Position numbers and translations under genes: made by a program | Notes under the pieces: model-generated | Seen by the model: only the letters and a program-made list of their open reading frames with translations | Database searches by the model: none | Told to the model about the DNA's origin: nothing | Shown here: positions 1 to 64,000 of the stretch, in pieces | How positions within the stretch are numbered: position 1 is the first letter of the stretch | Layout of the letters: each line of letters starts with the position of its first letter | Assembly: GCF_003261175.1 (NCBI RefSeq) | Contig: NZ_QLNP01000096.1 | Location: 1-64,000 of the forward strand | Direction: 5' to 3' | DNA from: Arthrobacter globiformis | Lineage (GTDB): Bacteria; Actinomycetota; Actinomycetes; Actinomycetales; Micrococcaceae | DNA length: 64,000 nt

Positions 1-21
1 GGGCGCCCGGAAAGGGCGCCC
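1..21. terminator. GC-rich hairpin at the window edge
   Basis: GGGCGCCC at 1-8 pairs with GGGCGCCC at 14-21 around a GGAAA loop. Each arm is also self-complementary. It probably ends a gene lying to the left of the window. No T-run follows on the + strand, so its role as a terminator is an inference. Confidence 0.45.
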
Positions 22-62
22 GCCGCTGGAAGTTGAAGTCTGTGCTGCCGCCTCGCCGAAAG

Positions 63-347
63 CTACTGCCGGGGCGTGCGGACCACCTCGCTGATCCACT
101 GGCGCGTCTTCTCGTCGACGGGACCGGCCACGCGGTCACGCCCGGCAGCGCCACGGCCGACACTGCGCCCAACCAGGCGCCCAACGCGGGTCTGCCCGGC
201 ACCGCCCGACCCACCGCGGGTCTGCCCGGCAGGGTTCTGGCGGGCCGCGCGGTCGGCTTTGACCTTCTGGAACACCATCCTCCCGAGGCCAGCGAACACG
301 GCGACGGCCATCACAGGCAACAGGACGGATTTCGAATTCTCAGCCAT
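63..347 (-). CDS. small membrane-anchored basic protein, function unknown
   Basis: I do not recognise this 94-aa protein. Residues about 7-25 are hydrophobic and look like a single N-terminal membrane segment. The rest is rich in Arg and Gly, with a short internal repeat (GQTRGG / GQTRVG) matching a DNA repeat near 185-235. The C-terminus (DEKTRQWISEVV) looks like genuine protein. The ATG at 347 has AGGAT about 7 nt upstream, which supports this start. It is transcribed away from the purS promoter region, so it is probably a single-gene unit. The overlapping + strand frames have no protein-like features. Confidence 0.6.
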   Translation of the reverse strand: MAENSKSVLLPVMAVAVFAGLGRMVFQKVKADRAARQNPAGQTRGGSGGAGQTRVGRLVGRSVGRGAAGRDRVAGPVDEKTRQWISEVVRTPRQ

Positions 348-603
348 TCCGCAATCCTACTGAGCGCGCCCGCAGCGGACCAGAGCCGGCGTCGTTCTTC
401 CCTCGCTGCGGCGTCCGCCGCACCGAATACGGAGAGGTGCGCCGCGGCCGGTAGAATAGGCATGCAAGCTCGCGGAGCGCCCGTCCACACCATGCCATTT
501 AAATGCCCTGCCATTTGAACCGGCCAGGCAATTTTAAGGAATGGCGTGAGACGGCACCACTCCGCTGCGCCCTTACCCAATGCACACGCACAGGAGTTAC
601 CGG
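348..603 (+). promoter_or_regulatory. promoter region and leader of the purSQL operon
   Basis: This 256-bp gap separates the divergent small gene from purS. TAGAAT at 452-457 is a plausible -10 box. A perfect palindrome, CATTTAAATG, lies at 496-505 inside an unusually AT-rich patch, and TGCCATTT occurs twice there (493-500 and 509-516). If the -10 assignment is right, the purS leader would be about 140 nt long and the palindrome would lie in the transcript or bind a regulator. No gene is visible here. Confidence 0.4.
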
Positions 604-855
604 ATGCCCCGGATCGTTGTCGACGTCATGCCCAAGCCCGAGATTCTGGACCCGCAGGGGAAGGCCATCGTGGGAGCACTCCCCCGCCTGGGCTTCACCA
701 GCTTTAGCTCTGTACGCCAGGGCAAGCGTTTCGAACTGACCGTTGACGGCGAGGTGACCGAGGACATCCTGGCCCAGGCCCGCGATGCCGCCGAAACCCT
801 GCTGTCCAACCCGGTGATCGAGGACGTCGTGAACGTCGAGGTCGTCGAGGCCTGA
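604..855 (+). CDS. purS: phosphoribosylformylglycinamidine synthase subunit PurS
   Basis: PurS is the small subunit that bridges PurQ and PurL in the multi-subunit FGAM synthase of purine synthesis. The 83-aa protein begins [20 protein letters not shown], the standard PurS N-terminus, and has the usual length of about 80 aa. I chose the ATG at 604 because AGGAG lies 7 nt before it; an in-frame ATG at 580 would add eight unrelated residues. The stop is 1 nt before purQ, so the three genes form a tight operon. Confidence 0.93.
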
Positions 856-856
856 G

Positions 857-1627
857 ATGACTGAACTTCCCCTGATCGGCGAGGCAATCGCCGTCGCCGC
901 CGAACCGCGCCTCGCGGGCGCGAAGATCGGCGTCGTGACTTTCCCCGGCACCCTGGATGACCGGGACGCTTCCCGTGCGGTCCGGCTCGCGGGCGGCACG
1001 CCCGTGGAGCTCTGGCACGGAGACTCCGAACTGGGCGACGTCGACGCCGTCATCCTGCCGGGCGGATTCTCCTACGGCGATTACCTGCGCGCCGGCGCCA
1101 TCGCGCGCTTCGCCCCGCTGATGTCGAAGATCATCGACGCCGCCAACTCGGACGCCAAGCTGCCGGTGCTCGGCATCTGCAACGGCTTCCAGCTGCTGAC
1201 CGAGTCGCACCTGCTGCCCGGTTCCATGATCAAGAACGACCACCTGAAGTTCATCTGCCGCGACCAGGTGCTGCGGGTCGAGAACAACAGCACCTACTGG
1301 ACCGGGGACTACGCCGCGGGCCAGGAAATCACGGTGCCGCTGAAGAACCAGGACGGCCAGTACATCGCGGACGAGAAGACCCTCGACGCCCTCGAGGCCG
1401 AGGGCCGCGTGGTGTTCCGCTACGTGGGCTTCAACCCGAACGGGTCGCGCCGCGACATTGCCGGCATCTCCAACGCCGCCGGCAACGTGGTGGGCCTCAT
1501 GCCGCACCCCGAGCACGCCGTGGAGGTGGGCTTCGGCCCCGAGTCGCTGGACGGTATCGGCGGGTCCGACACCGAAGGCCTCGGTCTCTTCACCTCGGTA
1601 CTCAACAAGATTGTGGGAGCGAACTAA
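857..1627 (+). CDS. purQ: FGAM synthase glutamine amidotransferase subunit PurQ
   Basis: PurQ releases ammonia from glutamine for PurL. The class I amidotransferase triad is visible: the nucleophile Cys108 in GICNGFQ, and His217 and Glu219 in MPHPEH. The oxyanion motif PGGFSYGD is at 68-75. The 256-aa protein has about 20 residues before the usual [10 protein letters not shown] start of the fold, so the true N-terminus could be shorter, but the ATG at 857 directly abuts the purS stop. The TAA stop overlaps the purL ATG by 1 nt (TAATG), indicating coupled translation. Confidence 0.95.
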
Positions 1628-3954
1628 TGACCGAGATCTCTACCAGCTCGATCACCGAGACCAAGAAGTTCAACATCGACACCGTCGAGCACGCGGCCAA
1701 GACGCCGGACACCGAACTGCCGTGGGCCGAACTCGGCCTGAAGCAGAACGAGTTCGACGAGATCGTCAAGGTCCTGGGCCGCCGCCCCACCGGCGCGGAA
1801 CTCGCCATGTACTCCGTGATGTGGAGCGAGCACTGCTCCTACAAGTCCTCGAAGAACCACCTGCGCCAGTTCGGCGAGAAGGTGACCGACGAGATGAAGA
1901 AGGACATGCTGGTGGGCATCGGCGAGAACGCCGGCGTCACCAACCTGGGCGACGGCTGGGCCGTGACCTTCAAGATCGAGTCCCACAACTCGCCGTCGTT
2001 CGTTGAGCCGTACCAGGGTGCGGCCACCGGCATCGGCGGCATTGTCCGCGACATCATCTCCATGGGCGCCCGCCCGGTTGCCGTGATGGATCCGCTGCGC
2101 TTCGGCGCCATCGACCACCCGGACACCGCCCGCGTCATGCACGGCGCAGTCGCGGGCATCGGCGGCTACGGCAACTCCCTGGGCCTGCCGAACATCGGCG
2201 GCGAGATGGTCTTCGATTCCGTTTACCAGGGCAACCCGCTGGTCAACGCGCTGGCCGTGGGCGTTATGCGCCACGAGGACATCCGCCTGGCCAACGCCTC
2301 CGGCAAGGGCAACAAGGTGGTCCTGTTCGGTGCCCGCACCGGCGGCGACGGCATCGGCGGCGCCTCGGTGCTCGCCTCCGAGTCCTTCGATGACACCAAG
2401 CCGTCCAAGCGGCCCGCGGTCCAGGTGGGCGACCCGTTCGCCGAAAAGGTCCTGATCGAGTGCTGCCTTGAACTGTTCAAGGGTTCGCTGGTTGAGGGCA
2501 TCCAGGACCTTGGCGCCGCGGGCATCTCCTGCGCCACGTCCGAGCTCGCGTCCAACGGCGACGGCGGCATGAACGTCGAATTGACCTCCGTCCTGCTGCG
2601 CGACCCCACCCTGACCCCGGGCGAGATCCTGATGTCCGAGTCGCAGGAACGCATGATGGCAGTCGTGACGCCGGAGAACGTCGAAGCGTTCGAAGCCGTC
2701 ATGGACAAGTGGGCCGTGGAATACGCCTGGCTCGGTGAAGTTACCGACAGCGGACGCCTGATCATCACGTGGGAAGGCGAAGTCATTGTCGACGTCGACC
2801 CGCGCACCGTGGCCCACGACGGTCCGGTCTACGACCGACCGTTCGCGCGCCCCGAGTGGCAGGACGCCCTCCAGGCCGACTCCTTCACCGGGTCCGTCCA
2901 GGACGCCGGCCGCCCCTCCGCCCCGGCGGAACTGGCCGCGGCCGTCACCGAACTCGTTGCCTCGCCGAACATGTGCGACAAGTCCTGGATAACCAACCAG
3001 TACGACCGGTACGTCGGCGGCAACACCGCCCTGGCGTTCCCGGACGACGCCGGCGTGGTCCGCGTGGACGAGGAATCCGGTCTGGGCGTTGCCCTGGCCA
3101 CCGACGCCAACGGCCGCTACACCTACCTGGATCCGTACCACGGCGCCCAGCTGGCACTGGCCGAGGCCTACCGCAACGTGGCCACCTCCGGCGCCGTGCC
3201 GATGGCCGTCAGCGACTGCCTGAACTTCGGTTCCCCCGAGGACCCGGACGTCATGTGGCAGCTGGCGGAGGCCATCCGCGGCCTTTCCGACGCCTGCATG
3301 GTGCTGGGCATCCCGGTCACCGGCGGCAACGTCTCGCTGTACAACCAGACCGGCACCACGCCCATCCACCCCTCCCCGGTGGTGGCAGTGCTGGGCAAGC
3401 TCGACGACGTTGCCCGCCGCACGCCGTCGGGCTGGCGGGAAGACGGCGCAGCCATCTACCTGTTGGGCACCACGGCCGCAGAGCTGGACGGCTCGGAATG
3501 GTCCAACCTGCGCGGCCACCTCGGCGGTTTGCCGCCCAAGGTAGACCTCGAGGCCGAGCGTGCGCTGGGCGAGATCCTGATCAACGCGTCCCGCGACGGC
3601 ATGGTGGACTCGGCCCACGACCTCTCCGAGGGCGGCCTTGCCGCGGCCCTCGTTGAAGCGTCGCTGCGCTACGGCGTGGGCGCCCGGATCGCGCTGCAGG
3701 ACGTCCTGGACCGCGACGGCGTGGACCTCTTTACCGCGCTGTTCTCCGAGACCCAGGGCCGCGCCGTCGTGAGCGTTCCGCGTTCCGAGGAAGTGCGCTT
3801 CAAGGACATGTGCACCGCCCGCGGCTTCGAGCACCTGCGCATCGGCGTGGTGGACGCAGCCAGCGGACAGCTGGAGATCAACGGCGTGGACACCCTCTCG
3901 CTGGATGCCCTCCGCGAAGCCCATGAGGCCACGCTGCCGAAGTACTTCGGCTAG
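1627..3954 (+). CDS. purL: FGAM synthase catalytic subunit PurL (small type)
   Basis: PurL converts FGAR to FGAM using ATP and the ammonia supplied by PurQ. At 775 aa it is the small PurL found together with PurS and PurQ. Visible family blocks are [10 protein letters not shown] near residues 67-76, ESHNSP with [11 protein letters not shown] near 118-138 (the ATP/substrate loop), and the second AIRS-like half with TGGNVSLYN. It shares the TAATG junction with purQ. The long open frame on the opposite strand (1624-3924) is a codon-bias shadow. A stem-loop follows the gene. Confidence 0.96.
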
Positions 3955-3980
3955 TCCCCACCGCCGCCCAGGCCAAACGA

Positions 3981-4037
3981 CGCGGGGTCACTTCCCGCCC
4001 AATAATCCACCCGGATTGGGCTCGAAGTGACCCCGCG
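3981..4037. repeat. extragenic palindrome A between convergent genes
   Basis: CGCGGGGTCACTTC at 3981-3994 pairs perfectly with 4024-4037. After a 3-nt internal loop on each side, CCCAAT at 3998-4003 pairs with 4015-4020. It sits between the convergent purL and DUF503 genes and could act as a bidirectional terminator. No clear T-run follows on either strand. Its ACTTC/GAAGT core also occurs in the palindromes at 19758, 20807 and 62233. Confidence 0.7.
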
Positions 4038-4042
4038 TTGCT

Positions 4043-4336
4043 TTAATCTTCGCTGTGGATCTCCCGCTGCCGGGCGCTTAGGAGCTCCAGCTCGGGGCGG
4101 TACGCCACGAAGCGTTCGACGGCGGTGAGCACCTCCACGAGGTGCGCCCGGTCCGCGGCAACCAGGCCCGCGCCGATCCTCGTGCGCCGGTACTGGTCAT
4201 GATCCCCCACCTCAGCCACGGAGACGTCATAGCGCCGTTTGACCTCGGCCAGCAGCGGCCGAACAACAGACCGCTTCTCCTTGAGGCTGTGCACGTCGCC
4301 GAGAAGGATGTCGAACTCGATCCAGCCGATCCACAT
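4043..4336 (-). CDS. DUF503 (YlxP-like) protein
   Basis: This 97-aa protein begins MWIGWIEFDILLGDVHSLKEK and has the compact ferredoxin-like layout of DUF503, a widespread family of unknown biochemical role. The SLKEKR segment near residues 17-22 is characteristic. The ATG at 4336 is preceded by TAGCAT with 7 nt between, so the mRNA may be leaderless. It lies just downstream of the ABM-TPR-DUF1990-MmcQ operon on the same strand but may have its own promoter. Confidence 0.8.
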   Translation of the reverse strand: MWIGWIEFDILLGDVHSLKEKRSVVRPLLAEVKRRYDVSVAEVGDHDQYRRTRIGAGLVAADRAHLVEVLTAVERFVAYRPELELLSARQREIHSED

Positions 4337-4359
4337 GCCCTTAATGCTAGCGGCGGGGT

Positions 4360-4677
4360 TTAGATCGTGAGTTCGCCCATCGCGTCCCAGCCGTCGCCGT
4401 CGAGCTGGCGGCTGATGATGCGCGGGGTCTCCGCGAGGGCCTGCGGCATGTCCGCCATGGCCTTCTTGAAGTGGGCGCTGTTGACATGGTCCCCGGCGGC
4501 ATCGTCCTGGAACGCTTCGACCAGGACGAACTCGTTGGGGTCGTCCACGCTGCGGGACCAGTCGAACCACAGGTTGCCCGGCTCCTGGCGGGTGGCCTCG
4601 GTGAAGTCGGCCACGAGGCCGAGCCATTTGTCGGACCAGTCCGGCTTGACCTTGAACTTGACGACGATGAATATCAC
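4360..4677 (-). CDS. antibiotic biosynthesis monooxygenase (ABM/YgiN-like) protein
   Basis: The 105-aa protein (VIFIVVKFKVKPDWSDKW onward) has the ABM ferredoxin-like fold pattern: an N-terminal beta strand, a helix with FTEATRQEPG, then LWFDWSRS and a FVLVEAF strand. Relatives act as cofactor-free quinol or aromatic monooxygenases; the substrate here is unknown. I chose the GTG at 4677, about 10 nt after an AAGGAAAGG site. The longer open frame to 4797 runs through the upstream TPR gene and is not needed. It starts 5 nt after the TPR stop, so it is in the same operon. Confidence 0.75.
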   Translation of the reverse strand: MIFIVVKFKVKPDWSDKWLGLVADFTEATRQEPGNLWFDWSRSVDDPNEFVLVEAFQDDAAGDHVNSAHFKKAMADMPQALAETPRIISRQLDGDGWDAMGELTI

Positions 4678-4682
4678 GGGAT

Positions 4683-5333
4683 TTATGCCTTTCCTTGGGT
4701 TTGTGCGTTCTGTCCGGAGGCGAGCGCCTGCTCGCACTCCTCGATGGCCTCGCGGGCGTACTTCTGCTGGGCCGGGGTTCCGACGCGTTCTGCCCACTGC
4801 TCGGCCAGCTGGAACTCCACGAGGGCCTCGGTGAGCCGGCCTGCTCCGTGCAGGGTCCAGCCCAGGTTGTTGTGCAGCGCCACCATCCAGCGCTTGGTCC
4901 GCTCGTCGTGGACCGTCGAGGCGTACTCCAGCGCGCTGCGGGTCCAGAGCTCCGCATGGGCGGCGTCGGCGATGGCCAGCATGTGCAGTGCGTCCACCGC
5001 AAGGAACTCCTCGCCAAGATGGTCACCGAGCTCGGCCGCCTGCTCGAACAGGGGCACCGCCATGGCCGCGTGCCCGCTCGAGTTCAGGACCCTCCCGCGC
5101 TCCAGCAGGACGCGGACACCAACCGTCGGCTCGTCCCCATCAATTGAGTCGAGCAGGGCGTCGGCCTCTTCGAAGCGGCCCTGGAGCCCGATGGCCCGCC
5201 CCAGCTGCGTGGAGAGTTCGGCCCGTTCGTCGGCGTCGTACCGCGGGTCGGCCAGCGCGTCCCGGAATCGCTGCTCGGACAGCTTCGGATCCTCGAAGTT
5301 CCACAAAAGGTCAAGGCTCTTTTGGTCCAGCAT
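4683..5333 (-). CDS. tetratricopeptide-repeat protein
   Basis: This 216-aa cytoplasmic protein is almost entirely helical repeats of TPR type: segments such as ALADPRYDADERAELSTQLG, NNLGWTLHGAGRLTEALVEF and AREAIEECEQAL show the small/aromatic spacing of about 34-residue units. It probably acts as a protein-protein scaffold; the partner is unknown. I chose the ATG at 5333 because AGGAGAGG lies just upstream; 17 residues more are open but unsupported. The gene lies 13 nt after DUF1990 and 5 nt before the ABM gene. Confidence 0.75.
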   Translation of the reverse strand: MLDQKSLDLLWNFEDPKLSEQRFRDALADPRYDADERAELSTQLGRAIGLQGRFEEADALLDSIDGDEPTVGVRVLLERGRVLNSSGHAAMAVPLFEQAAELGDHLGEEFLAVDALHMLAIADAAHAELWTRSALEYASTVHDERTKRWMVALHNNLGWTLHGAGRLTEALVEFQLAEQWAERVGTPAQQKYAREAIEECEQALASGQNAQTQGKA

Positions 5334-5346
5334 GTACCTCTCCTGA

Positions 5347-5895
5347 TCAGCTTTCACCTGCGGCGAGTTGGCGTGCACCTTCAATGTATCGGGAAGTCAT
5401 GAGGCGCTGCGCGCGGCGGGCCAGCGCGCCGCCGGCAGCGTAGAACCAGTTGGACGGCCGGCTGAACGCCGTGATGCTGAGGCAGACCCGTCCCTGGGCA
5501 TTGATCTCCACCTCGAACGACTCCTCACCGCGCACCGGGTGGCCCGGCAGGGAGCCGTAACCGAAGCCGGCCGACTGCGGACCGCCGCCCGGCACGGGAC
5601 GGTGCACCCACACCACCTCGCAGGGCACATTGAGGCGGAAGGGCCCGACGCCGAATCCGCTCACCACGCGCGCGCCGGGAACAACGACGTCGGACTCGGC
5701 CCGGACCCGCAGCCCGGACCGGCGTTGCAGCTCCCAGGCCAGGATCCCCTGGGCCACCCGGCGGTACACGTCAGTCCCATCCCCCAGATAGGTCCGGGAT
5801 GCCGCATGCCGGTATCCCGCCGGTGAGCCGCCGTGCTCGGTGGCACCGATCTCCGCGTAGTTGAGGGCACCCCGTGCCAGCCGCTTTTCAGCCAT
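5347..5895 (-). CDS. DUF1990 family protein
   Basis: The 182-aa protein matches my memory of DUF1990, with a conserved early NYAEIGAT, a central VVSGFGVGPFRLNVPCEVVWV strand pair and GYGSLPGHPVRGEESFEV. DUF1990 proteins are uncharacterised and probably bind a hydrophobic ligand. The start at 5895 (MAEKRLARG) overlaps the MmcQ stop by 8 nt, which implies translational coupling and makes the ATG 24 nt further upstream unlikely. Confidence 0.75.
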   Translation of the reverse strand: MAEKRLARGALNYAEIGATEHGGSPAGYRHAASRTYLGDGTDVYRRVAQGILAWELQRRSGLRVRAESDVVVPGARVVSGFGVGPFRLNVPCEVVWVHRPVPGGGPQSAGFGYGSLPGHPVRGEESFEVEINAQGRVCLSITAFSRPSNWFYAAGGALARRAQRLMTSRYIEGARQLAAGES

Positions 5896-6292
5896 TGCGC
5901 ACCTGCCCGGCCCAGCCAAGCTGGTCCCGCTGTTTCCGGCTCAGCGAGGCAACCACAAGGTCGTAGGAGTCCTCCACCATGTCCCGGACCATGTCGTCCG
6001 GCAGGCCGCCGTCCAGCCGGACGCCGTTCCAGTGCGTCTTGTTCATGTGCCACGCCCCGGTGATCTCGGGATGCACGGCCCGGAGCTGTTCCGCCAAGGC
6101 AGGCTCGCACTTGAGGCTCACCGACCAGTCATCAGGATCCATGGCAGACAACGCGAACATCTTGGCCTCCTGCCGCGCCCCGCCGGACACGGCAGCCCTG
6201 ACCTTGAACACCGAGGTTTCAGGACCGAACGGGAAATCCTCGAAGGCGCCGGGAAACGACAGGCAGATTTTTCTCAGGGCGGCTTGATCCAT
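5888..6292 (-). CDS. MmcQ/YjbR family DNA-binding-fold protein
   Basis: The 134-aa protein has the MmcQ/YjbR (CyaY-like fold) signature: LSFPGAFEDFPFGPETSVFKV at the N-terminus, then KMFALS, VSLKC and HMNKTHWNGVRLDG. The family is proposed to bind DNA, but its role is not settled. It is the first gene of a four- or five-gene leftward operon. The ATG at 6292 has no ribosome binding site but has TAGGCT 6 nt upstream, so the operon transcript is probably leaderless. Confidence 0.8.
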   Translation of the reverse strand: MDQAALRKICLSFPGAFEDFPFGPETSVFKVRAAVSGGARQEAKMFALSAMDPDDWSVSLKCEPALAEQLRAVHPEITGAWHMNKTHWNGVRLDGGLPDDMVRDMVEDSYDLVVASLSRKQRDQLGWAGQVRNG

Positions 6293-6337
6293 GCTGCGAG
6301 CCTACAAACCCTTTCCGGGCGGTGCTAGTCTGCGAAC

Positions 6338-7363
6338 ATGGCAGCTGCCCAGGAGACCATCCCTGTGCTCGACCTCGGCTCCGCGCGCCGGGCCGACGGC
6401 TCGTTCAACCCGGAATTCATCGAGGAGCTCCGCGATGCCACGCACCGCGTCGGTTTCTTCCAGGTCATCGGCTACGGCGGTGCACCCGGCCAGGCTAAGG
6501 AGCTGCTGGCGACGATCAGGCGCTTTTTCGACCTGCCCCTCGAGGAACGCATGAAGCTGGACAACCGGCTGTCCCCGCATTTTCGTGGCTACACCAGGAT
6601 GGGCACGGAGGTCACGCAGGGAAGGGCGGATGCGCGCGAGCAGATCGACTACTCACCCGATCGGGAGCCCGTGGAGGACTATCCGCCCGAGCAGCCGTAC
6701 TGGCTCCTGCAGGGCCACAACCTGTGGCCAGAGTCCATGCCGGAGCTGAAGCAGGCGGCGATGGCCTGGGCCGAGCTCATGTCCAAGGTGGGGGCGGAGC
6801 TCATGCGGGCCATCGCCGTGTCCCTGAAGCAGCCGGAGAACTATTTCGATGAGCCGTTCGGGGATACCCCCGCCTGGATGGGCAAGCTGGTCCATTACGT
6901 CGGCGGCGTGGTGGAAGCAGCCGGAGACCAGGGCGTGGGCTCCCATGCGGACTACGGATTTGTGACCCTCCTGCTCCAGGATGACGTGGGCGGCCTCGAA
7001 GTGCTGCCTCCGGGCGCCAGCGCATGGGCACCGGTGGAACCCATCCCCGAAGCGCTGGTGGTGAACCTGGGCGAAATGCTCGAAGTGGCCACCGAGGGGT
7101 ATTTGGCCGCCACCATCCACCGGGTCAAAGCTCCGCCGCCCGGCGTGGACCGTTACTCCGTGCCGTTTTTCTGGTCGCCCCGCCTTGATGCGGTGATCGA
7201 TCCGGTGCCACTCCCGACGGAACTCAAGGCCCAGGCGCGCGGCATCTCAGACGACCCCGCCAACCCGATGCTCGCCTCGTTCGGTCTGAACATGCTCAAG
7301 GGCCGGATGCGTGCCCACCCGGACGTGACCGAGCGTCACTACCCCGCGCTGATGAGGTCCTGA
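6338..7363 (+). CDS. 2-oxoglutarate/Fe(II) dioxygenase, isopenicillin-N-synthase family
   Basis: The 341-aa protein has the DIOX_N domain (residues about 7-120) followed by the jelly-roll catalytic domain. The iron triad is His203 and Asp205 in GSHADYG and His261 in IHRV; Arg272 in RYSVPFF would hold 2-oxoglutarate. It probably hydroxylates or desaturates a small molecule; the substrate is unknown. It is a single gene with TAGTCT 6 nt before the ATG and no ribosome binding site, so probably leaderless. It shares a short divergent promoter gap with the MmcQ operon. Confidence 0.85.
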   Translation: MAAAQETIPVLDLGSARRADGSFNPEFIEELRDATHRVGFFQVIGYGGAPGQAKELLATIRRFFDLPLEERMKLDNRLSPHFRGYTRMGTEVTQGRADAREQIDYSPDREPVEDYPPEQPYWLLQGHNLWPESMPELKQAAMAWAELMSKVGAELMRAIAVSLKQPENYFDEPFGDTPAWMGKLVHYVGGVVEAAGDQGVGSHADYGFVTLLLQDDVGGLEVLPPGASAWAPVEPIPEALVVNLGEMLEVATEGYLAATIHRVKAPPPGVDRYSVPFFWSPRLDAVIDPVPLPTELKAQARGISDDPANPMLASFGLNMLKGRMRAHPDVTERHYPALMRS

Positions 7364-7381
7364 CCCGGAGCGTTGCACGGG

Positions 7382-7807
7382 CTAGATGCCCACGCGCCAC
7401 CCTTCGCGGGCAGGGCATGAATTCACGACGACGTCCAGCCCGGCGGCCTTCGCGCGCTCCACGGCCGCGTCGTCGAACACGCCGAGCTGCAGCCACACTG
7501 CCTTGGCGCCGACGGCGATGGCCTCGTCAATGACGGGCCCCACCTTCTGGGAGTTGACGAAACAGTCCACGACGTCGATCAGGTGCTTTTCCGCCGGAAT
7601 CTCGGAGAGGGAGCGGTAGCCCTTCTCTCCGTGCACGTCGTCGCCCGGCAGGTTAACCGGGATGATCTCCATGCCCATGCGGTCGCGGACAAACAGCGAG
7701 ACGTCGTACGCCGAGCGCCACTCATTCCGGGTCAGGCCAACGATGGCCCAGGTGCCCTTCGTTCGCATGAGTCGGTCGACAACCGCCGGATCGTTTTCGT
7801 GAGCCAT
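7382..7807 (-). CDS. CoA-binding (YccU-like) Rossmann protein
   Basis: The 141-aa protein is a stand-alone CoA_binding domain: TWAIVGLTRNEWRSAYDVSLFV at residues about 19-40 is the nucleotide loop, followed by PVNLPGD and AKAVWLQLGVFDDAAV. The family binds CoA-type nucleotides; its enzymatic role is unknown. It is a paralogue of the protein at 12864-13358 at the far end of the SAM-riboswitch operon. TAGAGT lies 6 nt before the ATG with no ribosome binding site, so it is probably leaderless. Confidence 0.82.
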   Translation of the reverse strand: MAHENDPAVVDRLMRTKGTWAIVGLTRNEWRSAYDVSLFVRDRMGMEIIPVNLPGDDVHGEKGYRSLSEIPAEKHLIDVVDCFVNSQKVGPVIDEAIAVGAKAVWLQLGVFDDAAVERAKAAGLDVVVNSCPAREGWRVGI

Positions 7808-7949
7808 GCTTCAACTCTACTCCTGCGGTAATTTAGCGGCCTTTTCCGAATATGTGGATGACGGGCAGCGACTGAGGGTCGTGATGAACGAATATTACAG
7901 CTCCAAAGGCGCCAATTTTGAGAAATCTTGCAACTCGGCTCTAGTAGAT

Positions 7950-8040
7950 AGTGACCATCCCGAGCGGCCGAGAGACCTGGATCGATGAAGCCGCAGCAAC
8001 CCCGGTGACGTGAGACGACCATTCCCACGTCACTGTTTTT
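7950..8040 (+). promoter_or_regulatory. SAM riboswitch (SAM-I/IV clan)
   Basis: The core GAGCGGCCGAGAGACC at about 7962-7978, then GATGAAGCCGCAGCAACC at about 7984-8001, matches the SAM-I/IV clan pattern. AGTGAC at 7950-7955 can close the P1 helix with GTCACT at 8029-8034. GTGACGTG at 8005-8012 can also pair with CACGTCAC at 8026-8033, followed by TGTTTTT, which looks like a terminator. It precedes an operon containing metY, the expected kind of target. SAM-I versus SAM-IV was not resolved by eye. Confidence 0.88.
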
Positions 8041-8093
8041 CCGTTCCGGCGGAGGACCAGGGGTGCTACTGCCAGGACCGATGGAGTGCTGCA

Positions 8094-10295
8094 ATGACCC
8101 GAGAGAATACTTCTGCCCTGCCCACCCTTGCCCGGATTCCATCCGAGGCAACCCCACGAACCACTTCGGACGCGACGGCGAACGAAGCAGGGCTGCGTGA
8201 CGCGCCCGGCTCCTTCAGCGGCTCTTCGGGATGGTCCTCGACCGAGCCAACGGACGGCGCAGTGCACGGCGTCCCCAGCGACGGGCCGGCGCGTCACAGC
8301 GGCACCACCCCCACTGTGGACGCCGGCAATGTTGCCTTCTGGGAGGAACAGGCCCTCCGGCTGGACTGGGCCGAGCGCCCCGGCGGCCAGGAATCTGGGA
8401 CCCGGGACCCTGGCACCCACAGGCCTTGGCACACGGCGCACAGCTGGCGGCCCGCCGACGTCGAAGCCGGCCGTGGGCCGGAGATCAAGTGGTTCGACGG
8501 CGGCAGGCTGAACGTCGCGTACAACTGCGTGGACCGCCACGTCGTCGCCGGCCGCGGGGACAAGGTGGCGCTGTTCTTCGAGGGCGAACCGGGCGACCGC
8601 CGCGCTATCACCTACGCCGAACTGCAGCGTGAAGTCTCCAGGGCCGCCAACGCGCTGCTGTCCCTCGGCATTACCAAGGGCGACCGCGTGGTCATCTACC
8701 TGCCGGTGATTCCGGAAACGGTCATCATCACCCTCGCCGTGGCCCGGATCGGCGCCATCCACTCCCTGGTGTTCGGCGGATTTTCCGCCGAGGCACTCCG
8801 GTTCCGCGTCGAGGACACCGGAGCCAAGCTACTGGTGACCACCGACGGCCAGTTCCGCCGCGGCGTCGCGGTGCCGGTCAAGGACAACGCAGACGCCGCC
8901 GTCGCCGGGGACAACGCCATCGAGCGCGTCCTGGTCATCAACCGCACCACGGCCCCCGACGATCTCGCAACGGTCCCCATGACCGCAGGCCGCGACGTCT
9001 GGTGGCACGACGTCGTCGAACCCGCCTCCGACGTGCACGAACCGGAGGCGTTCGACGCCGAGACTCCCCTGTTCATCATGTACACCTCCGGCACCACGGG
9101 TAAGCCCAAGGGATTGGTTCACACATCCGGCGGCTACCTGACCCAGGCATCGTGGAGCTTCGAGCACCTGTTCAGCAACCCGGACCCTGCGCTCCGGGAC
9201 CAGGATGTGCACTGGTGCACCGCCGACCTCGCCTGGGTCACCGCGCACACCTACGAGATCTACGGTCCGCTCTCCAACGGCGTCACGCAGGTGATCTTCG
9301 AGGGCACGCCCAACACCCCGCACCCGGGCCGGCACTTCGAGATCATCGAACGCTACGGCGTCACGCAGTATTACACAGCGCCCACCCTGGTCCGCTCGCT
9401 CATGGGCTGGTTCCCGGACGGCGTCCCGGACAGCTACGACTTCTCCTCCATCCGTTTGCTCGGCACCGTGGGAGAGGCCGTTAACCCGGAGGCGTGGCGC
9501 TGGCTCCGCGACAACCTGGGTGCGGGGTCCGCCCCCGTGGTGGACACCTGGTGGCAGTCCGAAACCGGGGCCACCATCATGTCCCCTGCGCCCACGGACA
9601 CAGAATTCAAGCCCGGCTGCGCCGCCCGGCCGCTGCCCGGTGTCAGCACCCGCGTGGTGGACGAGGCCGGGAACCGCACCGCACCCGGGGTACAGGGCTT
9701 CATCGTCGTGGACCAGCCCGGCCCGGCAATCGCCCGGACAGTCTGGGGCAACCCGCGCCGCTACTTCGACTCCTACTGGAGCCAGTATGCGGAGCAGGGC
9801 TGGTTCCTTGCCGGCGACGGCGCCAAGTACGACGACGACGGCGACATCTGGATCCTGGGGCGGGTGGACGACACGCTCAACGTCTCAGGCCACCTGCTCT
9901 CCACGATCGAGATTGAGTCCGCCCTCGTCACCCACCCGGATGTGGTGGAAGCGGGCGTCTGTCCGGTCGCCGATCCCAAAACGGGGCACGCCGTCGTCGC
10001 GTTTGTTGTTTTGAAGAACGGGGTTTCGGCGAGCTCAACCAGCGAAACCCTCCGCAACCACGTTGCCAAGGAGATCGGCCCGATCGCCAAGCCACGCGAC
10101 ATCGTCGTTGTCCCCGACGTACCCAAGACCCGCAGCGGCAAAATCATGCGCCGTCTGCTGACCCAGCTTTTCGAGGGAACCGCGCTGGGCGACACCACCT
10201 CACTCCAGAACGAACCGGCCATTGCCGGTATCCAGAAAGCGCTACACAGCCGCGCTGCCGCCGTCCCCGGAAACCCCAACTCCGGGCAGAAGTAA
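8094..10295 (+). CDS. acs: acetyl-CoA synthetase (AMP-forming) under SAM-riboswitch control
   Basis: This ligase makes acetyl-CoA from acetate, ATP and CoA through an acetyl-adenylate. The 733-aa protein shows WFDGGRLNVAYNCVDRH, the P-loop MYTSGTTGKPKGLVH, DTWWQSETGA, GRVDDTLNVSGHLLST, and the C-terminal SGK lysine in TRSGKIMRRLL. The first ~75 residues are Ser/Thr/Gly-rich with no counterpart in the usual ~650-aa enzyme. I chose the ATG at 8094, 7 nt after GGAG; an upstream frame runs back into the riboswitch. Its position with metY suggests it feeds acetyl-CoA to homoserine acetylation, or handles a carboxylate released by the sulfur genes. That role is inference; a related acyl substrate is possible. 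Confidence 0.88.
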   Translation: MTRENTSALPTLARIPSEATPRTTSDATANEAGLRDAPGSFSGSSGWSSTEPTDGAVHGVPSDGPARHSGTTPTVDAGNVAFWEEQALRLDWAERPGGQESGTRDPGTHRPWHTAHSWRPADVEAGRGPEIKWFDGGRLNVAYNCVDRHVVAGRGDKVALFFEGEPGDRRAITYAELQREVSRAANALLSLGITKGDRVVIYLPVIPETVIITLAVARIGAIHSLVFGGFSAEALRFRVEDTGAKLLVTTDGQFRRGVAVPVKDNADAAVAGDNAIERVLVINRTTAPDDLATVPMTAGRDVWWHDVVEPASDVHEPEAFDAETPLFIMYTSGTTGKPKGLVHTSGGYLTQASWSFEHLFSNPDPALRDQDVHWCTADLAWVTAHTYEIYGPLSNGVTQVIFEGTPNTPHPGRHFEIIERYGVTQYYTAPTLVRSLMGWFPDGVPDSYDFSSIRLLGTVGEAVNPEAWRWLRDNLGAGSAPVVDTWWQSETGATIMSPAPTDTEFKPGCAARPLPGVSTRVVDEAGNRTAPGVQGFIVVDQPGPAIARTVWGNPRRYFDSYWSQYAEQGWFLAGDGAKYDDDGDIWILGRVDDTLNVSGHLLSTIEIESALVTHPDVVEAGVCPVADPKTGHAVVAFVVLKNGVSASSTSETLRNHVAKEIGPIAKPRDIVVVPDVPKTRSGKIMRRLLTQLFEGTALGDTTSLQNEPAIAGIQKALHSRAAAVPGNPNSGQK

Positions 10296-10306
10296 AGGAA
10301 CAATTC

Positions 10307-11515
10307 ATGAATGACATCAGCAACGTAGCCCGTCTTTCCGAACCGCTGAAGTTCGCTTACTGGGTGCCGAACGTCTCCGGCGGCCTGGTGGTCTCCACCA
10401 TTGAGCAGCGCACCAGCTGGGACTTCGACTACAACAAGAAGCTGGCCCGCATCGCGGAGGAATCCGGTTTCGAATACGCCCTGACCCAGACCCGCTACGC
10501 CGCATCCTACGGGGCGGACAAGCAGCACGAGGCGACGTCCTTCAGCCTCGCCCTGCTCGCCGCCACCGAACGCCTCAAGGTGATCGCCGCCGTCCACCCG
10601 GGCATGTGGCACCCCGGCGTGCTGGCCAAGTACATCATCACCGCCGACCACATTTCGAACGGCCGAGCCGCCGTCAACATCGTTTCCGGCTGGCTGAAGA
10701 ACGAATTCACCAACTTTGGCCTCGAATGGCTGGAGCATGACGAACGCTACGTCCGCACCGAGGAATTCATCAGGGTGCTGCGCGGGCTGTGGACCGAGAA
10801 GGAGTACAGCCAGGCCGGCAAGTACTACAACATCACGGACTTCACCCTGAACCCGGCCCCCGTGGACGTTCCGGGGCGCGCCCACCCGGAGATCTTCTTC
10901 GGCGGAAACTCCACGGCGGCCCAGGCCACCGCAGGCCGCGTCGCCGACTGGTACTTCTCGAACGGCAAGGACCTTGAAGGCTTCAAGGAAAACATCGCCG
11001 GCGTCGTCGCTGCTTCGGGTGAGACCAAGCGCGGCACGGAAGGGCAACTGGCCGCCCCAAGGTTTGGCCTCAACGGCTTCGTCATTGCGCGTGACTCGGA
11101 GAAGGAAGCCCGCGACACCCTCCGCGAGATCGTGGAGAAGGCGCACAAGCCCGCGGTCCAGGGCTTCCGGGACGCTGTGCAGGAAGCCGGCGCGTCCACC
11201 AAGGACGGCAAGGGCATGTGGGCTGACTCCAAGTTCGAGGACCTGATCCAGTACAACGACGGCTTCAAAACGCAGCTGATCGGCACCCCCGAGCAGATCG
11301 CCGAGCGCATCGTCGAGTACAAGAAGACCGGCGTGAACCTGTTCCTGACCTGCTACCTGCACTTCCAGGAGGAGGTCGCCGCCTTCGGCCAGGACATCCT
11401 GCCCATCGTCCGGGAACTTGAGGCCGACCTGGCCCGCAAGCATGGCACCGAGCTGGACCTGTCCCAGACGCCGGCGGCTTCGGCGGGCTCAGCCACCGGG
11501 CTGGTGACTGTCTAG
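10307..11515 (+). CDS. sfnG: dimethylsulfone monooxygenase SfnG (FMNH2-dependent)
   Basis: SfnG oxidises dimethyl sulfone to methanesulfinate, releasing organic sulfur. The 402-aa luciferase-like protein opens with LKFAYWVPNVSGGLVVSTIE and has RTSWDFDYNKKLARIAEESG, NGRAAVNIVSGWLKNEF and LIQYNDGFKTQLIGTPEQIAERI, which match SfnG closely from memory. It needs a partner flavin reductase, not seen here. A 12-nt gap separates it from acs, and its TAG stop overlaps the metY GTG by 1 nt. Other two-component sulfonate monooxygenases such as SsuD are less likely. Confidence 0.88.
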   Translation: MNDISNVARLSEPLKFAYWVPNVSGGLVVSTIEQRTSWDFDYNKKLARIAEESGFEYALTQTRYAASYGADKQHEATSFSLALLAATERLKVIAAVHPGMWHPGVLAKYIITADHISNGRAAVNIVSGWLKNEFTNFGLEWLEHDERYVRTEEFIRVLRGLWTEKEYSQAGKYYNITDFTLNPAPVDVPGRAHPEIFFGGNSTAAQATAGRVADWYFSNGKDLEGFKENIAGVVAASGETKRGTEGQLAAPRFGLNGFVIARDSEKEARDTLREIVEKAHKPAVQGFRDAVQEAGASTKDGKGMWADSKFEDLIQYNDGFKTQLIGTPEQIAERIVEYKKTGVNLFLTCYLHFQEEVAAFGQDILPIVRELEADLARKHGTELDLSQTPAASAGSATGLVTV

Positions 11516-12867
11516 TGGCTGACCGCAAATTCGGATTCCGCACCCGCGCCCTGCACGCCGGCGGCACTCCCGACGCCGAGCACGGCGCGCGCGCCGTGCC
11601 CATCTACCAGACCACGTCCTTCGTTTTCAAGGACACCCAGGACGCCGCCAACCTCTTCGCGCTGCAGAAATACGGCAACATCTATTCCCGCATCGGCAAC
11701 CCCACAGTCGCCGCGTTCGAGGAGCGCATCGCCTCGCTGGAGGGCGGCATCGGCGCTGTGGCGACGTCGTCGGGCATGGCCGCGGAGTTCATCACCTTCG
11801 CCGCCCTCACCCAGGCCGGCGACCACATCGTGGCGGCGTCCCAGCTCTACGGCGGCACGGTCACCCAGCTCGACGTGACCCTGCGCCGTTTCGGCGTGGA
11901 CACCACGTTCGTCCCCGGCACCGACCCCGCCGACTACGCGGCGGCGGTCCAGGAGAACACCAAGGCGATCTTCGTCGAGGTCGTGGCCAACCCGTCGTCG
12001 GAGGTCCAGGACCTGGCGGCCCTGGCAACGGTGGCGCACGACGCCGGTATCCCCCTCGTCGTCGACGCCACCTTGAGCACGCCGTACCTCGTGCGGCCGA
12101 TTGAGCACGGCGCGGACATCGTGATTCACTCCGCCACGAAGTTCCTCGGCGGCCACGGCACCACCCTCGGCGGCGTCATCGTGGAGAGCGGCCGGTTCAA
12201 CTGGGGCAACGGCAAGTTCCCCACCATGACCGAGCCCGTGGCCTCCTACGGCAACGTGTCCTGGTGGGGAAACTTCGGCGAATACGGGTTCCTCACCAAG
12301 CTGCGCTGCGAACAGCTGCGCGACATCGGGCCTGCCCTCTCACCGCAGTCCGCATTCCAGCTGCTGCAGGGCGTGGAGACCCTCCCCCAGCGCCTGGACG
12401 AGCACCTGAAAAACGCCCAGGCCGTGGCCGAGTGGCTCGAGGCCGACGAACGCGTGGCCTACGTGAACTTCTCCGGCCTGCCCTCCCACCCGCACTTCGA
12501 GCGGGCCCGGAAGTACCTGCCGCTGGGGCCGGGCTCCGTGTTCTCCTTCGGTGTGAAGGGCGGCCGGGCGGCCGGCCAGAAGTTCATCGAGTCCCTGCAG
12601 GTGGCCTCGCACCTGGCCAACGTGGGCGATGCCCGCACCCTGGTGATCCACCCGGGCTCCACGACCCACCAGCAGCTCAGCGATGAGCAGCTGGAATCCG
12701 CCGGCGTTCCGGAGGACCTGGTCCGCATCTCGGTTGGCCTGGAGGACATCGACGACATCCTCTGGGACCTGGACCAGGCGCTTACCGAAGCGCAGAGCGC
12801 GACGGCGGATGACGCCGTCGTCCTCGAAGAACCTGCTGATTCCTGCACGATTGGAGCACGGGCATGA
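11515..12867 (+). CDS. metY: O-acetylhomoserine sulfhydrylase (MetY-like)
   Basis: This Cys/Met-metabolism PLP enzyme joins sulfide (or methanethiol) to O-acetylhomoserine to give homocysteine (or methionine). The 450-aa length suits MetY. SRIGNPT, the cofactor segment SSGMAAEF and the PLP lysine Lys209 in IHSATKFLGGHGTT are visible, plus the C-terminal HPGSTTHQQ typical of the O-acetylhomoserine branch. The GTG start overlaps the sfnG stop (TAGTG). It lies in the SAM-riboswitch operon, so it is probably repressed when SAM is plentiful. Confidence 0.92.
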   Translation: MADRKFGFRTRALHAGGTPDAEHGARAVPIYQTTSFVFKDTQDAANLFALQKYGNIYSRIGNPTVAAFEERIASLEGGIGAVATSSGMAAEFITFAALTQAGDHIVAASQLYGGTVTQLDVTLRRFGVDTTFVPGTDPADYAAAVQENTKAIFVEVVANPSSEVQDLAALATVAHDAGIPLVVDATLSTPYLVRPIEHGADIVIHSATKFLGGHGTTLGGVIVESGRFNWGNGKFPTMTEPVASYGNVSWWGNFGEYGFLTKLRCEQLRDIGPALSPQSAFQLLQGVETLPQRLDEHLKNAQAVAEWLEADERVAYVNFSGLPSHPHFERARKYLPLGPGSVFSFGVKGGRAAGQKFIESLQVASHLANVGDARTLVIHPGSTTHQQLSDEQLESAGVPEDLVRISVGLEDIDDILWDLDQALTEAQSATADDAVVLEEPADSCTIGARA

Positions 12868-13358
12868 GCACCACTGACAGAACCTGGGCCGGTCCCTCCG
12901 CGCCGGAGCGTCTGAACCTGCTGCGGGAGGCGAAGTCGATTGCCATAGTGGGCGCCTCGGACAAGCCGTCCCGGGCGAGCTATTTCGTGGCCACCTATCT
13001 GCAATCCTCGACGCGGTACAAGGTGTACTTCGTGAACCCTGTGGTCAAGGAGATCCTCGGCCAGCCCACCTACGCCTCACTCGCGGACCTGCCGGAGAGC
13101 CCGGACATCGTGGACGTGTTCCGCAAGCACGACGACCTGCCCGGCGTGCTGGACGAGGCCGTCGCTGCCGGCGCAAAGACCCTGTGGTTGCAGCTCGGAT
13201 CGTGGCACGAGGGCGTGGCGCAGGATGCCGAGGCCGCGGGACTGAGCGTGGTGATGGACCGTTGCGTCAAGATCGAGCACGCGCGTTTCCATGGCGGGCT
13301 TCACCTTGCCGGGTTCGATACGGGAGTGATCTCCTCGAAGCGCCAGGTCCTGGCCTAG
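12864..13358 (+). CDS. CoA-binding (YccU-like) Rossmann protein, operon-borne
   Basis: The 164-aa protein has a CoA_binding domain with SIAIVGASDKPSRASYFVATYL at residues about 25-46 and YFVNPVVKEILGQPTYASL. The C-terminus VMDRCVKIEHARFHGG is conserved in the subfamily usually found beside metY genes, where it is annotated only as CoA-binding. Its ATGA start overlaps the metY stop by 4 nt. It is about 23 residues longer than its paralogue at 7382-7807. A role in handling an acyl-CoA or CoA disulfide during sulfur assimilation is speculation. Confidence 0.85.
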   Translation: MSTTDRTWAGPSAPERLNLLREAKSIAIVGASDKPSRASYFVATYLQSSTRYKVYFVNPVVKEILGQPTYASLADLPESPDIVDVFRKHDDLPGVLDEAVAAGAKTLWLQLGSWHEGVAQDAEAAGLSVVMDRCVKIEHARFHGGLHLAGFDTGVISSKRQVLA

Positions 13359-13364
13359 AAAAAA

Positions 13365-13406
13365 TGCCGGGCTGGAATTTGATGGGGGACAAGTTCCAGC
13401 CCGGCA
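13365..13406 (-). terminator. perfect 13-bp hairpin with T-run, conserved loop (copy A)
   Basis: TGCCGGGCTGGAA at 13365-13377 pairs perfectly with TTCCAGCCCGGCA at 13394-13406. On the minus strand it is followed by TTTTTT, a textbook intrinsic terminator for leftward transcription. It may also end the rightward metY operon. The loop contains GATGGGGGACAA (13381-13392), identical to the loop of the hairpin at 15473-15512. Confidence 0.85.
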
Positions 13407-13418
13407 CTCTCACTTTGG

Positions 13419-13446
13419 TAATCGACAGGGAACCCGAAAGGGTTAC
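13419..13446 (-). promoter_or_regulatory. candidate ECF-type promoter, copy A
   Basis: Read on the minus strand, GTAACC (13446-13441), exactly 16 nt, then CGATTA (13424-13419). The same two hexamers with the same 16-nt spacer occur at 15526-15553 upstream of the secreted protein. The pattern resembles ECF promoters, including the CGTAAC-type -35 reported for BldN. Transcription from here would run straight into the 13365-13406 terminator. Confidence 0.55.
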
Positions 13447-13485
13447 GCGGATTCCAAAACTTTTTCCCGTGGGGGTTGCTCCGCG

Positions 13486-14262
13486 TTAGGGCGTGCCGGG
13501 GACCGGCTTGGCCGGAACGGTCGGCATGCCGCCCGGCAGCGTGGGCACTGCCGGCAGCGGCTTCGCCGGAACGTGGGGAGTCACGCCGGTTCCGGGGACC
13601 GTGGGCAGCTGGCTGGGCCGGCCCGGCGTCGGCATCTTGCTCTTTGCGGCCTCGCCGGAGGGACCCTTTGACGCCGAGGAGTTCGATGAATCCTTCGCGG
13701 GAGCCTGATCCGTCTGGGCGGGCGTCACGGGTGCCGACGGCGAAGCAGCCGTTCCGGTAACCGATGGCCTGGGTGCAGCAACAGTCGGCGCCGGAGCCGC
13801 CGGGATGCCGGCGAGCGACGTGGGCACCGGCGTCGGCGCGGTTGTCTCGCTGGTCGGCTGGAAGATTCGGACCACGGTGTGGCCCACGCTGTTGCGGAAG
13901 TCCTCGCTGGATGCGGCGACAGCGCCGGCTCCGAGCCCCATGGCACCGACCACTGCGGCGCCCACCACAAAGCCCATGCGCCGCTGCCGGTTGCGGCGGT
14001 GCAGTTCAAGGCTCGCCACGTTGGAGGCGGCGCGTCGCATGGCCGGTTCCTGGGCGGGCACTACCGACGCGGGTACGCCTGCAGCGGATGCACCGTGGGC
14101 GAGCAGGGCGGCGAGATCGGCCCGCGGTCGGGGTGCGGCGTCCTGGGCGAGCCCGCGCAGTTCTTCGAGGGACCTGCGGAGATCGGCGTCGTCTTCGAGC
14201 CCGGAATCCAGGAGGATCGCCTGGATCTCTCCCTCTTCGCGGCCAGCCGGCGTGACACTCAT
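13486..14262 (-). CDS. single-pass membrane protein, probable anti-sigma factor of the adjacent ECF sigma
   Basis: The 258-aa protein has a cytoplasmic acidic N-terminus (about 1-95), one membrane segment at about 97-117 (GFVVGAAVVGAMGLGAGAVAA), and a long outside domain rich in Pro, Val, Thr and Ala (repeats such as VPAKPLPAVPTLPGG). Its ATG overlaps the sigma-factor stop by 4 nt (ATGA), the common layout for a cognate anti-sigma. I see no zinc-binding HxxxCxxC motif, so it would be a non-ZAS type. The Pro/Val/Ala tail resembles that of the secreted protein at 14911-15444. The anti-sigma role is inferred from context. Confidence 0.65.
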   Translation of the reverse strand: MSVTPAGREEGEIQAILLDSGLEDDADLRRSLEELRGLAQDAAPRPRADLAALLAHGASAAGVPASVVPAQEPAMRRAASNVASLELHRRNRQRRMGFVVGAAVVGAMGLGAGAVAASSEDFRNSVGHTVVRIFQPTSETTAPTPVPTSLAGIPAAPAPTVAAPRPSVTGTAASPSAPVTPAQTDQAPAKDSSNSSASKGPSGEAAKSKMPTPGRPSQLPTVPGTGVTPHVPAKPLPAVPTLPGGMPTVPAKPVPGTP

Positions 14263-14807
14263 GATGCTGCGTGGTCCTTTTCCTTGACGAGTTCGCGCAG
14301 GGCGATGAGCCCACGGCGCTGGAGCTGCTTGATGGCCCCCGGGGTCTTGTCCATGATGCCGGCCACCTGTTCCACCGACAGGTCCGCGACGATCCGCAGG
14401 ACCAGCACTTCCCGCTGGTCGTCGTTGAGCATGGCAAGTGAAGAAGTGATTCCGCCCAGCGAACCGAGCACCTCGTCCTCGGCGGAACTCGACCGGCGCT
14501 CATCCAGGAGCGGGTCGAATTCGGTGAGCTGCGGCGTTCTCGCGGACCGGCGGTGGTAGTCCACGAGCCGGGCGTGCGCCACGGAGAAAATGAAGGTCCG
14601 CAGCCCGGAGTGGCCGCCCCTGACATTGCTGAGCTTGGGCAGGACATCCACGAAGACGTCCTGCGTGAGGGCCTCGGCGTCGTCCACCCCGCGGGCCCGG
14701 AAATAACCGAGGACTGCGGGCGAAATGATGCTGTAGACAGCGCTGAAGCCGGAAGGGTCGCCAGACAGGGCTGCTGACAATTCGTCGTCGGTCAGCTGAG
14801 CTGCCAA
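14259..14807 (-). CDS. ECF-family RNA polymerase sigma factor
   Basis: The 182-aa protein has sigma region 2 (about 18-85, with LTQDVFVDVLPKL and TFIFSVAHARLVDYHRR) and region 4 (about 125-172, with LNDDQREVLVLRIVADLSVEQVAGIMDKTPGAIKQLQRRGL). I chose the TTG at 14807, 7 nt after GGAAGGA. The ATG at 14864 lies inside a perfect 13-bp hairpin with no ribosome binding site. It is cotranscribed with the membrane protein. The shared promoter-like motif at 13419 and 15526 is its likely target, by inference. Confidence 0.85.
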   Translation of the reverse strand: MAAQLTDDELSAALSGDPSGFSAVYSIISPAVLGYFRARGVDDAEALTQDVFVDVLPKLSNVRGGHSGLRTFIFSVAHARLVDYHRRSARTPQLTEFDPLLDERRSSSAEDEVLGSLGGITSSLAMLNDDQREVLVLRIVADLSVEQVAGIMDKTPGAIKQLQRRGLIALRELVKEKDHAAS

Positions 14808-14830
14808 GGAGCGGTCCTTCCCTTTACTGC

Positions 14831-14868
14831 AGGTGTGCGGCGGTAGTAAGCCTAGCCGCCGCACACCT
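14831..14868 (-). promoter_or_regulatory. 13-bp hairpin in the sigma-factor leader
   Basis: AGGTGTGCGGCGG at 14831-14843 pairs perfectly with 14856-14868 around a 12-nt loop. It lies between the end of the secreted-protein gene and the sigma start. There is no T-run on the minus side, so it may be a factor-dependent terminator or a leader structure controlling sigma translation. Confidence 0.55.
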
Positions 14869-14910
14869 CACGCCCCTATTCGGGGAACGCCCTGTTTCGC
14901 GTGCTGTGGA

Positions 14911-15444
14911 CTACTTGCCGGTGGGCAGGTCGGCAGCAGCGTCGGCCTTGACGTCAGCGTCTGCAGCGACGGACGGTGCGGCCGGCTTGGCCACGTGGTC
15001 CGCAACGTTCGGAACGGCCGGGGTGGCGGGAAGGGCCGGGGTGGCCGGAACGCCGGCACCACCGGGGACAGCGGGCGTAGCGGGGATTGCCGCGGTCACG
15101 TCGGCGCCTGCAGCCTTGTCACCGGCGGAGACGTTGGCGTTGGCGTTGTCCTTGTCAGCTTCCACTGCGGCGTCGGCTGCGTCCGCGGCTTCGCCGGCAG
15201 CCTTGGCCTTGGCGGCAGGGGCGGCAGGAACCGTCGGAGTAGCCGGCGCGGCCGGGACGGCGGGCACTGCCGGAACCTCAGGGGTGGCGGGAACGGCCGG
15301 GGTGGCGGGCGTAGCGGGGGTCACCTCTGCGTGCTGCGAGCTGGAAACCTGCGCGGCATTGGCCAGTCCGATGCCGGAGAAACCTCCAACAGCGACGATG
15401 GCGGCTGCAACAGCAATCTTGGTGGTCTTGCTAACACTCTTCAT
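14911..15444 (-). CDS. secreted Ala/Pro/Val-repeat protein
   Basis: The 177-aa protein starts MKSVSKTTKIAVAAAIVAVGG and has a clear signal peptide, probably cleaved near LANAAQ (residue about 31). The mature part is low complexity: tandem PATPAVPATPEVP-like units, an Ala/Asp/Lys-rich middle, then more PATPAVP units. No enzyme motif is seen; it is probably a wall-associated or surface-coat protein. I chose the ATG at 15444, about 10 nt after AAAGGA. The leader carries the hairpin and promoter-like motif shared with 13365-13446, which makes it the likely output gene of the neighbouring ECF sigma. Confidence 0.8.
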   Translation of the reverse strand: MKSVSKTTKIAVAAAIVAVGGFSGIGLANAAQVSSSQHAEVTPATPATPAVPATPEVPAVPAVPAAPATPTVPAAPAAKAKAAGEAADAADAAVEADKDNANANVSAGDKAAGADVTAAIPATPAVPGGAGVPATPALPATPAVPNVADHVAKPAAPSVAADADVKADAAADLPTGK

Positions 15445-15472
15445 CAGAAAAAAATCCTTTGGTTGATTGAAG

Positions 15473-15512
15473 GCCGGGTCGGAGGCCGATGGGGGACAAC
15501 CTCCTGCCCGGC
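15473..15512 (-). promoter_or_regulatory. leader hairpin with conserved loop (copy B)
   Basis: Positions 15473-15485 pair with 15500-15512 over 13 positions with one C/T mismatch and one G-T wobble. The loop contains GATGGGGGACAA (15488-15499), identical to copy A at 13381-13392. The stem sequence differs from copy A by compensating changes (GGAA/TTCC against GGAGG/CCTCC). It lies in the 5' leader of the secreted protein, about 30 nt before its ATG, followed by a T-run (15448-15454 region) just before the start codon. Confidence 0.65.
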
Positions 15513-15525
15513 GCTTACACATACG

Positions 15526-15553
15526 TAATCGCAGCCGCGGGCCGGCAGGTTAC
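15526..15553 (-). promoter_or_regulatory. candidate ECF-type promoter, copy B
   Basis: On the minus strand, GTAACC (15553-15548), 16 nt, then CGATTA (15531-15526). The flanks are also conserved with copy A: GCGG plus TTCC and an AAACTTTTT stretch beyond the -35 side. The spacing and orientation fit transcription of the secreted protein at 15444. The sigma gene next door is the obvious candidate to read it. Confidence 0.6.
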
Positions 15554-15603
15554 GCGGTTCCGGAAACTTTTTTCAGACGGGATGTTTTTCTGCCCGGAGA
15601 GCA

Positions 15604-15643
15604 CGACGGCGGCGGGCCACCGTAAGGTGACCCGCCGCCGTCG
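15604..15643 (-). terminator. strong hairpin downstream of purA
   Basis: CGACGGCGGCGGG at 15604-15616 pairs with 15631-15643, extended inward by CACC/GGTG after one mismatch, with a 4-nt GTAA loop. It lies about 50 nt past the purA stop, so it probably ends purA transcription. There is no T-run. A smaller GCCGGA/TCCGGC hairpin lies between it and the stop codon. Confidence 0.7.
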
Positions 15644-15695
15644 GGAACTGCTTGCTTGAGCTGTTGTTGCCGGACGCTTCCGGCGTCAGTCAGTT

Positions 15696-16985
15696 TTAGT
15701 CAAGGATCAAATCGTTGACCACGATCGTCTGGTCGCGGTCCGGTCCGACGCCGATCGCGGAGAACCGAGTGCCGGACAGCTTCTCGAGGGCCAGCACGTA
15801 GTTGCGGGCGTTCTCGGGCAGGTCAGCCAGCGTGCGGGCGCCGGTGATGTCCTCGGTCCAGCCTTCGAAGTATTCGAAGATGGGCTTGGCGTGGTGGAAT
15901 TCCGTCTGGGTCATGGGCATCTCGTCGTGCCGGACGCCGTCGACGTCGTAGGCCACGCACACCGGGATCTGTTCGATGCCGGTGAGGACGTCAAGCTTGG
16001 TGACGAAGTAGTCCGTGAAGCCGTTCACCCGGGAGGCGTGGCGGGCCAGGACGGCGTCGTACCAGCCGCAGCGCCGCGGGCGGCCGGTGTTGACGCCGAA
16101 TTCGCCGCCGGTCTTCTGCAGGTACATGCCCATCTCGTCGAACAGCTCCGTAGGGAACGGGCCAGCGCCGACGCGGGTGGTGTACGCCTTGATGATGCCG
16201 ATGGACCGCGAGATGCGGGTGGGGCCAATGCCCGAACCCACCGAGGCACCGCCCGCCGTCGGGTTGGAGGAGGTGACGAACGGGTAGGTGCCGTGGTCGA
16301 CGTCGAGGAACGTGGCCTGGCCGCCTTCCATGAGCACCACCTTGCCCTCGTCCAGGGCTGTGTTCAGCACGAGGGTGCTGTCAATGACCAGGGGGCGCAG
16401 CCGGTCGGCGAAGGAGAGGAAGTAGTTGACCACTTCATCCACCTCGATGCTGCGGCGGTTGTAGACCTTGACCAGGAGCTCGTTCTTCTGGCGCAGCGAC
16501 CCTTCGACCTTCTGGCGCAGGATGGACTCGTCGAAGACGTCCTGGACGCGGATCCCGAGGCGGGCAACCTTGTCCATGTAGGTGGGCCCGATGCCGCGGC
16601 CGGTGGTGCCGATGGCGCGGCTGCCGAGGAAGCGTTCGGTGACCTTGTCCAGCACCTGGTGGTACGGGGCCACAAGGTGGGCGTTCGCGGAAACCCGCAG
16701 CTTGGAGGTGTCCGCGCCGCGGGCTTCGAGGCCTTCGATCTCCTGGAAAAGTGCCTCCAGGTTGACGACGCAGCCGTTGCCGATGATGGGGACGGCGTTG
16801 GGGCTGAGGATGCCGGCCGGAAGGAGCTTGAGCTCATACTTCTCACCGCCTACGACGACGGTGTGCCCGGCGTTGTTGCCGCCGTTCGGCTTCACGACAT
16901 AGTCGACGCGGCCGCCAAGCAGGTCGGTGGCCTTACCTTTTCCTTCGTCGCCCCATTGGGCTCCGACGATCACGATTGCTGGCAT
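15696..16985 (-). CDS. purA: adenylosuccinate synthetase
   Basis: PurA joins aspartate to IMP using GTP, the first committed step to AMP. The 429-aa length is standard. The GTP loop GDEGKGK with catalytic Asp13 is at residues 12-18, and His41 is in [27 protein letters not shown] and TGRPRRCGW are also present. I chose the ATG at 16985, 5 nt after GGAGG. The long + strand frame over this region is a shadow. It is far from purSQL and has its own promoter region. Confidence 0.96.
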
Positions 16986-17458
16986 GGGATCCTCCCCCAT
17001 TCGTTCGGGCCTAGCCCGGCTGGATCACCGAGGTGCTTCAACCAGAGGTCGGCGCCGTTCATGAGAATGCCCCGAATTCGTCGTCCGAACCCGCCGCGCT
17101 GACCGGGAAAGGGACGCAAGAGTTCCGGGGCTCTTACCACCCAAGTTTAGCGGATGGTCCACCCGCAGATCGCCGTCGCAAAGCTCGAGGCTCTGGGAGA
17201 AGGCGCACGCCTCGCCACCGAACGGCTCTTGGAAGTGATTTAGCCCTCATTTGCTGCCCTGCAGGCCCTTTCCCCCGCGTGTCGGCGGCGGCGGCGCGCG
17301 GAGCGGAACCCTGCGGTTCGGACGCCTTGCTAAACTGGGAAGGGCCGGTCAGGTACCGGCCCACACCTCATTTCTCACCACGCCGCACTCGGGCATGCCA
17401 GCGGCGTGCCGGACTGCGGCGCGGCGGCGCGACCCACCTGCAGGAGACACAGCACCAT
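16986..17458. other. divergent intergenic region of 473 bp
   Basis: No convincing gene is seen. On the minus side it holds the purA promoter; CTAAAC near 17146-17151 (minus) could be its -10. On the plus side TAAACT at 17331-17336 is a plausible -10 for the next gene, and the hairpin GGGCCGGT/ACCGGCCC at 17342-17362 would then be at the very 5' end of that mRNA. A 29-codon frame at 17154-17243 has no ribosome binding site and is not called. Confidence 0.5.
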
Positions 17459-18091
17459 ATGACCGCTCTGGCTACCGAATCCTTCCATGACCAGCTTCTT
17501 AGGCGCCGTTACGAGCCCAACGTTGCCGCTGTCAATGAGCTCTGCGATACATTGCAGAGCGCCAAGCCGGGCACCCAGGTGCCGTACGTCGACCCCGCAC
17601 ACGACGTCGACGAATGCCGCATCATCAGCCTCTTCTCCAACATCGGCACGGCATCGCCCACCGGCTTCATCATGCCGGGCGACGACGACGCTGCCACCCG
17701 CATGCTGGGCCTGCAGTGGAAGCTGGGCCTGCGGCCGGAATTCATCATGCCGTGGAACGTCCACCCGTGGCACACGCCGGATGAGCCGAACGGCAAGTTC
17801 ACCCCCGACCAGATTCAGGCCGGCCTCAAGCCGCTGCTGAAATTCCTGGCACTGGTCCCCCGTGCCTCGGTCATCGTGGCCCACGGCACCGAGGCCAACC
17901 GCCTTGCCGGCCTGCTGCTCAAGACCGAGGTCCCGCTGCTCTGGCGCCGGGGGCTCAAGACCTACAAGGTCCGTTCGCTGAGCGGCCGCTCCTTCGCCGG
18001 AAGCCCCGAGCGGCAGAAGCAGTACCTCGACGAGATGCACGTTGCCTACGCCGACGCCATGGCCCGCACCGGCCTGCAGAGGGCCAGCTAG
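17459..18091 (+). CDS. uracil-DNA glycosylase superfamily-like protein
   Basis: The 210-aa protein resembles the UDG superfamily by order of motifs: IISLFSNIGTASPTGFIMPGDDDAATRML (residues about 55-83), MPWNVHPWHTPDEPN (98-111, the NVxPW-like motif) and the late ASVIVAHGTEANRL (136-149). It may remove uracil or another damaged base. The catalytic pattern is divergent, so an inactive or different activity is possible. I chose the ATG at 17459, with GGAG about 12 nt upstream; the longer frame crosses the promoter region. Confidence 0.55.
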   Translation: MTALATESFHDQLLRRRYEPNVAAVNELCDTLQSAKPGTQVPYVDPAHDVDECRIISLFSNIGTASPTGFIMPGDDDAATRMLGLQWKLGLRPEFIMPWNVHPWHTPDEPNGKFTPDQIQAGLKPLLKFLALVPRASVIVAHGTEANRLAGLLLKTEVPLLWRRGLKTYKVRSLSGRSFAGSPERQKQYLDEMHVAYADAMARTGLQRAS

Positions 18092-18161
18092 CATACGACG
18101 GCGCCGCCGCCGCCGAGGGTTCCCTGGCTGAGCGGAACGAAGCGAGGGAGGCGGCGGGGAA

Positions 18162-18584
18162 CTACTTGCCCTCGATGGCAGCCTTGGCTGCGGGGTCCGA
18201 GTCGTTGAGGAACTTCTCGATGCGCTGGGGCTCTTCCGCCTCGTTGATGGCGGCGGAAGCGCGGCCCAGTGAGTAAAGCGCCCGCAGGAAGCCGCGGTTG
18301 GGCTCGTGCTCCCACGGGATGGGTCCCACACCCCGCCAGCCGTTGCGGCGAAGCGCGTCCAGGCCGCGGTGGTAGCCGACCCGTGCGTAGGCGTAGGAAT
18401 CGATGGTGCGGCCTTCCGACCACGCCTCCTCGGCCAGCACGGCCCACAACAGCGACGACGTGGGGTGCTTTTCCACGAGGTCCAGTGCTTCAGCACCGAG
18501 CGCGAGGTGCTGGTAGACCTCGGTCTCGGCGGGCAGGAGTGTGGGCTCGGGACCCATCAGGTTCCTGCGGAACTCGTCGGACAC
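18162..18584 (-). CDS. DUF3151 protein
   Basis: The 140-aa protein (MSDEFRRNLMGPEPTLLP onward) is the actinobacterial DUF3151 family, with NGWRGVGPIPWEHEPNRGFLRALYSLG as its conserved block. Its function is unknown. It starts with GTG only 2 nt after the fba stop and has no separate ribosome binding site, so it is probably translated by coupling with fba. The pairing with class II aldolase is common in actinobacteria, which hints at a link with central carbon metabolism. Confidence 0.85.
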   Translation of the reverse strand: MSDEFRRNLMGPEPTLLPAETEVYQHLALGAEALDLVEKHPTSSLLWAVLAEEAWSEGRTIDSYAYARVGYHRGLDALRRNGWRGVGPIPWEHEPNRGFLRALYSLGRASAAINEAEEPQRIEKFLNDSDPAAKAAIEGK

Positions 18585-18586
18585 GA

Positions 18587-19606
<1,020 letters not shown>

Positions 19607-19757
19607 GCTGACTCCTAAAGTGAATTTCGTCTGCGGGTTTTGTTGACCCTGGAGTGAACCTCGTCGGCTAGGAACCATCCTAGCCATTTCTTTGCACGGG
19701 CCGTGGTTTGGGTCACCCGGCCGGGTAACACTTGCCCCCGAGCGCCGGCGCCCCCAT

Positions 19758-19814
19758 CGAGATGGCACTTCGCGGCAGTCTCGGGCGCGGACACTGCCGC
19801 GAAGTGTCATCTCG
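19758..19814. repeat. extragenic palindrome B (57 bp)
   Basis: The arm GATGGCACTTCGCGGCAGT and flanking bases (19758-19779) pair with 19793-19814 over 22 positions with a single wobble, around a 13-nt loop. The element matches palindrome C at 20807-20863 in both arms and loop, in the same orientation. Its right arm contains the TGA stop (19807-19809) of the nuclease-like gene. Confidence 0.85.
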
Positions 19815-20739
19815 CGCGCCAGCCCCGGCTCTGCAACGCCGCCCGGACCTTGCCGACGACGGCCGGACGCTCGCCGGCAAGGTCGAACTTCGACACCCGG
19901 ACCTCAAGCCAGCCTTGCTCTGCCGCAACGTCCGCGCGCCGGATATCCCGCAGGTACTGGTCGGCGGCATTGTGGTGCGAGCCCTCGTACTGGACCGCTA
20001 CTCGCTGCGCCGGCGAAGCGGCGTCCGGCCAAAGCACCGGCCTTCCAGAAACGCCCGTCACCACATGGTTCAGAACGGGTTCGGGCAAGCCGCTTCTGAT
20101 CAGGTGAAGGCGCATCCTCGTTTCAGGCTGGGAATCCGAACCCACTCGGACCAATTCCACCGCGGATCTGGCGTTGCGTATGCCGCGCATCCCGGGGTGC
20201 CGGGCGATGGCAGCCCGAAGGTCCTCGACAGTGCACATTGGCTCCCGTGGCCGAGGAAAGTCCGGGCCGTGCGAGCACACAAGCGAGTCGCCGGCAACAA
20301 CGAGTTCGTCGACGGTCAGGATCGAGGCCAGGTCCAGCCAGGTTCGGGCAGGCGACGTGAGCCGGACGCCGTCGCACTCAATGACCTCACCGGGGAGTAG
20401 CGTGAGCAGGTGACCCACCACGTTCACCCTGCGCGGCATGCTGAATCCGCGCCGGCGGGCCACGTGGATACGCCAGTCCCGCTCCAGCCAGACGGGCAAG
20501 CACGCCTGCAGAATTCTGGCGGCCGAGGCTACGGCAAGCACGGAGGCGTCATCAAGCTCGGTGTAGGCGCGCAGCGCATCCGCTCCGGACGCCTCCGACG
20601 CGAGGTGCATCCGGATGCCCCGCGAAACCGTGACCAAGTCCTTCGCCTCGGTGCGGGTCCTACTAACTCCGGCCTTATCTGCGGCGCGGAGGGAGAAGGA
20701 GCCCGTCCTCAGGTGCTCGGGGAGGGGTGCCTTGCGCAT
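19807..20739 (-). CDS. DUF559/Vsr-like nuclease-fold protein with AbiEi-like N-terminus
   Basis: The 310-aa protein has an N-terminal part (KAGVSRTRTEAKDLVTVSRGIRMHL) resembling the winged-helix of AbiEi-type antitoxins, a middle with SPARTWLDLA, and a C-terminal part (VAVQYEGSHHNAADQYLRDIRRADVAAEQGW) resembling the DUF559/very-short-patch-repair PD-(D/E)XK fold. Such proteins are common in actinobacteria and have no known function. I chose the ATG at 20739; it has no ribosome binding site. No toxin partner lies next to it. The gene is bracketed by near-identical palindromes B and C, and its last codons run into B. Confidence 0.65.
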   Translation of the reverse strand: MRKAPLPEHLRTGSFSLRAADKAGVSRTRTEAKDLVTVSRGIRMHLASEASGADALRAYTELDDASVLAVASAARILQACLPVWLERDWRIHVARRRGFSMPRRVNVVGHLLTLLPGEVIECDGVRLTSPARTWLDLASILTVDELVVAGDSLVCSHGPDFPRPREPMCTVEDLRAAIARHPGMRGIRNARSAVELVRVGSDSQPETRMRLHLIRSGLPEPVLNHVVTGVSGRPVLWPDAASPAQRVAVQYEGSHHNAADQYLRDIRRADVAAEQGWLEVRVSKFDLAGERPAVVGKVRAALQSRGWRAR

Positions 20740-20806
20740 GATCAATTGTTGCCGCCCAGTCAGCGGCCCCCGGGGTTATCCACAGGGAAAGACGCCGTAC
20801 TCGCTT

Positions 20807-20863
20807 CGAAATGGCACTTCACGGCAGTGTCATGCGCAAACATTGCCGTGAAGTGCCACCTCG
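20807..20863. repeat. extragenic palindrome C (57 bp)
   Basis: TGGCACTTCACGGCA at 20812-20826 pairs perfectly with 20844-20858, extended inward by a wobble and one pair and outward by CGA/TCG (20807-20809 with 20861-20863) past a 2-nt mismatch. It sits 8 nt past the SpoU stop and 68 nt before the nuclease-like start. It is a direct repeat of palindrome B. Confidence 0.82.
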
Positions 20864-20870
20864 GCGGGGG

Positions 20871-21557
20871 TCAGACGTGCTGGCCGAACACGTGCCGGCG
20901 GACCCAGGCGTGCATGGCGATCGCCGCGGCCGAGCCTGCGTTGATGGACCGGGTGGACCCGAACTGCTCGATCGACAGCGTGGCCTCTGCCGCCTCATGC
21001 ACCTCGGGCGTCAGCCCCGGGCCTTCCTGCCCGAAGACCAGCACGCATTTCTGCGGCAGTTCATAGGTCTCCAGCGGCACGGAGTCGGGGAAGATGTCGA
21101 TCCCGATGATGGCCAGCCCCTCCCCCTGCGCCCAGGCCACGAAGTCCTCCACGGTGGGGTGGTGGCGGACGTGCTGGTAGCGGTCGGTGACCATCGCCCC
21201 GCGCCGGTTCCACCGCCGTCGTCCGATGATGTGGACCTCCTTGGCGAGGAATGCGTTGGCGGTGCGCACCACGGTGCCGATGTTGAGGTCGTGCTGCCAG
21301 TTCTCGATGGCGATGTGGAAGTCGTGCCGTTTGGCGTCCAGGTCCGCGACGATCGCCTCGTGCTTCCAGTACCGGTACTTGTCCACGACGTTGCGCCGGT
21401 CGCCGTCCGTCAGGAGGTCCGGATCCCAGTGGCCGCCTTCCGGCCATTCACCTTCCCAGGGCCCGACGCCGACCTCCGGCTTTGGCTCCGGCGTCCCGTT
21501 CTGTTCTGGCTGGGATGGTTCTGGTTGGGGTTCGGGTGTCCCGGGCGTTTGCGTCAC
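20871..21557 (-). CDS. SpoU (TrmH) family RNA 2'-O-methyltransferase
   Basis: The 228-aa protein has the three SPOUT knot motifs: NIGTVVRTANAF near residues 92-103, LVFGQEGPGL, and STRSINAGSAAAIAMHAW near the end. It methylates a ribose in tRNA or rRNA; the target base cannot be read from sequence. The first ~45 residues are Pro/Glu-rich and probably disordered. It uses a GTG start with TAGTGT 6 nt upstream, so the mRNA is probably leaderless. The divergent HAD gene shares the promoter gap. Confidence 0.85.
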   Translation of the reverse strand: MTQTPGTPEPQPEPSQPEQNGTPEPKPEVGVGPWEGEWPEGGHWDPDLLTDGDRRNVVDKYRYWKHEAIVADLDAKRHDFHIAIENWQHDLNIGTVVRTANAFLAKEVHIIGRRRWNRRGAMVTDRYQHVRHHPTVEDFVAWAQGEGLAIIGIDIFPDSVPLETYELPQKCVLVFGQEGPGLTPEVHEAAEATLSIEQFGSTRSINAGSAAAIAMHAWVRRHVFGQHV

Positions 21558-21609
21558 CCCTCAACACTAGACTGGGCTCCGAACGCAAACATCTCGGTGA
21601 AGGAATGAC

Positions 21610-22440
21610 ATGGCAGAAGTGGACAAGGTAAAGACATCGGCGGCCGTGTACCGCAGCGGCCAGGACATTGAATGCTGGCTCACCGACATGGACGGCGTCC
21701 TGGTGCATGAGAACCAAGCCGTTCCCGGGGCCGCGGAACTGGTCCAGCGCTGGGTGGACACCTCAAAGCGCTTCCTGGTCCTGACCAACAACTCCATTTT
21801 CACACCGCGCGACCTCGCCGCCCGGCTGCGGGCCTCCGGCCTGGAAATCCCGGAGGAGAACATCTGGACGTCGGCCCTGGCCACGGCCCAGTTCCTGAAG
21901 GACCAGGTGCAGGGTTCGGATTCCGGGAACCGCGCCTACACCATCGGCGAGGCAGGACTGACGACGGCGCTCCACGAGGCCGGCTTCATCCTCACCGACC
22001 AGAACCCCGACTTTGTGGTGCTCGGAGAAACCCGCACGTACTCCTTCGAGGCGATCACCATGGCGATCCGGCTGATCCTCGCGGGGGCGCGTTTCATCGC
22101 CACCAACCCGGACGCCACCGGTCCCTCCAAGGACGGCCCGATGCCCGCCACGGGCGCCATCGCCGCACTGATCACCAAGGCGACCGGACGGGAACCGTAC
22201 ATTGTGGGCAAGCCGAACCCCATGATGTTCCGCTCGGCCATGAACCAGATCGATGCACATTCGGAGACCACCGCGATGATCGGCGACCGCATGGACACCG
22301 ACATCATCGCTGGCATGGAGGCAGGGCTGCACACCGTCCTGGTGCTCAGCGGCATCACGCAGCGCGACGAAATCGCCTCCTACCCGTTCCGGCCCAACCA
22401 GGTGCTGAACTCCGTGGCGGACCTCAAGAACCAGATCTAG
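21610..22440 (+). CDS. HAD-IIA family hydrolase (NagD-like phosphatase)
   Basis: The 276-aa protein is a HAD phosphatase with a C2 cap: motif I TDMDGVL with Asp26 and Asp28, motif II LTNNS, motif III lysine in GKPNPMMF, and motif IV IGDRMDTDI. It probably dephosphorylates a nucleotide or sugar phosphate. GAAGGA precedes the ATG. The gene is monocistronic and its TAG stop overlaps the stop of the convergent hydrolase at 22437. Confidence 0.88.
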   Translation: MAEVDKVKTSAAVYRSGQDIECWLTDMDGVLVHENQAVPGAAELVQRWVDTSKRFLVLTNNSIFTPRDLAARLRASGLEIPEENIWTSALATAQFLKDQVQGSDSGNRAYTIGEAGLTTALHEAGFILTDQNPDFVVLGETRTYSFEAITMAIRLILAGARFIATNPDATGPSKDGPMPATGAIAALITKATGREPYIVGKPNPMMFRSAMNQIDAHSETTAMIGDRMDTDIIAGMEAGLHTVLVLSGITQRDEIASYPFRPNQVLNSVADLKNQI

Positions 22441-23486
22441 AACGGTGTCATCTTTCCGCCGCCCCCGGGCAGCGGAAAGATCTCGTTCTCCAGGTCCTCG
22501 AGGATGGGCCGGTACACGAACGGGTTCCAGCCCGGGCTCGCGTGTGCGGGCAATGCGCCCGTGGTCTGCCGGTCGGCCGTGACCATGTTGCCGGCGAATG
22601 TCTGCGCCCAGGAATCGCGGGCCGTCCGGTAGTTGACGGTCTGGTCCCGCGGATTTCCGATGTAGGCCATGCGCGTATCGCCGATCTGGCCCGCAAAGCG
22701 CGTGGCATCGAAGTGGTAGATGTAGGCGGATTCCGTCTGCACCAGCACGCTGGAGGGTGCGATCGGGGACAGCTGCTCCAGCGTCTGGTCGAGAATTTGC
22801 CGCCAGGAGCGCTCGTCCTTGTGGACCACCCGCTCCCCCAGCTCGTAGCCCCCGCGCAGCACGGAGGGGATCCGGAACCCGCTTTCGTAGAGGAACACCA
22901 CGCCGTCGAACCAGCTCTGGTCCAGGACGTCGAACTTGCTGTAGGGGCTGCCGTCGAGCACGATCAGTTCAACCTTGACGCCATGAAGCTCCAGCAGCCG
23001 GGCTGCCACCTGCGTCGCCACCATCCCGCCGAAACTGTGACCGTAGAAGTACAGCGTGGTGAGGTTGTGTGCCCGGACGTGCTCAATCACCGCGATGACC
23101 AGCTGGTCGATGTCCAGTCCGAGGTTCGAATACCCCGCCGCCGCGAGCTGGCCGCGCAGCCGGAGGCTCCCGCGAAGCGAATTGAGGATCCACTGGGCCT
23201 CTTCCCAGCTTGTCTTGTAGCCGGGGAACAGGATCCAGCTGGCATTCGGAAAGTAACTCTGCGCGAAGTCGTCCTCGACCACGAGTATTTTGTGGACCTG
23301 CCGCTCCTCCTGCACGCGCTTCGTGAACAGCATGTCTGCGGCGAGGACAGTGGAGGCGCCGGCTCCAGTGAGGAAGGTCCGGCGTGAGAAGCGTTTGAGG
23401 TTCGCGGCGCGCCGAAGAAGCCGGGCAGCGTCTGCGCCCGGCGGCTTCTGCTGGCCGGTCTGGCCCGCGGCCCCTTCGTATGGCAC
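22437..23486 (-). CDS. Tat-exported alpha/beta hydrolase
   Basis: The 349-aa protein carries a twin-arginine signal at residues 34-41 (SRRTFLTG) followed by a hydrophobic Ala-rich stretch, so it is probably folded before export. The nucleophile elbow YGHSFGG puts Ser151 as the catalytic serine. LIVLDGSPYS and YIGNPRDQTVNY may carry the acid/base residues. The substrate is unknown; lipase or esterase activity is plausible. The GTG start has TAGGGT 6 nt upstream and no ribosome binding site. Its stop codon shares the palindrome TCTAGA with the HAD gene. Confidence 0.75.
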   Translation of the reverse strand: MPYEGAAGQTGQQKPPGADAARLLRRAANLKRFSRRTFLTGAGASTVLAADMLFTKRVQEERQVHKILVVEDDFAQSYFPNASWILFPGYKTSWEEAQWILNSLRGSLRLRGQLAAAGYSNLGLDIDQLVIAVIEHVRAHNLTTLYFYGHSFGGMVATQVAARLLELHGVKVELIVLDGSPYSKFDVLDQSWFDGVVFLYESGFRIPSVLRGGYELGERVVHKDERSWRQILDQTLEQLSPIAPSSVLVQTESAYIYHFDATRFAGQIGDTRMAYIGNPRDQTVNYRTARDSWAQTFAGNMVTADRQTTGALPAHASPGWNPFVYRPILEDLENEIFPLPGGGGKMTPF

Positions 23487-23564
23487 TGAACTACCCTAGG
23501 CACAGCCCGGCGGGCCAGCACAAGCGGCAGGGGCCTACGGCCCAAAAGCTTAGGGGCCAAAAGC

Positions 23565-23604
23565 GGAGCGGACGACGGCGGGAGGTCGCGCCGTCGTCCG
23601 CTCC
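23565..23604 (-). terminator. pyrE terminator
   Basis: A perfect 16-bp stem (23565-23580 with 23589-23604, core GGACGACGGCG) with an 8-nt loop is followed on the minus strand by a CTTTTGG stretch. It lies about 50 nt past the pyrE stop. The right arm CGTCCGCTCC is repeated twice more just to the right (23608-23632), so alternative pairings exist. Confidence 0.8.
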
Positions 23605-23656
23605 AGGCGTCCGCTCCAGGCGTCCGCTCGGGCTGCCAAAGCAGCCCAGGCGAGGA

Positions 23657-24238
23657 TCAGCTCAGGCCGAGCTCGTCCTTGCTGAAGGCGTACAGGTACG
23701 GCACGCCGGCTTCGGCTTCGATCTTTTCCTTGGCGCCGGTGTCGCGGTCGACGATGACGGCGACAGCGACGACGTTGCCGCCGGCGTTGCGAACGCCCTC
23801 GACGGCGGTCAGGGCCGAGCCACCCGTGGTGGAGGTGTCCTCAAGCACCAGGACCTTGCGGCCCTCGACGGACGGACCCTCCACCTGGCGGCCCATGCCG
23901 TAGGACTTCTGCGCCTTGCGGACCACAAACGCGTCGACCGCCCGGCCGGCGTCGGTGGCGGCGTGCATGACGGCGGTTCCCACCGGGTCTGCCCCCATCG
24001 TGAGGCCGCCGGCGCACTCAAAGTCGATGCCGGCCTCGTCGATCAGGGACAGCATGACCTGGCCCACGAGCTTGGAGGCCTCGTGGTGCAGGGTGATGCG
24101 GCGCAGGTCGATGTAGTAGTCGGCCTCGGCTCCGCTGGACAGAATGACCTTGCCGCGGACAACCGCGAGCTCCTTGATCAGTTCCAGAAGTCGGGCACGG
24201 GCAGCGGTGTTGGAAAGCGAGTCCGGGGTGGCAGTCAT
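23657..24238 (-). CDS. pyrE: orotate phosphoribosyltransferase
   Basis: PyrE makes OMP from orotate and PRPP in pyrimidine synthesis. The 193-aa protein has LSSGAEADYYIDLRR near residues 32-46, TMGADPVGTAV, VRKAQKSYGMG and the PRPP loop VLVLEDTSTTGGSA. I chose the ATG at 24238 (MTATPDSLSN), which has TAAACT 7 nt upstream; the longer frame overlaps the neighbour's end. A strong terminator follows. Confidence 0.93.
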   Translation of the reverse strand: MTATPDSLSNTAARARLLELIKELAVVRGKVILSSGAEADYYIDLRRITLHHEASKLVGQVMLSLIDEAGIDFECAGGLTMGADPVGTAVMHAATDAGRAVDAFVVRKAQKSYGMGRQVEGPSVEGRKVLVLEDTSTTGGSALTAVEGVRNAGGNVVAVAVIVDRDTGAKEKIEAEAGVPYLYAFSKDELGLS

Positions 24239-24248
24239 GGGCTCCAGT

Positions 24249-25511
24249 TTAGTCGGTGCCGGATGCCTTGCCGGGCCCAGCGTCCACCCGCCGGGCAAAG
24301 GCAGGCGCGTGCTCGGGCAGGGGTCCGATCGCGATCATCCGGGGCAGCAGCCGCATCAGGACGGGCACGTGCTGGGCGAGGTACATCATCACCGGCGGCG
24401 CTCCCGACCTCTTGCCGGTAAAGAGCGGGACGAAGACGCCGCGGTGCATAATGCGCTGGACAGACTGGACGATCACGGTGGGCAGCTGACGCCGCCGCTG
24501 CACCGCCGCCAGATCCTTCACGGTGACTTTGCCGCGCAGCAACGCGGGGGCGAGCCGGGTTGCCGCGGCTACGGCATCCTGGATGGCCAGGTTGATCCCC
24601 ACCCCGCCAGCCGGGGACATCGCATGCGCGGCGTCGCCGATGCACAGCAGCCCGTCGACGTACCAACGCCGCAGGCGGTCCAGCCGGACATCAAGCCAGT
24701 GAAGGTCGTCCAGGGAAGCGATGGCATCGACCCTGTCGGCAAGGTCAGGGCGCAGCGCGGCGATCCGCTCCCGGAACCGCTCCACTCCCTCGCTCTTGAT
24801 GCGGTCACCGGAGCCTTTCTGCGCGAAGTAGCCCATCTGGTAATAGGTTTCCCGGAACAGGGCGATAACGCCGGCGCGGTCACCGAAGGCCGGAACGATC
24901 CCGGCCACCTCCCCCTTTTCGGACTCGGCCCTCGGCAGCTTGAACCACCAGGTGTCGAACGGCACCGGGTATTCCTTCGATCGCAGGCCTGCCCTCTGGC
25001 GCAGCACCGAGTGCCGGCCGTCGGTGGCGACCACGAGGTCGGCACGGAGCTCACCCTCTGTCCCGTCCTTGGTGACGTACCGGATTCCGGTGACCCGGCC
25101 GCCGTCGGACATCAGGGCCGTTGCTTTGTGCTCCATCAGGAGCGTGAACGTGGGCTCCTGCTCGGCGGCGCGGGCGAGGAAGTTCAGGAAGTCCCACTGC
25201 GGCATCATGGCGATGTAGTTGTACGGCGGCCGGAGGGCGGCGAAATTGCCCAGCGTGACCAGGCCTCCGCCGGGCACCGGGAAAGCGACATTGCGCAACC
25301 GGCTTTGCGGCAGTTCGCGGAACTCGGCGCCGAGCCCGAGTTCGTCGATAAGCCGGATGGTGGAGGCATGGACGGTGTCGCCGCGGAAGTCACGGAGGAA
25401 ATCGCCGTGCTTTTCGAGGACGGTGACCTCCACGCCGGCCCGCGCCAGCAAGAGGCCCAGCATCATGCCGGCCGGCCCGCCGCCCACCACCGCGCACCCT
25501 GTGCTCTCCAT
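24249..25511 (-). CDS. FAD-dependent monooxygenase (aromatic hydroxylase type)
   Basis: The 420-aa protein begins MESTGCAVVGGGPAGMMLGLLLARAG, a dinucleotide-binding loop, and has the second FAD motif CIGDAAHAMSPAGGVGINLAIQDA near residues 280-303 and a DG motif in VVATDGRHSVLRQ. This is the UbiH/PHBH group, which hydroxylates aromatics or oxidises other small molecules; the substrate is unknown. The ATG at 25511 lacks a close ribosome binding site. Only 10 nt separate its stop from the pyrE start. Confidence 0.82.
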   Translation of the reverse strand: MESTGCAVVGGGPAGMMLGLLLARAGVEVTVLEKHGDFLRDFRGDTVHASTIRLIDELGLGAEFRELPQSRLRNVAFPVPGGGLVTLGNFAALRPPYNYIAMMPQWDFLNFLARAAEQEPTFTLLMEHKATALMSDGGRVTGIRYVTKDGTEGELRADLVVATDGRHSVLRQRAGLRSKEYPVPFDTWWFKLPRAESEKGEVAGIVPAFGDRAGVIALFRETYYQMGYFAQKGSGDRIKSEGVERFRERIAALRPDLADRVDAIASLDDLHWLDVRLDRLRRWYVDGLLCIGDAAHAMSPAGGVGINLAIQDAVAAATRLAPALLRGKVTVKDLAAVQRRRQLPTVIVQSVQRIMHRGVFVPLFTGKRSGAPPVMMYLAQHVPVLMRLLPRMIAIGPLPEHAPAFARRVDAGPGKASGTD

Positions 25512-25629
25512 GAGCCATACGGTACGCCTCCCGGTGCACGGGAGCACAGAGCGCGAACGGACGCCTGAGCCCCGGTCCTCTGGCGGAAACAGTTGAGCCC
25601 TGCGGATTCCGCTGGCTAGTGTGGACCAC

Positions 25630-26484
25630 ATGCGCACACTCCAAGCCAAGATCATCGAAGAAATGGGCGTCCAGCCCCAGATCGATCCCGCAGAGGAGGT
25701 GCGCAAACGCGTCACTTTTTTGAAGGAGTACCTCAAGGCCACCGGCACCAAGGGCTTTGTCCTGGGCATCTCCGGCGGCCTTGACTCATCGCTCGCCGGG
25801 CGGCTCGCACAGCTCGCGGTCGACGAGCTGCAGTCAGAGGGCGTGGACGCGCAGTTTGTGGCGGTCCGCCTCCCCTACGGTGTGCAGCACGATGAGGATG
25901 ACGCGCAGGCCGCCCTGGACTTCATCAAGGCCTCGAAGGAATGGACGTTCAACATTTCCGCCGCCGTGGACGGCTTCGAGGACGAGTTCGAAAAGACGGT
26001 CGGCAACGGGATCTCCGACTTCCACAAGGGCAACACGAAGGCCCGCACGCGCATGATCGCCCAGTACGCCCTGGCCGGGGAGCACAACTACCTCGTCATC
26101 GGCACCGACCACGGCGCTGAATCCGTCACCGGATTCTTCACCAAGTACGGCGACGGCGGGGCCGACATCCTGCCGCTGTTCGGCCTGAACAAGCGGCAGA
26201 ACCGGGCCCTGCTGGAACACCTCGGCGCCCCGGAGCGGGTGTGGAAGAAGGTGCCCACGGCCGACCTCCTGGACGACAGGCCCGGCCGCACCGATGAGGA
26301 CGAACTGGGCCTGACCTACGACCAGATCGACGATTACCTCGAGGGCCGCGACATCGGCGACAGCGCAGCGGAACTGATCGAGCAGAAGTACTTGCGGACC
26401 CGGCACAAGCGCACAGTTCCGGTCAGCATCTTCGACACGTGGTGGAAGCACGAGGGTCCGGAAGAGGCCAGGGCAGGTCTCTAG
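25630..26484 (+). CDS. nadE: ammonia-dependent NAD+ synthetase
   Basis: NadE amidates nicotinate adenine dinucleotide to NAD+. The 284-aa length, without a nitrilase domain, marks the ammonia-dependent form. The ATP pyrophosphatase loop SGGLDSS is at residues 48-54; [23 protein letters not shown] and [10 protein letters not shown] are family blocks. I chose the ATG at 25630, with TAGTGT 7 nt upstream, over the GTG at 25621. It is a single gene. Confidence 0.94.
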
Positions 26485-26504
26485 CCTTTGTCTTCCGGAC
26501 GGGT

Positions 26505-27419
26505 CTAGGGCAGCAGCAGGATCTTCCCGCGGCCGTGGCCGCCGCGGCTGATTTCCAGCGCGGCGGCGGCCTCGATCAGCGGCATCCGGTGCGCGATCGT
26601 AAAGGTGATCTGGCCCTCCGCGGCGAGCGTCCCCGCTTCAGCCACCCGGCCTTCCAGCTGCTGTACGGCCACCAGCCCCGCCGCCGATGACTGCTCACCC
26701 GGAACGGTGGTCACCGCCCGGCCGGCGCCCTGGAGCAGCTCCGCTGTTGCTGCCAGAGAATCCTCGCTGCCCACGGTGTCCAAGACTGCCGTGACTGTTC
26801 CGGCTTCGTCAGCCAGGGAACGCACCCGATCGGCCAGGCCCCGGCCGTACGTCACGGGTTCGGCGCCCAGTTCGCTGAGGTACTCCTGGTTGGCCTCCGA
26901 CGCCGTGCCGATCACGCGTGCGCCGAAGGCCTGCGCAATCTGGACCGCGGCCGAGCCAACCCCACCCGCGGCTCCGTGGATCAGCACTGTGTCCCCGGCT
27001 CCCACCGCGAGCTGCTTCAGGGCCGAATACGCCGTGCCTCCTGCCACTGGAATGCACGCAGCCTGCTCGAAGTCCACACCCGCCGGCAGGGGGGTCAGCT
27101 GGTCGGCCGGCAGCACGGCCTCTGTCCGGTAGCCGCCCATAAGTCCGTTCCAAATGACCTCGTCACCCACTGCGAACCCCTCAAAAGCGGGCCCGACGGC
27201 GGTCACAACACCGGCCGCCTCGCAGCCGGGCACCGCCGGAAAGTCCAGGGGCGTCCACTTTTTCAGGTGGCCGGCCACGAGTTTCCAGTCCACGGGGTTG
27301 ACGCTGACGGCCCGGAACGCCACGCGGACGTCGCCCTCGCCAGGCTCCGGCAGCTCCTCCGTTCCCACCTTCAGGACTTCTGGGCCGCCGTATTCGTCGA
27401 AGTAGACCCTGGTGCTCAT
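26505..27419 (-). CDS. NADP-dependent quinone oxidoreductase-like MDR protein
   Basis: The 304-aa zinc-free medium-chain reductase has the GroES-like half with EYGGPEVLKV, NPVDWKLVAGH and FPAVPGCEAAGVV, then the Rossmann loop VLIHGAAGGVGSAAVQIAQAFGARVIGTAS near residues 144-173. It probably reduces quinones or enones with NADPH. It is convergent with nadE. No ribosome binding site stands out before the ATG at 27419. Confidence 0.85.
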   Translation of the reverse strand: MSTRVYFDEYGGPEVLKVGTEELPEPGEGDVRVAFRAVSVNPVDWKLVAGHLKKWTPLDFPAVPGCEAAGVVTAVGPAFEGFAVGDEVIWNGLMGGYRTEAVLPADQLTPLPAGVDFEQAACIPVAGGTAYSALKQLAVGAGDTVLIHGAAGGVGSAAVQIAQAFGARVIGTASEANQEYLSELGAEPVTYGRGLADRVRSLADEAGTVTAVLDTVGSEDSLAATAELLQGAGRAVTTVPGEQSSAAGLVAVQQLEGRVAEAGTLAAEGQITFTIAHRMPLIEAAAALEISRGGHGRGKILLLP

Positions 27420-27507
27420 GGCTCCGGTTCCTTTGCTGCCGTCCCGCGCTGTAGTGCAAGGGTAGGCGGGGCAGTGCAGCCATCACAAGGAACGTCCGGG
27501 TGTCAGG

Positions 27508-28464
27508 TCAGCGCCGGACTTCCACCTCTCCCACCATGCCCATGTAGTCATGGAGGGCGCACAAGTAGTCGAACTCACCCACCTTGTTGAAGGTCACGGT
27601 GAACTTGTCCCCGGGCTCCATGAGACCGGAGCTGAGGTTTCCGCCCTTGAAGTTCTTGGGGTTGCCTACCGGGGCGAACACATTGGCCGGCTCATGTCCG
27701 AACGTCACCGTATGCGGTGCGCCCATTCCCGAGTTCACGAAGGTCACAGTGTCGCCGAGGTGGACGACGATCTCCTGGCGGACGAACCGCATCAGCATGG
27801 CGGTTCCGTTGTCCGTCCCGGCGATCACCTTATGGTTGCTGGCCTGCTTGCGGGCAGCCTCCCATTGCTTCTCACCGTCCCGGACGATCTTCCGTTCCTC
27901 CTTCTTGGTTTGGCGGTCGTACTGCGACTGCGAGAACGGGTAATCGGTTCCCGTGGCCCGGACGTGCACAGTTCCCTTCATCGCCCTCCCGTGAACGAGG
28001 CAGTAGTAGGTGTAATTGCCGGTGCGCGTGAACTTCAGTGTGTAATGCTCCACCGCTTTGAAGCCTGTGTTGGAGACATTGGCCATGATTCCGGAGTTGT
28101 AGTAGGACTGGCCGTCATAGCTTGCGCTGCCCTGGCGGCTTAGTTGCTTTGAGTCAAAGGGGTTGAATGGCTGAAGCCGCTGGCCTTTCGCCAGGAACGT
28201 CACGGTGTGGATTTCAGCGGCGTTCGCCTCCCACTTGATGCTGTCCCCGGCGTTGACATAGATGTTCCACGGAAGGAAGGACATGCCTTGGATGGCGCGG
28301 TCTGCGGACTCTGAGCCGACTTGGACAGTCCAGGTCTTCGCTGAGTGCCCTTCGTCCGCCGAGGCGGCACTGCTGAGGGAGAGCGGCAGGAGCATGGCCG
28401 CCAAGGAGACGGCGAGAAGGCGCAGCAGGTGCGGCCTTTGTTGGTTTTCTGGTTTGCGAGTCAT
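27508..28464 (-). CDS. secreted two-domain cupredoxin (blue copper protein)
   Basis: The 318-aa protein has a signal peptide (about 1-36, ending SSAASADEG). Two plastocyanin-like domains follow, each with a full type-1 copper set: His86, Cys155, His158, Met162 in the first (EIHTVTF, CLVHGRAM), and His251, Cys302, His305 and Met308 or Met310 in the second (PHTVTF, CALHDYMGM). A charged helical linker (about 180-212) joins them. It is probably an extracellular electron carrier or copper-handling protein. I chose the ATG at 28464, 9 nt after AAGGA, over 28473. No redox partner is next to it. Confidence 0.82.
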   Translation of the reverse strand: MTRKPENQQRPHLLRLLAVSLAAMLLPLSLSSAASADEGHSAKTWTVQVGSESADRAIQGMSFLPWNIYVNAGDSIKWEANAAEIHTVTFLAKGQRLQPFNPFDSKQLSRQGSASYDGQSYYNSGIMANVSNTGFKAVEHYTLKFTRTGNYTYYCLVHGRAMKGTVHVRATGTDYPFSQSQYDRQTKKEERKIVRDGEKQWEAARKQASNHKVIAGTDNGTAMLMRFVRQEIVVHLGDTVTFVNSGMGAPHTVTFGHEPANVFAPVGNPKNFKGGNLSSGLMEPGDKFTVTFNKVGEFDYLCALHDYMGMVGEVEVRR

Positions 28465-28855
28465 GCGACTCATTCCTTTTACGCTGGGCGTTGGCAGCCG
28501 CGGTGCGGCCGGGAAGGTGCCGACCCGTAGATTGCGGCGTCGGACCGATGCCAGAGCGGCGCGGGCCCAGCGGGCCCCTTCTGCTTTCCTTTGTCACCCA
28601 GCCCGGAGAGGGGAAGAGGCCTCGGAACCGGCCCCGCCACCGAACTAGGCGACAAAACGGGAGTTTCCGGTTCTCGAAGGGATACATTGTGGTTCTGTTG
28701 AGCCGTCAGAGCCCGATTCGTGACCGGCGGCCCGCGGTCCAAGCCGGCCGGTCCGAGACTACAGATGCAATTCTTATCGTGCTCCGCGGTGACGTTTTTG
28801 TCGAGGTACCAGTGTAGTCGGGGCGCCAATGTACTCGTCGAGGCGCCAGGAGTGC
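28465..28855. other. 391-bp intergenic region with degenerate tandem repeats at its left end of IclR
   Basis: No gene is supported; the open frames here have random-looking products. At 28804-28857 there are three degenerate units, starting GAGGTACCAGTGTAGTC (28804), GGGGCGCCAATGTACTC (28820) and GAGGCGCCAGGAGTGCTC (28840). They end at the IclR stop codon. Such stepped repeats are seen at the ends of some transposons, so a decayed element is possible, but no transposase fragment is recognisable. Confidence 0.4.
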
Positions 28856-29638
28856 TCAGTTCGCGCCGCGCCTCCGGAGCCGGGCGGTTAGCCGGTGGGC
28901 CTCCTCCAGCAGGAGCCGGCCCAGCAGTTCGCGCCGGTCTTCACGGAACCGGGGTTCGATGCCGGTCAGGGATAGTGCCCAGGACGGACGCCCAGCCTGG
29001 TCGAAGACCGCCGCGCCCATCCCCCAGCTTCCTTCGAGCACCAAGCCGGGGTTCACGGAGTAGCCCCGGCGGCGGGTCTGCTGCAGGCCCTTCCGGACCA
29101 CGTCCTCCGGGTGCCCGTCGGCGTATTTGCCGGCATGGGCAGCCCAGTCGGCCAGGATCTGCTCCTGTTCCGCCTCGGGCAGGAACGCCATGATCGCCGT
29201 TCCTGCGGATGCCACGCCCAGCGGAAACCGGACACCCTCGTGAAGCACGAAGGAGCGGACGGGGAAGCTGCCTTCCTCCCTCAGCAGGCACACGGTCTCA
29301 GAGCCCCGGCGGATGGAGAAGAAGGCGCTCTCGCCGGTCGCCTCGGCAAGCCGGCGCAGGCTGGGCCTCGCGAGGTCCTCCAGCGGGAAGCGCGCGGCAG
29401 CAACCGAGCCCATCAGCAGGGCCTCGGGACCGAGCACCCAGTTCCCGCTCAGGGGGTCGTGGTCGAGGAGGCCCTCGGCGGCGAGTGACGTGAGCAGGCG
29501 GTGCACCGTAGGGCGAGTCAGCCCAGAGTCCCGCACAAGCTCCACCAGCGGGCTTCCTTCCGGCTTGCGTCCCACGATTCGCAGGAGGCCTGCGACCCGA
29601 CTGACGACCTGTGCGCCTTGGACCGGTGCCTGATTCAC
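28856..29638 (-). CDS. IclR-family transcriptional regulator
   Basis: The 260-aa protein has an N-terminal winged helix (VVSRVAGLLRIVG through LTRPTVHRLLTSLAAEGLL, residues about 11-60) and the IclR ligand domain with GESAFFSIRRGSETVCL, GVRFPLGVASAGTAIMAFL and GYSVNPGLVLEGSWGMGAAVFD. It uses GTG with AGGGAGA just upstream. It is divergent from the CoA-transferase operon, and the shared gap carries TCCA/TGGA palindromes, so it probably controls both in response to the substrate. Confidence 0.88.
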   Translation of the reverse strand: MNQAPVQGAQVVSRVAGLLRIVGRKPEGSPLVELVRDSGLTRPTVHRLLTSLAAEGLLDHDPLSGNWVLGPEALLMGSVAAARFPLEDLARPSLRRLAEATGESAFFSIRRGSETVCLLREEGSFPVRSFVLHEGVRFPLGVASAGTAIMAFLPEAEQEQILADWAAHAGKYADGHPEDVVRKGLQQTRRRGYSVNPGLVLEGSWGMGAAVFDQAGRPSWALSLTGIEPRFREDRRELLGRLLLEEAHRLTARLRRRGAN

Positions 29639-29653
29639 GATTCTCCCTAATAA

Positions 29654-29786
29654 TCCATATTGTGGACACTCTTCAGCCTACCGTCCACAGTGTAAAAGCG
29701 CGACAAATAAAGTGCTGCCAAGCCTTGACACAGCCTCGCAAGCCCGCCTACGCTCCACACTCAAAACCAGTGTCCACAAAGTGGAC
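29654..29786. promoter_or_regulatory. divergent promoter with IclR-type operators
   Basis: For the rightward operon, TTGACA at 29725-29730, 18 nt, then TACGCT at 29749-29754. A perfect palindrome GTCCACAAAGTGGAC at 29772-29786 lies just downstream of the expected start of transcription. Related half sites are TCCATATTGTGGA at 29654-29666 and GTCCACAG at 29683-29690 near the IclR start. They are likely binding sites of the adjacent IclR protein. Confidence 0.65.
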
Positions 29787-29813
29787 TGCGACTCAGCTCA
29801 ACGAGGAGATGCG

Positions 29814-30545
29814 ATGCCCAAACTGAAATCCGCCGCTGCCGAGGCCCTGCACGATGTCCTGCGGGACGGAATCACCCTTGCCGTGGGCGGGTTCGGGCTG
29901 AGCGGCATTCCCGCGGATCTGATTGAGGCCGTGCGTGATTCCGGCGTGAAGGACCTTACCGTGGTGTCCAACAACATGGGTGTGGACGGCAAAGGCCTGG
30001 GCATCCTGATCGAGGCCGGCCAGGTCCGCAAGGTCATCGCCTCCTACGTCGGGGAAAACAGGCTCTTCGCCGAGCAGTACCTCGCCGGCGTCCTGGAAGT
30101 GGAGTTCACCCCGCAGGGCACCCTGGCCGAGCGGCTGCGCGCCGGCGGCGCCGGCATCCCTGCCTTCTACACCAAGACCGGGGTGGGCACCCTGGTGGCC
30201 GAGGGCAAACCGCACGAGGTCTTCGACGGCGAAACGTACGTCCGGGAGCGCGCCATTAGGGCCGACGTCGCACTGGTCCACGCGCATACCGCTGACACGG
30301 ACGGCAACCTGATCTACCGCCACACCGCCCGGAACTTCAACCCGGTGGTCGCCACCGCGGGCGCCGTCACCCTCGCCGAGGCGGAGGTCATCGTCGAACC
30401 CGGCGCGCTGGATCCGAACCACATTGTCACGCCCGGCGTCTACGTCCAGCACCTGGTCCGGGCCAGCAACAGGGGCAAGGACATCGAACAGCGCACCGTC
30501 CGCCCCCGCGCGGACCGGATCAGCCCCGAACTCGTGAACAACTAA
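29814..30545 (+). CDS. scoA: 3-oxoacid CoA-transferase subunit A
   Basis: The 243-aa protein is the A subunit that, with the next gene, moves CoA from succinyl-CoA to a 3-oxoacid. [71 protein letters not shown] match the SCOT alpha family. The 3-oxoadipate enzyme (PcaI) is the main alternative, but no other pca genes are near. I chose the ATG at 29814, 5 nt after GAGGAG. The operon is divergent from IclR. Confidence 0.85.
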
Positions 30546-30558
30546 CAAGGAGACTCCC

Positions 30559-31233
30559 GTGGCCTGGACCCGGAATGAGATGGCCGCAATTGCGGCCGAA
30601 GAACTGAACGACGGCGACTACGTCAACCTCGGCATCGGCATCCCCACCCTGGTGGCCAATAACCTGCCCGACGGCGTCCGCGTGGTCCTGCAAAGCGAAA
30701 ACGGGCTGCTCGGCATGGGCCCGTTCCCCTACGAGGGCGAGGAAGACGCCGACCTCATCAACGCCGGCAAACAGACAGTCACCATCCTGCCCGGCGGCAG
30801 CATCTTCGACTCCGCCACCTCCTTCGGCATGATCCGCGGCGGGCACGTGAAGGTCGCCATCCTCGGCGCCATGCAGGTCTCCGGCAACGGCGACCTCGCC
30901 AACTGGACCATCCCCGGCAAAATGGTCAAAGGCATGGGCGGTGCCATGGACCTCGTCGCCGGCACACCGCGCGTCGTGGTCCTCACCGAACACAACGCCA
31001 AAGACGGCAGCCCCAAAATCGTCACCGACTGCACCCTCCCCCTGACCGGCGTGAGCGTCGTGGATCGCATCATCAGCGACCTCGCCGTCTTCGACCTCCA
31101 CAAAAACGACGACGGTGGCCGGCAGCTCACCCTCACCCGCCTCGCCCCCGGCGTCACGGAGGCGGAAATCCGTGAAAAGACCGAAGCGGAGTTTACGGTT
31201 GCCCCGGACCTCGCCGAACCGGCCCAGGTTTGA
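30559..31233 (+). CDS. scoB: 3-oxoacid CoA-transferase subunit B
   Basis: The 224-aa B subunit carries the catalytic glutamate Glu47 in LQSENGLLG, which forms the CoA thioester. [16 protein letters not shown] and [23 protein letters not shown] are family blocks. It starts with GTG after AAGGAG, 13 nt from the A subunit. Lysine codons here are mostly AAA (six of eight by eye), whereas neighbours favour AAG, a mild sign of different ancestry. Confidence 0.88.
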
Positions 31234-31302
31234 CGCTGCGGGCATGGTGAAAGGGCCGAACCCTGGCGGCTGACAGCCAAAAGCCGGGCGGGTTCAGCAC
31301 CA

Positions 31303-32139
31303 TCAGTTCCGCGACCGGATAAGCCGGGCGATCTCGGCAAAGCCGAGACGCTCGGCGTTCTCCAAAGCCGTTCTGCCCTGCCGGTCTTGGATGTTGGGGT
31401 CCGCCCCGGCGTCCAGCAGCTGCCGAACCACGTCCTGCTGCCTCGGACCTCCGTTGTTCAGGAGGATGGCTTCCTGCATCGCGGTCCAGCCGAGCTTGTT
31501 GACGTGATTGACGGGGACGCCGGCGGCGATGAGGATCCGCACTGTCTCCACATGCCCGTGCTCGCTGGCAGGGATAAGGGCGGTGCCGCCGAAACGGTTG
31601 GTGCTCCTGACGTCGGCACCATGGGCCAGGGTCAGCCGCAGAATCTCGTTGAAGCCCTCGGCGCCCGCGTACAGGAAGGCCGAATCCTGGATCTCGTCCT
31701 TGGCGTTCACGTTCCCGCCTTCGCGGATCAGCTGCGCCACGAGCCCCACATCGTTGGCTTTCGCGGCCAGGACCAGCCGCTGGTCCAGCTTCTGCTGCTC
31801 AGCCTGGGACAGGGACGGACGTGAGGCGGTGGGGGCGGACGACGGCGGCCGCGCAGTGCCGCTCGCGCCGGAACCGCCCGCCGTCGTCGGACTTCCCAGG
31901 CTCGGGCTTCCCGGGCTGAGGCTTCCGGGCGTTGTCCCACGCGGGCTGGGACTGGCCGAGCTTGAACCGGCGGGGGCCGGGCCCCCAGGGCTTGAGCTGG
32001 CTGGGGACGGGGCGCCGGCCGACGGGGCGCCGGGGGCGCACCCGGCCAGCAGGGACGCCACGAGCACCGCCAGGCCGGCGAGCGGAAGAACGCTGGCCGG
32101 CCGGCCGCCGTCGCGCCCGTCTTCAACCACAGCCCGCAA
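31303..32139 (-). CDS. ankyrin-repeat lipoprotein
   Basis: The protein has an N-terminal membrane segment ending in a lipobox (LLAGC, Cys34 counting from the TTG at 32139), a long Pro/Ser/Gly linker (about 36-110), then about four ankyrin repeats (AKANDVGLVAQLIREGGNVNAKDEIQD, FGGTALIPASEHGHVETVRILIAAG and so on). It probably sits outside the membrane and binds a protein partner. A GTG at 32130 is an alternative start. It begins just after the haem-binding protein gene, so the two are one operon. Ankyrin proteins of this sort often accompany catalase or stress proteins. Confidence 0.72.
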   Translation of the reverse strand: MRAVVEDGRDGGRPASVLPLAGLAVLVASLLAGCAPGAPSAGAPSPASSSPGGPAPAGSSSASPSPRGTTPGSLSPGSPSLGSPTTAGGSGASGTARPPSSAPTASRPSLSQAEQQKLDQRLVLAAKANDVGLVAQLIREGGNVNAKDEIQDSAFLYAGAEGFNEILRLTLAHGADVRSTNRFGGTALIPASEHGHVETVRILIAAGVPVNHVNKLGWTAMQEAILLNNGGPRQQDVVRQLLDAGADPNIQDRQGRTALENAERLGFAEIARLIRSRN

Positions 32140-32140
32140 C

Positions 32141-32722
32141 CTACTTGCCGGCGATCACGGCCGCGCCGGCCTCGGCGCAGGCCTCGTCCAGCTTGCCGTC
32201 GGGGGCGCCACCGACACCGATGCCCGCCAGGGAGACGCCGTTCACCTTCAGCGGGACACCGCCCGGGAGGAACAGAGTGCCGGGAAGGTCAGCGATGCTC
32301 GGCCCGTTGCCTGAGATGCGCTTGGCAAGTTCGCTGGTGGGGCTGCCGAACGCTGCGGCCGTGTACGCCTTGCGCTTGGCGGACTCGATGGTGTGCTCGG
32401 CTGCATTGTCGCCACGCAGGAGGGCCTGGACGGTGCCGAACCGGTCCACCAGGGCCACCGTGACGAACGGCAGCTTGTCGGCCTGGCACTTGGCGAGCGC
32501 GGCGCCCACTGCCTTCGCCGAGGCGCCAACGGTGATCCGGTTCTGGGCGACGACGTTGTCAGCACCCGGCTGGACATCCGCGGCGGGCACAGCAGCGGCG
32601 GGCTCGACCGAAGCCGCTGCGGGGGAAAGCGCCGATCCCGAATTGGTGAGGGCGGTGGCACCGGCGGTGATGGCGAGCGCTCCGGCCGCCGCGGCGGCAA
32701 AGATTTTCTGGGACTTCTTCAC
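32141..32722 (-). CDS. secreted HbpS/GlcG-like haem-binding protein
   Basis: The 193-aa protein has a signal-peptide-like N-terminus (KKSQKIFAAAAAGALAITAG) and a GlcG/HbpS (DUF336) domain: ITVGASAKAVGAALAKCQAD, FVTVALVDRFGTVQALLRGDNA, TIESAKRKAYTAAAFG, GTLFLPGGVPLKVNGVSLAGIGVGGA. HbpS of Streptomyces binds haem outside the cell and controls the SenS sensor kinase. I chose the GTG at 32722, 7 nt after GGAG; the frame to 32791 is unsupported. It is divergent from a kinase/regulator pair, which fits a SenS-SenR-like system. Confidence 0.8.
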   Translation of the reverse strand: MKKSQKIFAAAAAGALAITAGATALTNSGSALSPAAASVEPAAAVPAADVQPGADNVVAQNRITVGASAKAVGAALAKCQADKLPFVTVALVDRFGTVQALLRGDNAAEHTIESAKRKAYTAAAFGSPTSELAKRISGNGPSIADLPGTLFLPGGVPLKVNGVSLAGIGVGGAPDGKLDEACAEAGAAVIAGK

Positions 32723-32945
32723 GGTGGTTCTCCTTCGATAAGCGGGGCGCAGCCCACGTTTGCGGGCGCAGTCAAACGGCCACATCTCCATGGTGATCCT
32801 GTTGCCGCCGCGGGCGCATCAGGCCATCAGTTGGGACCGGCTGGTACTTCCGGCTGGCGGTATCAGCCAAAAGGCTGAGAGACCAGCAACGGTGCGCGCA
32901 ATAGCATGGTTCCTAGCACGTCTCCCACCGGAACCGGATCCACCC

Positions 32946-34142
32946 ATGCCCTTCACCGCCCCCACTGCACCGGAAGTACTTCCCGCACGCACCGGCCGTG
33001 TTCCGGGCAGCCGGCTGGGACGGATTGACGCCGCGGTCCATCTGGGCTTCGCGGTGCTCATCGTCGCGTCGGCGGTGCGCTACGTGATGCGGCACAGCGC
33101 CCCGGACAACCTGTTTGTCCTCGCGCTGGCGGCCGCCGCCTGCGCCCTGTACGCCGTCATCGCCGTGCTCGCCCAGCGCCGGCGCCCCTGGGCAGTGTGG
33201 ATGTTCGTCCTGGTCGCTGTCTGGGCCGTACTGGTGATCTCCGCACCCAGCTTCGCGTGGTGCTCGTTTGCCCTGTTCTTCCTGTGCCGCATCGCCTTCA
33301 CCGGGGCGGTCGCCTACGCGGCGGCGGGGGCGACGGCGGCAGCCACCGCCGCGGGACTGTTCCGGCTCAGCGACGGCACCGATCTGGCGATGCTCCTGGG
33401 GCCGCTCGCCGTCGGCGTCCTGCTAACGCTGATCTACGACCGCATTGAACACGACGCCGCCGAGCAGCGGCGCCTGCACCGTGAAGTGTCGCTCGCCCAG
33501 GGGCAGTTGGCGGCCAGCGAGCGCCGGGCGGGCACCACCGCGGAGCGTGAGCGCGTCTCCAGGGAGATCCACGACACCGTGACTCAGGGCCTCGCCAGCA
33601 GCCTGCTCCTGCTCGAGGCCGCGAACCGTGCCTGGCCGGAGCCGGCGTCCCGGCAGGATCTTCGGCGGGCCACCGAATTGCTGCGCCGGAACCTCTCCGA
33701 CACCCGCAGCCTGGTCCACGAACTGGCGTCCCCTGGCCTCGACGCCTCGCCGCTGCCGGACGCCCTGCTCCAGGCCGCCTCGCAGTACGTGCCGGACGCC
33801 AGGCTGCTGGTCACCGGCGAACCCCGGGGGGTGGCAGGCGAGGTCCGCCACGCCCTTCTCAGGGTGGTGCAGAGCGCCACCTCGAACATCAAGCTGCACG
33901 CCTCCGCGGACACCACCACCATCACCCTCGGCTTCCTGCCCGATGCGGTCACACTGGACATCTACGACGACGGCACGGGCTTCGATCCGGCGGCGGTAGC
34001 ACCGCCGTCGGACGCCGGTGGATACGGACTGCGGGCCATGCGGCAGCGGGTGGAGCAGCTGGGCGGCGCCTTCTCCGTGGAAAGCGCCCCGGGCCAGGGA
34101 ACTGTTGTGGCGGCGCAGCTGCCGGCAAAGGGGGAAGAATGA
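32946..34142 (+). CDS. NarL-type sensor histidine kinase
   Basis: The 398-aa kinase has about five membrane segments between residues 25 and 165, a HisKA_3 domain with the phospho-accepting His209 in REIHDTVTQG, and a HATPase domain with DDGTGF and GGYGLRAMRQRVEQLGG. The N box reads SATSNIKLHA, a slight departure from the usual. I chose the ATG at 32946. It is transcribed away from the HbpS-like gene and overlaps its response regulator by 4 nt (ATGA). By analogy with SenS it may sense haem or redox stress; that is inference. Confidence 0.85.
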   Translation: MPFTAPTAPEVLPARTGRVPGSRLGRIDAAVHLGFAVLIVASAVRYVMRHSAPDNLFVLALAAAACALYAVIAVLAQRRRPWAVWMFVLVAVWAVLVISAPSFAWCSFALFFLCRIAFTGAVAYAAAGATAAATAAGLFRLSDGTDLAMLLGPLAVGVLLTLIYDRIEHDAAEQRRLHREVSLAQGQLAASERRAGTTAERERVSREIHDTVTQGLASSLLLLEAANRAWPEPASRQDLRRATELLRRNLSDTRSLVHELASPGLDASPLPDALLQAASQYVPDARLLVTGEPRGVAGEVRHALLRVVQSATSNIKLHASADTTTITLGFLPDAVTLDIYDDGTGFDPAAVAPPSDAGGYGLRAMRQRVEQLGGAFSVESAPGQGTVVAAQLPAKGEE

Positions 34143-34765
34143 GCGCCATCACTGTGGTCCTGGTCGACGACCATCTCGTGGTCCGCAGCGGATTGAAGGC
34201 CCTGCTGGGGACTCAGCCGGACATCGAGGTGGTGGCCGAGGCCTCCTCGGGCGAGGAAGCCCTGACCGCTGTGGAAGGGCACGCCCCCGACGTCGTGGTC
34301 ATGGACCTGGCGATGGGCCCGGGCATGGACGGGATCGAGGCGATCCGGAAGCTCCGCGAACGCAACCGCAAGCAGGCCGTGCTGGTCTTCACCACCTATG
34401 ATTCCGACGCCGACATTGTCCGGGCCGTGGATGCCGGGGCCATGGGCTACCTCCTGAAGGACGCCGCACCCGAGGAGATCTTCGCCGCGGTCCGGGGCGC
34501 CGTCCAAGGCAAGAGTGTCATGAGCCCGCCGGTGGCCTCCCGTCTGTTCCAGCAGCTACGCAACCCTGACGAGGTGCTGACACCGCGGGAGGCCGAGCTG
34601 CTGAGCCTCCTCACGGAGGGACTCAGCAACCGGGAGCTGGGGCAGCGGCTGTTCATTTCCGAGGCCACCGTCAAGACCCATCTCGCTCACATCTACGCCA
34701 AACTGGGCGTGGAAACGAGGGCCGCGGCCATCGCCACCGCCATCCGCCGGGAGGGGATGCGGTAA
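34139..34765 (+). CDS. NarL/LuxR-family response regulator
   Basis: The 208-aa protein has a receiver domain with the phosphorylated Asp56 in VVVMDLAMG, the acidic pair at residues 10-11 and Lys107 in YLLKDA. A LuxR-type helix-turn-helix follows (LTPREAELLSLLTEGLSNRELGQRLFISEATVKTHLAHIYAKLG, about 148-191). It is coupled to the kinase gene by ATGA. Its targets may include the HbpS-like and ankyrin operon across the divergent promoter. Confidence 0.9.
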   Translation: MSAITVVLVDDHLVVRSGLKALLGTQPDIEVVAEASSGEEALTAVEGHAPDVVVMDLAMGPGMDGIEAIRKLRERNRKQAVLVFTTYDSDADIVRAVDAGAMGYLLKDAAPEEIFAAVRGAVQGKSVMSPPVASRLFQQLRNPDEVLTPREAELLSLLTEGLSNRELGQRLFISEATVKTHLAHIYAKLGVETRAAAIATAIRREGMR

Positions 34766-34948
34766 GGGGGCCTTCCCAGCGCCCTTTCCCAGCGCACTCG
34801 TGACCTTGTTCGGCGAACCGGTCGGGGCAACACGCCGCGGCGAACGGCGTGGCGGGGCGCTTCCGGGGCCAAACAAGGTCAGGATGGCGGCGCCCAACCC
34901 CAGGGCTAGACTCAATCACGTCCGCCCCGCCCATTTTGAGGAGCAGCC

Positions 34949-36004
34949 ATGCGCGCCACCATCATCCACGGACCTGGAGACATCAGGGTGGAAGACCGCG
35001 AGTACCCGGCCGTCCAGCTCCCCACGGACGCCGTGGTCCGGGTGACTGCCGCCTGCGTCTGCGGCTCCGACCTGTGGCCGTACCGCGGTGTGAAGCCGGT
35101 CCGCCGCCCTTCCGCCATCGGCCATGAATTTGTCGGGGTCGTGGAAAGCACAGGTGCCGACGTTTCCACGCTCCAAGCAGGCGACTTTGTCATCGCCCCC
35201 TTCGTGGTCAGCTGCGGGCAGTGCCCGCAGTGCCTGAACGGAGTCACCGTGGCGTGCGACCATCTCGCCGGCTGGGGCGGAAAAGACGACGCCGGATTCG
35301 CCGTCGACGGCGGCCAGGGCCAGGCAGTGCGGGTCCCGCTCGCCCAGTCGACGCTCGTCAAGGTGCCGGATGTCATCGACCCGGACGCAGAGCTGCGCAA
35401 CAGCCTGCTGACCCTCTCCGACGTCATGGCCACCGGCCACCACGCCGCGGTCAGCGCCCAAGTGGGTCCTGGCAGGACAGTTGTGGTGGTGGGCGACGGC
35501 GCCGTGGGACTGTGTGGCGTCCTCGCGGCCAGGCGGCTCGGCGCCGGGCGGATCATCGCGATGTCCCGCCACGCCGACCGGCAGGCCATCGCCCGCGAAT
35601 TCGGTGCCACGGACATTGTGGCGGAACGCGGGGACGACGGCGTCGCCAAGGTCCGTGAACTGCTCGGCGGTGTGCTGGCTGACTCGGTGCTCGAGTGCGT
35701 GGGGACCAAGGAGTCCATGGAGCAGGCTCTGCACTCCGTCCGGCCCGGCGGCGCCCTGGGCTTCGTCGGGGTCCCCACAGGAGGCGCGGAGATTCCGCTG
35801 CGTTACCTGTTCGACAAGAACATCACCGTGGCAGGCGGCATGGCTCCGGCCCGGACCTACATTCCCGAACTGCTCGTGGACGTGTTGTCCGGCAGCATCA
35901 ACCCAGGGCGTGTCTTCGACGTCGAAATGCCCCTGGAGGAAGCCCCCGAAGCCTACAAAGCGATGGACGAGCGCCGTGCCATCAAGGTGCTCCTGACGCC
36001 CTGA
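34949..36004 (+). CDS. zinc-dependent alcohol dehydrogenase family protein
   Basis: The 351-aa medium-chain dehydrogenase has the catalytic zinc ligands Cys38 (VCGSDLW) and GHE in IGHEFVGVVE, the four-cysteine structural zinc loop SCGQCPQCLNGVTVACD, and the NAD loop VVVGDGAVGLCGVLAARRLGA. It oxidises an alcohol or sugar alcohol or reduces an aldehyde; the substrate is unknown. GAGGAG lies about 6 nt before the ATG. It is a single gene. Confidence 0.87.
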   Translation: MRATIIHGPGDIRVEDREYPAVQLPTDAVVRVTAACVCGSDLWPYRGVKPVRRPSAIGHEFVGVVESTGADVSTLQAGDFVIAPFVVSCGQCPQCLNGVTVACDHLAGWGGKDDAGFAVDGGQGQAVRVPLAQSTLVKVPDVIDPDAELRNSLLTLSDVMATGHHAAVSAQVGPGRTVVVVGDGAVGLCGVLAARRLGAGRIIAMSRHADRQAIAREFGATDIVAERGDDGVAKVRELLGGVLADSVLECVGTKESMEQALHSVRPGGALGFVGVPTGGAEIPLRYLFDKNITVAGGMAPARTYIPELLVDVLSGSINPGRVFDVEMPLEEAPEAYKAMDERRAIKVLLTP

Positions 36005-36114
36005 GCGCGCACCGCAACGCGCTACTGGTGCGCGCACGCGCCTGCCTCTTGCGCGGGCACACTGCCGGGTCTACGGTGATCGGCATCAGACACCAACGCC
36101 GTCGAGGAGCCGTC

Positions 36115-36435
36115 ATGGCCGGGTTTGTGCAGATCATCGAATTCCAGACCTCTCGCATCGACGAGATCGAAGCGCTGGGCCGGCCGTCCAGAACCGAAGG
36201 AGCCACCACACCGACGTTTCGCCGCATCACCGCCACGGCGGACCGGGACCGTCCCGGGACATACTTCACCATCGTGGAGTTCGACTCCTACGAGTCGGCG
36301 ATGGAGAACTCCAACCGGCCTGAAACGTCCGACTTCGCCGCGCAGATGGCGGCCCTGTGTGAGGGACCCCCGGTTTTCCGCAACCTCGATGTGCAATGGG
36401 AGGACACCGGGCAGGGGTCCGCAACCGCTCTTTAG
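36115..36435 (+). CDS. small conserved protein, possible dimeric alpha/beta-barrel
   Basis: The 106-aa protein (MAGFVQIIEFQTSRIDEIEALG onward) has the alternating strands and helices of the ABM/stress-responsive barrel class: FVQIIEFQTS, then TYFTIVEFDSYESAMENSNRPET. Its function is unknown. GAGGAG lies 7 nt before the ATG at 36115. The longer frame from 35695 overlaps the dehydrogenase and is not real. Confidence 0.7.
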   Translation: MAGFVQIIEFQTSRIDEIEALGRPSRTEGATTPTFRRITATADRDRPGTYFTIVEFDSYESAMENSNRPETSDFAAQMAALCEGPPVFRNLDVQWEDTGQGSATAL

Positions 36436-36451
36436 ACCGCTGTTGGTGTTA

Positions 36452-36505
36452 CAGGAGGGACTCCTGATGACGGCAGCTATTGCACGCCCGGCAGTTGGCC
36501 CATAG
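36452..36505 (+). CDS. possible 12-codon leader ORF with its ribosome binding site in a hairpin
   Basis: ATG at 36467 opens a frame [12 protein letters not shown] ending at 36505. The strong AGGAGG at 36453-36458 is 8 nt upstream. CAGGAG (36452-36457) pairs with CTCCTG (36461-36466) around a GGA loop, directly against the start codon, so the hairpin would hide the site. It lies 80 nt before the cold-shock gene. Expression is unproven, and it could equally be the tail hairpin of the preceding gene. Confidence 0.35.
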
Positions 36506-36585
36506 GTTGGAGACAGCGGACAACAGTTTCGCGTCTGCCTGCTGTCGGAGCAGGACCAGAAAAAGGGTTACAAAGGAAGTTAGCA

Positions 36586-36789
36586 ATGGCAACAGGCACA
36601 GTTAAATGGTTCAACGCCGAAAAGGGCTTCGGCTTCATCGCTCCGGATGATGGATCAGCAGATGTATTCGCACACTATTCAGCAATTGCCAGCAGCGGCT
36701 ACCGCTCCCTGGATGAGAACCAGAAGGTCGAGTTCGAGGTGACCCAGGGCCCCAAGGGTCCGCAGGCAGAGAACATCCGCCCGCTGTAA
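36586..36789 (+). CDS. cold-shock protein (CspA family)
   Basis: The 67-aa protein is a single cold-shock domain that binds single-stranded nucleic acid. RNP1 is KGFGFI at residues 13-18 and RNP2 is VFAH at 27-30. AAAGGAAG lies about 6 nt before the ATG. The leader from 36436 is about 150 nt, long for this genome. A good terminator follows. The gene is monocistronic. Confidence 0.95.
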
Positions 36790-36803
36790 CGGCTTTCCAA
36801 AGG

Positions 36804-36844
36804 CTCCCCTGTCCGTGCCCCGCACGCACAGGGGAGTTTTTGGT
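36804..36844 (+). terminator. cold-shock gene terminator
   Basis: CTCCCCTGT at 36804-36812 pairs perfectly with ACAGGGGAG at 36828-36836, followed by TTTTTGGTTTT. It is a standard intrinsic terminator 15 nt past the stop. Confidence 0.92.
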
Positions 36845-36986
36845 TTTCAGCCCGGCATATTTGCACCGCTTTCCAAGCCTGCGGAGCCCTGGCGGCGCGC
36901 CGCCCCAGGGAGCAGGTCTCGGGCGGGGCCGCAAAGTGGTGCAGAAATGCCCCTAGCAGCGCCGCACTGCCCGGTAGAGTGCCGCC

Positions 36987-37586
36987 ATGGATGAAAAAGC
37001 GACCCTGCACCACTACCTCAGGACTCGGCGCGCCCAGCTCCTCGCCAAGCTCGACGGCCTGGGTGAGTATGACGTCCGCCGGCCGATGACACCCACCGGG
37101 ACCAATCTCCTGGGCTTGGTGAAGCACGTGGCCAGTGTGGAACTGGATTATTTCGGCGAGGTCTTCGGCCGGCCCAGCGGCCGGGTGCTGCCCTGGTTCG
37201 CCGACGGTGCCGAACCGGACGCGGACATGTGGGCCACCCCGGAGCAGACACGGGCCGAGATCGTCGACCTGCACCACTTCTCGGCGGCGCACACCGATGC
37301 GACCATCGATGCGCTGCCCCTCGATGCTCCCGGCGTCGTGCCCTGGTGGCGGGAAGAACGCAGAAACGTGACCCTGCACCAGATGCTGGTACACATGTGT
37401 GCGGAGACGGCGCAGCACTTGGGACACGCGGACATCATCCGCGAACTCATCGACGGCTCCGCCGGGCAGGGCCCCAACGACCCCAATCTCCCCCAGCGGG
37501 GTTCCGCGGAGCAGGCAGCCTATGTGGAGCAACTGGAGGCCGCAGCGCGGGAAGCTGCCGCGCTGGCCGGGTGGAACGCCCCTTAG
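36987..37586 (+). CDS. DinB-family (DUF664) protein
   Basis: The 199-aa protein is a four-helix-bundle DinB-like protein. The metal-binding histidines are probably those in LGLVKHVASVE (near residue 47) and in HMCAETAQHLGHAD (near residues 136-147). Relatives include thiol-dependent transferases using mycothiol or bacillithiol, as well as orphans. TAGAGT lies 6 nt before the ATG with no ribosome binding site, so it is probably leaderless. Its stop overlaps that of the convergent acyl-CoA dehydrogenase. Confidence 0.8.
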   Translation: MDEKATLHHYLRTRRAQLLAKLDGLGEYDVRRPMTPTGTNLLGLVKHVASVELDYFGEVFGRPSGRVLPWFADGAEPDADMWATPEQTRAEIVDLHHFSAAHTDATIDALPLDAPGVVPWWREERRNVTLHQMLVHMCAETAQHLGHADIIRELIDGSAGQGPNDPNLPQRGSAEQAAYVEQLEAAAREAAALAGWNAP

Positions 37587-38830
37587 ACGAAGGCCGATTT
37601 TCCTGTCACGGCCCGGGCCACAATCAGGGAATTGATCTCGTAGCTGCCCTCGTAGGTGTAGAGGATCTCGGCGTCACCGAAGAGCTTCCCCATCTCGAAG
37701 TCGCTGCTGATGCCGTTGCCGCCCAGCAGCGACCGGCCCAGGGCCACGGAGGCCCGGGCCAGCCGGGTTGTGGTGGCCTTGGCCATCGCCGCCTGGGCCA
37801 TTTCCAGCCTGCCCTCCTCCTGGATCCGGGCCAGCTGTGCCATCAGGGCCAGCGAGGCCGAGGCGTTGCCCAGGATCTCGGCAAGCTGCTGCTGGATGAG
37901 CTGGAAGCGCGCCAGCTCCTTGCCGAACTGGCGGCGCTGCAACGAATAGGAGCGGGCAACGTCAAAGGCCGCGAGTTGAATCCCTGCTGCCTGCCAGCCC
38001 ACCCAGGCGCGGGAATCCCTCAGCAGTTCGTTGGCCTTGGTGAAATCCGTGGCGCCGGGGAGCATGTTGGTTTCCGGAATGCGGACGCCGTCCAGCTGGA
38101 TGTCGGCGTTCTGCATGATCCGCAGCCCGATCTTGTTGCTGATCTTGGTGGCCGTGTAGCCGGGGCGGTCCGTCTCGACAATGAAGCCTTTGATCTGCTG
38201 GTCGGCGGCGTCCCGGGCCCACACGAGCGCAAAGTCGGCGATGGTTCCGGCCCCTATCCACCGCTTGGCCCCGTCGATGACCCACTCGCCGTCCTCCAGC
38301 CGGGCCGTGGTGGCCAGCCCGCCGGCGATGTCCGAGCCGTGCTCCGGCTCGGTCAGCGCGAACGCCCCCAGCTGGGTGAAGGCGGTCAGTCCCGGCAGCC
38401 ACCGCTGCTTCTGCTCCTCCGACCCCAGGGCGTCGATCATGCCGACGATCAGCTCGTTGTGGATGCCCACCAGTGCCGACAGGGAGACGTCGGCCCGCGC
38501 CACCTCAACGTACATGAGGCCCTTGAAGAGCGTGGATGTCCCGTCCGTCTGCAGCCCGCCAAGCCCGTGCTTCCCCAGCTCGGCGAGCAGCCCGAACGGG
38601 AACTCTTCCCGGTTCCAGTATTCGATGGACTGGGCCCGGACCCTGGACTGCAGGAAGTCCCGGATTTCGAGATAGCGGGTCCGCTCGGCCGGCGGAAGCA
38701 GGTCCGCAACATACATAAGATCGGCATCGGCAAACGGTGGCGCCATAGTCCCCGTTTCCCCTGCTGTGGCTTTCCCCGTTGTAGCCTCTGCAGGCTGTCC
38801 GTTGTCACGTCCTTGTGGCTGCACGGGCAT
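37583..38830 (-). CDS. acyl-CoA dehydrogenase (glutaryl-CoA dehydrogenase-like)
   Basis: The 415-aa flavoenzyme has the FAD segment ALTEPEHGSDIAGG, KRWIGAGTIADFALVWAR, and the catalytic base Glu394 in YEGSYEINSLIVARA. The placement of the base and the central RDS-R pattern fit the glutaryl-CoA/short-branched type, but the substrate is not certain. AAGGGA lies before the ATG at 38830. It is divergent from an acyl-CoA ligase with a shared 38-bp dyad, so the two probably form one catabolic pathway under the MarR regulator. Confidence 0.87.
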   Translation of the reverse strand: MPVQPQGRDNGQPAEATTGKATAGETGTMAPPFADADLMYVADLLPPAERTRYLEIRDFLQSRVRAQSIEYWNREEFPFGLLAELGKHGLGGLQTDGTSTLFKGLMYVEVARADVSLSALVGIHNELIVGMIDALGSEEQKQRWLPGLTAFTQLGAFALTEPEHGSDIAGGLATTARLEDGEWVIDGAKRWIGAGTIADFALVWARDAADQQIKGFIVETDRPGYTATKISNKIGLRIMQNADIQLDGVRIPETNMLPGATDFTKANELLRDSRAWVGWQAAGIQLAAFDVARSYSLQRRQFGKELARFQLIQQQLAEILGNASASLALMAQLARIQEEGRLEMAQAAMAKATTTRLARASVALGRSLLGGNGISSDFEMGKLFGDAEILYTYEGSYEINSLIVARAVTGKSAFV

Positions 38831-38860
38831 AGGTCCCTTCGCTCTTCCAAACCGTTGGAT

Positions 38861-38898
38861 GTCCTAGTATATTGCACAGTGATGTGGATCACTAGGAC
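38861..38898. promoter_or_regulatory. 38-bp dyad in the divergent ACAD/ligase promoter
   Basis: GTCCTAGT at 38861-38868 is the inverse of ACTAGGAC at 38891-38898. Read leftward, TATACT (38870-38865) is a good -10 for the dehydrogenase. TTGCAC at 38872-38877 could be the -35 of the ligase. The dyad is a likely binding site for the MarR protein encoded at 40714. Confidence 0.5.
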
Positions 38899-38925
38899 GC
38901 GAATCCCCAAGCGAAAGGTGCCCCA

Positions 38926-40710
38926 TTGACAGTCACCGACGACTTCCGTGCCGCACGCGACCAGTTGCTCGCTTTGCGCCAGGACTACCGCCAGGCGAGG
39001 GCCAGCTTCGAATGGCCGCGGCCCGCGGAGTTCAACTTCGCACTCGACTGGTTCGACGCCATCGCCGCCGATCCTGCCAGCGGCGCCAACCCCGCCCTGG
39101 TGATCGTGGAACAGGACGGATCCGCCACCCGACGCAGCTTCGCCGAACTGTCGGCCCGGTCCAACCAGGTGGCCAACTGGCTCCGCAGCCAGGGCGTGAA
39201 GCGCGGCGACCGCATAATCATCATGCTGGGCAACCAGGTGGAACTGTGGGAACTCGTGCTGGCCGGCATCAAGCTTGGCATCGTGTTGATCCCCACCACC
39301 ACCCTCATGGGTCCCGCGGACCTGAAGGACCGGGTGGAGCGCGGGGAAGCGGGCTGGGCCGCCGTCGGCCGTTCAAACCTCGGCAAGTTCGCCGAGGTGC
39401 CCGGCAGCTACCGGCTCATCGAAATGCCCGACGCCGGTGGCGGCGGCAGCTCACGCGCCGGTGGCGGCGCCGGAACTGAGGCCGGTGCCGGCACCGCGCA
39501 GGCGCTGCAGTACTCGGACTCCGCCGTCTCCCCCAGGGACTTCACCCCCGACGCCCCCACCTTGGCGGACGAAACCCTGCTCCTCTACTTCACCTCGGGC
39601 ACCACCTCCAAAGCCAAGCTCGTGGAACACACGCACACCTCGTATCCGGTGGGCCACCTCTCCACGATGTACTGGATCGGCCTCGAGCCGGGAGACGTGC
39701 ACCTCAACGTGGCTTCCCCGGGCTGGGCCAAACACGCCTGGTCCAACCTGTTCGCCCCGTGGATTGCCGAGGCCTGCGTGTTCGTTTACAACTACGAACG
39801 CTTCGATGCCAGGGCCCTGATGGAGCAGATGGACCGGGAGAAAGTCACCAGCTTCTGCGCTCCGCCCACCGTCTGGCGGATGCTCATCCAGGCCGATCTC
39901 AGCCTCCTCAAAAATCCGCCCACCAAGGTTGTTTCAGCCGGCGAGCCGCTCAACGCGGAAGTCATCGGCCAGGTAGAGCGCGCCTGGGGCCAGACCATCC
40001 GCGACGGCTTCGGCCAGACCGAGACCACGGTGCAGGTGGCCAACACCCCCGCCCAGCCCGTCAAGACCGGTGCCATGGGCCAGCCACTGCCGGGGTACGA
40101 CGTGGTCCTCGTCGATCCCGTGACAGGAGAAGAAGCGGACGACGGCGAGCTGTGCCTGCGCCTGGATCCCCGCCCCGCCGGGCTGATGAAGTCGTACTAC
40201 GGCGATCCGGACAAGACGGCCGAAGCCTTCCGCGGCGGCTACTACCACACGGGCGACATGGCCAGCCGGGACGAGCACGGCGTCATCACCTACGTGGGCC
40301 GCGACGACGACGTCTTCAAGTCCTCCGACTACCGGCTCTCCCCGTTCGAGCTGGAGAGTGTGCTCATCGAGCACCCGGCGGTGGCGGAGGCCGCCGTCGT
40401 TCCCTCCCCCGACCCGCTGAAGCTGTCCGTGCCCAAGGCGTTTGTGGTGCTGGCTGCCGGCCACGAACCGGGACCCGAACTCGCCGAGGAAATCCTCCGA
40501 TACTGCCGCGACCATCTGGCGCCGTTCAAGCGCATCCGGCGGCTGGAGTTCACCGAGCTGCCGAAAACCATCTCGGGAAAAATCCGCCGGGTTGAGCTGC
40601 GGCACAGTGAGGAGCTCCGCCATGCAGACAGCACTCAGGGGAGCGTTGCCCTCGGCCTGGGAACGGAATACTCCGAAACGGATTTCCCGGGCCTGAAAAG
40701 CCAGGGCTGA
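38926..40710 (+). CDS. AMP-forming acyl-CoA synthetase (medium-chain/aryl type)
   Basis: The 594-aa ligase activates a carboxylic acid through an acyl-adenylate. The P-loop is LYFTSGTTSKAKLVEHTH; RDGFGQTETT, YYHTGDMASRDEHGVITYVGRDDD and the lysine in ISGKIRRVELR follow. Overall it resembles the ACSM/benzoate group. A Gly-rich stretch at residues 170-190 (GGGGSSRAGGG and on) looks like an inserted linker. It starts with TTG, 8 nt after AAAGG. The MarR gene follows after 3 nt, so both are one operon, divergent from the dehydrogenase. Confidence 0.86.
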   Translation: MTVTDDFRAARDQLLALRQDYRQARASFEWPRPAEFNFALDWFDAIAADPASGANPALVIVEQDGSATRRSFAELSARSNQVANWLRSQGVKRGDRIIIMLGNQVELWELVLAGIKLGIVLIPTTTLMGPADLKDRVERGEAGWAAVGRSNLGKFAEVPGSYRLIEMPDAGGGGSSRAGGGAGTEAGAGTAQALQYSDSAVSPRDFTPDAPTLADETLLLYFTSGTTSKAKLVEHTHTSYPVGHLSTMYWIGLEPGDVHLNVASPGWAKHAWSNLFAPWIAEACVFVYNYERFDARALMEQMDREKVTSFCAPPTVWRMLIQADLSLLKNPPTKVVSAGEPLNAEVIGQVERAWGQTIRDGFGQTETTVQVANTPAQPVKTGAMGQPLPGYDVVLVDPVTGEEADDGELCLRLDPRPAGLMKSYYGDPDKTAEAFRGGYYHTGDMASRDEHGVITYVGRDDDVFKSSDYRLSPFELESVLIEHPAVAEAAVVPSPDPLKLSVPKAFVVLAAGHEPGPELAEEILRYCRDHLAPFKRIRRLEFTELPKTISGKIRRVELRHSEELRHADSTQGSVALGLGTEYSETDFPGLKSQG

Positions 40711-40713
40711 GCC

Positions 40714-41220
40714 GTGAGCCCTCCGCTGCCCCGTGACCCAATTGCCGACGCACAGCGCAACTGGGAGAGCCACGGCTGGAGTGACGTCGCCGCACCAATG
40801 GCTGCCATCACGGCAATCATGCGCACCCAGCAGATCCTTCTGGCCCGCATCGAGGGGGCCCTGAAGCCGTTCGGGCTGACCTTCGCCCGCTACGAACTCC
40901 TGGCGCTGCTCAGCTTCGCCAGGAGTGGCGCCCTGCCCATGAACAAGGCGAGCGCCCTGCTGCAGGTCCACCCCACTTCGGTGACCAACGCCGTCGACCG
41001 CCTCCAGACAGCGGGACTGGTGGTCCGCTCACCGCATCCCACGGACGGGCGCACCACGCTGATCGAGCTCACGGCTGAGGGCCGCACGCTGGCGAAAAGG
41101 GCGACGGCGGTGCTCAACGCCGAGGTATTCGGCCAGTCCGGTTTCGGCGAGAATGACGTGAACCAGCTCATCCGGATTCTGGGCGATTTTCGCCGCGGCG
41201 CTGGGGACTTTACGGACTGA
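40714..41220 (+). CDS. MarR-family transcriptional regulator
   Basis: The 168-aa protein has a MarR winged helix: LTFARYELLALLSFARSGALPMNKASALLQVHPTSVTNAVDRLQTAGLVVRSPHPTDGRTTLIELT (about 48-113). It uses GTG and follows the ligase by 3 nt. It probably represses the ligase and dehydrogenase and is released by an acyl-CoA or free aromatic acid. Its stop overlaps the convergent PAS-ANTAR gene by 11 nt. Confidence 0.87.
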   Translation: MSPPLPRDPIADAQRNWESHGWSDVAAPMAAITAIMRTQQILLARIEGALKPFGLTFARYELLALLSFARSGALPMNKASALLQVHPTSVTNAVDRLQTAGLVVRSPHPTDGRTTLIELTAEGRTLAKRATAVLNAEVFGQSGFGENDVNQLIRILGDFRRGAGDFTD

Positions 41221-41899
41221 CGGGCTTTACGGATTGTCCGGCTTCACCGACCGCCCGGCCGTCCGTGCCACGCTGGAGCTCCTGGACGAACGTGTCAAGC
41301 AATGCCGCCTGCTGCGGGCTGTTGGCCAGATGTACCAGGTCGGCAGCCGTGCTGGCCACCTTGATGTTGGTATCCTGGCTGTACTTGGCCAGCAGATCGA
41401 AAGCGGTCTGGGAACCAATCCGCAGTATGCCCATCAGGATGCCCTTCGCCTGTTCTATGGTGCTTCGCGTGCCAAGGGCACCTTCAACCGCCTCCCGTGC
41501 CGCCCTCTCCGTTTCCCACTGCAGGGTGCTGGTCAGGTCAACGATGAACCCCTCAACAGCAATGAGCCGGCCGTTCTCCATGAGCGCCTCGCCGGCAGTG
41601 AGGACACGGTGTTCCCGCATGCGGGCATCAAGGATCCGGTGGTAGCTGCAGAAAAATCCGCCTGAATCGCAGGCCGCCATGAAGATGTCATGGCAGCGGT
41701 CCCTGTCATCCGGATGCTTGTGGGAGTAGAGAAGCTCCACGGTGGGCACGATCTCGCCGCGCCGGTAACCGTGGAGCGTGTACAGCTCATCGGACCATTC
41801 AAGCCGCCCCGAAATGGCATCGTAATGGAACGTGCCGGCAACACAATCTGCCGGCCCGAGGGCGCTCGAGTAGGCCCGCACGGTTTTCGGAAGGCTCAT
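41210..41899 (-). CDS. PAS-ANTAR RNA-binding antiterminator-type regulator
   Basis: The 229-aa protein has a PAS domain (about 20-125, with HYDAISGRLEWSDELYTLHGYRRGE and HPDDRDRC) and a C-terminal ANTAR domain (about 138-200, with RSTIEQAKGILMGILRIGSQTAFDLL). ANTAR proteins bind paired RNA hairpins to prevent termination. The signal is unknown. I chose the ATG at 41899, 5 nt after AGGGGA. YegP lies upstream on the same strand with only a 17-nt gap. Confidence 0.83.
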   Translation of the reverse strand: MSLPKTVRAYSSALGPADCVAGTFHYDAISGRLEWSDELYTLHGYRRGEIVPTVELLYSHKHPDDRDRCHDIFMAACDSGGFFCSYHRILDARMREHRVLTAGEALMENGRLIAVEGFIVDLTSTLQWETERAAREAVEGALGTRSTIEQAKGILMGILRIGSQTAFDLLAKYSQDTNIKVASTAADLVHLANSPQQAALLDTFVQELQRGTDGRAVGEAGQSVKPVSP

Positions 41900-41916
41900 C
41901 GCGGTCCCCTGCCGCC

Positions 41917-42192
41917 CTACCCGGCCATCCCTTGGCACTGGAGGGGCACGCGCATGGATGGGCGTCGCACGGCAGCGTGGGGGCGGGAACCGAGGAAGCG
42001 GTCCACGGGAGCCTTAGCCAACTCCTTCACATGGCCCATCCCGGCGTACTCACGAACGGCAGCGATACGCTCGACTGCGGCAGCTTTGCTGGGAAAAGGG
42101 CGGGATACGGCCATCACGGTGCCGTCCGGGGCGGTGAGCTGGAATCTGAAGGAATCCCCTGCGTCAATGAAGAGTTCGAACATGCCAGCCAT
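41917..42192 (-). CDS. YegP/DUF1508 family protein
   Basis: The 91-aa protein opens FELFIDAGDSFRFQLTAPDGTVMAVSRPFPSKAAAVERIAAVREYA, a YegP (DUF1508) unit. The remaining ~35 residues are unrelated. The family has no known function. AGGAGG lies 6 nt before the ATG at 42192. It probably shares an mRNA with the PAS-ANTAR gene. Confidence 0.72.
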   Translation of the reverse strand: MAGMFELFIDAGDSFRFQLTAPDGTVMAVSRPFPSKAAAVERIAAVREYAGMGHVKELAKAPVDRFLGSRPHAAVRRPSMRVPLQCQGMAG

Positions 42193-42526
42193 TTAGCCCT
42201 CCTGGATACGGGAACACGGCATCCGGGACGCCGTCGTCGCCGGAAGCAGCTGAGGTTTTTCTCCTTACCGATCCCGCGGATGAGCCAGGGCGGTAATTGA
42301 GGAATTTATGAAATTGTGAACCAGTTCCGGGCTCTTGGCAAGGGCGGTCCCCGGCCGCAGCACACTGTGCGCCCGGTCCGCCAGCGAAAGTTCTTGCCCC
42401 GCTCGTCGGGGACAGACCGTTCTGTCTCTATACTGGGGTCTAAACGCCTTTGGGGGCACCGACGTTGGCGGGCCGGCAAGATCCTGCCGGGAAGCACGTG
42501 GCAAGTAACAGCGGAAGGAATCCAGA
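42193..42526. promoter_or_regulatory. 334-bp divergent region with ArsR-type operator
   Basis: No gene is seen. GACAGA-ccgt-TCTGTC at 42411-42426 is a perfect 6-4-6 palindrome directly before a strong -10 box, TATACT at 42429-42434. This is a likely self-operator for the ArsR gene at 42527. The leftward half holds the YegP promoter; TACCGA/AATTCCT patches there give no clear boxes. Confidence 0.6.
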
Positions 42527-42940
42527 ATGGGCGACATGCCCGACGGCGTGATCCACACCGGGGTAAAGGCCGACCTGTTCAAGTCCATGGGACACCCCGC
42601 ACGTATCCTGGTCCTGGAGATGCTGGTCAACGGCCCCGAGACCGTGAGCAACCTGCGGGACTGCACCGGGCTTGAGGCCTCCAACCTCTCCCAGCACCTC
42701 GGCATCCTGCGGCGGCAGCGGCTTATTGTTCCGTCCCGGAAGGACGGTCGCCTGTTCTACGAACTGACGTCACCCGAAGTCCGCGAGGTCCTCGAAGCGG
42801 CCCGCGGCCTGCTGGGCACCATCCTGGACGTTGGCGTCCTGAGGAAACCTGACGGCGGAGCGGAGGGCAACGGCTCCAACGCGGACCCCGGCGCCGCGCC
42901 TGCATCCGCCCTGACGCCGGCAGCACAGGCCGCAGGCTAG
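42527..42940 (+). CDS. ArsR-family winged-helix regulator
   Basis: The 137-aa protein has the ArsR fold: ADLFKSMGHPARILVLEMLVNGPETVSNLRDCTGLEASNLSQHLGILRRQRLIVPSRKDGRLFYELTSPEV (about 15-85). A single Cys lies before the recognition helix (RDCTGLEASN), not the ELCVCDL metal box, so it may not sense metal. The C-terminal 30 residues are Ala/Gly-rich. GGAAGG lies upstream of the ATG. Its TAG overlaps the stop of the next gene. No transporter target is adjacent. Confidence 0.82.
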   Translation: MGDMPDGVIHTGVKADLFKSMGHPARILVLEMLVNGPETVSNLRDCTGLEASNLSQHLGILRRQRLIVPSRKDGRLFYELTSPEVREVLEAARGLLGTILDVGVLRKPDGGAEGNGSNADPGAAPASALTPAAQAAG

Positions 42941-43200
42941 GCGTGGTCCGCGACGGCGGCCGGCGCGGCATGCCCGAAAAGCCAGGCCGCGACGTCGCTC
43001 CTCAACACAACGTGCGGGCTGCCCGTTCCGCTGACACTTCCGGCCGGCACGTAGTAGCCGCGGCCGCCGCCCGGACCGCCGGCAGCCCGGTCCAGTGCCT
43101 CCACGCTCCTGCGGCTCAGGTGCCCCTGCGGGCCCGTGGCGTGGATTTCCTCAAGCTCGGCCGCGGTGAGGCGTCCCAGTACAGCAGCGATGTCGGCCAC
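42937..43200 (-). CDS. hypothetical 87-aa protein
   Basis: I do not recognise this protein. It begins MADIAAVLGRLTAAELEEIHATGPQGHLS and has a Gly-rich middle (GGPGGGRGYYVP) and VLRSDVAAWLFGHAA. Composition and codon use look coding. It uses GTG with AAGGGGAA about 6 nt upstream. Its stop overlaps that of the convergent ArsR gene by 3 nt. The leader carries two copies of TTTGCCTGAA (43222 and 43240). Confidence 0.55.
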   Translation of the reverse strand: MADIAAVLGRLTAAELEEIHATGPQGHLSRRSVEALDRAAGGPGGGRGYYVPAGSVSGTGSPHVVLRSDVAAWLFGHAAPAAVADHA

Positions 43201-43344
43201 GATCGTTCCCCTTTTCGCACGTTTGCCTGAATAAACACTTTTGCCTGAAGTGCAAGGCTAGGGCATCGCGATTAACTGCGGGTGAAATCCCGGCGGCCAT
43301 TTCAGGATTCCGCTGTGGCGGCAGGTGAAATCGCGGCGGCGAAG

Positions 43345-44166
43345 TCAGTACAGGAAGATGTCGATCCACGTCCGGTTGTGCGCGTGGAGCAGCACCAGGA
43401 ACAGCACGAAGTCGAAGAGCAGGTGCACGCTCACGATGTACGACAGCGACTTGGTCACCGTGAAGATGCGGGCCTGCAGCAGGGCGAAGGGATAGATGAA
43501 AAACGGCGCCCAGGCCTTGAACCCCAGTTCCCACAGGAACGAGGTGAACAGGACGGCCTGCAGCAGGTTGGCCTGCCAGTCGGGCAGGTGGCGGCGCAGC
43601 AGGGCGAAGCAGGTGCAGATGAAGAACAGCTCATCCCAGATGCCCAGAGCGTTGGTGCCGACGAAGAGCCGCGCGATACCCTCGGGGTCGTGCACCGCGG
43701 GCCAGTTCGAGTAGACCCCGGTCCGGATCATGTACACGGGCAGCAAGGCGTAGCCAATCACGACGACGGCGGGGAGGTACCATTTCTCCGCACGTGTCCA
43801 TTTCTGCCCGGTCCGCACCGGAAACACCACGGCATGCTCTTTGGTGATGAAGCGCGATACGGCATAGGGGATCCCCACGGCCGCGATCATGGCCGAGCCC
43901 ATGACGAGCATGTGGGACGCGCTGACGTCGGTAGTGATCGGCACGGCGCTGATGATGGCCACCCCGGCCGCAATCAGCGCGAGGTCGCGGAACAGCAGCC
44001 GGTCCACCAAGGCCGCGAGCACGAGGGCTGCAGCGAGCAGGGCATACCCCAACAGGCTCTGGTCCAGCGCAAACAGGACAAAGCCGGCCAGTGAAACCAT
44101 GGCCGCCGGGACAACGCGCAGGGAAGTCCCCTTCACGGTTCGCTCCCCGGTCAGCCGAGTGCTCAC
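43345..44166 (-). CDS. polytopic membrane protein, CPBP-protease-like
   Basis: The 273-aa protein has about seven or eight membrane segments. [16 protein letters not shown] (near residues 174-189) and [15 protein letters not shown] near the C-terminus lie where CPBP intramembrane proteases have EExxxR and HxxxN/D. The first motif is weak (DE instead of EE), so catalysis is doubtful. Its GTG overlaps the stop of the enoyl-CoA hydratase (GTGA), tying it to the valine operon. Why a membrane protein should be coupled to this pathway is not known. Confidence 0.62.
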
Positions 44167-44942
44167 CGGTGCCTGAACTCCGGCTGGCGCTTCTCCGCGA
44201 AAGCAGCCATGCCTTCCTTCTGGTCCTCGGAGGCGAACAGCGAATGGAACAGCCGCCGTTCAAACAGCACACCCTGCGCCAGCCCCGTCTCGAAGGCCGC
44301 GTTGACGGCTTCCTTGGCTAGCATGGCGGCCGGCTTCGACTTGGATGCGACGACCTCGGCGGCCTTCAGCGCCTCCTCCACGGTGTCAGCGGCAGGCACC
44401 ACCCGTGCCACCAGACCTGAGCGCTCCGCCTCGGCCGCGTCGATGAACCGGCCGGTGAGGATCATGTCCATCGCTTTGGCCTTGCCCACGGCACGGGTGA
44501 GCCGCTGGGACCCGCCCATGCCCGGCACGACGCCGAGGTTGATCTCGGGCTGGCCGAACTTGGCATTGTCGCCGGCGATGATGAAGTCACACATCATGGC
44601 CAGCTCGCAGCCGCCGCCCAGCGCGAAGCCGGACACCGCCGCGATCAGCGGGATGCGCAGCCGGGTGAGGTCTTCCCACCCGCGGAACCAGTCGGCGTCG
44701 TACATCTCCAGGTAGCCCTTGTCGGCCATCTCCTTGATGTCAGCGCCGGCAGCGAAGGCCTTCCCCGATCCGGTGATCACGACGGCGCCGACGCCGGGAT
44801 CCGCGTCCATGGCCGAAACCGCCGCCACGAGTTCTTCCAAGGTGGTCCTGTCGAGGGCGTTCAACGCCTCGGGCCTGTTCAGGGTGACCAGGCCGACGCG
44901 CCCGCGGCGTTCCACCAGAATGTTCCCGTACTCGTGCGTCAT
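44163..44942 (-). CDS. enoyl-CoA hydratase
   Basis: The 259-aa crotonase hydrates 2-enoyl-CoA; in this operon the expected substrate is methacrylyl-CoA from valine. The two catalytic glutamates are Glu113 in [11 protein letters not shown] and Glu133 in GQPEINLG; the oxyanion segment AAGADIKEM is at 64-72. It is the fourth gene of the leftward mmsA operon, 56 nt after mmsB, and is coupled to the membrane protein that follows. Confidence 0.92.
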
Positions 44943-44998
44943 CCATGCCCCTCACGTGGTTGTGCGTCCTGAAACGTCGGTGCGTCCTGAAACTAAGC

Positions 44999-45919
44999 CT
45001 ACTGTCCTGACTTGTCCCGGATGTCCGTGATGATGCCGGAGAAATCCCGGCCGGCCCCGCCTTCCGCAGCGAAGGCATCGTAAATCTCGGAGGCCAGCGG
45101 TCCCATCCGGGCGGCAACACCGGTGGACTGGAGGGCGTTCAGCGCCAACCGCAGATCCTTGGCCATCAATGCGCCGGCGAACCCGGGCTGATAGTCGCGG
45201 TTGGCGGGACTGGTGGGCACCGGCCCCGGGACCGGGCAGTTGGTGGTGAGGGCCCAGCACTGCCCCGACGCCGCGGACGCGACGTCGAAGAGAGCCTGGT
45301 GCGTCAGCCCCAGCTTCTCCCCGAGGACGAACGCCTCGCTGACGGCGATCATCGAGACGCCCAGGATGAGGTTGTTGCAGACCTTCGCGGCCTGGCCGGC
45401 GCCGTGCTCTCCGCACAGCACCGCGCGCTTGCCCATGACGTCGAACAGCGGCCGCACCGTCTCGAAGTCCTCCGGTAGCGCGCCCACCATGAATGTCAGC
45501 GTCCCGGCCTCTGCGCCCACCACTCCGCCGGAAACCGGTGCGTCCACGGAGCGGTGACCGGCGTCGAGGGCGAGCCGGGCCGCTTCCCGCGCCTCGTCGA
45601 CGTTGATGGTGGAGCAGTCCAGGAACATGGTGTTCGGCGCCGCGGCGGCCAGCAGTCCGGGCTCCCCGTTCGCGCCCCGGTACGCGTCGAGCACATGCTG
45701 CCCGCTCGGGAACATCGTGAGCACGATCTCTGCTCCGGGGATGGTTTCCGGGGCACTCGCGGCAACGGGGATGCCGTGCTCGCGCGCAGCGTCCAGCGCG
45801 GCGGGCACCACGTCGAAGCCGATGACGTCGTAGCCTGCCTTGACCAGGTTGACGGCCATGGGTCCGCCCATGTGGCCGAGCCCGAGGAACGCGACACGCG
45901 TTTTTGCTTCTTCAGGCAT
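44999..45919 (-). CDS. mmsB: 3-hydroxyisobutyrate dehydrogenase
   Basis: MmsB oxidises 3-hydroxyisobutyrate to methylmalonate semialdehyde in valine breakdown. The 306-aa protein has the NAD loop FLGLGHMGGPMAVNL (11-25), DAPVSGGVVGAEAGTLTFMVGA, and the catalytic lysine in GAGQAAKVCNN. I chose the ATG at 45919, 6 nt after AAGGGAG. Its start overlaps the preceding hydrolase by 8 nt. Confidence 0.93.
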   Translation of the reverse strand: MPEEAKTRVAFLGLGHMGGPMAVNLVKAGYDVIGFDVVPAALDAAREHGIPVAASAPETIPGAEIVLTMFPSGQHVLDAYRGANGEPGLLAAAAPNTMFLDCSTINVDEAREAARLALDAGHRSVDAPVSGGVVGAEAGTLTFMVGALPEDFETVRPLFDVMGKRAVLCGEHGAGQAAKVCNNLILGVSMIAVSEAFVLGEKLGLTHQALFDVASAASGQCWALTTNCPVPGPVPTSPANRDYQPGFAGALMAKDLRLALNALQSTGVAARMGPLASEIYDAFAAEGGAGRDFSGIITDIRDKSGQ

Positions 45920-46969
45920 GGTCCGACTCCCTTTCCCACAGAACCAGTTCCCTGTCCCCCAACGGCGCAAAGTACCGCTCGACGTCCTCCGCGTGCACCT
46001 CCGGCAGCGTTGCCGGCTGCCACTGCGGGTTGCGGTCCTTGTCTACTACCTGCGCCCGGATCCCCTCCCGGAAGTCGGGTCCGGCGAGGCAGCGCAGTCC
46101 CACGCGGTATTCCTCGGCGAGCGCTTGGTCAAGCGTCAGCCCGCGCGACCGGCGGAGCGAGGCCAGGGTCACCTTGACGGCTGTGGGCGACTTCGCCTCA
46201 ATAGTGTCGGCGGCAGCCGCTGCTTCCCCGCCCGCGGCACGCAGCCGTCGGACGATTTCCTCGGCGTCGTCCGCTGAATAGCAGGCGTCGATCCAGTCCC
46301 GCTGCGCCTCCAGCGCCGAGGCGGGCGGCTTTTCGGCAACGCGTACGACGGCGGCTTCCGCACTTTCGTCTTCCAGCGCCGCCGCGAGGGCCGCGAGGCT
46401 GCCGGACGGAACAAAGTAATCGGCGAGCCCCAGGAACAGCGCATCCGCACCGCTCAGGTGGGCGCCGGTGAGGGCGGCATGGGTACCAGCCTCCCCCGGT
46501 GAGCGTGACAGCAGGAGGGTCCCGCCGACGTCGGGCACGAACCCGATGGTGGTCTCGGGCATTCCGGTCCGCGTGCGCTCGGTGACGATGCGCAGGGAGC
46601 CGTGCGCGGAGATGCCCACGCCGCCGCCCAGCACCAGGCCATCCATGAAGGCGACATACGGCTTGGGGAATCGCTCGATCAGGGAGTTCAGCCGGTATTC
46701 GTTCGCCCAGAAGCCGGCCGTTTCGTTGCCGCCGGCTAGGATGTCGCGGTAGATGGCCACGATATCCCCGCCCGCGCACAGGCCGCGGTCGCCGGCACCC
46801 TGGACCAGCACGCTGGCAACGCTGTCGTCACCTGCCCAGGCAGTGAGTTGCTCCAGCATGGCGGTGACCATGCCGGCCGTGAGCGCGTTGACCGCTTTGG
46901 GCCGGTTGAGGGTGACCACCCCCAGCTTGCCCCGTTGTTCGAACAGCACCTGTCGTTCAGGTTCAGTCA

Positions 46970-46970
<1 letters not shown>
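45912..46970 (-). CDS. 3-hydroxyisobutyryl-CoA hydrolase (crotonase family)
   Basis: The 352-aa protein belongs to the crotonase branch that includes HIBYL-CoA hydrolase: GLCAGGDIVAIYRD, FMDGLVLGGGVGISAHGSLRIVTERTRTGMPETTIGFVPDVGGTLLLSR, and the extra C-terminal part with ALAEEYRVGLRCLAGPDFREGIRA. It frees 3-hydroxyisobutyrate for MmsB, which fits its place between mmsA and mmsB. Its ATG overlaps the mmsA stop (ATGA). Confidence 0.9.
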
Positions 46971-48469
<1,499 letters not shown>

Positions 48470-48665
48470 GGATGCTCCTTTGCATGACCCCGGTCATCTT
48501 TGCTGCTGAATCTACTCGGACTTCCTACTAAATTCCAGAGTCCGCTGGGTGGGGCTGGCAGCCGGTTTGGACGCGGTCCGGGCGGGGGGTGGACGCGGTT
48601 CAGTCAACAGAGCGCCGCCATCTGCCGGGAGTCCCATCCGCGTCCAAGTTCGGTAAGTTAGGACT

Positions 48666-49472
48666 GTGAAGATAGCTACCTGGAATGTGAACTCGCTGCG
48701 TGCCCGTGCCGACCGTGTGGAGGCGTGGCTGCAGCGTTCCGACTGTGACGTCCTGGCCATCCAGGAGACCAAGTGCAAGGACGAGAACTTTCCGTGGGAG
48801 CTCTTCGAGCGCATGGGCTACGAGGTGGCACACTTCGGCGTCAACCAGTGGAACGGCGTTGCCATCGCCTCACGGGTGGGGCTGGACGACGTCGAACGCG
48901 GCTTCACCGACCAGCCGCATTTCGGCAAGGCGGGCAAGGATCCCGTCCAGGAAGCACGTGCCATGGCTGCTACCTGCGGCGGAGTCCGGGTGTGGAGCCT
49001 CTACGTCCCCAACGGCCGCTCCCTCGACGACGAGCACATGCCCTACAAGCTCAAGTGGCTTGATTCCCTGAAGAACCACGCTGCCGGTTGGATTTCCGAG
49101 GACCCGTCCAAGCAGGTCGCGCTGATGGGCGACTGGAACATCGCCCCTACGGACGACGACGTCTGGGACATCGACCTCTTCGTCACCCAGCGCTACACCC
49201 ACGTCAGCGAACCGGAGCGGGCCGCGTTCCACGCCTTCGAGTCGGTGGGCTACTCCGACGTCGTGCGTCCCCACACCCCGGGCCCGGGCGTCTACACGTA
49301 CTGGGACTACACCCAGCTGCGTTTCCCCAAGAAGGAGGGCATGCGGATCGACTTCGTACTCGCCTCGCCGGCCCTCGCCTCCCGCGTTTCCGGCGCGTCG
49401 ATCGACCGGGAGGAACGCAAGGGCAAGGGCGCCTCCGACCACGCACCGGTGATTGTGGAACTGACCGACTGA
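48666..49472 (+). CDS. xthA: exodeoxyribonuclease III
   Basis: XthA is an AP endonuclease and 3' repair exonuclease. The 268-aa protein has TWNVNSLRAR (5-14), the metal ligand Glu34 in IQETKC, GDWNIAPTDDDVWD, and the catalytic SDHAPV near the end. It uses GTG, with TAAGTT 6 nt upstream and no ribosome binding site, so it is probably leaderless. A hypothetical gene follows after 33 nt. Confidence 0.94.
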   Translation: MKIATWNVNSLRARADRVEAWLQRSDCDVLAIQETKCKDENFPWELFERMGYEVAHFGVNQWNGVAIASRVGLDDVERGFTDQPHFGKAGKDPVQEARAMAATCGGVRVWSLYVPNGRSLDDEHMPYKLKWLDSLKNHAAGWISEDPSKQVALMGDWNIAPTDDDVWDIDLFVTQRYTHVSEPERAAFHAFESVGYSDVVRPHTPGPGVYTYWDYTQLRFPKKEGMRIDFVLASPALASRVSGASIDREERKGKGASDHAPVIVELTD

Positions 49473-49505
49473 TGGAGGCTGACGGCTGATGACAGGCAGG
49501 CATTC

Positions 49506-50420
49506 ATGACGGGCAACCTCTACCGGGGCCAGGCCGGGCTCCCGTTTTCCTCCACGCTGCGCGTCTATGAACCGCTGGACGCGTTTCCCGAGGATCAGCA
49601 GGCCGCCATCAAGTCAGCCGGTGAGCGGGCGGTGTCCCGCGCCGCCGTCGAAAACGCGGAGCTGCTGGCTTCCCTGGGGCGGATCACCCGGCCGGGCGGC
49701 GATCCGTTTCCCACCGGCCGGACCGACCTGGTGCGCGTCACCCGCGCCCCGGGTGTCCCCGTGGAGGACGCCGGCAAGGAGGGCTCAGGCAAGGAGAGCC
49801 CAAGGGAGGAATCGGCCGACGGCGTCGGGCTGCTTTACTGCCCCAGCCAACTGGTGCTTCGGGCCGGGTTGGCGGCAAACGCTCTGATCGAGGGCATCCA
49901 CGGGCCCCTGGCCGAGCTGCTGATCCCCGAGGAGCAGCGGGACAGGCACCAGGAACGCATCGACATGGTCAACGCGCGCGACGGCATCACGCGGGTGCAC
50001 ACCCGGGCCTCCACTTGGGGTATCCCCTTCAGCTGGTTCTCGCTGTTCCTCGAGTCCGACCCGCAGGACGTCGTGGAGGCCAGCGGCAGGATCCTCACCG
50101 TGCGTGTGTGGGCGCCCATATCGGACGCCCTCGACCGGGTGCGCTACGCCGTGGCGAACCTGGCCCTCGCCGCGCCTGACCTTGACATGCTGGACGACCT
50201 CACGCAGCTCACCGAATGGCTGGAGCTCTTCCACGCGGACTCGATGGTGGAACTGGACTACGGCGCGGTGGCGGACAAGGTCTACCCGGACGACTCTCCC
50301 ATGGACGTGCGGCTGGGGATCGAGTGCCTCGCAGAGGGTGACATGACGGGCGCGGCCGCTGCGTACCGCCGGCTGGCCTCCCGCTGGATCCCGATCCGTC
50401 AACTGGCCCGGGCCTCGTAA
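49506..50420 (+). CDS. conserved actinobacterial hypothetical protein
   Basis: I do not recognise a domain in this 304-aa protein. It opens MTGNLYRGQAGLPFSSTLRVYEPLDAFP and is mixed helical and strand, with an acidic low-complexity insert (about 85-105, KEGSGKESPREESADG). The middle has HTRASTWGIPFSWFSLFLESDPQDVVE and LTVRVWAPISDALDRVRYAVANLA. Codon use is typical. There is no signal peptide or membrane segment. It follows xthA and may be cotranscribed. Confidence 0.7.
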   Translation: MTGNLYRGQAGLPFSSTLRVYEPLDAFPEDQQAAIKSAGERAVSRAAVENAELLASLGRITRPGGDPFPTGRTDLVRVTRAPGVPVEDAGKEGSGKESPREESADGVGLLYCPSQLVLRAGLAANALIEGIHGPLAELLIPEEQRDRHQERIDMVNARDGITRVHTRASTWGIPFSWFSLFLESDPQDVVEASGRILTVRVWAPISDALDRVRYAVANLALAAPDLDMLDDLTQLTEWLELFHADSMVELDYGAVADKVYPDDSPMDVRLGIECLAEGDMTGAAAAYRRLASRWIPIRQLARAS

Positions 50421-50471
50421 CCTGCACTTCCCCGCCCGGCACTGTGCTCTTTCAACACGTCAGCTGCGCTG

Positions 50472-51527
50472 CTAGGGAGACCGGGGCGGCGCCGTCGTGC
50501 GTCTGACGATCAGGCGGTGCGGCGCGACGGAGGACTGCACCGAACCGGGGATCCCCAGGAGTTCGTCGAGCAGCATCTTGGTGCCAAGCTCGGCCTGCTC
50601 GTCGGGCCGTTGCCCCACAGTGGTGAGGCCGATGGCGTCGGAAAAATCGTGGTCGTCGATGCCGATCACGGACAGGTCCTCCGGCACCCGGACGCCGGCG
50701 CGGTTCGCTTCGAAGATGACCCCCATGGCCATTTCATCTGACGCGCAGAAGATGGCGGTGGGTTTCTCGCCTGGCTGGGCCCACAGCCGCCGGAACGCCT
50801 CCTGGCCACTGCGGACGGTGAAGTCGCCCCACTCGTCCCACTCGGGACGGACTTCCAGGCCGGCAGCTGTCATGACGTCCTGGAAGGCCAGGATACGGAC
50901 CCGGGGAACATCGAAGTTGAGGTCGGTTTCATCGTCGCCATGCAGCAGCGCGATGTCCCGGTGGCCGAGTCCGATCAGGTGCTTGACGGCGGTGGACGCT
51001 GCCGCGTAGTCGTCGATGCCGATGTAGGCACATTCCTCCACATGGCCGCCCACCACCACCAGCGGGATGTCGATCTTTTGCAGGTGCTCCAGCTCGTCCC
51101 GGGTCAGCGCCATACACAGGACCAGGAGGGCGTCGATCTGCTTGTAGACCATGGTCTTGCTGAAGAGCCGCTCGCGGTGGCTGCCGTGGCCGCCCAGGTT
51201 GAAGAGTGACAGGTTGTACTGCCGCGCATGGAGTTCGCGGTCCGCGCCCTCGATCGCCTTGGAGAAGAACCACCGGCTCACAAACGGGGCCAGCACGCCA
51301 ATGGTCTTGGTGCGTCCGGTGGCGAGGCCGGACGCGGAGGATGAGGCCACGTAGCCCAGCGCCGCTGCCACCTCCAGGATTTTCTCCCGGGTTGCCGGCG
51401 AGACCCTGGGCAAGCCCCGCACGGCGCGGGACACGGTTGCCGTGGAAACTCCCGCCGCCGCGGCCACATCCTCGATACTGACTCCTGAGTGGCCACCGCG
51501 CTGTGCCCTTTCAGTAGTGCGCGCCAC
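50472..51527 (-). CDS. LacI-family transcriptional regulator
   Basis: The 351-aa protein has a LacI helix-turn-helix (VSIEDVAAAAGVSTATVSRAVRGLPRVSPATREKI, about 15-49) and a periplasmic-binding-like ligand domain (KTIGVLAPFVSRWFFSKAIEGADREL, IFCASDEMAMGVIFEAN, VIGIDDHDFSDAIGLTTVGQ). I chose the GTG at 51527, 5 nt after GGAGAGGA. It lies 78 nt past the end of the sugar ABC operon on the same strand, and LacI-type operators lie at the head of that operon, so it is the likely sugar-responsive repressor. Confidence 0.87.
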   Translation of the reverse strand: MARTTERAQRGGHSGVSIEDVAAAAGVSTATVSRAVRGLPRVSPATREKILEVAAALGYVASSSASGLATGRTKTIGVLAPFVSRWFFSKAIEGADRELHARQYNLSLFNLGGHGSHRERLFSKTMVYKQIDALLVLCMALTRDELEHLQKIDIPLVVVGGHVEECAYIGIDDYAAASTAVKHLIGLGHRDIALLHGDDETDLNFDVPRVRILAFQDVMTAAGLEVRPEWDEWGDFTVRSGQEAFRRLWAQPGEKPTAIFCASDEMAMGVIFEANRAGVRVPEDLSVIGIDDHDFSDAIGLTTVGQRPDEQAELGTKMLLDELLGIPGSVQSSVAPHRLIVRRTTAPPRSP

Positions 51528-51605
51528 GATGTCCTCTCCAAGCGTCATGCCGATTTCCGCCGTGCAGTGTCCCGGCGGCAAGAATCCATTTTAGTCCCGA
51601 AGGTT

Positions 51606-51869
51606 TTACTTGCGGCGCGTGGCCGTGCGCGCCGGGAGGCGCCTGCGGAGCCTGACCATGCCATACAGTGCCAGCAGTGTGGCCAGCAACCCCAGCGCCC
51701 AGAAGACGGCGGGCTGCGCCGTCACCTCCATCCAGACGGTGACGACGAGCAGCACCACGGCCCAGAAGCCAAGGAATCCGATGATGATGTCGAAGTCCTC
51801 GCCGGACCGGACGCGCTTGGGCGCGACCGGTTCCGGCTTCCTGCCCCGTGGTGCTGCTCCGTGGGTCAC
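51606..51869 (-). CDS. small two-span membrane protein of the sugar ABC operon
   Basis: The 87-aa protein has two membrane segments (about 28-48 and 54-72) between basic ends (PKRVRSGED and RLRRRLPARTATRRK). No family is recognised. Its GTG overlaps the permease stop (GTGA), so it is translated with the transporter. It may be an accessory subunit. Confidence 0.65.
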   Translation of the reverse strand: MTHGAAPRGRKPEPVAPKRVRSGEDFDIIIGFLGFWAVVLLVVTVWMEVTAQPAVFWALGLLATLLALYGMVRLRRRLPARTATRRK

Positions 51870-52765
51870 TTGACAGCGCCCGCCGTCAGGCCGGCCACAA
51901 TCTTGCGCTGGAACACCAGCACCAGGATGACCAGCGGAATAGTGACGATGGTGCCTGCCGCCATAATGGCCGTGTACGGGACCTGGTTCGGCTGGGCACC
52001 GGCGAAGTTGGCGATAGCCACCGTTACCGGCTGGGTTGCATCGCTGGACAGCTGGCTGGCGATCAGGAATTCATTCCAGGAGGAGATGAAGGCCAGGATC
52101 GCCGTGGTGAAGATGGCCGGTGCAGCGAGGGGCATGATGACCTTGCGGAAGGCCTGTCCCTGCGTGCATCCGTCCACCCGTGCAGACTCCTCCAGCTCCC
52201 ATGGCATCTCCCGGAAGAAGGAAGTCATGGTGTAGACGGTCAGCGGCAAGACGAAGGAAATGTTCGGGATGATCAGCGCCTGGTACGTGCCCATCCAGCC
52301 GATGTTGGTGAACAGCTGGAACAGCGGGGTGATCAGGGCAACGCCCGGGAACATGGATGCGCCCAGGATGAAGCCGAGCACCATGTACTTGAACCGGAAG
52401 TTCAGCCGCGCTAGTGCATACGCCGCGAAGACACCGATAACCAGCGACACCAGCGTGACGACGCCGCCGATGAAGACGCTGTTGAGCAGCGCCTGGCCGA
52501 ACCGGTTGCCGAACGAGGTGTCGAACGCGGTGTTGAAGTTGTCCAGCGTGACATGGCTGGGCAGGATCGAGGTGTCGTAGGTGAAGCCCACCTCGCGGAA
52601 CGCCGTCACCACCATCCAATACGCGGGCGCCAGGCACCAGATCAGGATGACGGCGGCGCTGATGTAGGTCCTGCCCTGCGCCCACTTTTCCTTGTTCTGT
52701 GCGTTGCGGCGGCCTCGGTCCTGCTCCGCGCGCAGGCTTGTGGCGGAGGATGTCGCGGCGGTCAT
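51866..52765 (-). CDS. carbohydrate ABC transporter permease (MalG type)
   Basis: The 299-aa inner-membrane protein has about six membrane segments and the cytoplasmic EAA loop ELEESARVDGCTQGQAFRKVIMPLAAPAI (about 188-216), which contacts the ATPase. It pairs with the permease encoded just upstream, to which it is joined by an ATGA overlap. No ATPase gene is in the operon, so a shared MsmX-like ATPase is probably used. Confidence 0.92.
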   Translation of the reverse strand: MTAATSSATSLRAEQDRGRRNAQNKEKWAQGRTYISAAVILIWCLAPAYWMVVTAFREVGFTYDTSILPSHVTLDNFNTAFDTSFGNRFGQALLNSVFIGGVVTLVSLVIGVFAAYALARLNFRFKYMVLGFILGASMFPGVALITPLFQLFTNIGWMGTYQALIIPNISFVLPLTVYTMTSFFREMPWELEESARVDGCTQGQAFRKVIMPLAAPAIFTTAILAFISSWNEFLIASQLSSDATQPVTVAIANFAGAQPNQVPYTAIMAAGTIVTIPLVILVLVFQRKIVAGLTAGAVK

Positions 52766-53799
52766 TTCTTCCCCTTACCGGTGGCGCCGCTCTGTTCAAC
52801 AACATTTGCCCCCAGGAACCGGACAAAGATGAACGCGACAAGAAAGATGATGATGAAGGTGATGGTCGACAACGCCGCGGCGGCATTGAACCCTTGTCTG
52901 ATCTGGTTGATCACCAGGATGGACAGGGTCGTGGTGTTGTTTGCGCCGCCCGTCAGGATGTACGGGAGGTCGAACATGCGCAGCGCGTCCAGGGTACGGA
53001 ACAGGATGGCCACCATCAGGGCTGGCTTCACCAGGGGCAGCGTGATCAGCCGGAAGCGCTGCCAGGCGGTGGCACCGTCGACCTTGGCGGCTTCATAAAC
53101 CTCTGCCGGGATCATCTGGAGTCCGGCGAGGATCAGCAGGGCCATGAAGGGGGTCGTCTTCCAGACGTCCGCGATGACCACTGCCCACTTCGCCGGCCAT
53201 TCGCTGCCTGTCCACAGGATCGAGGTGTTGAACAGCTTGTTGGCGATGCCTTCGAAGGCGAAGATGAAGAACCAGAGCTTCGCGGTGACGGCGGTGGGGA
53301 TGGCCCACGGCACCAGTACAGCTGCTCGGACCATGCTCCGGCCCTTGAAGGTGCGGGCCATGATCATTGCCATCCAGAAGCCCAGGACGGTCTCGAGGGT
53401 TACGGTAACCACGGTGAAGAAGAACGTTGTCGCCGTGGCCGACCAGAACTGCGCGCCCAGCGTACCCGGCGGGCACGCCACCGTTCCGCCTGCCGGCGCA
53501 GAACACTGCTGGGCGAGCCAGTTGACGTAGTTTTGGACGCCTGCCGGACCGCCTGCGGTAAAGAGGCCGGTGGCCGGATCCAGGCCGGCATCCTTCTGGA
53601 AGGACATCACGATTGCGCTGATGATCGGGTAAACGATCACCACGGCAAGGGCGATGATGGTCGGGGCAAGGAGCCACGAGGCCCACTTTCCCTGGCTCAG
53701 AATCTTGTTATCCTCACCCACGCCCTTGGGGCCATGGTGGATCGGGGCGCCGCCCGACGCCGGTGCCTTGACCGGCGTCGGGCCTACTTCGGTTGCCAT
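52762..53799 (-). CDS. carbohydrate ABC transporter permease (MalF type)
   Basis: The 345-aa permease has six or more membrane segments, a long periplasmic loop (about 75-125, with paired Cys) and the EAA loop EVYEAAKVDGATAWQRFRLITLPLVKPAL (about 233-261). The first ~40 residues are cytoplasmic and Pro/Gly-rich. It follows the binding protein by 7 nt. Together these import an oligosaccharide, probably a glucoside judging by the divergent GH13 enzyme. Confidence 0.92.
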   Translation of the reverse strand: MATEVGPTPVKAPASGGAPIHHGPKGVGEDNKILSQGKWASWLLAPTIIALAVVIVYPIISAIVMSFQKDAGLDPATGLFTAGGPAGVQNYVNWLAQQCSAPAGGTVACPPGTLGAQFWSATATTFFFTVVTVTLETVLGFWMAMIMARTFKGRSMVRAAVLVPWAIPTAVTAKLWFFIFAFEGIANKLFNTSILWTGSEWPAKWAVVIADVWKTTPFMALLILAGLQMIPAEVYEAAKVDGATAWQRFRLITLPLVKPALMVAILFRTLDALRMFDLPYILTGGANNTTTLSILVINQIRQGFNAAAALSTITFIIIFLVAFIFVRFLGANVVEQSGATGKGKK

Positions 53800-53806
53800 G
53801 GCAGAA

Positions 53807-55102
53807 CTACGATCCTGAACCGGCGGATTCGATGGACTTCTGCATGTCAGAAAGCGCGGTGTCCACGGGCTTCTCGCCCTTGATGGCTGAATACGCGTTT
53901 TCCTGGATTGCCTTGGTGACCGCCGGGTAGAACGGGCTGACCGGACGCGGCACGGCGTTCTCGATGGAGGTCTTCAGTACGGGCAGGTAGGGGAGCTTCT
54001 TCACCAGGGCGGCGTCAGTGTAAAGGCTGCCCAGCACCGGAGCCAGTGACCCCTGGGTGGCGTAGAACTTCTCCGTCTCTTCGGACGTCATGAACTTCAG
54101 GAAGTCCAGGGCCGTTGCCTTGTTCTTGGAGTAGACGCTCACAGCCATGCTGTGGCCACCCAGCGTGGAGGCACCGGGGCCGTCCTTGCCCGGGATCGGG
54201 GCGATGCCCAGCTTGTCCTTCACTGCCGAGGAACCTTCAGTGGTGGCCAGGTTGTAGACATAGGGCCAGTTGCGCAGGAAGAGGAGCTTCCCGCTCTGGA
54301 ACGCCTGGCGGCTCTGCTCCTCCTGGAAGGTGATGCCCTCCTTCGGGATGTTGCCGTCGGCGTAGGCCTTGGCCAGGTTCTCCAGGCCCGCCTTGGCCTC
54401 GGCGGTGTTCAGGCTGGGCTTGCCGTCCTTATCCAAAACAGCGCCGCCGGCGGAGTTGATGGCCTCCGAAGCGTTGACAGTCAGGCCTTCATACTTGCTG
54501 AACTGCCCGCCGTAGCAGCCCATGTTGTTCTGCTTGGCGATGGAGCACATGCCCATCATCTCGTCCCACGTCTTCGGTGGAGTGGGAACCAGGTCCTTGC
54601 GGTAGTACAGCAGGGCGCCGTCGGAGGTCTGCGGGGCCGCGTACAGCGTTCCCTTGTACGAGGCGGCGTCGACGGTCGGCTTCAGCATGGCGCTGGTATC
54701 GAAGGCCATCTTGTCCTTCAGCGGTTGGAGCCATCCCTTGGCGGCGAATTCTGCGGTCCACACGACGTCAACGTCCACGACGTCGTAGCTGGGGTCCTTG
54801 GCCTGGAAGTGCTGCACGATGTCGTCGTGCTGCTGGTCCGCCTGGTCCGTCTGCTCCTTGAACGTCACCTTCTCGTTCGGGTGGGCGGCGTTCCACTTCT
54901 CGATCAGCGGGCGGACCACGTTGCTGTTGTCCTTGCCCTGAACGTAGGTGATGGGGCCTCTTCCGTCGAGGCCGTTGGCGGCGTCACCGCCCCCGGCACC
55001 GCCGCCGCCCGTGGTGCCGCCCCCGCCGCCGCCGCAGGCAGACAGGGTCAGGGCGAGCACGCCGGCAGTGGCGACCGGGAGTAAGAACTTAGGGGTTTTC
55101 AT
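53807..55102 (-). CDS. sugar ABC transporter substrate-binding lipoprotein
   Basis: The 431-aa protein has a lipobox with Cys23 in LTLSAC, a Gly-rich tether, and a family 1 extracellular binding domain: GRGPITYVQGKDNSNVVRPLIEKWNAAHPNEKVTFKEQ, DVDVVWTAEFAAKGWLQPL, GKLLFLRNWPYVYNLA and ASTLGGHSMAVSVYSKNKATALDFLKFM. It is the first gene of the importer operon and fits maltose or trehalose-type binders. The divergent promoter region carries LacI-type operators. Confidence 0.92.
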   Translation of the reverse strand: MKTPKFLLPVATAGVLALTLSACGGGGGGTTGGGGAGGGDAANGLDGRGPITYVQGKDNSNVVRPLIEKWNAAHPNEKVTFKEQTDQADQQHDDIVQHFQAKDPSYDVVDVDVVWTAEFAAKGWLQPLKDKMAFDTSAMLKPTVDAASYKGTLYAAPQTSDGALLYYRKDLVPTPPKTWDEMMGMCSIAKQNNMGCYGGQFSKYEGLTVNASEAINSAGGAVLDKDGKPSLNTAEAKAGLENLAKAYADGNIPKEGITFQEEQSRQAFQSGKLLFLRNWPYVYNLATTEGSSAVKDKLGIAPIPGKDGPGASTLGGHSMAVSVYSKNKATALDFLKFMTSEETEKFYATQGSLAPVLGSLYTDAALVKKLPYLPVLKTSIENAVPRPVSPFYPAVTKAIQENAYSAIKGEKPVDTALSDMQKSIESAGSGS

Positions 55103-55170
55103 TGGCTGGAGACTCCTCGCTGAGTGACATGGAAATCATTCGTGCGGTTGATGTGGTGACTGTCACACTA

Positions 55171-55203
55171 GTAACGTTGCCCAAAGATATGCAAGCGTTT
55201 ACA
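55171..55203. promoter_or_regulatory. LacI-type operators in the sugar divergent promoter
   Basis: TGCAAGCGTTTACA at 55190-55203 fits the LacI-family consensus TGNAANCGNTTNCA at every fixed base. GTAACGTTGC at 55171-55180 is a second, shorter near-palindrome. Both lie between the binding-protein gene and GH13, and the first ends 25 nt before the GH13 ATG, where a repressor would block transcription. Confidence 0.7.
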
Positions 55204-55228
55204 CCTAATTGTTACCGGAGAGGCAACC

Positions 55229-57061
55229 ATGAGTCACCGCCCGATCAGCACGCCAGCATCCGAGACGACTGCGTGGTGGGCCCACGCAGCTGTTTACCAG
55301 ATCTATCCGCGTTCCTTTTCCGATGGGAACGGTGACGGCATGGGTGACCTGCCCGGTGTCACGACACGCCTGCCCTACCTGCAGCAGCTCGGGGTCGACG
55401 CGGTCTGGCTTTCGCCGTTCTACCGCTCTCCGCAGGCCGATGGCGGCTACGACGTCGCCGATTACCGGCAGGTGGACCCTATGTTCGGTACGCTGGCTGA
55501 CTTCGACGCCATGCTGGAGGACGCCCACGCCCGCGGGCTGAAGGTGATCGTCGATCTGGTCCCCAACCACACCTCCGATGAACACGTGTGGTTCCAGGAG
55601 GCCCTCGCGGCGGAACCCGGCTCGGCCGCCAGGGAGCGTTACATGTTCCGGCCGGGGAAGGACGAGATTACAGGCTCCGGCGACGGAAACCTTGCACCCA
55701 ACAACTGGAAATCCATCTTCGGTGGACCGGCCTGGACGCGGACCACAAACGCCGACGGCTCCCCCGGGGACTGGTACCTGCACCTTTTCGACACGAAGCA
55801 GCCGGACCTCAACTGGGAAAACCCCGAGGTCTGGGAGGAGATGCGTTCCGTGCTCCGCTTCTGGCTGGACCGGGGCGTGGACGGCTTCCGGGTGGATGTG
55901 GCGCACGGGATGGTGAAGGAGGCCGGCCTTCCGGACTGGGAAGGCGTGGCCGCCATGGTGGAAGGCTCCGCTGAAGCCGCCCATCTGACGGATCCCCCGG
56001 GCGCCCACGGAGAGTCGGTTGAGCCGCATACGGCGCACACTGCCGTCGGGGAGGCCACCGAGGGCGCGGAACACGAACCAGTGTCGCCGCTGTATCCGCC
56101 GTCGCCGTTCTTTGACCAGGACGGCGTCCATGACATTTACCGGGACTGGAACCGGGTCCTGGCCGCGTACGACGGCGACCGCATGCTGGTGGCCGAAGCG
56201 TGGGTTGAACCGGCGGAACGGCTGGCGCGGTATATCCGGCCGGACGAGATGCAGCAGGCCTTCAACTTCGATTTCCTGCTGGCTGGCTGGGACGCCCGGC
56301 GGATGGCCGTGGCCATCGAGGATTCCCTTGAGGCTGCCGCGTCCGTGGGCGCACCGTCCACCTGGGTCCTGAGCAACCATGACACGGTGCGCCATCCGAG
56401 CCGTTTCGGTTTGCAGGATCCCACCACCTTCCCGAAGGGGATTGCCGCCGAGGACGAGCAGCCCGATGCAGCCCTGGGATTGGCCCGTGCCCGGGCCGCT
56501 TCGCTGGTGTCTCTGGCCCTCCCCGGCTCCGCGTACATCTATCAGGGCGAGGAGCTTGGCCTCCCGGAGCACACCACGCTGCCCGCCGAGGCCCGGCAGG
56601 ACCCCACGTTCTTCCGGACCAACGGCATTGAGCGCGGGCGCGACGGCTGCCGGGTGCCGCTGCCATGGAAATCCGCAGCGCCCGGGTATGGCTTCGGGGA
56701 GGCGTCCACCGCGCAGGACCCGGCCGCGCCCTGGCTGCCCCAGCCCGAATCCTTCGAAGACCTGGCCGCTGACCGGCAGGATGGCGTCAAAGGCTCCACA
56801 CTGGAGCTGTACCGCGCCGCGCTCACCGCACGCCGGAACCACGGCCTGGGATCCGGCACGTTCTGCTGGGCAGACAACCACAACCCCGAACTGGGCGTCT
56901 TGGCGTTCCACAACCGTGATGTCCTGGTGGTGGCCAACACCGGGGCGGATCCCACGCCGGTCCCCGACGGTTACCGGGTGGCGCTGTCCAGCGGTGCAGA
57001 ATCAGGCGCTGATGAAGCCGTGGTTGCGCCCAACAGTGCGGCCTACCTGGTGGCCGGATAG
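55229..57061 (+). CDS. GH13 alpha-glucosidase (oligo-1,6-glucosidase type)
   Basis: The 610-aa cytoplasmic enzyme opens WWAHAAVYQIYPRSFSDGNGDGMGDL, as in oligo-1,6-glucosidases and sucrose/trehalulose hydrolases. Catalytic residues are the nucleophile Asp223 in DGFRVDVAHG, acid Glu323 in VAEAW and Asp385 in LSNHDTVRH; VPNHTSDEH is conserved region I. It has an acidic insert at about 255-290. It hydrolyses the imported glucoside. GGAGAGG lies 6 nt before the ATG. It is divergent from the importer and shares its operators. Confidence 0.92.
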   Translation: MSHRPISTPASETTAWWAHAAVYQIYPRSFSDGNGDGMGDLPGVTTRLPYLQQLGVDAVWLSPFYRSPQADGGYDVADYRQVDPMFGTLADFDAMLEDAHARGLKVIVDLVPNHTSDEHVWFQEALAAEPGSAARERYMFRPGKDEITGSGDGNLAPNNWKSIFGGPAWTRTTNADGSPGDWYLHLFDTKQPDLNWENPEVWEEMRSVLRFWLDRGVDGFRVDVAHGMVKEAGLPDWEGVAAMVEGSAEAAHLTDPPGAHGESVEPHTAHTAVGEATEGAEHEPVSPLYPPSPFFDQDGVHDIYRDWNRVLAAYDGDRMLVAEAWVEPAERLARYIRPDEMQQAFNFDFLLAGWDARRMAVAIEDSLEAAASVGAPSTWVLSNHDTVRHPSRFGLQDPTTFPKGIAAEDEQPDAALGLARARAASLVSLALPGSAYIYQGEELGLPEHTTLPAEARQDPTFFRTNGIERGRDGCRVPLPWKSAAPGYGFGEASTAQDPAAPWLPQPESFEDLAADRQDGVKGSTLELYRAALTARRNHGLGSGTFCWADNHNPELGVLAFHNRDVLVVANTGADPTPVPDGYRVALSSGAESGADEAVVAPNSAAYLVAG

Positions 57062-57120
57062 GCTGCCCGACGGTCTCCGACTAACCGGTTTCCGGCTAGT
57101 CGGAGTTCCTGATGACGGAG

Positions 57121-57732
57121 CTAGCGGACCCGCTCGGCGCGGCTGAAGCGGGTCCGCGCGCCTGCGGCGATGTGCACCAGAACCGGCGTCCGCTGGCCCA
57201 CCACTGCGCTCAGCGCGTCAACCAGGTCCGCCGCATCGGCGGCGACGGCCTGCGGAGCCACACCCGGCCGTGGGTGCAGCCGGAGCTTCAGTGCCGGCTG
57301 GCCCTTGACGTCGTAGATCGAGACCGTGGCACCGGCAAGATCGGGGCGGTCGGCAAGGGCGTTCCTCAGTGCCTGCTCGGCCACTCCCCCGCCGATCCTG
57401 ATGTCGCCGGGGACACTGCCGGGATCCTCTGCCGCCAGCAGGAGGTCGGCGCGGCCCTTGCCCTGCTGCGCGATCCACGCAACCATGAGGCCGATCAGCA
57501 GCACCACTGCGAGGGCCAGGACCACCCACAGCCAGCTCCCCTGCCGGCCGGGAAACTGCGTGCCTTCGAAGGCCGCGGTGACGTTGTCCGACACGCCTCT
57601 GGACCAGGAGTGCCACCACGGCCCGACGGCGGGGACGGCCGCCAAGAGTACGAGCAGCACGCCGATCGCCAGCAGCTTGAAGCCAAGAATGCCGAGAAGG
57701 ATCCGGTTGAGAAGCCTCGGTGTGCCGTTCAT
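57121..57732 (-). CDS. amaP: AmaP-like alkaline-shock membrane anchor protein
   Basis: The 203-aa protein has two membrane segments (about 12-35 and 68-89) and a cytoplasmic C-terminal half with ATVSIYDVKGQPALKLRLHPRPG, resembling an Asp23-like fold. This matches AmaP, which tethers Asp23 to the membrane. Its start overlaps the previous gene by ATGA. It is the last gene of a five-gene operon. Confidence 0.75.
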   Translation of the reverse strand: MNGTPRLLNRILLGILGFKLLAIGVLLVLLAAVPAVGPWWHSWSRGVSDNVTAAFEGTQFPGRQGSWLWVVLALAVVLLIGLMVAWIAQQGKGRADLLLAAEDPGSVPGDIRIGGGVAEQALRNALADRPDLAGATVSIYDVKGQPALKLRLHPRPGVAPQAVAADAADLVDALSAVVGQRTPVLVHIAAGARTRFSRAERVR

Positions 57733-58379
57733 GCGCCCACCACCCCGGAGGTCGACAGATTGATGGTCACCTGCGGCATGGGAGACGGTCCCATCGCCTC
57801 CAGCTCGTCCTCCACCGCTCGCAGGAGGGCATTCTCGCTGACCGGCACGCCGGACGTGGGACGGACGTTGACCACCACCTGGCGCTGGGAAACCACCACC
57901 ATGACCTGTTCCTGAGTGACATTGGCCGCCAAGCGTGCGCTTCGGGCAAGGGCGGCCGCGATGACTTCATCATCAACCACCACGGCAATCCGCCGGTCAG
58001 CCAGCAGATGCCGGGCGCGGCGCCCGGGCAGGACCGCGCTCAGGAAAAAGAAGAGACCCGCGGCAGCGATCACGGCTCCGGCAGCACCCAGCAGCAGCGG
58101 CGGCAGACCGGACGGGAGTGCCACGATCCGTTCGGCCGCCGTCTGCGGGTCTATGAGCCATGGCGGCTGGCCGATGGCGCGCACCGCGGATTCCAGGAGA
58201 GCGTAAAGGCAGAGCACAATGACCAGGGAACCGGCGATGACTGCTGGCACGGCACGTGAGGCGTGGGTCTCGCGGTGCAGGACGCGGCGCATGTCGATGG
58301 CGGCGGCGTGCGCCGCAGTGGGGCTCCCCTGCGCCGGGTCCCCGCCGGCCTCATGCTGCTGTTCGACGACGGAACTCAC
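57729..58379 (-). CDS. DUF6286 membrane protein
   Basis: The 216-aa protein has two membrane segments (about 41-66 and 95-116) followed by a soluble part with DRRIAVVVDDEVIAAALARSARLAANVTQEQVMVVVSQRQVVVNVRP. DUF6286 proteins occur next to Asp23 genes in actinobacteria. Function is unknown. GTG start, coupled to the previous gene by GTGA. Confidence 0.75.
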   Translation of the reverse strand: MSSVVEQQHEAGGDPAQGSPTAAHAAAIDMRRVLHRETHASRAVPAVIAGSLVIVLCLYALLESAVRAIGQPPWLIDPQTAAERIVALPSGLPPLLLGAAGAVIAAAGLFFFLSAVLPGRRARHLLADRRIAVVVDDEVIAAALARSARLAANVTQEQVMVVVSQRQVVVNVRPTSGVPVSENALLRAVEDELEAMGPSPMPQVTINLSTSGVVGA

Positions 58380-58777
58380 CGCACCCTGCCCTCTTCGGTG
58401 ACGTGGGCACCGCTAATGCGGATGTCCACCCTGCTCAGACTCGCACCGCTGAGTTCGGTGACCTTGGTCAAGATGTCGGTCTTGGCGTGCACGGTCCTGT
58501 CCCAGATGGAGCCGCCCAGCGCCGGGACACGTCCCGGGTCGCGGAGGACGGCAGTCAGGCTGGGGATCCGGATGGGGGCGACGAGCGACAAAGCCAGCAA
58601 GCCGCCGTCGTCCGACCAGTCCGCGCGCACGTCATGGGCGTGAATGCCCAGGGCATCGGCAGCGGCAGCCTTGGCCAGGCTGGTGAGCGCCTGGGTGCTG
58701 ATCCTGTTGTGTCCGCTGTACTGCCCGCTAGGCGTGGCTGCTTCGGCTGCCTGGCGCGTATCGGCTGCCCGGTTCAT
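58376..58777 (-). CDS. Asp23-like protein, second copy
   Basis: The 133-aa protein has the alternating pattern of an Asp23-type domain: ISTQALTSLAKAAAADALGIHAHDVRADWSDDGGLLALSLVAPIRIP, then VHAKTDILTKVTELSGASLSRVDIRISG. It is more divergent than the first Asp23 gene. I chose the ATG at 58777. A 17-bp tandem duplication has produced a second ATG at 58794 that opens only a six-codon frame. Confidence 0.68.
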   Translation of the reverse strand: MNRAADTRQAAEAATPSGQYSGHNRISTQALTSLAKAAAADALGIHAHDVRADWSDDGGLLALSLVAPIRIPSLTAVLRDPGRVPALGGSIWDRTVHAKTDILTKVTELSGASLSRVDIRISGAHVTEEGRVR

Positions 58778-58790
58778 GAGGATGCACCGT

Positions 58791-58982
58791 TCATGAGGAT
58801 GAGCGCCGGCCGCTGATGGCATCGATGACGCTGCGGAGGTCCAGTTTCCCTTCTGCGGCGCGGCCCAGGAGCGCGCCGATTCCCATGAACAGCAGGGAAA
58901 TCAGGAAGCCCCAGAGGCCGAACTGTAGTGACATGAATGCCACGAAGGCGCCGACTGCGATTCCAACGACGGTGGGGCTCAC
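58791..58982 (-). CDS. DUF2273 small membrane protein
   Basis: The 63-aa protein has two closely spaced membrane segments (TVVGIAVGAFVAFMSLQFGLWGFLISLLFMGIGALLG, about 4-40) and a charged tail. DUF2273 commonly sits in asp23-amaP operons. It starts with GTG overlapping the Asp23 stop (GTGA). Confidence 0.82.
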   Translation of the reverse strand: MSPTVVGIAVGAFVAFMSLQFGLWGFLISLLFMGIGALLGRAAEGKLDLRSVIDAISGRRSSS

Positions 58983-59434
58983 AGGACCGCCTCCCTCTCA
59001 GCGACGGCGGCAGCGCCCGTCGGTTTCACCGGCGGTGCTATGTAAACGTCGTTGATCTCGACGTTCACCTCGATGACCTGCAGGCCCACCAGTTTCTCGA
59101 CGGCCGCATATACGCTTGCCCGGACCTGGTTGGCCAGTGCATGCAGCGGAGCGCCATAGATCGCCACCAGGGTGATGTCCACTGCCACCTGGGTTTCGCC
59201 GACCTCGGCGTGCACGCCTGCTGCATGATCGGAGCTGCCCACCGCGTCCCTGATGGCACCGAGTGCCCGGGAGGACCCGGTCCCCAGGGAGTACACGCCC
59301 GGCACGGCCCGTGCCGCAATCCCGGCGACTTTGGCCACGGCGGTCTCGGAGATCACGGTCCGCCCGCCGGCTCCAGCCGGCGTCAGGGCAGGGTCCGCGC
59401 GAACGGCGGCGGTTTGTGGATTCTGGTATTCCAT
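58979..59434 (-). CDS. Asp23/Gls24 family envelope stress protein
   Basis: The 151-aa protein is a typical Asp23: GRTVISETAVAKVAGIAARAVPGVYSLG, then VDITLVAIYGAPLHALANQVRASVYAAVEKLVGLQVIEVNVEINDVYI. It probably forms a membrane-tethered layer and helps in envelope stress. I chose the ATG at 59434, 5 nt after GGGGAG; the open frame to 59569 has no support. It is the first gene of a chain in which all but one junction overlap (GTGA, GTGA, ATGA). Confidence 0.88.
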   Translation of the reverse strand: MEYQNPQTAAVRADPALTPAGAGGRTVISETAVAKVAGIAARAVPGVYSLGTGSSRALGAIRDAVGSSDHAAGVHAEVGETQVAVDITLVAIYGAPLHALANQVRASVYAAVEKLVGLQVIEVNVEINDVYIAPPVKPTGAAAVAEREAVL

Positions 59435-59544
59435 CAGCACTCCCCTTCTGTTGAACACAACCCTATCCCCTAGGCCGGACAACGTCAGGGGCCGCGCGCA
59501 CCGCATTCCCCGCGGGCCCCTGCGCCCGCTGTCCCCAGGGAGCG

Positions 59545-60003
59545 TTAGTGGCAGTTCGCAGACAGCCACCCGGTCACGGGGGCCATGGCGGCTTCGAATT
59601 CGCCGTTGGAATACACGCTCTGGTCGGAGAGGCCCGCCAGTGCCACCTCGTTGAACCGCGCGAAGTCCGCCTTCAGCGCCTCAGGCACCCGCTGTGCCGT
59701 CTCCGCAAGCTCGGCCTTCTTCTGCTCCAGTTCCGCTGACTTGCCCTGGGCGGCGGAGAGGGGCAGCAGGGATGCCCCCGTGGCTTGCGTGGAGATGGCG
59801 GCGCAGGCCTCAGCCGCCGAGGCATAGCCGCCAAAGGGACCTGACGCCGCACTCGCGGAGGCGGCGGGCGCGGCGCTGCTGTCCGCCGTCGTGGATGTTT
59901 CAGACGCCGACGGCGCACTGCCGGAGGCAGGTGCGGAGCAGGCGGTAAGTGCCGCTAGGGCGAGAAAAGCGACGGCGTACAGCGGGCGGGCAAGTTGTTT
60001 CAC
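59545..60003 (-). CDS. hypothetical lipoprotein
   Basis: The 152-aa protein has a signal peptide with lipobox LTAC (Cys22), an Ala/Ser-rich linker (about 25-58), then a helical domain with SAAEACAAISTQATGASLLPLSAAQGKSAELEQKKAELAETAQRVPEALKADFARFNEVALAG. Two further Cys (in EACA and SANCH at the end) may form a disulfide outside the cell. No family is recognised. I chose the GTG at 60003, 8 nt after AGGA. It lies upstream of the Asp23 operon on the same strand, 110 nt away. Confidence 0.7.
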   Translation of the reverse strand: MKQLARPLYAVAFLALAALTACSAPASGSAPSASETSTTADSSAAPAASASAASGPFGGYASAAEACAAISTQATGASLLPLSAAQGKSAELEQKKAELAETAQRVPEALKADFARFNEVALAGLSDQSVYSNGEFEAAMAPVTGWLSANCH

Positions 60004-60190
60004 GGTTTCATTCCTGGAGTGGTTTTGCCGCCTTCGGCGGCCTGGCTGGGCAGCCACAGACCGCCTGCCCGTCCCCCGGCGTGCGAGTCTAGCCCGGCCG
60101 GCGCGTGTCTTTCCAAGTTGACAGTGCGGGTGCACTTTGCAGTCGTGCATCAAAACGGCGCTGTATATACAGGGACTGACGTGCAACAAA

Positions 60191-60231
60191 AGGCGCCCGG
60201 ACCCGGAGATACTCACCAGGTCCGGGCGCCT
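60191..60231 (-). terminator. levansucrase terminator
   Basis: AGGCGCCCGGACC at 60191-60203 pairs perfectly with GGTCCGGGCGCCT at 60219-60231 around a 15-nt loop, followed on the minus strand by TTTG. It lies 25 nt past the levansucrase stop. Confidence 0.85.
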
Positions 60232-60255
60232 CCCGGTTATTGCGACAGTGACGGC

Positions 60256-61851
60256 TTACTTGTAGTGGCCGTTGCCGCCAACGTGGACGTTGGTGGGCAG
60301 GTAACCGAACGGGCCGAGGCCGTTCTTGCCGAAGCTGCGGTCAACCTTGGACACGCCGTCGCGGAAGTTAATCTTCACGGTGGGCGACAGGGAGCCGCCG
60401 CGGACGCCGTTCACGTTGTCGATGAAGGACTGGACCAGGCCGCCCGGCTGCACGTAGTGCGAGTAGGCCTGGAACTGGCGGCCGTTCTGGTTCGGCGTCG
60501 GCGCTTCCGGGGACTCGGACGGCAGGTTCAAGTCCGTGGGGGAGCCCAGGGCCAGGCCACTGTTGTTCATCGGCTGGTAGTCGGAGCGGACGCCGTTGCC
60601 CACGAAGCCGTAGACGCCGTCGGGTCCGCGCATGCCTGCAGCGTAGGTGAACTGGTGGCTGATGGTGAACAGGTAGTACTTGTTCTTGCCGCCTTCATTC
60701 TGGATGAAGATCTGCGGACGCTCGGTCTGGTCGTTGACGCAGTTGGCGGAGAGGATCGGCGGCAGGAAGTGCCACTTGGTCAGGTCCTTGTTGTCTGCCA
60801 CGGCGAGGCCAACGTTGGCGGTCTGGTAGTAGGCACCCTTGCTGTTGACCTCGGCGAGGTTTTCGGCGTTGGGGTCACCCTTGGCGTAGCCCAGGTCCTC
60901 GTTCTTGCAGCGGTAGTCGCCGCGCTTGCCGCCGGTGTTGCCTTCGAACACCATGAAGGTCTTGCCGGGGTGTGCCGGGTCCGCGAAGGTGTACGGGTCG
61001 CGGAACGCGAAGCCCGGGTTCTGCGCCTTGTTCTGGTACAGCTTTCCGTCCGGTTCGAGCAGCTTGGTGTGCTGGAAGCCGTCGAAGGTCACGCCGTTCT
61101 TGTCGGCGTGGATTTTGCCGAGCGCCTTGGCGATGACTGCGTCCGGGGCAATGCCGCCGCCGCCGGCGTTGCGCTCCTTGACGTCGTAGAACGTGGTGGC
61201 CGTGTAGAACACGTTCACCTGGTTGCCCTTCATAAGGCGGGTGGAGCCGGACCATTCGGTGTTGCCGATGGAAGTGTTGTCCAGGAACAGGTGCCCGCCG
61301 TAGTTCCACTTGTCCTTGGCCGGGTCGGCGTTGGTCTTGCGGAAGAAGTAGCCGATGCGGGCGTTCCAGTGGCGCTGGTCGAAACCGTAGCCTGCGTGCC
61401 GGTCAGCAACCAGCGAGAAGATTACGTCGTAACCCTTGTAGCTGATCTGGTTCGCGTTCTCGTCGGTCAGCGACCAGGTGTCCCAGACCCATACGTCGTC
61501 GTTCATGGCAGGGAAGTCCTCGGGGATTTCCGGCATGGTGACGTCGGGGCTCATGGAGTTCTGGCCCGGCTTAACCTGGGAATCGCTCTGCGCCATGATC
61601 TGCTTGGCATCCGCACGGGTCCACTTTGAGGTGAAGTCCGACGCCGGATCGTGTGCCGTCTGGGTGTGCGGCGTCGGCAGGGGGAAGCCCGGTGCCGGCG
61701 CCGGCATCTGGGTGCTCGCCGGCGGATCCGACGGCTCGTTTGCCTGCGCCGAGGGCACGGCGAGGAACGCCGTGGCGGCGACAGTTGCCGCCAGAGCTGC
61801 GGCGGCGGAGCGCCACCGCAGCATCCGGGGGGTATTGGGGTGCTTGTGCAT
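60256..61851 (-). CDS. secreted levansucrase (GH68)
   Basis: This enzyme splits sucrose and builds levan or fructo-oligosaccharides outside the cell. The 531-aa protein has a signal peptide (about 1-38, ending SAQAN). GH68 catalytic residues are the nucleophile Asp124 in VWVWDTW, the stabiliser Asp285 in FRDPYTF, and the acid/base Glu377 in DQTERPQ. I chose the ATG at 61851; the frame open to 62037 is upstream region. The gene is monocistronic with a good terminator, and its upstream region carries LacI-type sites. Confidence 0.93.
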   Translation of the reverse strand: MHKHPNTPRMLRWRSAAAALAATVAATAFLAVPSAQANEPSDPPASTQMPAPAPGFPLPTPHTQTAHDPASDFTSKWTRADAKQIMAQSDSQVKPGQNSMSPDVTMPEIPEDFPAMNDDVWVWDTWSLTDENANQISYKGYDVIFSLVADRHAGYGFDQRHWNARIGYFFRKTNADPAKDKWNYGGHLFLDNTSIGNTEWSGSTRLMKGNQVNVFYTATTFYDVKERNAGGGGIAPDAVIAKALGKIHADKNGVTFDGFQHTKLLEPDGKLYQNKAQNPGFAFRDPYTFADPAHPGKTFMVFEGNTGGKRGDYRCKNEDLGYAKGDPNAENLAEVNSKGAYYQTANVGLAVADNKDLTKWHFLPPILSANCVNDQTERPQIFIQNEGGKNKYYLFTISHQFTYAAGMRGPDGVYGFVGNGVRSDYQPMNNSGLALGSPTDLNLPSESPEAPTPNQNGRQFQAYSHYVQPGGLVQSFIDNVNGVRGGSLSPTVKINFRDGVSKVDRSFGKNGLGPFGYLPTNVHVGGNGHYK

Positions 61852-62042
61852 GTTTGCTCTTCTCGCGGAGATATGTTCGTGGAAGACGGGCAGCTGCCCT
61901 TGTCCCGGCACTCCGGAGACCTCGGTGACACGGCATGCGGCATCGAGGACGCCGTTGTGTCGAGAGAGAAGCGGGGTTTGGGTGGGACCCCGCGGTGGGC
62001 GATCGGAAACGTCATACATTTCGCGGCCCACACTCAACGCTA

Positions 62043-62120
62043 GACAACGTTGTCAGTCGAGTTCAACACGGTTTTGGGTTGTCGTCCTCAGCCCGACCTA
62101 CGGACGCGCAAGCGCTTACA
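62043..62120. promoter_or_regulatory. LacI-type operators upstream of levansucrase
   Basis: GACAACGTTGTC at 62043-62054 is a perfect 12-bp palindrome. CGCAAGCGCTTACA at 62107-62120 fits the LacI-family consensus TGNAANCGNTTNCA except at the first base. Both motifs resemble the two sites at 55171-55203, suggesting shared sugar control. Confidence 0.6.
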
Positions 62121-62232
62121 TCTGGTCTGCGCGCGCGTGCCGCAATCAAGCACCAGAATCAAATATGTCTTCACAATTGCGTCATCAATGGCGTTGCTCA
62201 CACCGCCGGCCCCGGGTCCGGCCGGCCAAAAC

Positions 62233-62298
62233 GGGGCACTTCGACGCGCAACGCGCCGGCTGGTCGGGATGTACGACGCCGACGCCCCAAAGTGCCCC
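62233..62298. repeat. extragenic palindrome D
   Basis: GGGGCACTT at 62233-62241 pairs with AAGTGCCCC at 62290-62298 around a 48-nt interior that has weak internal pairing. The GGCACTT core resembles palindromes B and C. It is the weakest member of the group. Confidence 0.45.
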
Positions 62299-62462
62299 AC
62301 GACGGCTCACTCAGCGGGGAAGGTCTGGATCTTCGCGGGGACGGGCTGAGGCCGGCTTCCCTGCGGCTCCCCCAGGCACCGAGCGAGTGACAGTCGGTGG
62401 GTTCAGTGGCGCACCCGGAGGGCACGCCTCCCGCACCTCCGGGGGGGGGTAGGTGAGGGAGG

Positions 62463-62579
62463 GTTGCCGGAAAAGCCGCAGGACCTGAGGACGCGTTGCC
62501 GGAAAAGCCGCAGGACCTGAGGACGCGTTGCCAGAAAAGCCGCAGGACCTGAGGACGCGTTGCCAGAAAAGCCGCAGGA
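62463..62579. repeat. 32-bp tandem repeat, about 3.7 copies
   Basis: Copies begin at 62463, 62495, 62527 and 62559 (the last covers 21 bp). The unit starts GTTGCC(G/A)GAAAAGCCGCAGG and ends with GACCTGAGGACGC. The first two copies have G and the last two A at the seventh base; otherwise they look identical. There are no spacers between copies, and no frame reads as a protein. Confidence 0.92.
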
Positions 62580-62619
62580 AGAGAGAACCCCGAAGAAGCA
62601 GTAGACCCGGGAACGAAAA

Positions 62620-62651
62620 AACCCCGCTGTTCCTGATGGAACAGCGGGGTT
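62620..62651 (-). terminator. terminator of the Glu-Asp-Phe tRNA cluster
   Basis: AACCCCGCTGTTCC at 62620-62633 pairs perfectly with 62638-62651 around a TGAT loop. On the minus strand the stem is followed by a T-run from the A-run at 62616-62620. It lies 5 nt past the tRNA-Phe CCA. Confidence 0.93.
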
Positions 62652-62656
62652 CTAGC

Positions 62657-62732
62657 TGGTGGCTCCGACCGGCGTCGATCCGGTGACCTTTCGATTTTCA
62701 GTCGAACGCTCTACCAACTGAGCTACAGAGCC
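62657..62732 (-). tRNA. tRNA-Phe (GAA)
   Basis: Read on the minus strand the gene begins GGCTCTGTAGCTCAGTTGG and folds into a full cloverleaf. The anticodon loop CTGAAAA contains GAA. The acceptor stem GGCTCTG pairs with CGGAGCC, the discriminator is A, and the CCA end is encoded (62657-62659). Confidence 0.97.
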
Positions 62733-62780
62733 TAGGTGACGTGTCACCATGAATGCCGAAATTTCTTCCCGCAAACAAAG

Positions 62781-62854
62781 CGACCCTGACGGGACTTGAA
62801 CCCGCGACCTCCGCCGTGACAGGGCGGCGCGCTAACCAACTGCGCTACAGGGCC
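62781..62854 (-). tRNA. tRNA-Asp (GTC)
   Basis: Read on the minus strand the gene begins GGCCCTGTAGCGCAGTTGG. The anticodon stem CCGCC/GGCGG holds the loop CTGTCAC with GTC. The T arm GCGGGTTCAAGTCCCGT is standard. The discriminator is G and CCA is not encoded. Confidence 0.96.
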
Positions 62855-62948
62855 TTGCTATTTCTTGCTTTCCGCAGTATTGCTACCGCGTTTTTTCAAG
62901 GACTCCAGCCTACCAGACTTTCTTGCCTGCTTTGACCACTTCCTTGCG

Positions 62949-63021
62949 TACCCCCAACGGGATTCGAACCCGTGCCGCCGCCGTGAAAGGGCGGTGTCCT
63001 AGGCCGCTAGACGATGGGGGC
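62949..63021 (-). tRNA. tRNA-Glu (TTC)
   Basis: Read on the minus strand the gene begins GCCCCCATCGTCTAGCGGC. The anticodon loop CTTTCAC contains TTC; the T arm is ACGGGTTCGAATCCCGT. The acceptor GCCCCCA pairs with TGGGGGT (one G-T pair), discriminator A, no encoded CCA. It is the first gene of the three-tRNA cluster. Confidence 0.96.
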
Positions 63022-63262
63022 CTGGACTCAACTTGGTTGAACAAGGGCAAAAATAAAGGGCCGAAGCCTTTCGTTCTTGTCCTTTCGCGTTCCTCCGAAC
63101 TGGACCTGTAAAACTATAGAGCCTCTCCCCGGAATATCCAAAATCGGCCCGGAGCGCACCCAAACGGCAAGCAAACCGAGGCCCGCCACAATGGCAGCTT
63201 CTTGGCTAGACATGGCCGATTTCCGCCAGCCACCGCGCGGGGAACGGAGCTAGATTGGCACC

Positions 63263-64000
63263 ATGGCATCCACCGCCGGCACCAGCCCCCTCCAGCCCCA
63301 CTCCCCCGACGGCCCCTCCTCTGAAGGATCGGTGCCGGAAGGACCCGCTCCCAAAGGACCCGCTCCCCGGAAGCCCGCACCCTCCATGAACGCGCTGGGG
63401 GTCGCCGCCGTCGTGGTGACCGTGGTGCTCTGGGCCTCCGCTTTCGTGGGCATCCGCGCCGTCGGCCCAAGCTTCTCCCCCGGAGCCCTGACGCTGGGAC
63501 GGCTGGCGATTGCCGCCGTTGTGCTCGGCGCCGTGGTGCTCCCCAAGCTGCGGGCGCTGCCGCGGGGCCGCGAGTGGTGGCCGATCCTCGCCTACGGCGT
63601 CATGTGGTTCGGCGGGTACAACGTGGCACTCAACGCTGCGGAGCATTCGCTCGACGCCGGAACCAGCGCCCTGCTGATCAATGTGAACCCCATCCTGGTG
63701 GCCGTCATGGCTGGCATCATCCTCAAGGAGGGCTTTCCGCGCTGGCTGATCATCGGCAGCCTGGTGGCGTTTGGCGGAGTCGCGGTCATCGCATTGGGGT
63801 CGGGGACGCGTTCGACGGCGGACGTGGCAGGCGTGCTGCTTTGCCTCCTCGCTGCTGCACTCGCAGCGGTCAGCGTCATCATCCAGAAACCCGTGCTGCG
63901 GAAGTTCCCCGCCGGTCAGGCCACGTGGTTCGGGATCATGGTGGGCCTTGTCTGCTGCCTGCCTTTCGCCGGCCAGCTGGGACAGGAACTGCACGCGGCG
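63263..64000 (+). CDS. EamA/DMT-family transporter, truncated by the window end
   Basis: The frame is open from the ATG at 63263 to the edge (246 codons, no stop). After a Pro/Ser-rich N-terminal tail (about 1-40) come at least seven membrane segments: VAAVVVTVVLWASAFVGIRAVGP, LGRLAIAAVVLGAVVLP, YGVMWFGGYNVALNAAEHSLDAGTSALLINVNPILVAVMAGIIL and so on. That is the first EamA repeat and the start of the second. It probably exports an amino acid or metabolite. TAGATT lies 6 nt before the ATG with no ribosome binding site, so it is probably leaderless. Confidence 0.88.
   Translation, partial: MASTAGTSPLQPHSPDGPSSEGSVPEGPAPKGPAPRKPAPSMNALGVAAVVVTVVLWASAFVGIRAVGPSFSPGALTLGRLAIAAVVLGAVVLPKLRALPRGREWWPILAYGVMWFGGYNVALNAAEHSLDAGTSALLINVNPILVAVMAGIILKEGFPRWLIIGSLVAFGGVAVIALGSGTRSTADVAGVLLCLLAAALAAVSVIIQKPVLRKFPAGQATWFGIMVGLVCCLPFAGQLGQELHAA

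Follow-up and report, generated by a model that had tools for sequence, protein, structure and literature searches.

A sigma factor locus with two promoter-hairpin units

The window analysed here comprises 64,000 nucleotides of an Arthrobacter globiformis contig (NZ_QLNP01000096.1, positions 1 to 64,000). An ECF sigma factor gene lies on its minus strand together with two copies of a promoter followed by a hairpin. The relevant features are:

13357..13413, minus strand: predicted short RNA A of ~57 nt, ending in a T-run (from sequence and fold; start estimated from the -10 box spacing)
13365..13406, minus strand: hairpin A, loop UCCCCCAU at 13389-13382 (72.5 bits with model R1, whose seed alignment includes it)
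13419..13446, minus strand: SigD-type promoter A, GTAACC-N16-CGATTA(C), an exact match that fits the C. glutamicum SigD consensus
13486..14262, minus strand: Ala/Pro-rich protein, probably the membrane anti-sigma partner, with a single hydrophobic stretch (ORF by eye; RsdA-like by position only)
14259..14807, minus strand: SigD/ShbA-like ECF sigma factor (Sigma70_r4, 9e-10); an upstream in-frame GTG would extend the ORF to 14864
14911..15444, minus strand: secreted Ala/Pro-rich protein (MKSVSKTTK...), by ORF reading
15473..15512, minus strand: hairpin B, in a leader, loop UCCCCCAU at 15496-15489 (64.8 bits with R1, seed includes it)
15526..15553, minus strand: SigD-type promoter B, exact match to GTAACC-N16-CGATTA
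15605..15642, minus strand: separate inverted repeat, probable purA terminator (sequence inspection)
16983..17000, minus strand: purA initiation region AUGGGGGAGGAUCCCAUG, a candidate target; the hairpin loop is exactly complementary to AUGGGGGA at 17000-16993

The initial annotation had described a duplicated promoter flanking an ECF sigma gene, its likely membrane partner and a secreted Ala/Pro-rich protein. Profile searches and ORF reading found all three genes between the sites, and the promoter pair was confirmed at 13446-13419 and 15553-15526 on the minus strand. The sigma protein matched the ShbA model with 1.4e-21 and 77 bits, which is under the model cut-off of 209. Its family profile detected the M. 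tuberculosis SigD chain 3vep_D with 1.9e-11 over region 4 only, ranking third after 9isn_F (4.1e-16) and 6dxo_A (4.7e-16). As is characteristic of a SigD-type regulon, the sigma factor is thus related to M. tuberculosis SigD, and both sites carry a -35 GTAAC and a -10 GAT, the C. glutamicum SigD consensus being given as GTAAC-A/G ... GAT in PMC6338062. Neither the partner (Pfam at E<=1, NCBIfam) nor the secreted protein (Pfam, NCBIfam) matched a known family. Relatives of the partner come after the sigma gene in some, not all, loci (tblastn), and the N-terminal part of the secreted protein is conserved in the window's clade and its sister clade.

Within the 4.88-Mb genome, promoters A and B were the sole exact matches to GTAACC-N15-17-CGATTA, the reversed control pattern had none, and both copies of GTAACC-N16-CGATTA directly precede a hairpin with loop UCCCCCAU. 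When up to two mismatches were allowed, the two matches in the window were not unusual (shuffle mean 0.84; two reached in 19/100 shuffles). Both loops indeed contain GATGGGGGACAA on the plus strand, UUGUCCCCCAUC in the RNA. The location of 13-bp hairpins just downstream of the promoters was confirmed, but the length fits hairpin A better, as the stem of B is mismatched. RNA 13413-13357 (copy A) folds with -34.9 kcal/mol (z = -7.55) and RNA 15520-15460 (copy B) with -31.2 kcal/mol (z = -4.74); 0/200 shuffles were as good in either case.

Copy A had been assigned a T-run terminator. The RNA strand does continue with GGCATTTTTTCT, placing T6 after the hairpin, but a simple terminator scan raised no flag. 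Downstream, the nearest gene is encoded on the opposite strand, and copy A has the appearance of a ~57-nt RNA that terminates itself. Copy B runs on into CTTCAATCA and, as annotated, lies in the leader of the secreted-protein gene. It was rejected as the purA terminator, since purA has a separate inverted repeat behind it. A terminator of the CoA-binding gene was likewise dismissed for copy A, which stays where the neighbour is another gene in opposite orientation (L080, L081, L085). In a whole-genome search with R1, no copy other than A and B exceeded 60 bits, and a dispersed repeat or REP element was rejected on this basis. Two weaker C-loop hairpins, from which the promoter is absent, occur elsewhere in the genome.

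Conservation and covariation of the element

The promoter followed by a C-loop was present in 126/150 genomes of the same genus (reversed control, 0), the strict pattern being absent from 24/150, and a SigD-type sigma gene was adjacent in all 30 loci fetched from this search. Three further genera and Sinomonas also carry the element, which is therefore a family-level feature reaching beyond the genus. The initial annotation had proposed looking for the motif near orthologous sigma genes; among 80 named sigma loci, the strict promoter was found in 60, with CCCCC at most 70 nt away in 58/60. In seven more, a hairpin was present and the promoter either deviated or was unmatched; of the remainder, three are cut near the sigma gene and ten match the sigma protein only and none of the tested neighbours. 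When five genus genomes were re-examined with R1, three gave no match. In the wider class, R1 matched 6/197 genomes, two of them of the same genus; a wider range was rejected, since the readable hits in the other four (L245, L246, L248, L250, L251) lack TCCCCCAT. L251 has the C-rich loop CTCCCCCAC, and L247 was left out of this reading, being too close to a contig end.

Loop and stem pairing, whose absence from close relatives the initial annotation had named as speaking against it, are kept there. The most telling evidence comes from beyond the window: over 43 distinct hairpins, both partners had changed in 11/18 stem pairs (shuffles, 7.1; at least 11 in 2/500), and 54 covariation cells were counted versus 14.1 in shuffles, with 0/500 reaching 54. 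Among 30 single-hairpin loci anchored on the loop, pairwise identity was 98% in the loop core, ~50-60% in the promoter spacer and ~30% from 46 nt past the loop onwards. Of 99 aligned rows, selected by GTAAC and CGATTA, 98 have N16 spacing, and GTAAC is preceded by G (98%) and C (97%). TCCCCCAT occurs in 73 of these rows and a CCCCC loop in 97; the row of L099 was dropped for lack of a C run in its first hairpin, and the first loop of L107 has CCCC only. Alignment A2 left out rows without TCCCCCA, five rows short on one side and near-duplicates. Since its rows were chosen with TCCCCCA, A2 alone cannot test loop fixity, which rests on the loci found via the sigma protein and on the R1 matches; the latter also include AUCCCCCAAC and CCCCCCAACGA loops.

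Most rows have one hairpin with CCCCC, while array and tandem loci (the latter L039 and L144) have at least two, some with CCCCCC. In sister species, leaders carry several C-loops, 2 to 4 by eye in 12 leaders; a stricter script, which misses the single hairpins of L081, L085 and L108, counted 1 to 3 per array leader. Tails were sorted by a rough script covering 94/99 rows, with L150 misgrouped and some tails clipped: of nine tail positions, copy A and single-hairpin copies averaged 5.2 T (n=67), against 2.7 T for copy B and the arrays (n=27). A sigma-A-like TANNNT within 100 nt past the hairpin, present in 24/30 loci and in 42% of shuffles, hints at a separate sigma transcript. A translated leader peptide was rejected: by eye, no reading frame is kept, as clades differ by one base in the distance from the conserved TG to the loop, and GTG TAA stands in copy B.

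Taken together, the hairpin goes with the promoter, both are conserved and linked to the sigma gene, and the stem covaries around a constant loop core. The element is therefore an RNA hairpin under selection, preceded by a SigD-type promoter.

Known RNAs and candidate targets

An Rfam search of the element gave no family match. With the conserved hairpin, the SigD consensus and the SigD profile match, this supports the proposal of a small sigma regulon with an unrecognised structured RNA. The short hairpin with its near-fixed C-rich loop suggests a small regulatory RNA not listed in Rfam. Its closest likeness may be 6C/B11 (RF01066), also actinobacterial with C-rich hairpin loops; PMC10470900 describes pairing of B11/6C loops with G-tracts in a 5' UTR, and pairing with G-rich 5' UTRs is our working idea here. 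However, 6C has two hairpins with typically six C per loop, whereas the present element mostly has one hairpin and five C, and it differs further in its SigD-type promoter, its place at the sigma locus and the lack of an Rfam match. In mycobacteria and S. coelicolor, 6C is found near the Ms1 RNA gene (PMC6582537). The 6C covariance model, for which membership requires at least 47 bits, matched neither 11 loci at E<=5 nor the own and 12 genus genomes at E<=0.001; sensitivity of this search is limited, because among 14 control genomes only C. glutamicum matched, there under the cut-off. A 6C relative was rejected on these searches. The sole 6C found in the order (L157) has the loop UUGUCCCCCC.

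The locus also resembles the SigD-RsdA envelope-stress system of Corynebacterium and Mycobacterium in sigma type, GTAAC...GAT promoter and an adjacent membrane-type protein, but no RsdA domain was recognised in the partner. Term searches inside two SigD papers returned no RNA of such kind; one of them, PMC6338062, mentions a possible small RNA at P2lpd. No ECF-sigma-encoded regulatory RNA of Micrococcaceae was found in the literature searched.

In enterobacteria, the sigma-E-dependent sRNAs MicA, RybB and MicL form a noncoding repressing arm of an ECF envelope sigma factor, and the present locus may be likened to them in combining such a sigma factor with a predicted noncoding RNA.

Candidate targets were sought among 173 initiation regions, defined as the first ATG/GTG of ORFs of at least 220 aa from 12 sources, spurious ORFs included. 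The seven best by pairing energy were all orthologs of a polysaccharide deacetylase gene that neighbours the sigma locus. Among 13 loci with a deacetylase ortholog, GGGGGAC precedes the start codon in eight and GGGGGAA in one; the orthologs of L103, L110, L113 and L139 have no such G-rich site there. Three of these four loci carry the hairpin (L103 is cut), and all four fall outside the Paenarthrobacter-like clade. The deacetylase gene has the best pairing site, but in one clade only. The ranking took a wrong start for purA, which at its likely start scores -17.2, level with the last-ranked of the seven leading deacetylase sites (-17.3). AUGGGGGA is found at purA in 34/42 sequences including the window and in 8/13 further genomes, of which G490, G260 and G498 have no R1 match; purA is a possible target. 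A target pattern search in eight genomes gave 144 matches versus 43 for the reversed pattern, overlapping starts being counted apart. Of 32 G-rich sites inspected (18 distinct of 19 rows in G000 and 14 of 15 in G033, L217 left out), two or three resemble genuine initiation regions; the others seem coding-internal, often encoding Gly-Asp.

Possible modes of action of the hairpin

The hairpin might act in cis, as an attenuator or stabiliser in the 5'-UTR of the sigma operon or the secreted-protein mRNA, with a protein or the leader itself binding the loop. This would suit single-hairpin relatives, in which the loop precedes the sigma match by ~100-275 nt in the same orientation (listed loci), the position of copy B and the U-rich tails behind many stems. 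However, copy A has no downstream gene on its strand in the window, a loop and stem copy persists after the anti-sigma position in 9/9 loci of one clade (L077-L085), and sequence past the hairpin is not conserved; moreover, a fixed loop needs a partner, which a plain terminator does not. We consider a cis-acting leader unlikely for the element as a whole; a cis role may apply to copy B and the arrays, which form leaders lacking a T-run. GGA loops of CsrB/RsmZ bind CsrA, and repeated C-loops could likewise serve as sponge or landing site for an RNA-binding protein. The multi-unit leaders of sister species and the tandem hairpins would agree with this, but single-hairpin copies predominate in the aligned rows and we regard a sponge as rather improbable. 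That the hairpins are ordinary intrinsic terminators or dispersed palindromes sharing a loop by chance is hardly credible, although a T-run closes copy A, promoter-less C-loop hairpins exist elsewhere in the genome and matches in other families of the class have other loops: the near-fixed loop above a covarying stem, the constant promoter and sigma link, and the restriction of strong R1 matches (above 60 bits) to two copies in this genome all argue against it.

The reading we prefer, and hold to be about evenly poised between right and wrong, is that a SigD-type ECF sigma factor makes C-loop RNAs that pair with G-rich ribosome-binding sites and repress chosen mRNAs. The working part would be the exposed loop, presented by copy A on a free ~57-nt RNA terminated by its own hairpin and by copy B within the 5' leader of the secreted-protein mRNA. 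Under envelope stress, pairing would lower translation of these mRNAs, as with 6C/B11, and the sigma factor would thereby gain a repressing arm. Transcription by the sigma factor, the free RNA, its base-pairing action and its targets are what we infer; against this mechanism, neither candidate target examined (deacetylase, purA) tracks the element through its whole range.

More tentatively, we propose a new RNA family of Micrococcaceae, a SigD-coupled C-loop hairpin of one to about four units that may stand in place of 6C as a post-transcriptional repressing arm, the unit moving between stand-alone sRNA, sigma-gene leader and secreted-protein leader with its loop core fixed. If true, a soil Gram-positive family would possess an ECF-sigma-encoded regulatory RNA. 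The change from one to several hairpins between sister species would then be a natural experiment on loop number, and the short, near-fixed loop would make pairing partners directly addressable by compensating changes.

A duplicated promoter and hairpin around a sigma factor gene

The minus strand of the window contains two exact copies of GTAACC-N16-CGATTA, each followed after 12–13 nt by a strong hairpin with the identical loop UUGUCCCCCAUC, as proposed in the initial annotation. These are the only exact matches in the 4.88-Mb genome, in which the reversed control of the motif gave 0 matches. The ECF sigma gene, its putative partner and the secreted protein that had been described between the sites are all present:

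13446–13419, minus strand: promoter site of copy A
13365–13406, minus strand: hairpin of copy A (fold z −7.55)
15553–15526, minus strand: promoter site of copy B
15473–15512, minus strand: hairpin of copy B (fold z −4.74)
Between the promoter sites: SigD/ShbA-like ECF sigma factor gene
Between the promoter sites: Ala/Pro-rich protein with a single hydrophobic stretch, in the anti-sigma position
Between the promoter sites: secreted Ala/Pro-rich protein gene

The window promoter fits the consensus reported for C. glutamicum SigD (PMC6338062), which controls cell-wall integrity in that species (see also PMC11175481).

An alignment of 43 distinct hairpins, out of 99 distinct promoter-hairpin segments, showed pairing in 94.4% of cells and changes on both sides at 11 of 18 pairs, compared to a shuffle mean of 7.1 (2 of 500 shuffles reached 11). 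Double-change cells numbered 54 versus 14.1 in shuffles, none of the 500 reaching 54, and sliding the partner by one column lowered pairing to 51–52%. The loop core is invariant in this alignment, the rows of which were selected for that core; loci found via the sigma protein, without use of the loop, either share this core or show CCCCCCA or CCCCCAA in its place. Across 30 single-hairpin loci, identity is 98% in the loop core, approximately 50–60% in the promoter spacer and approximately 30% at least 46 nt beyond the loop. Loop and stem pairing are kept in relatives. The feature is regarded as an RNA and not simply a DNA motif, almost certainly one that is maintained by selection and placed under a promoter of the SigD type.

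Locus types and distribution among relatives

Three architectures were distinguished; that they occupy one locus is shown by the neighbours purA, the sigma gene, a CoA-binding gene and metY, which recur in numerous loci of each type:

Type 1, relatives with a single hairpin: the promoter precedes one U-rich-tailed hairpin, frequently a sigma-A-like TANNNT box, and then the sigma gene
Type 2, the window's clade (L077–L085, 9 of 9 loci): copy B leads the secreted protein, copy A follows the anti-sigma position
Type 3, sister clade: secreted-protein leader with several C-loop hairpins

The TANNNT box occurs in 24 of 30 loci versus 42% of shuffles. Copy A of type 2 is a second promoter-hairpin, which in the window ends in T6. 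Type 3 comprises 19 promoter-bearing loci between L086 and L107, in which neither a second promoter site nor, outside the leader, a match above 17 bits to our covariance model R1 was seen; by eye, 2 to 4 C-loop hairpins were counted in 12 array leaders inspected, and a strict script gave 1 to 3.

Promoter and CCCCCAT were found combined in 126 of 150 same-genus genomes (reversed control: 0 matches), and the sigma gene is present in all of the 30 loci that the search gave for these matches. A sigma-protein search of named genomes (Arthrobacter, Paenarthrobacter, Pseudarthrobacter, Sinomonas and others) retained 80 of 268 loci. The strict promoter is present in 60, with CCCCC no more than 70 nt away in 58; in 7 further loci the promoter ahead of the hairpin is a variant or went unmatched, and three (L094, L103, L106) end near the sigma gene. 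The remaining 10 look like paralog loci, since they match the sigma protein only and none of the tested neighbours. L142, a record labelled Vibrio cholerae strain 35D, contains an Arthrobacter-type sigma locus with hairpin and is a mislabelled or mixed assembly.

R1 matched 10 of 18 genomes and gave no match in the other 8, three of them from the own genus. By R1 and inspection, the combination of a SigD-type promoter with a C-loop hairpin and the sigma gene was recognised in three further genera, represented by 7 genomes (G188, G454; G444, G425, G246; G384, G405), some of which carry GCATAACC or CGATGAC variants. The other three matches were an own-genus array (G111), a genome unreadable by script (G103) and one without C-loop (G415). 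A looser pattern matched 16 of 396 genomes of the order; 10 were judged real, namely 8 from the own genus and 2 from genus g31 with hairpins matching those of Sinomonas, and 6 were judged chance or unclear. R1 revealed no clear case in another family among 197 genomes of the class, so that its range is apparently confined to the Micrococcaceae.

Five SigD-like loci (L027, L029, L031, L033, L034) carry a different promoter, CCGTAACTT ... CGATGTAGG, preceding a small protein that also differs (MSLFTVLATSK...). L174 (genome G052), which belongs to another family of the order, has a SigD-type promoter and, after it, GGUCCCCCCAUG where an exported repeat protein appears to start; the SigD relative lies downstream of this protein.

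Relation to known RNAs, and candidate targets of the loop

Rfam yielded no family match for the element. Membership in 6C was rejected, the 6C model being negative in the own and 12 genus genomes, an absence that is not certain because only C. glutamicum of 14 control genomes gave a match, below cut-off; 6C is present in one genome of the order that belongs to a different family. No report of the element was found in the literature searched, mostly non-subscription papers, nor by term searches within PMC6338062, PMC4046766, PMC3765725, PMC10470900, PMC11175481, PMC6429828, PMC8632094 and PMC6582537; PMC8632094 contained none of the terms. We have filed the hairpin as a new form of C-loop regulatory RNA outside 6C.

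Elsewhere in the genome, loci L002 and L010 have two intergenic hairpins, both with TGTCCCCCATGCATTCCGGGCCCGG and lacking the SigD promoter, which may also belong to the loop family. L002 (contig C46) also carries a c-di-AMP riboswitch (2412–2577; RF00379, 57.1 bits), followed by a gene that is NlpC/P60-like by eye; past this gene, approximately 0.9 kb from the riboswitch, lies a weaker C-loop hairpin without SigD promoter.

In actinobacterial sRNAs, C-rich loops are able to base-pair with G-tracts of 5' UTRs, which for B11 of M. abscessus was shown by loop and compensating mutants (PMC10470900). By this precedent the hairpin loop would serve as base-pairing seed, and chances are about even that loop pairing, chiefly in trans, is how the element acts. 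It may instead have a role as cis leader or bind a protein, and the mode of action of copy A may not be that of copy B and the arrays. A target common to the element's whole range was not found.

Regarding pairing in trans, one candidate is a polysaccharide deacetylase gene (PF01522, 1.8e-22) that adjoins the sigma operon in Paenarthrobacter-like loci and starts with UUGGGGGACAACCAUG or a variant of it. When 173 initiation regions were ranked by pairing energy, its orthologs took the top 7 places (−17.3 to −21.7; next −14.8), a ranking in which purA was scored from a wrong start, its likely start giving −17.2. Against this candidate, GGGGGAC stands at that place in 8 of the 13 loci with an ortholog, GGGGGAA in one, and nothing similar in 4. 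The purA start in the window reads AUGGGGGAGGAUCCCAUG, and 34 of 42 sequences have at purA AUGGGGGA, which is exactly complementary to the loop. This conservation proves nothing, since the same site also stands in genomes where the hairpin was not found. The purA 5' UTR directly before the start (17002–16983, GAAUGGGGGAGGAUCCCAUG) is nearly invariant in many relatives, along a stretch longer than ribosome binding would require.

In L185, from a Sinomonas-like genome of genus g31, the likely sigma start region AUGGGGGAAACCGUG could pair with the loop of the hairpin, a complementarity that would make feedback on sigma possible.
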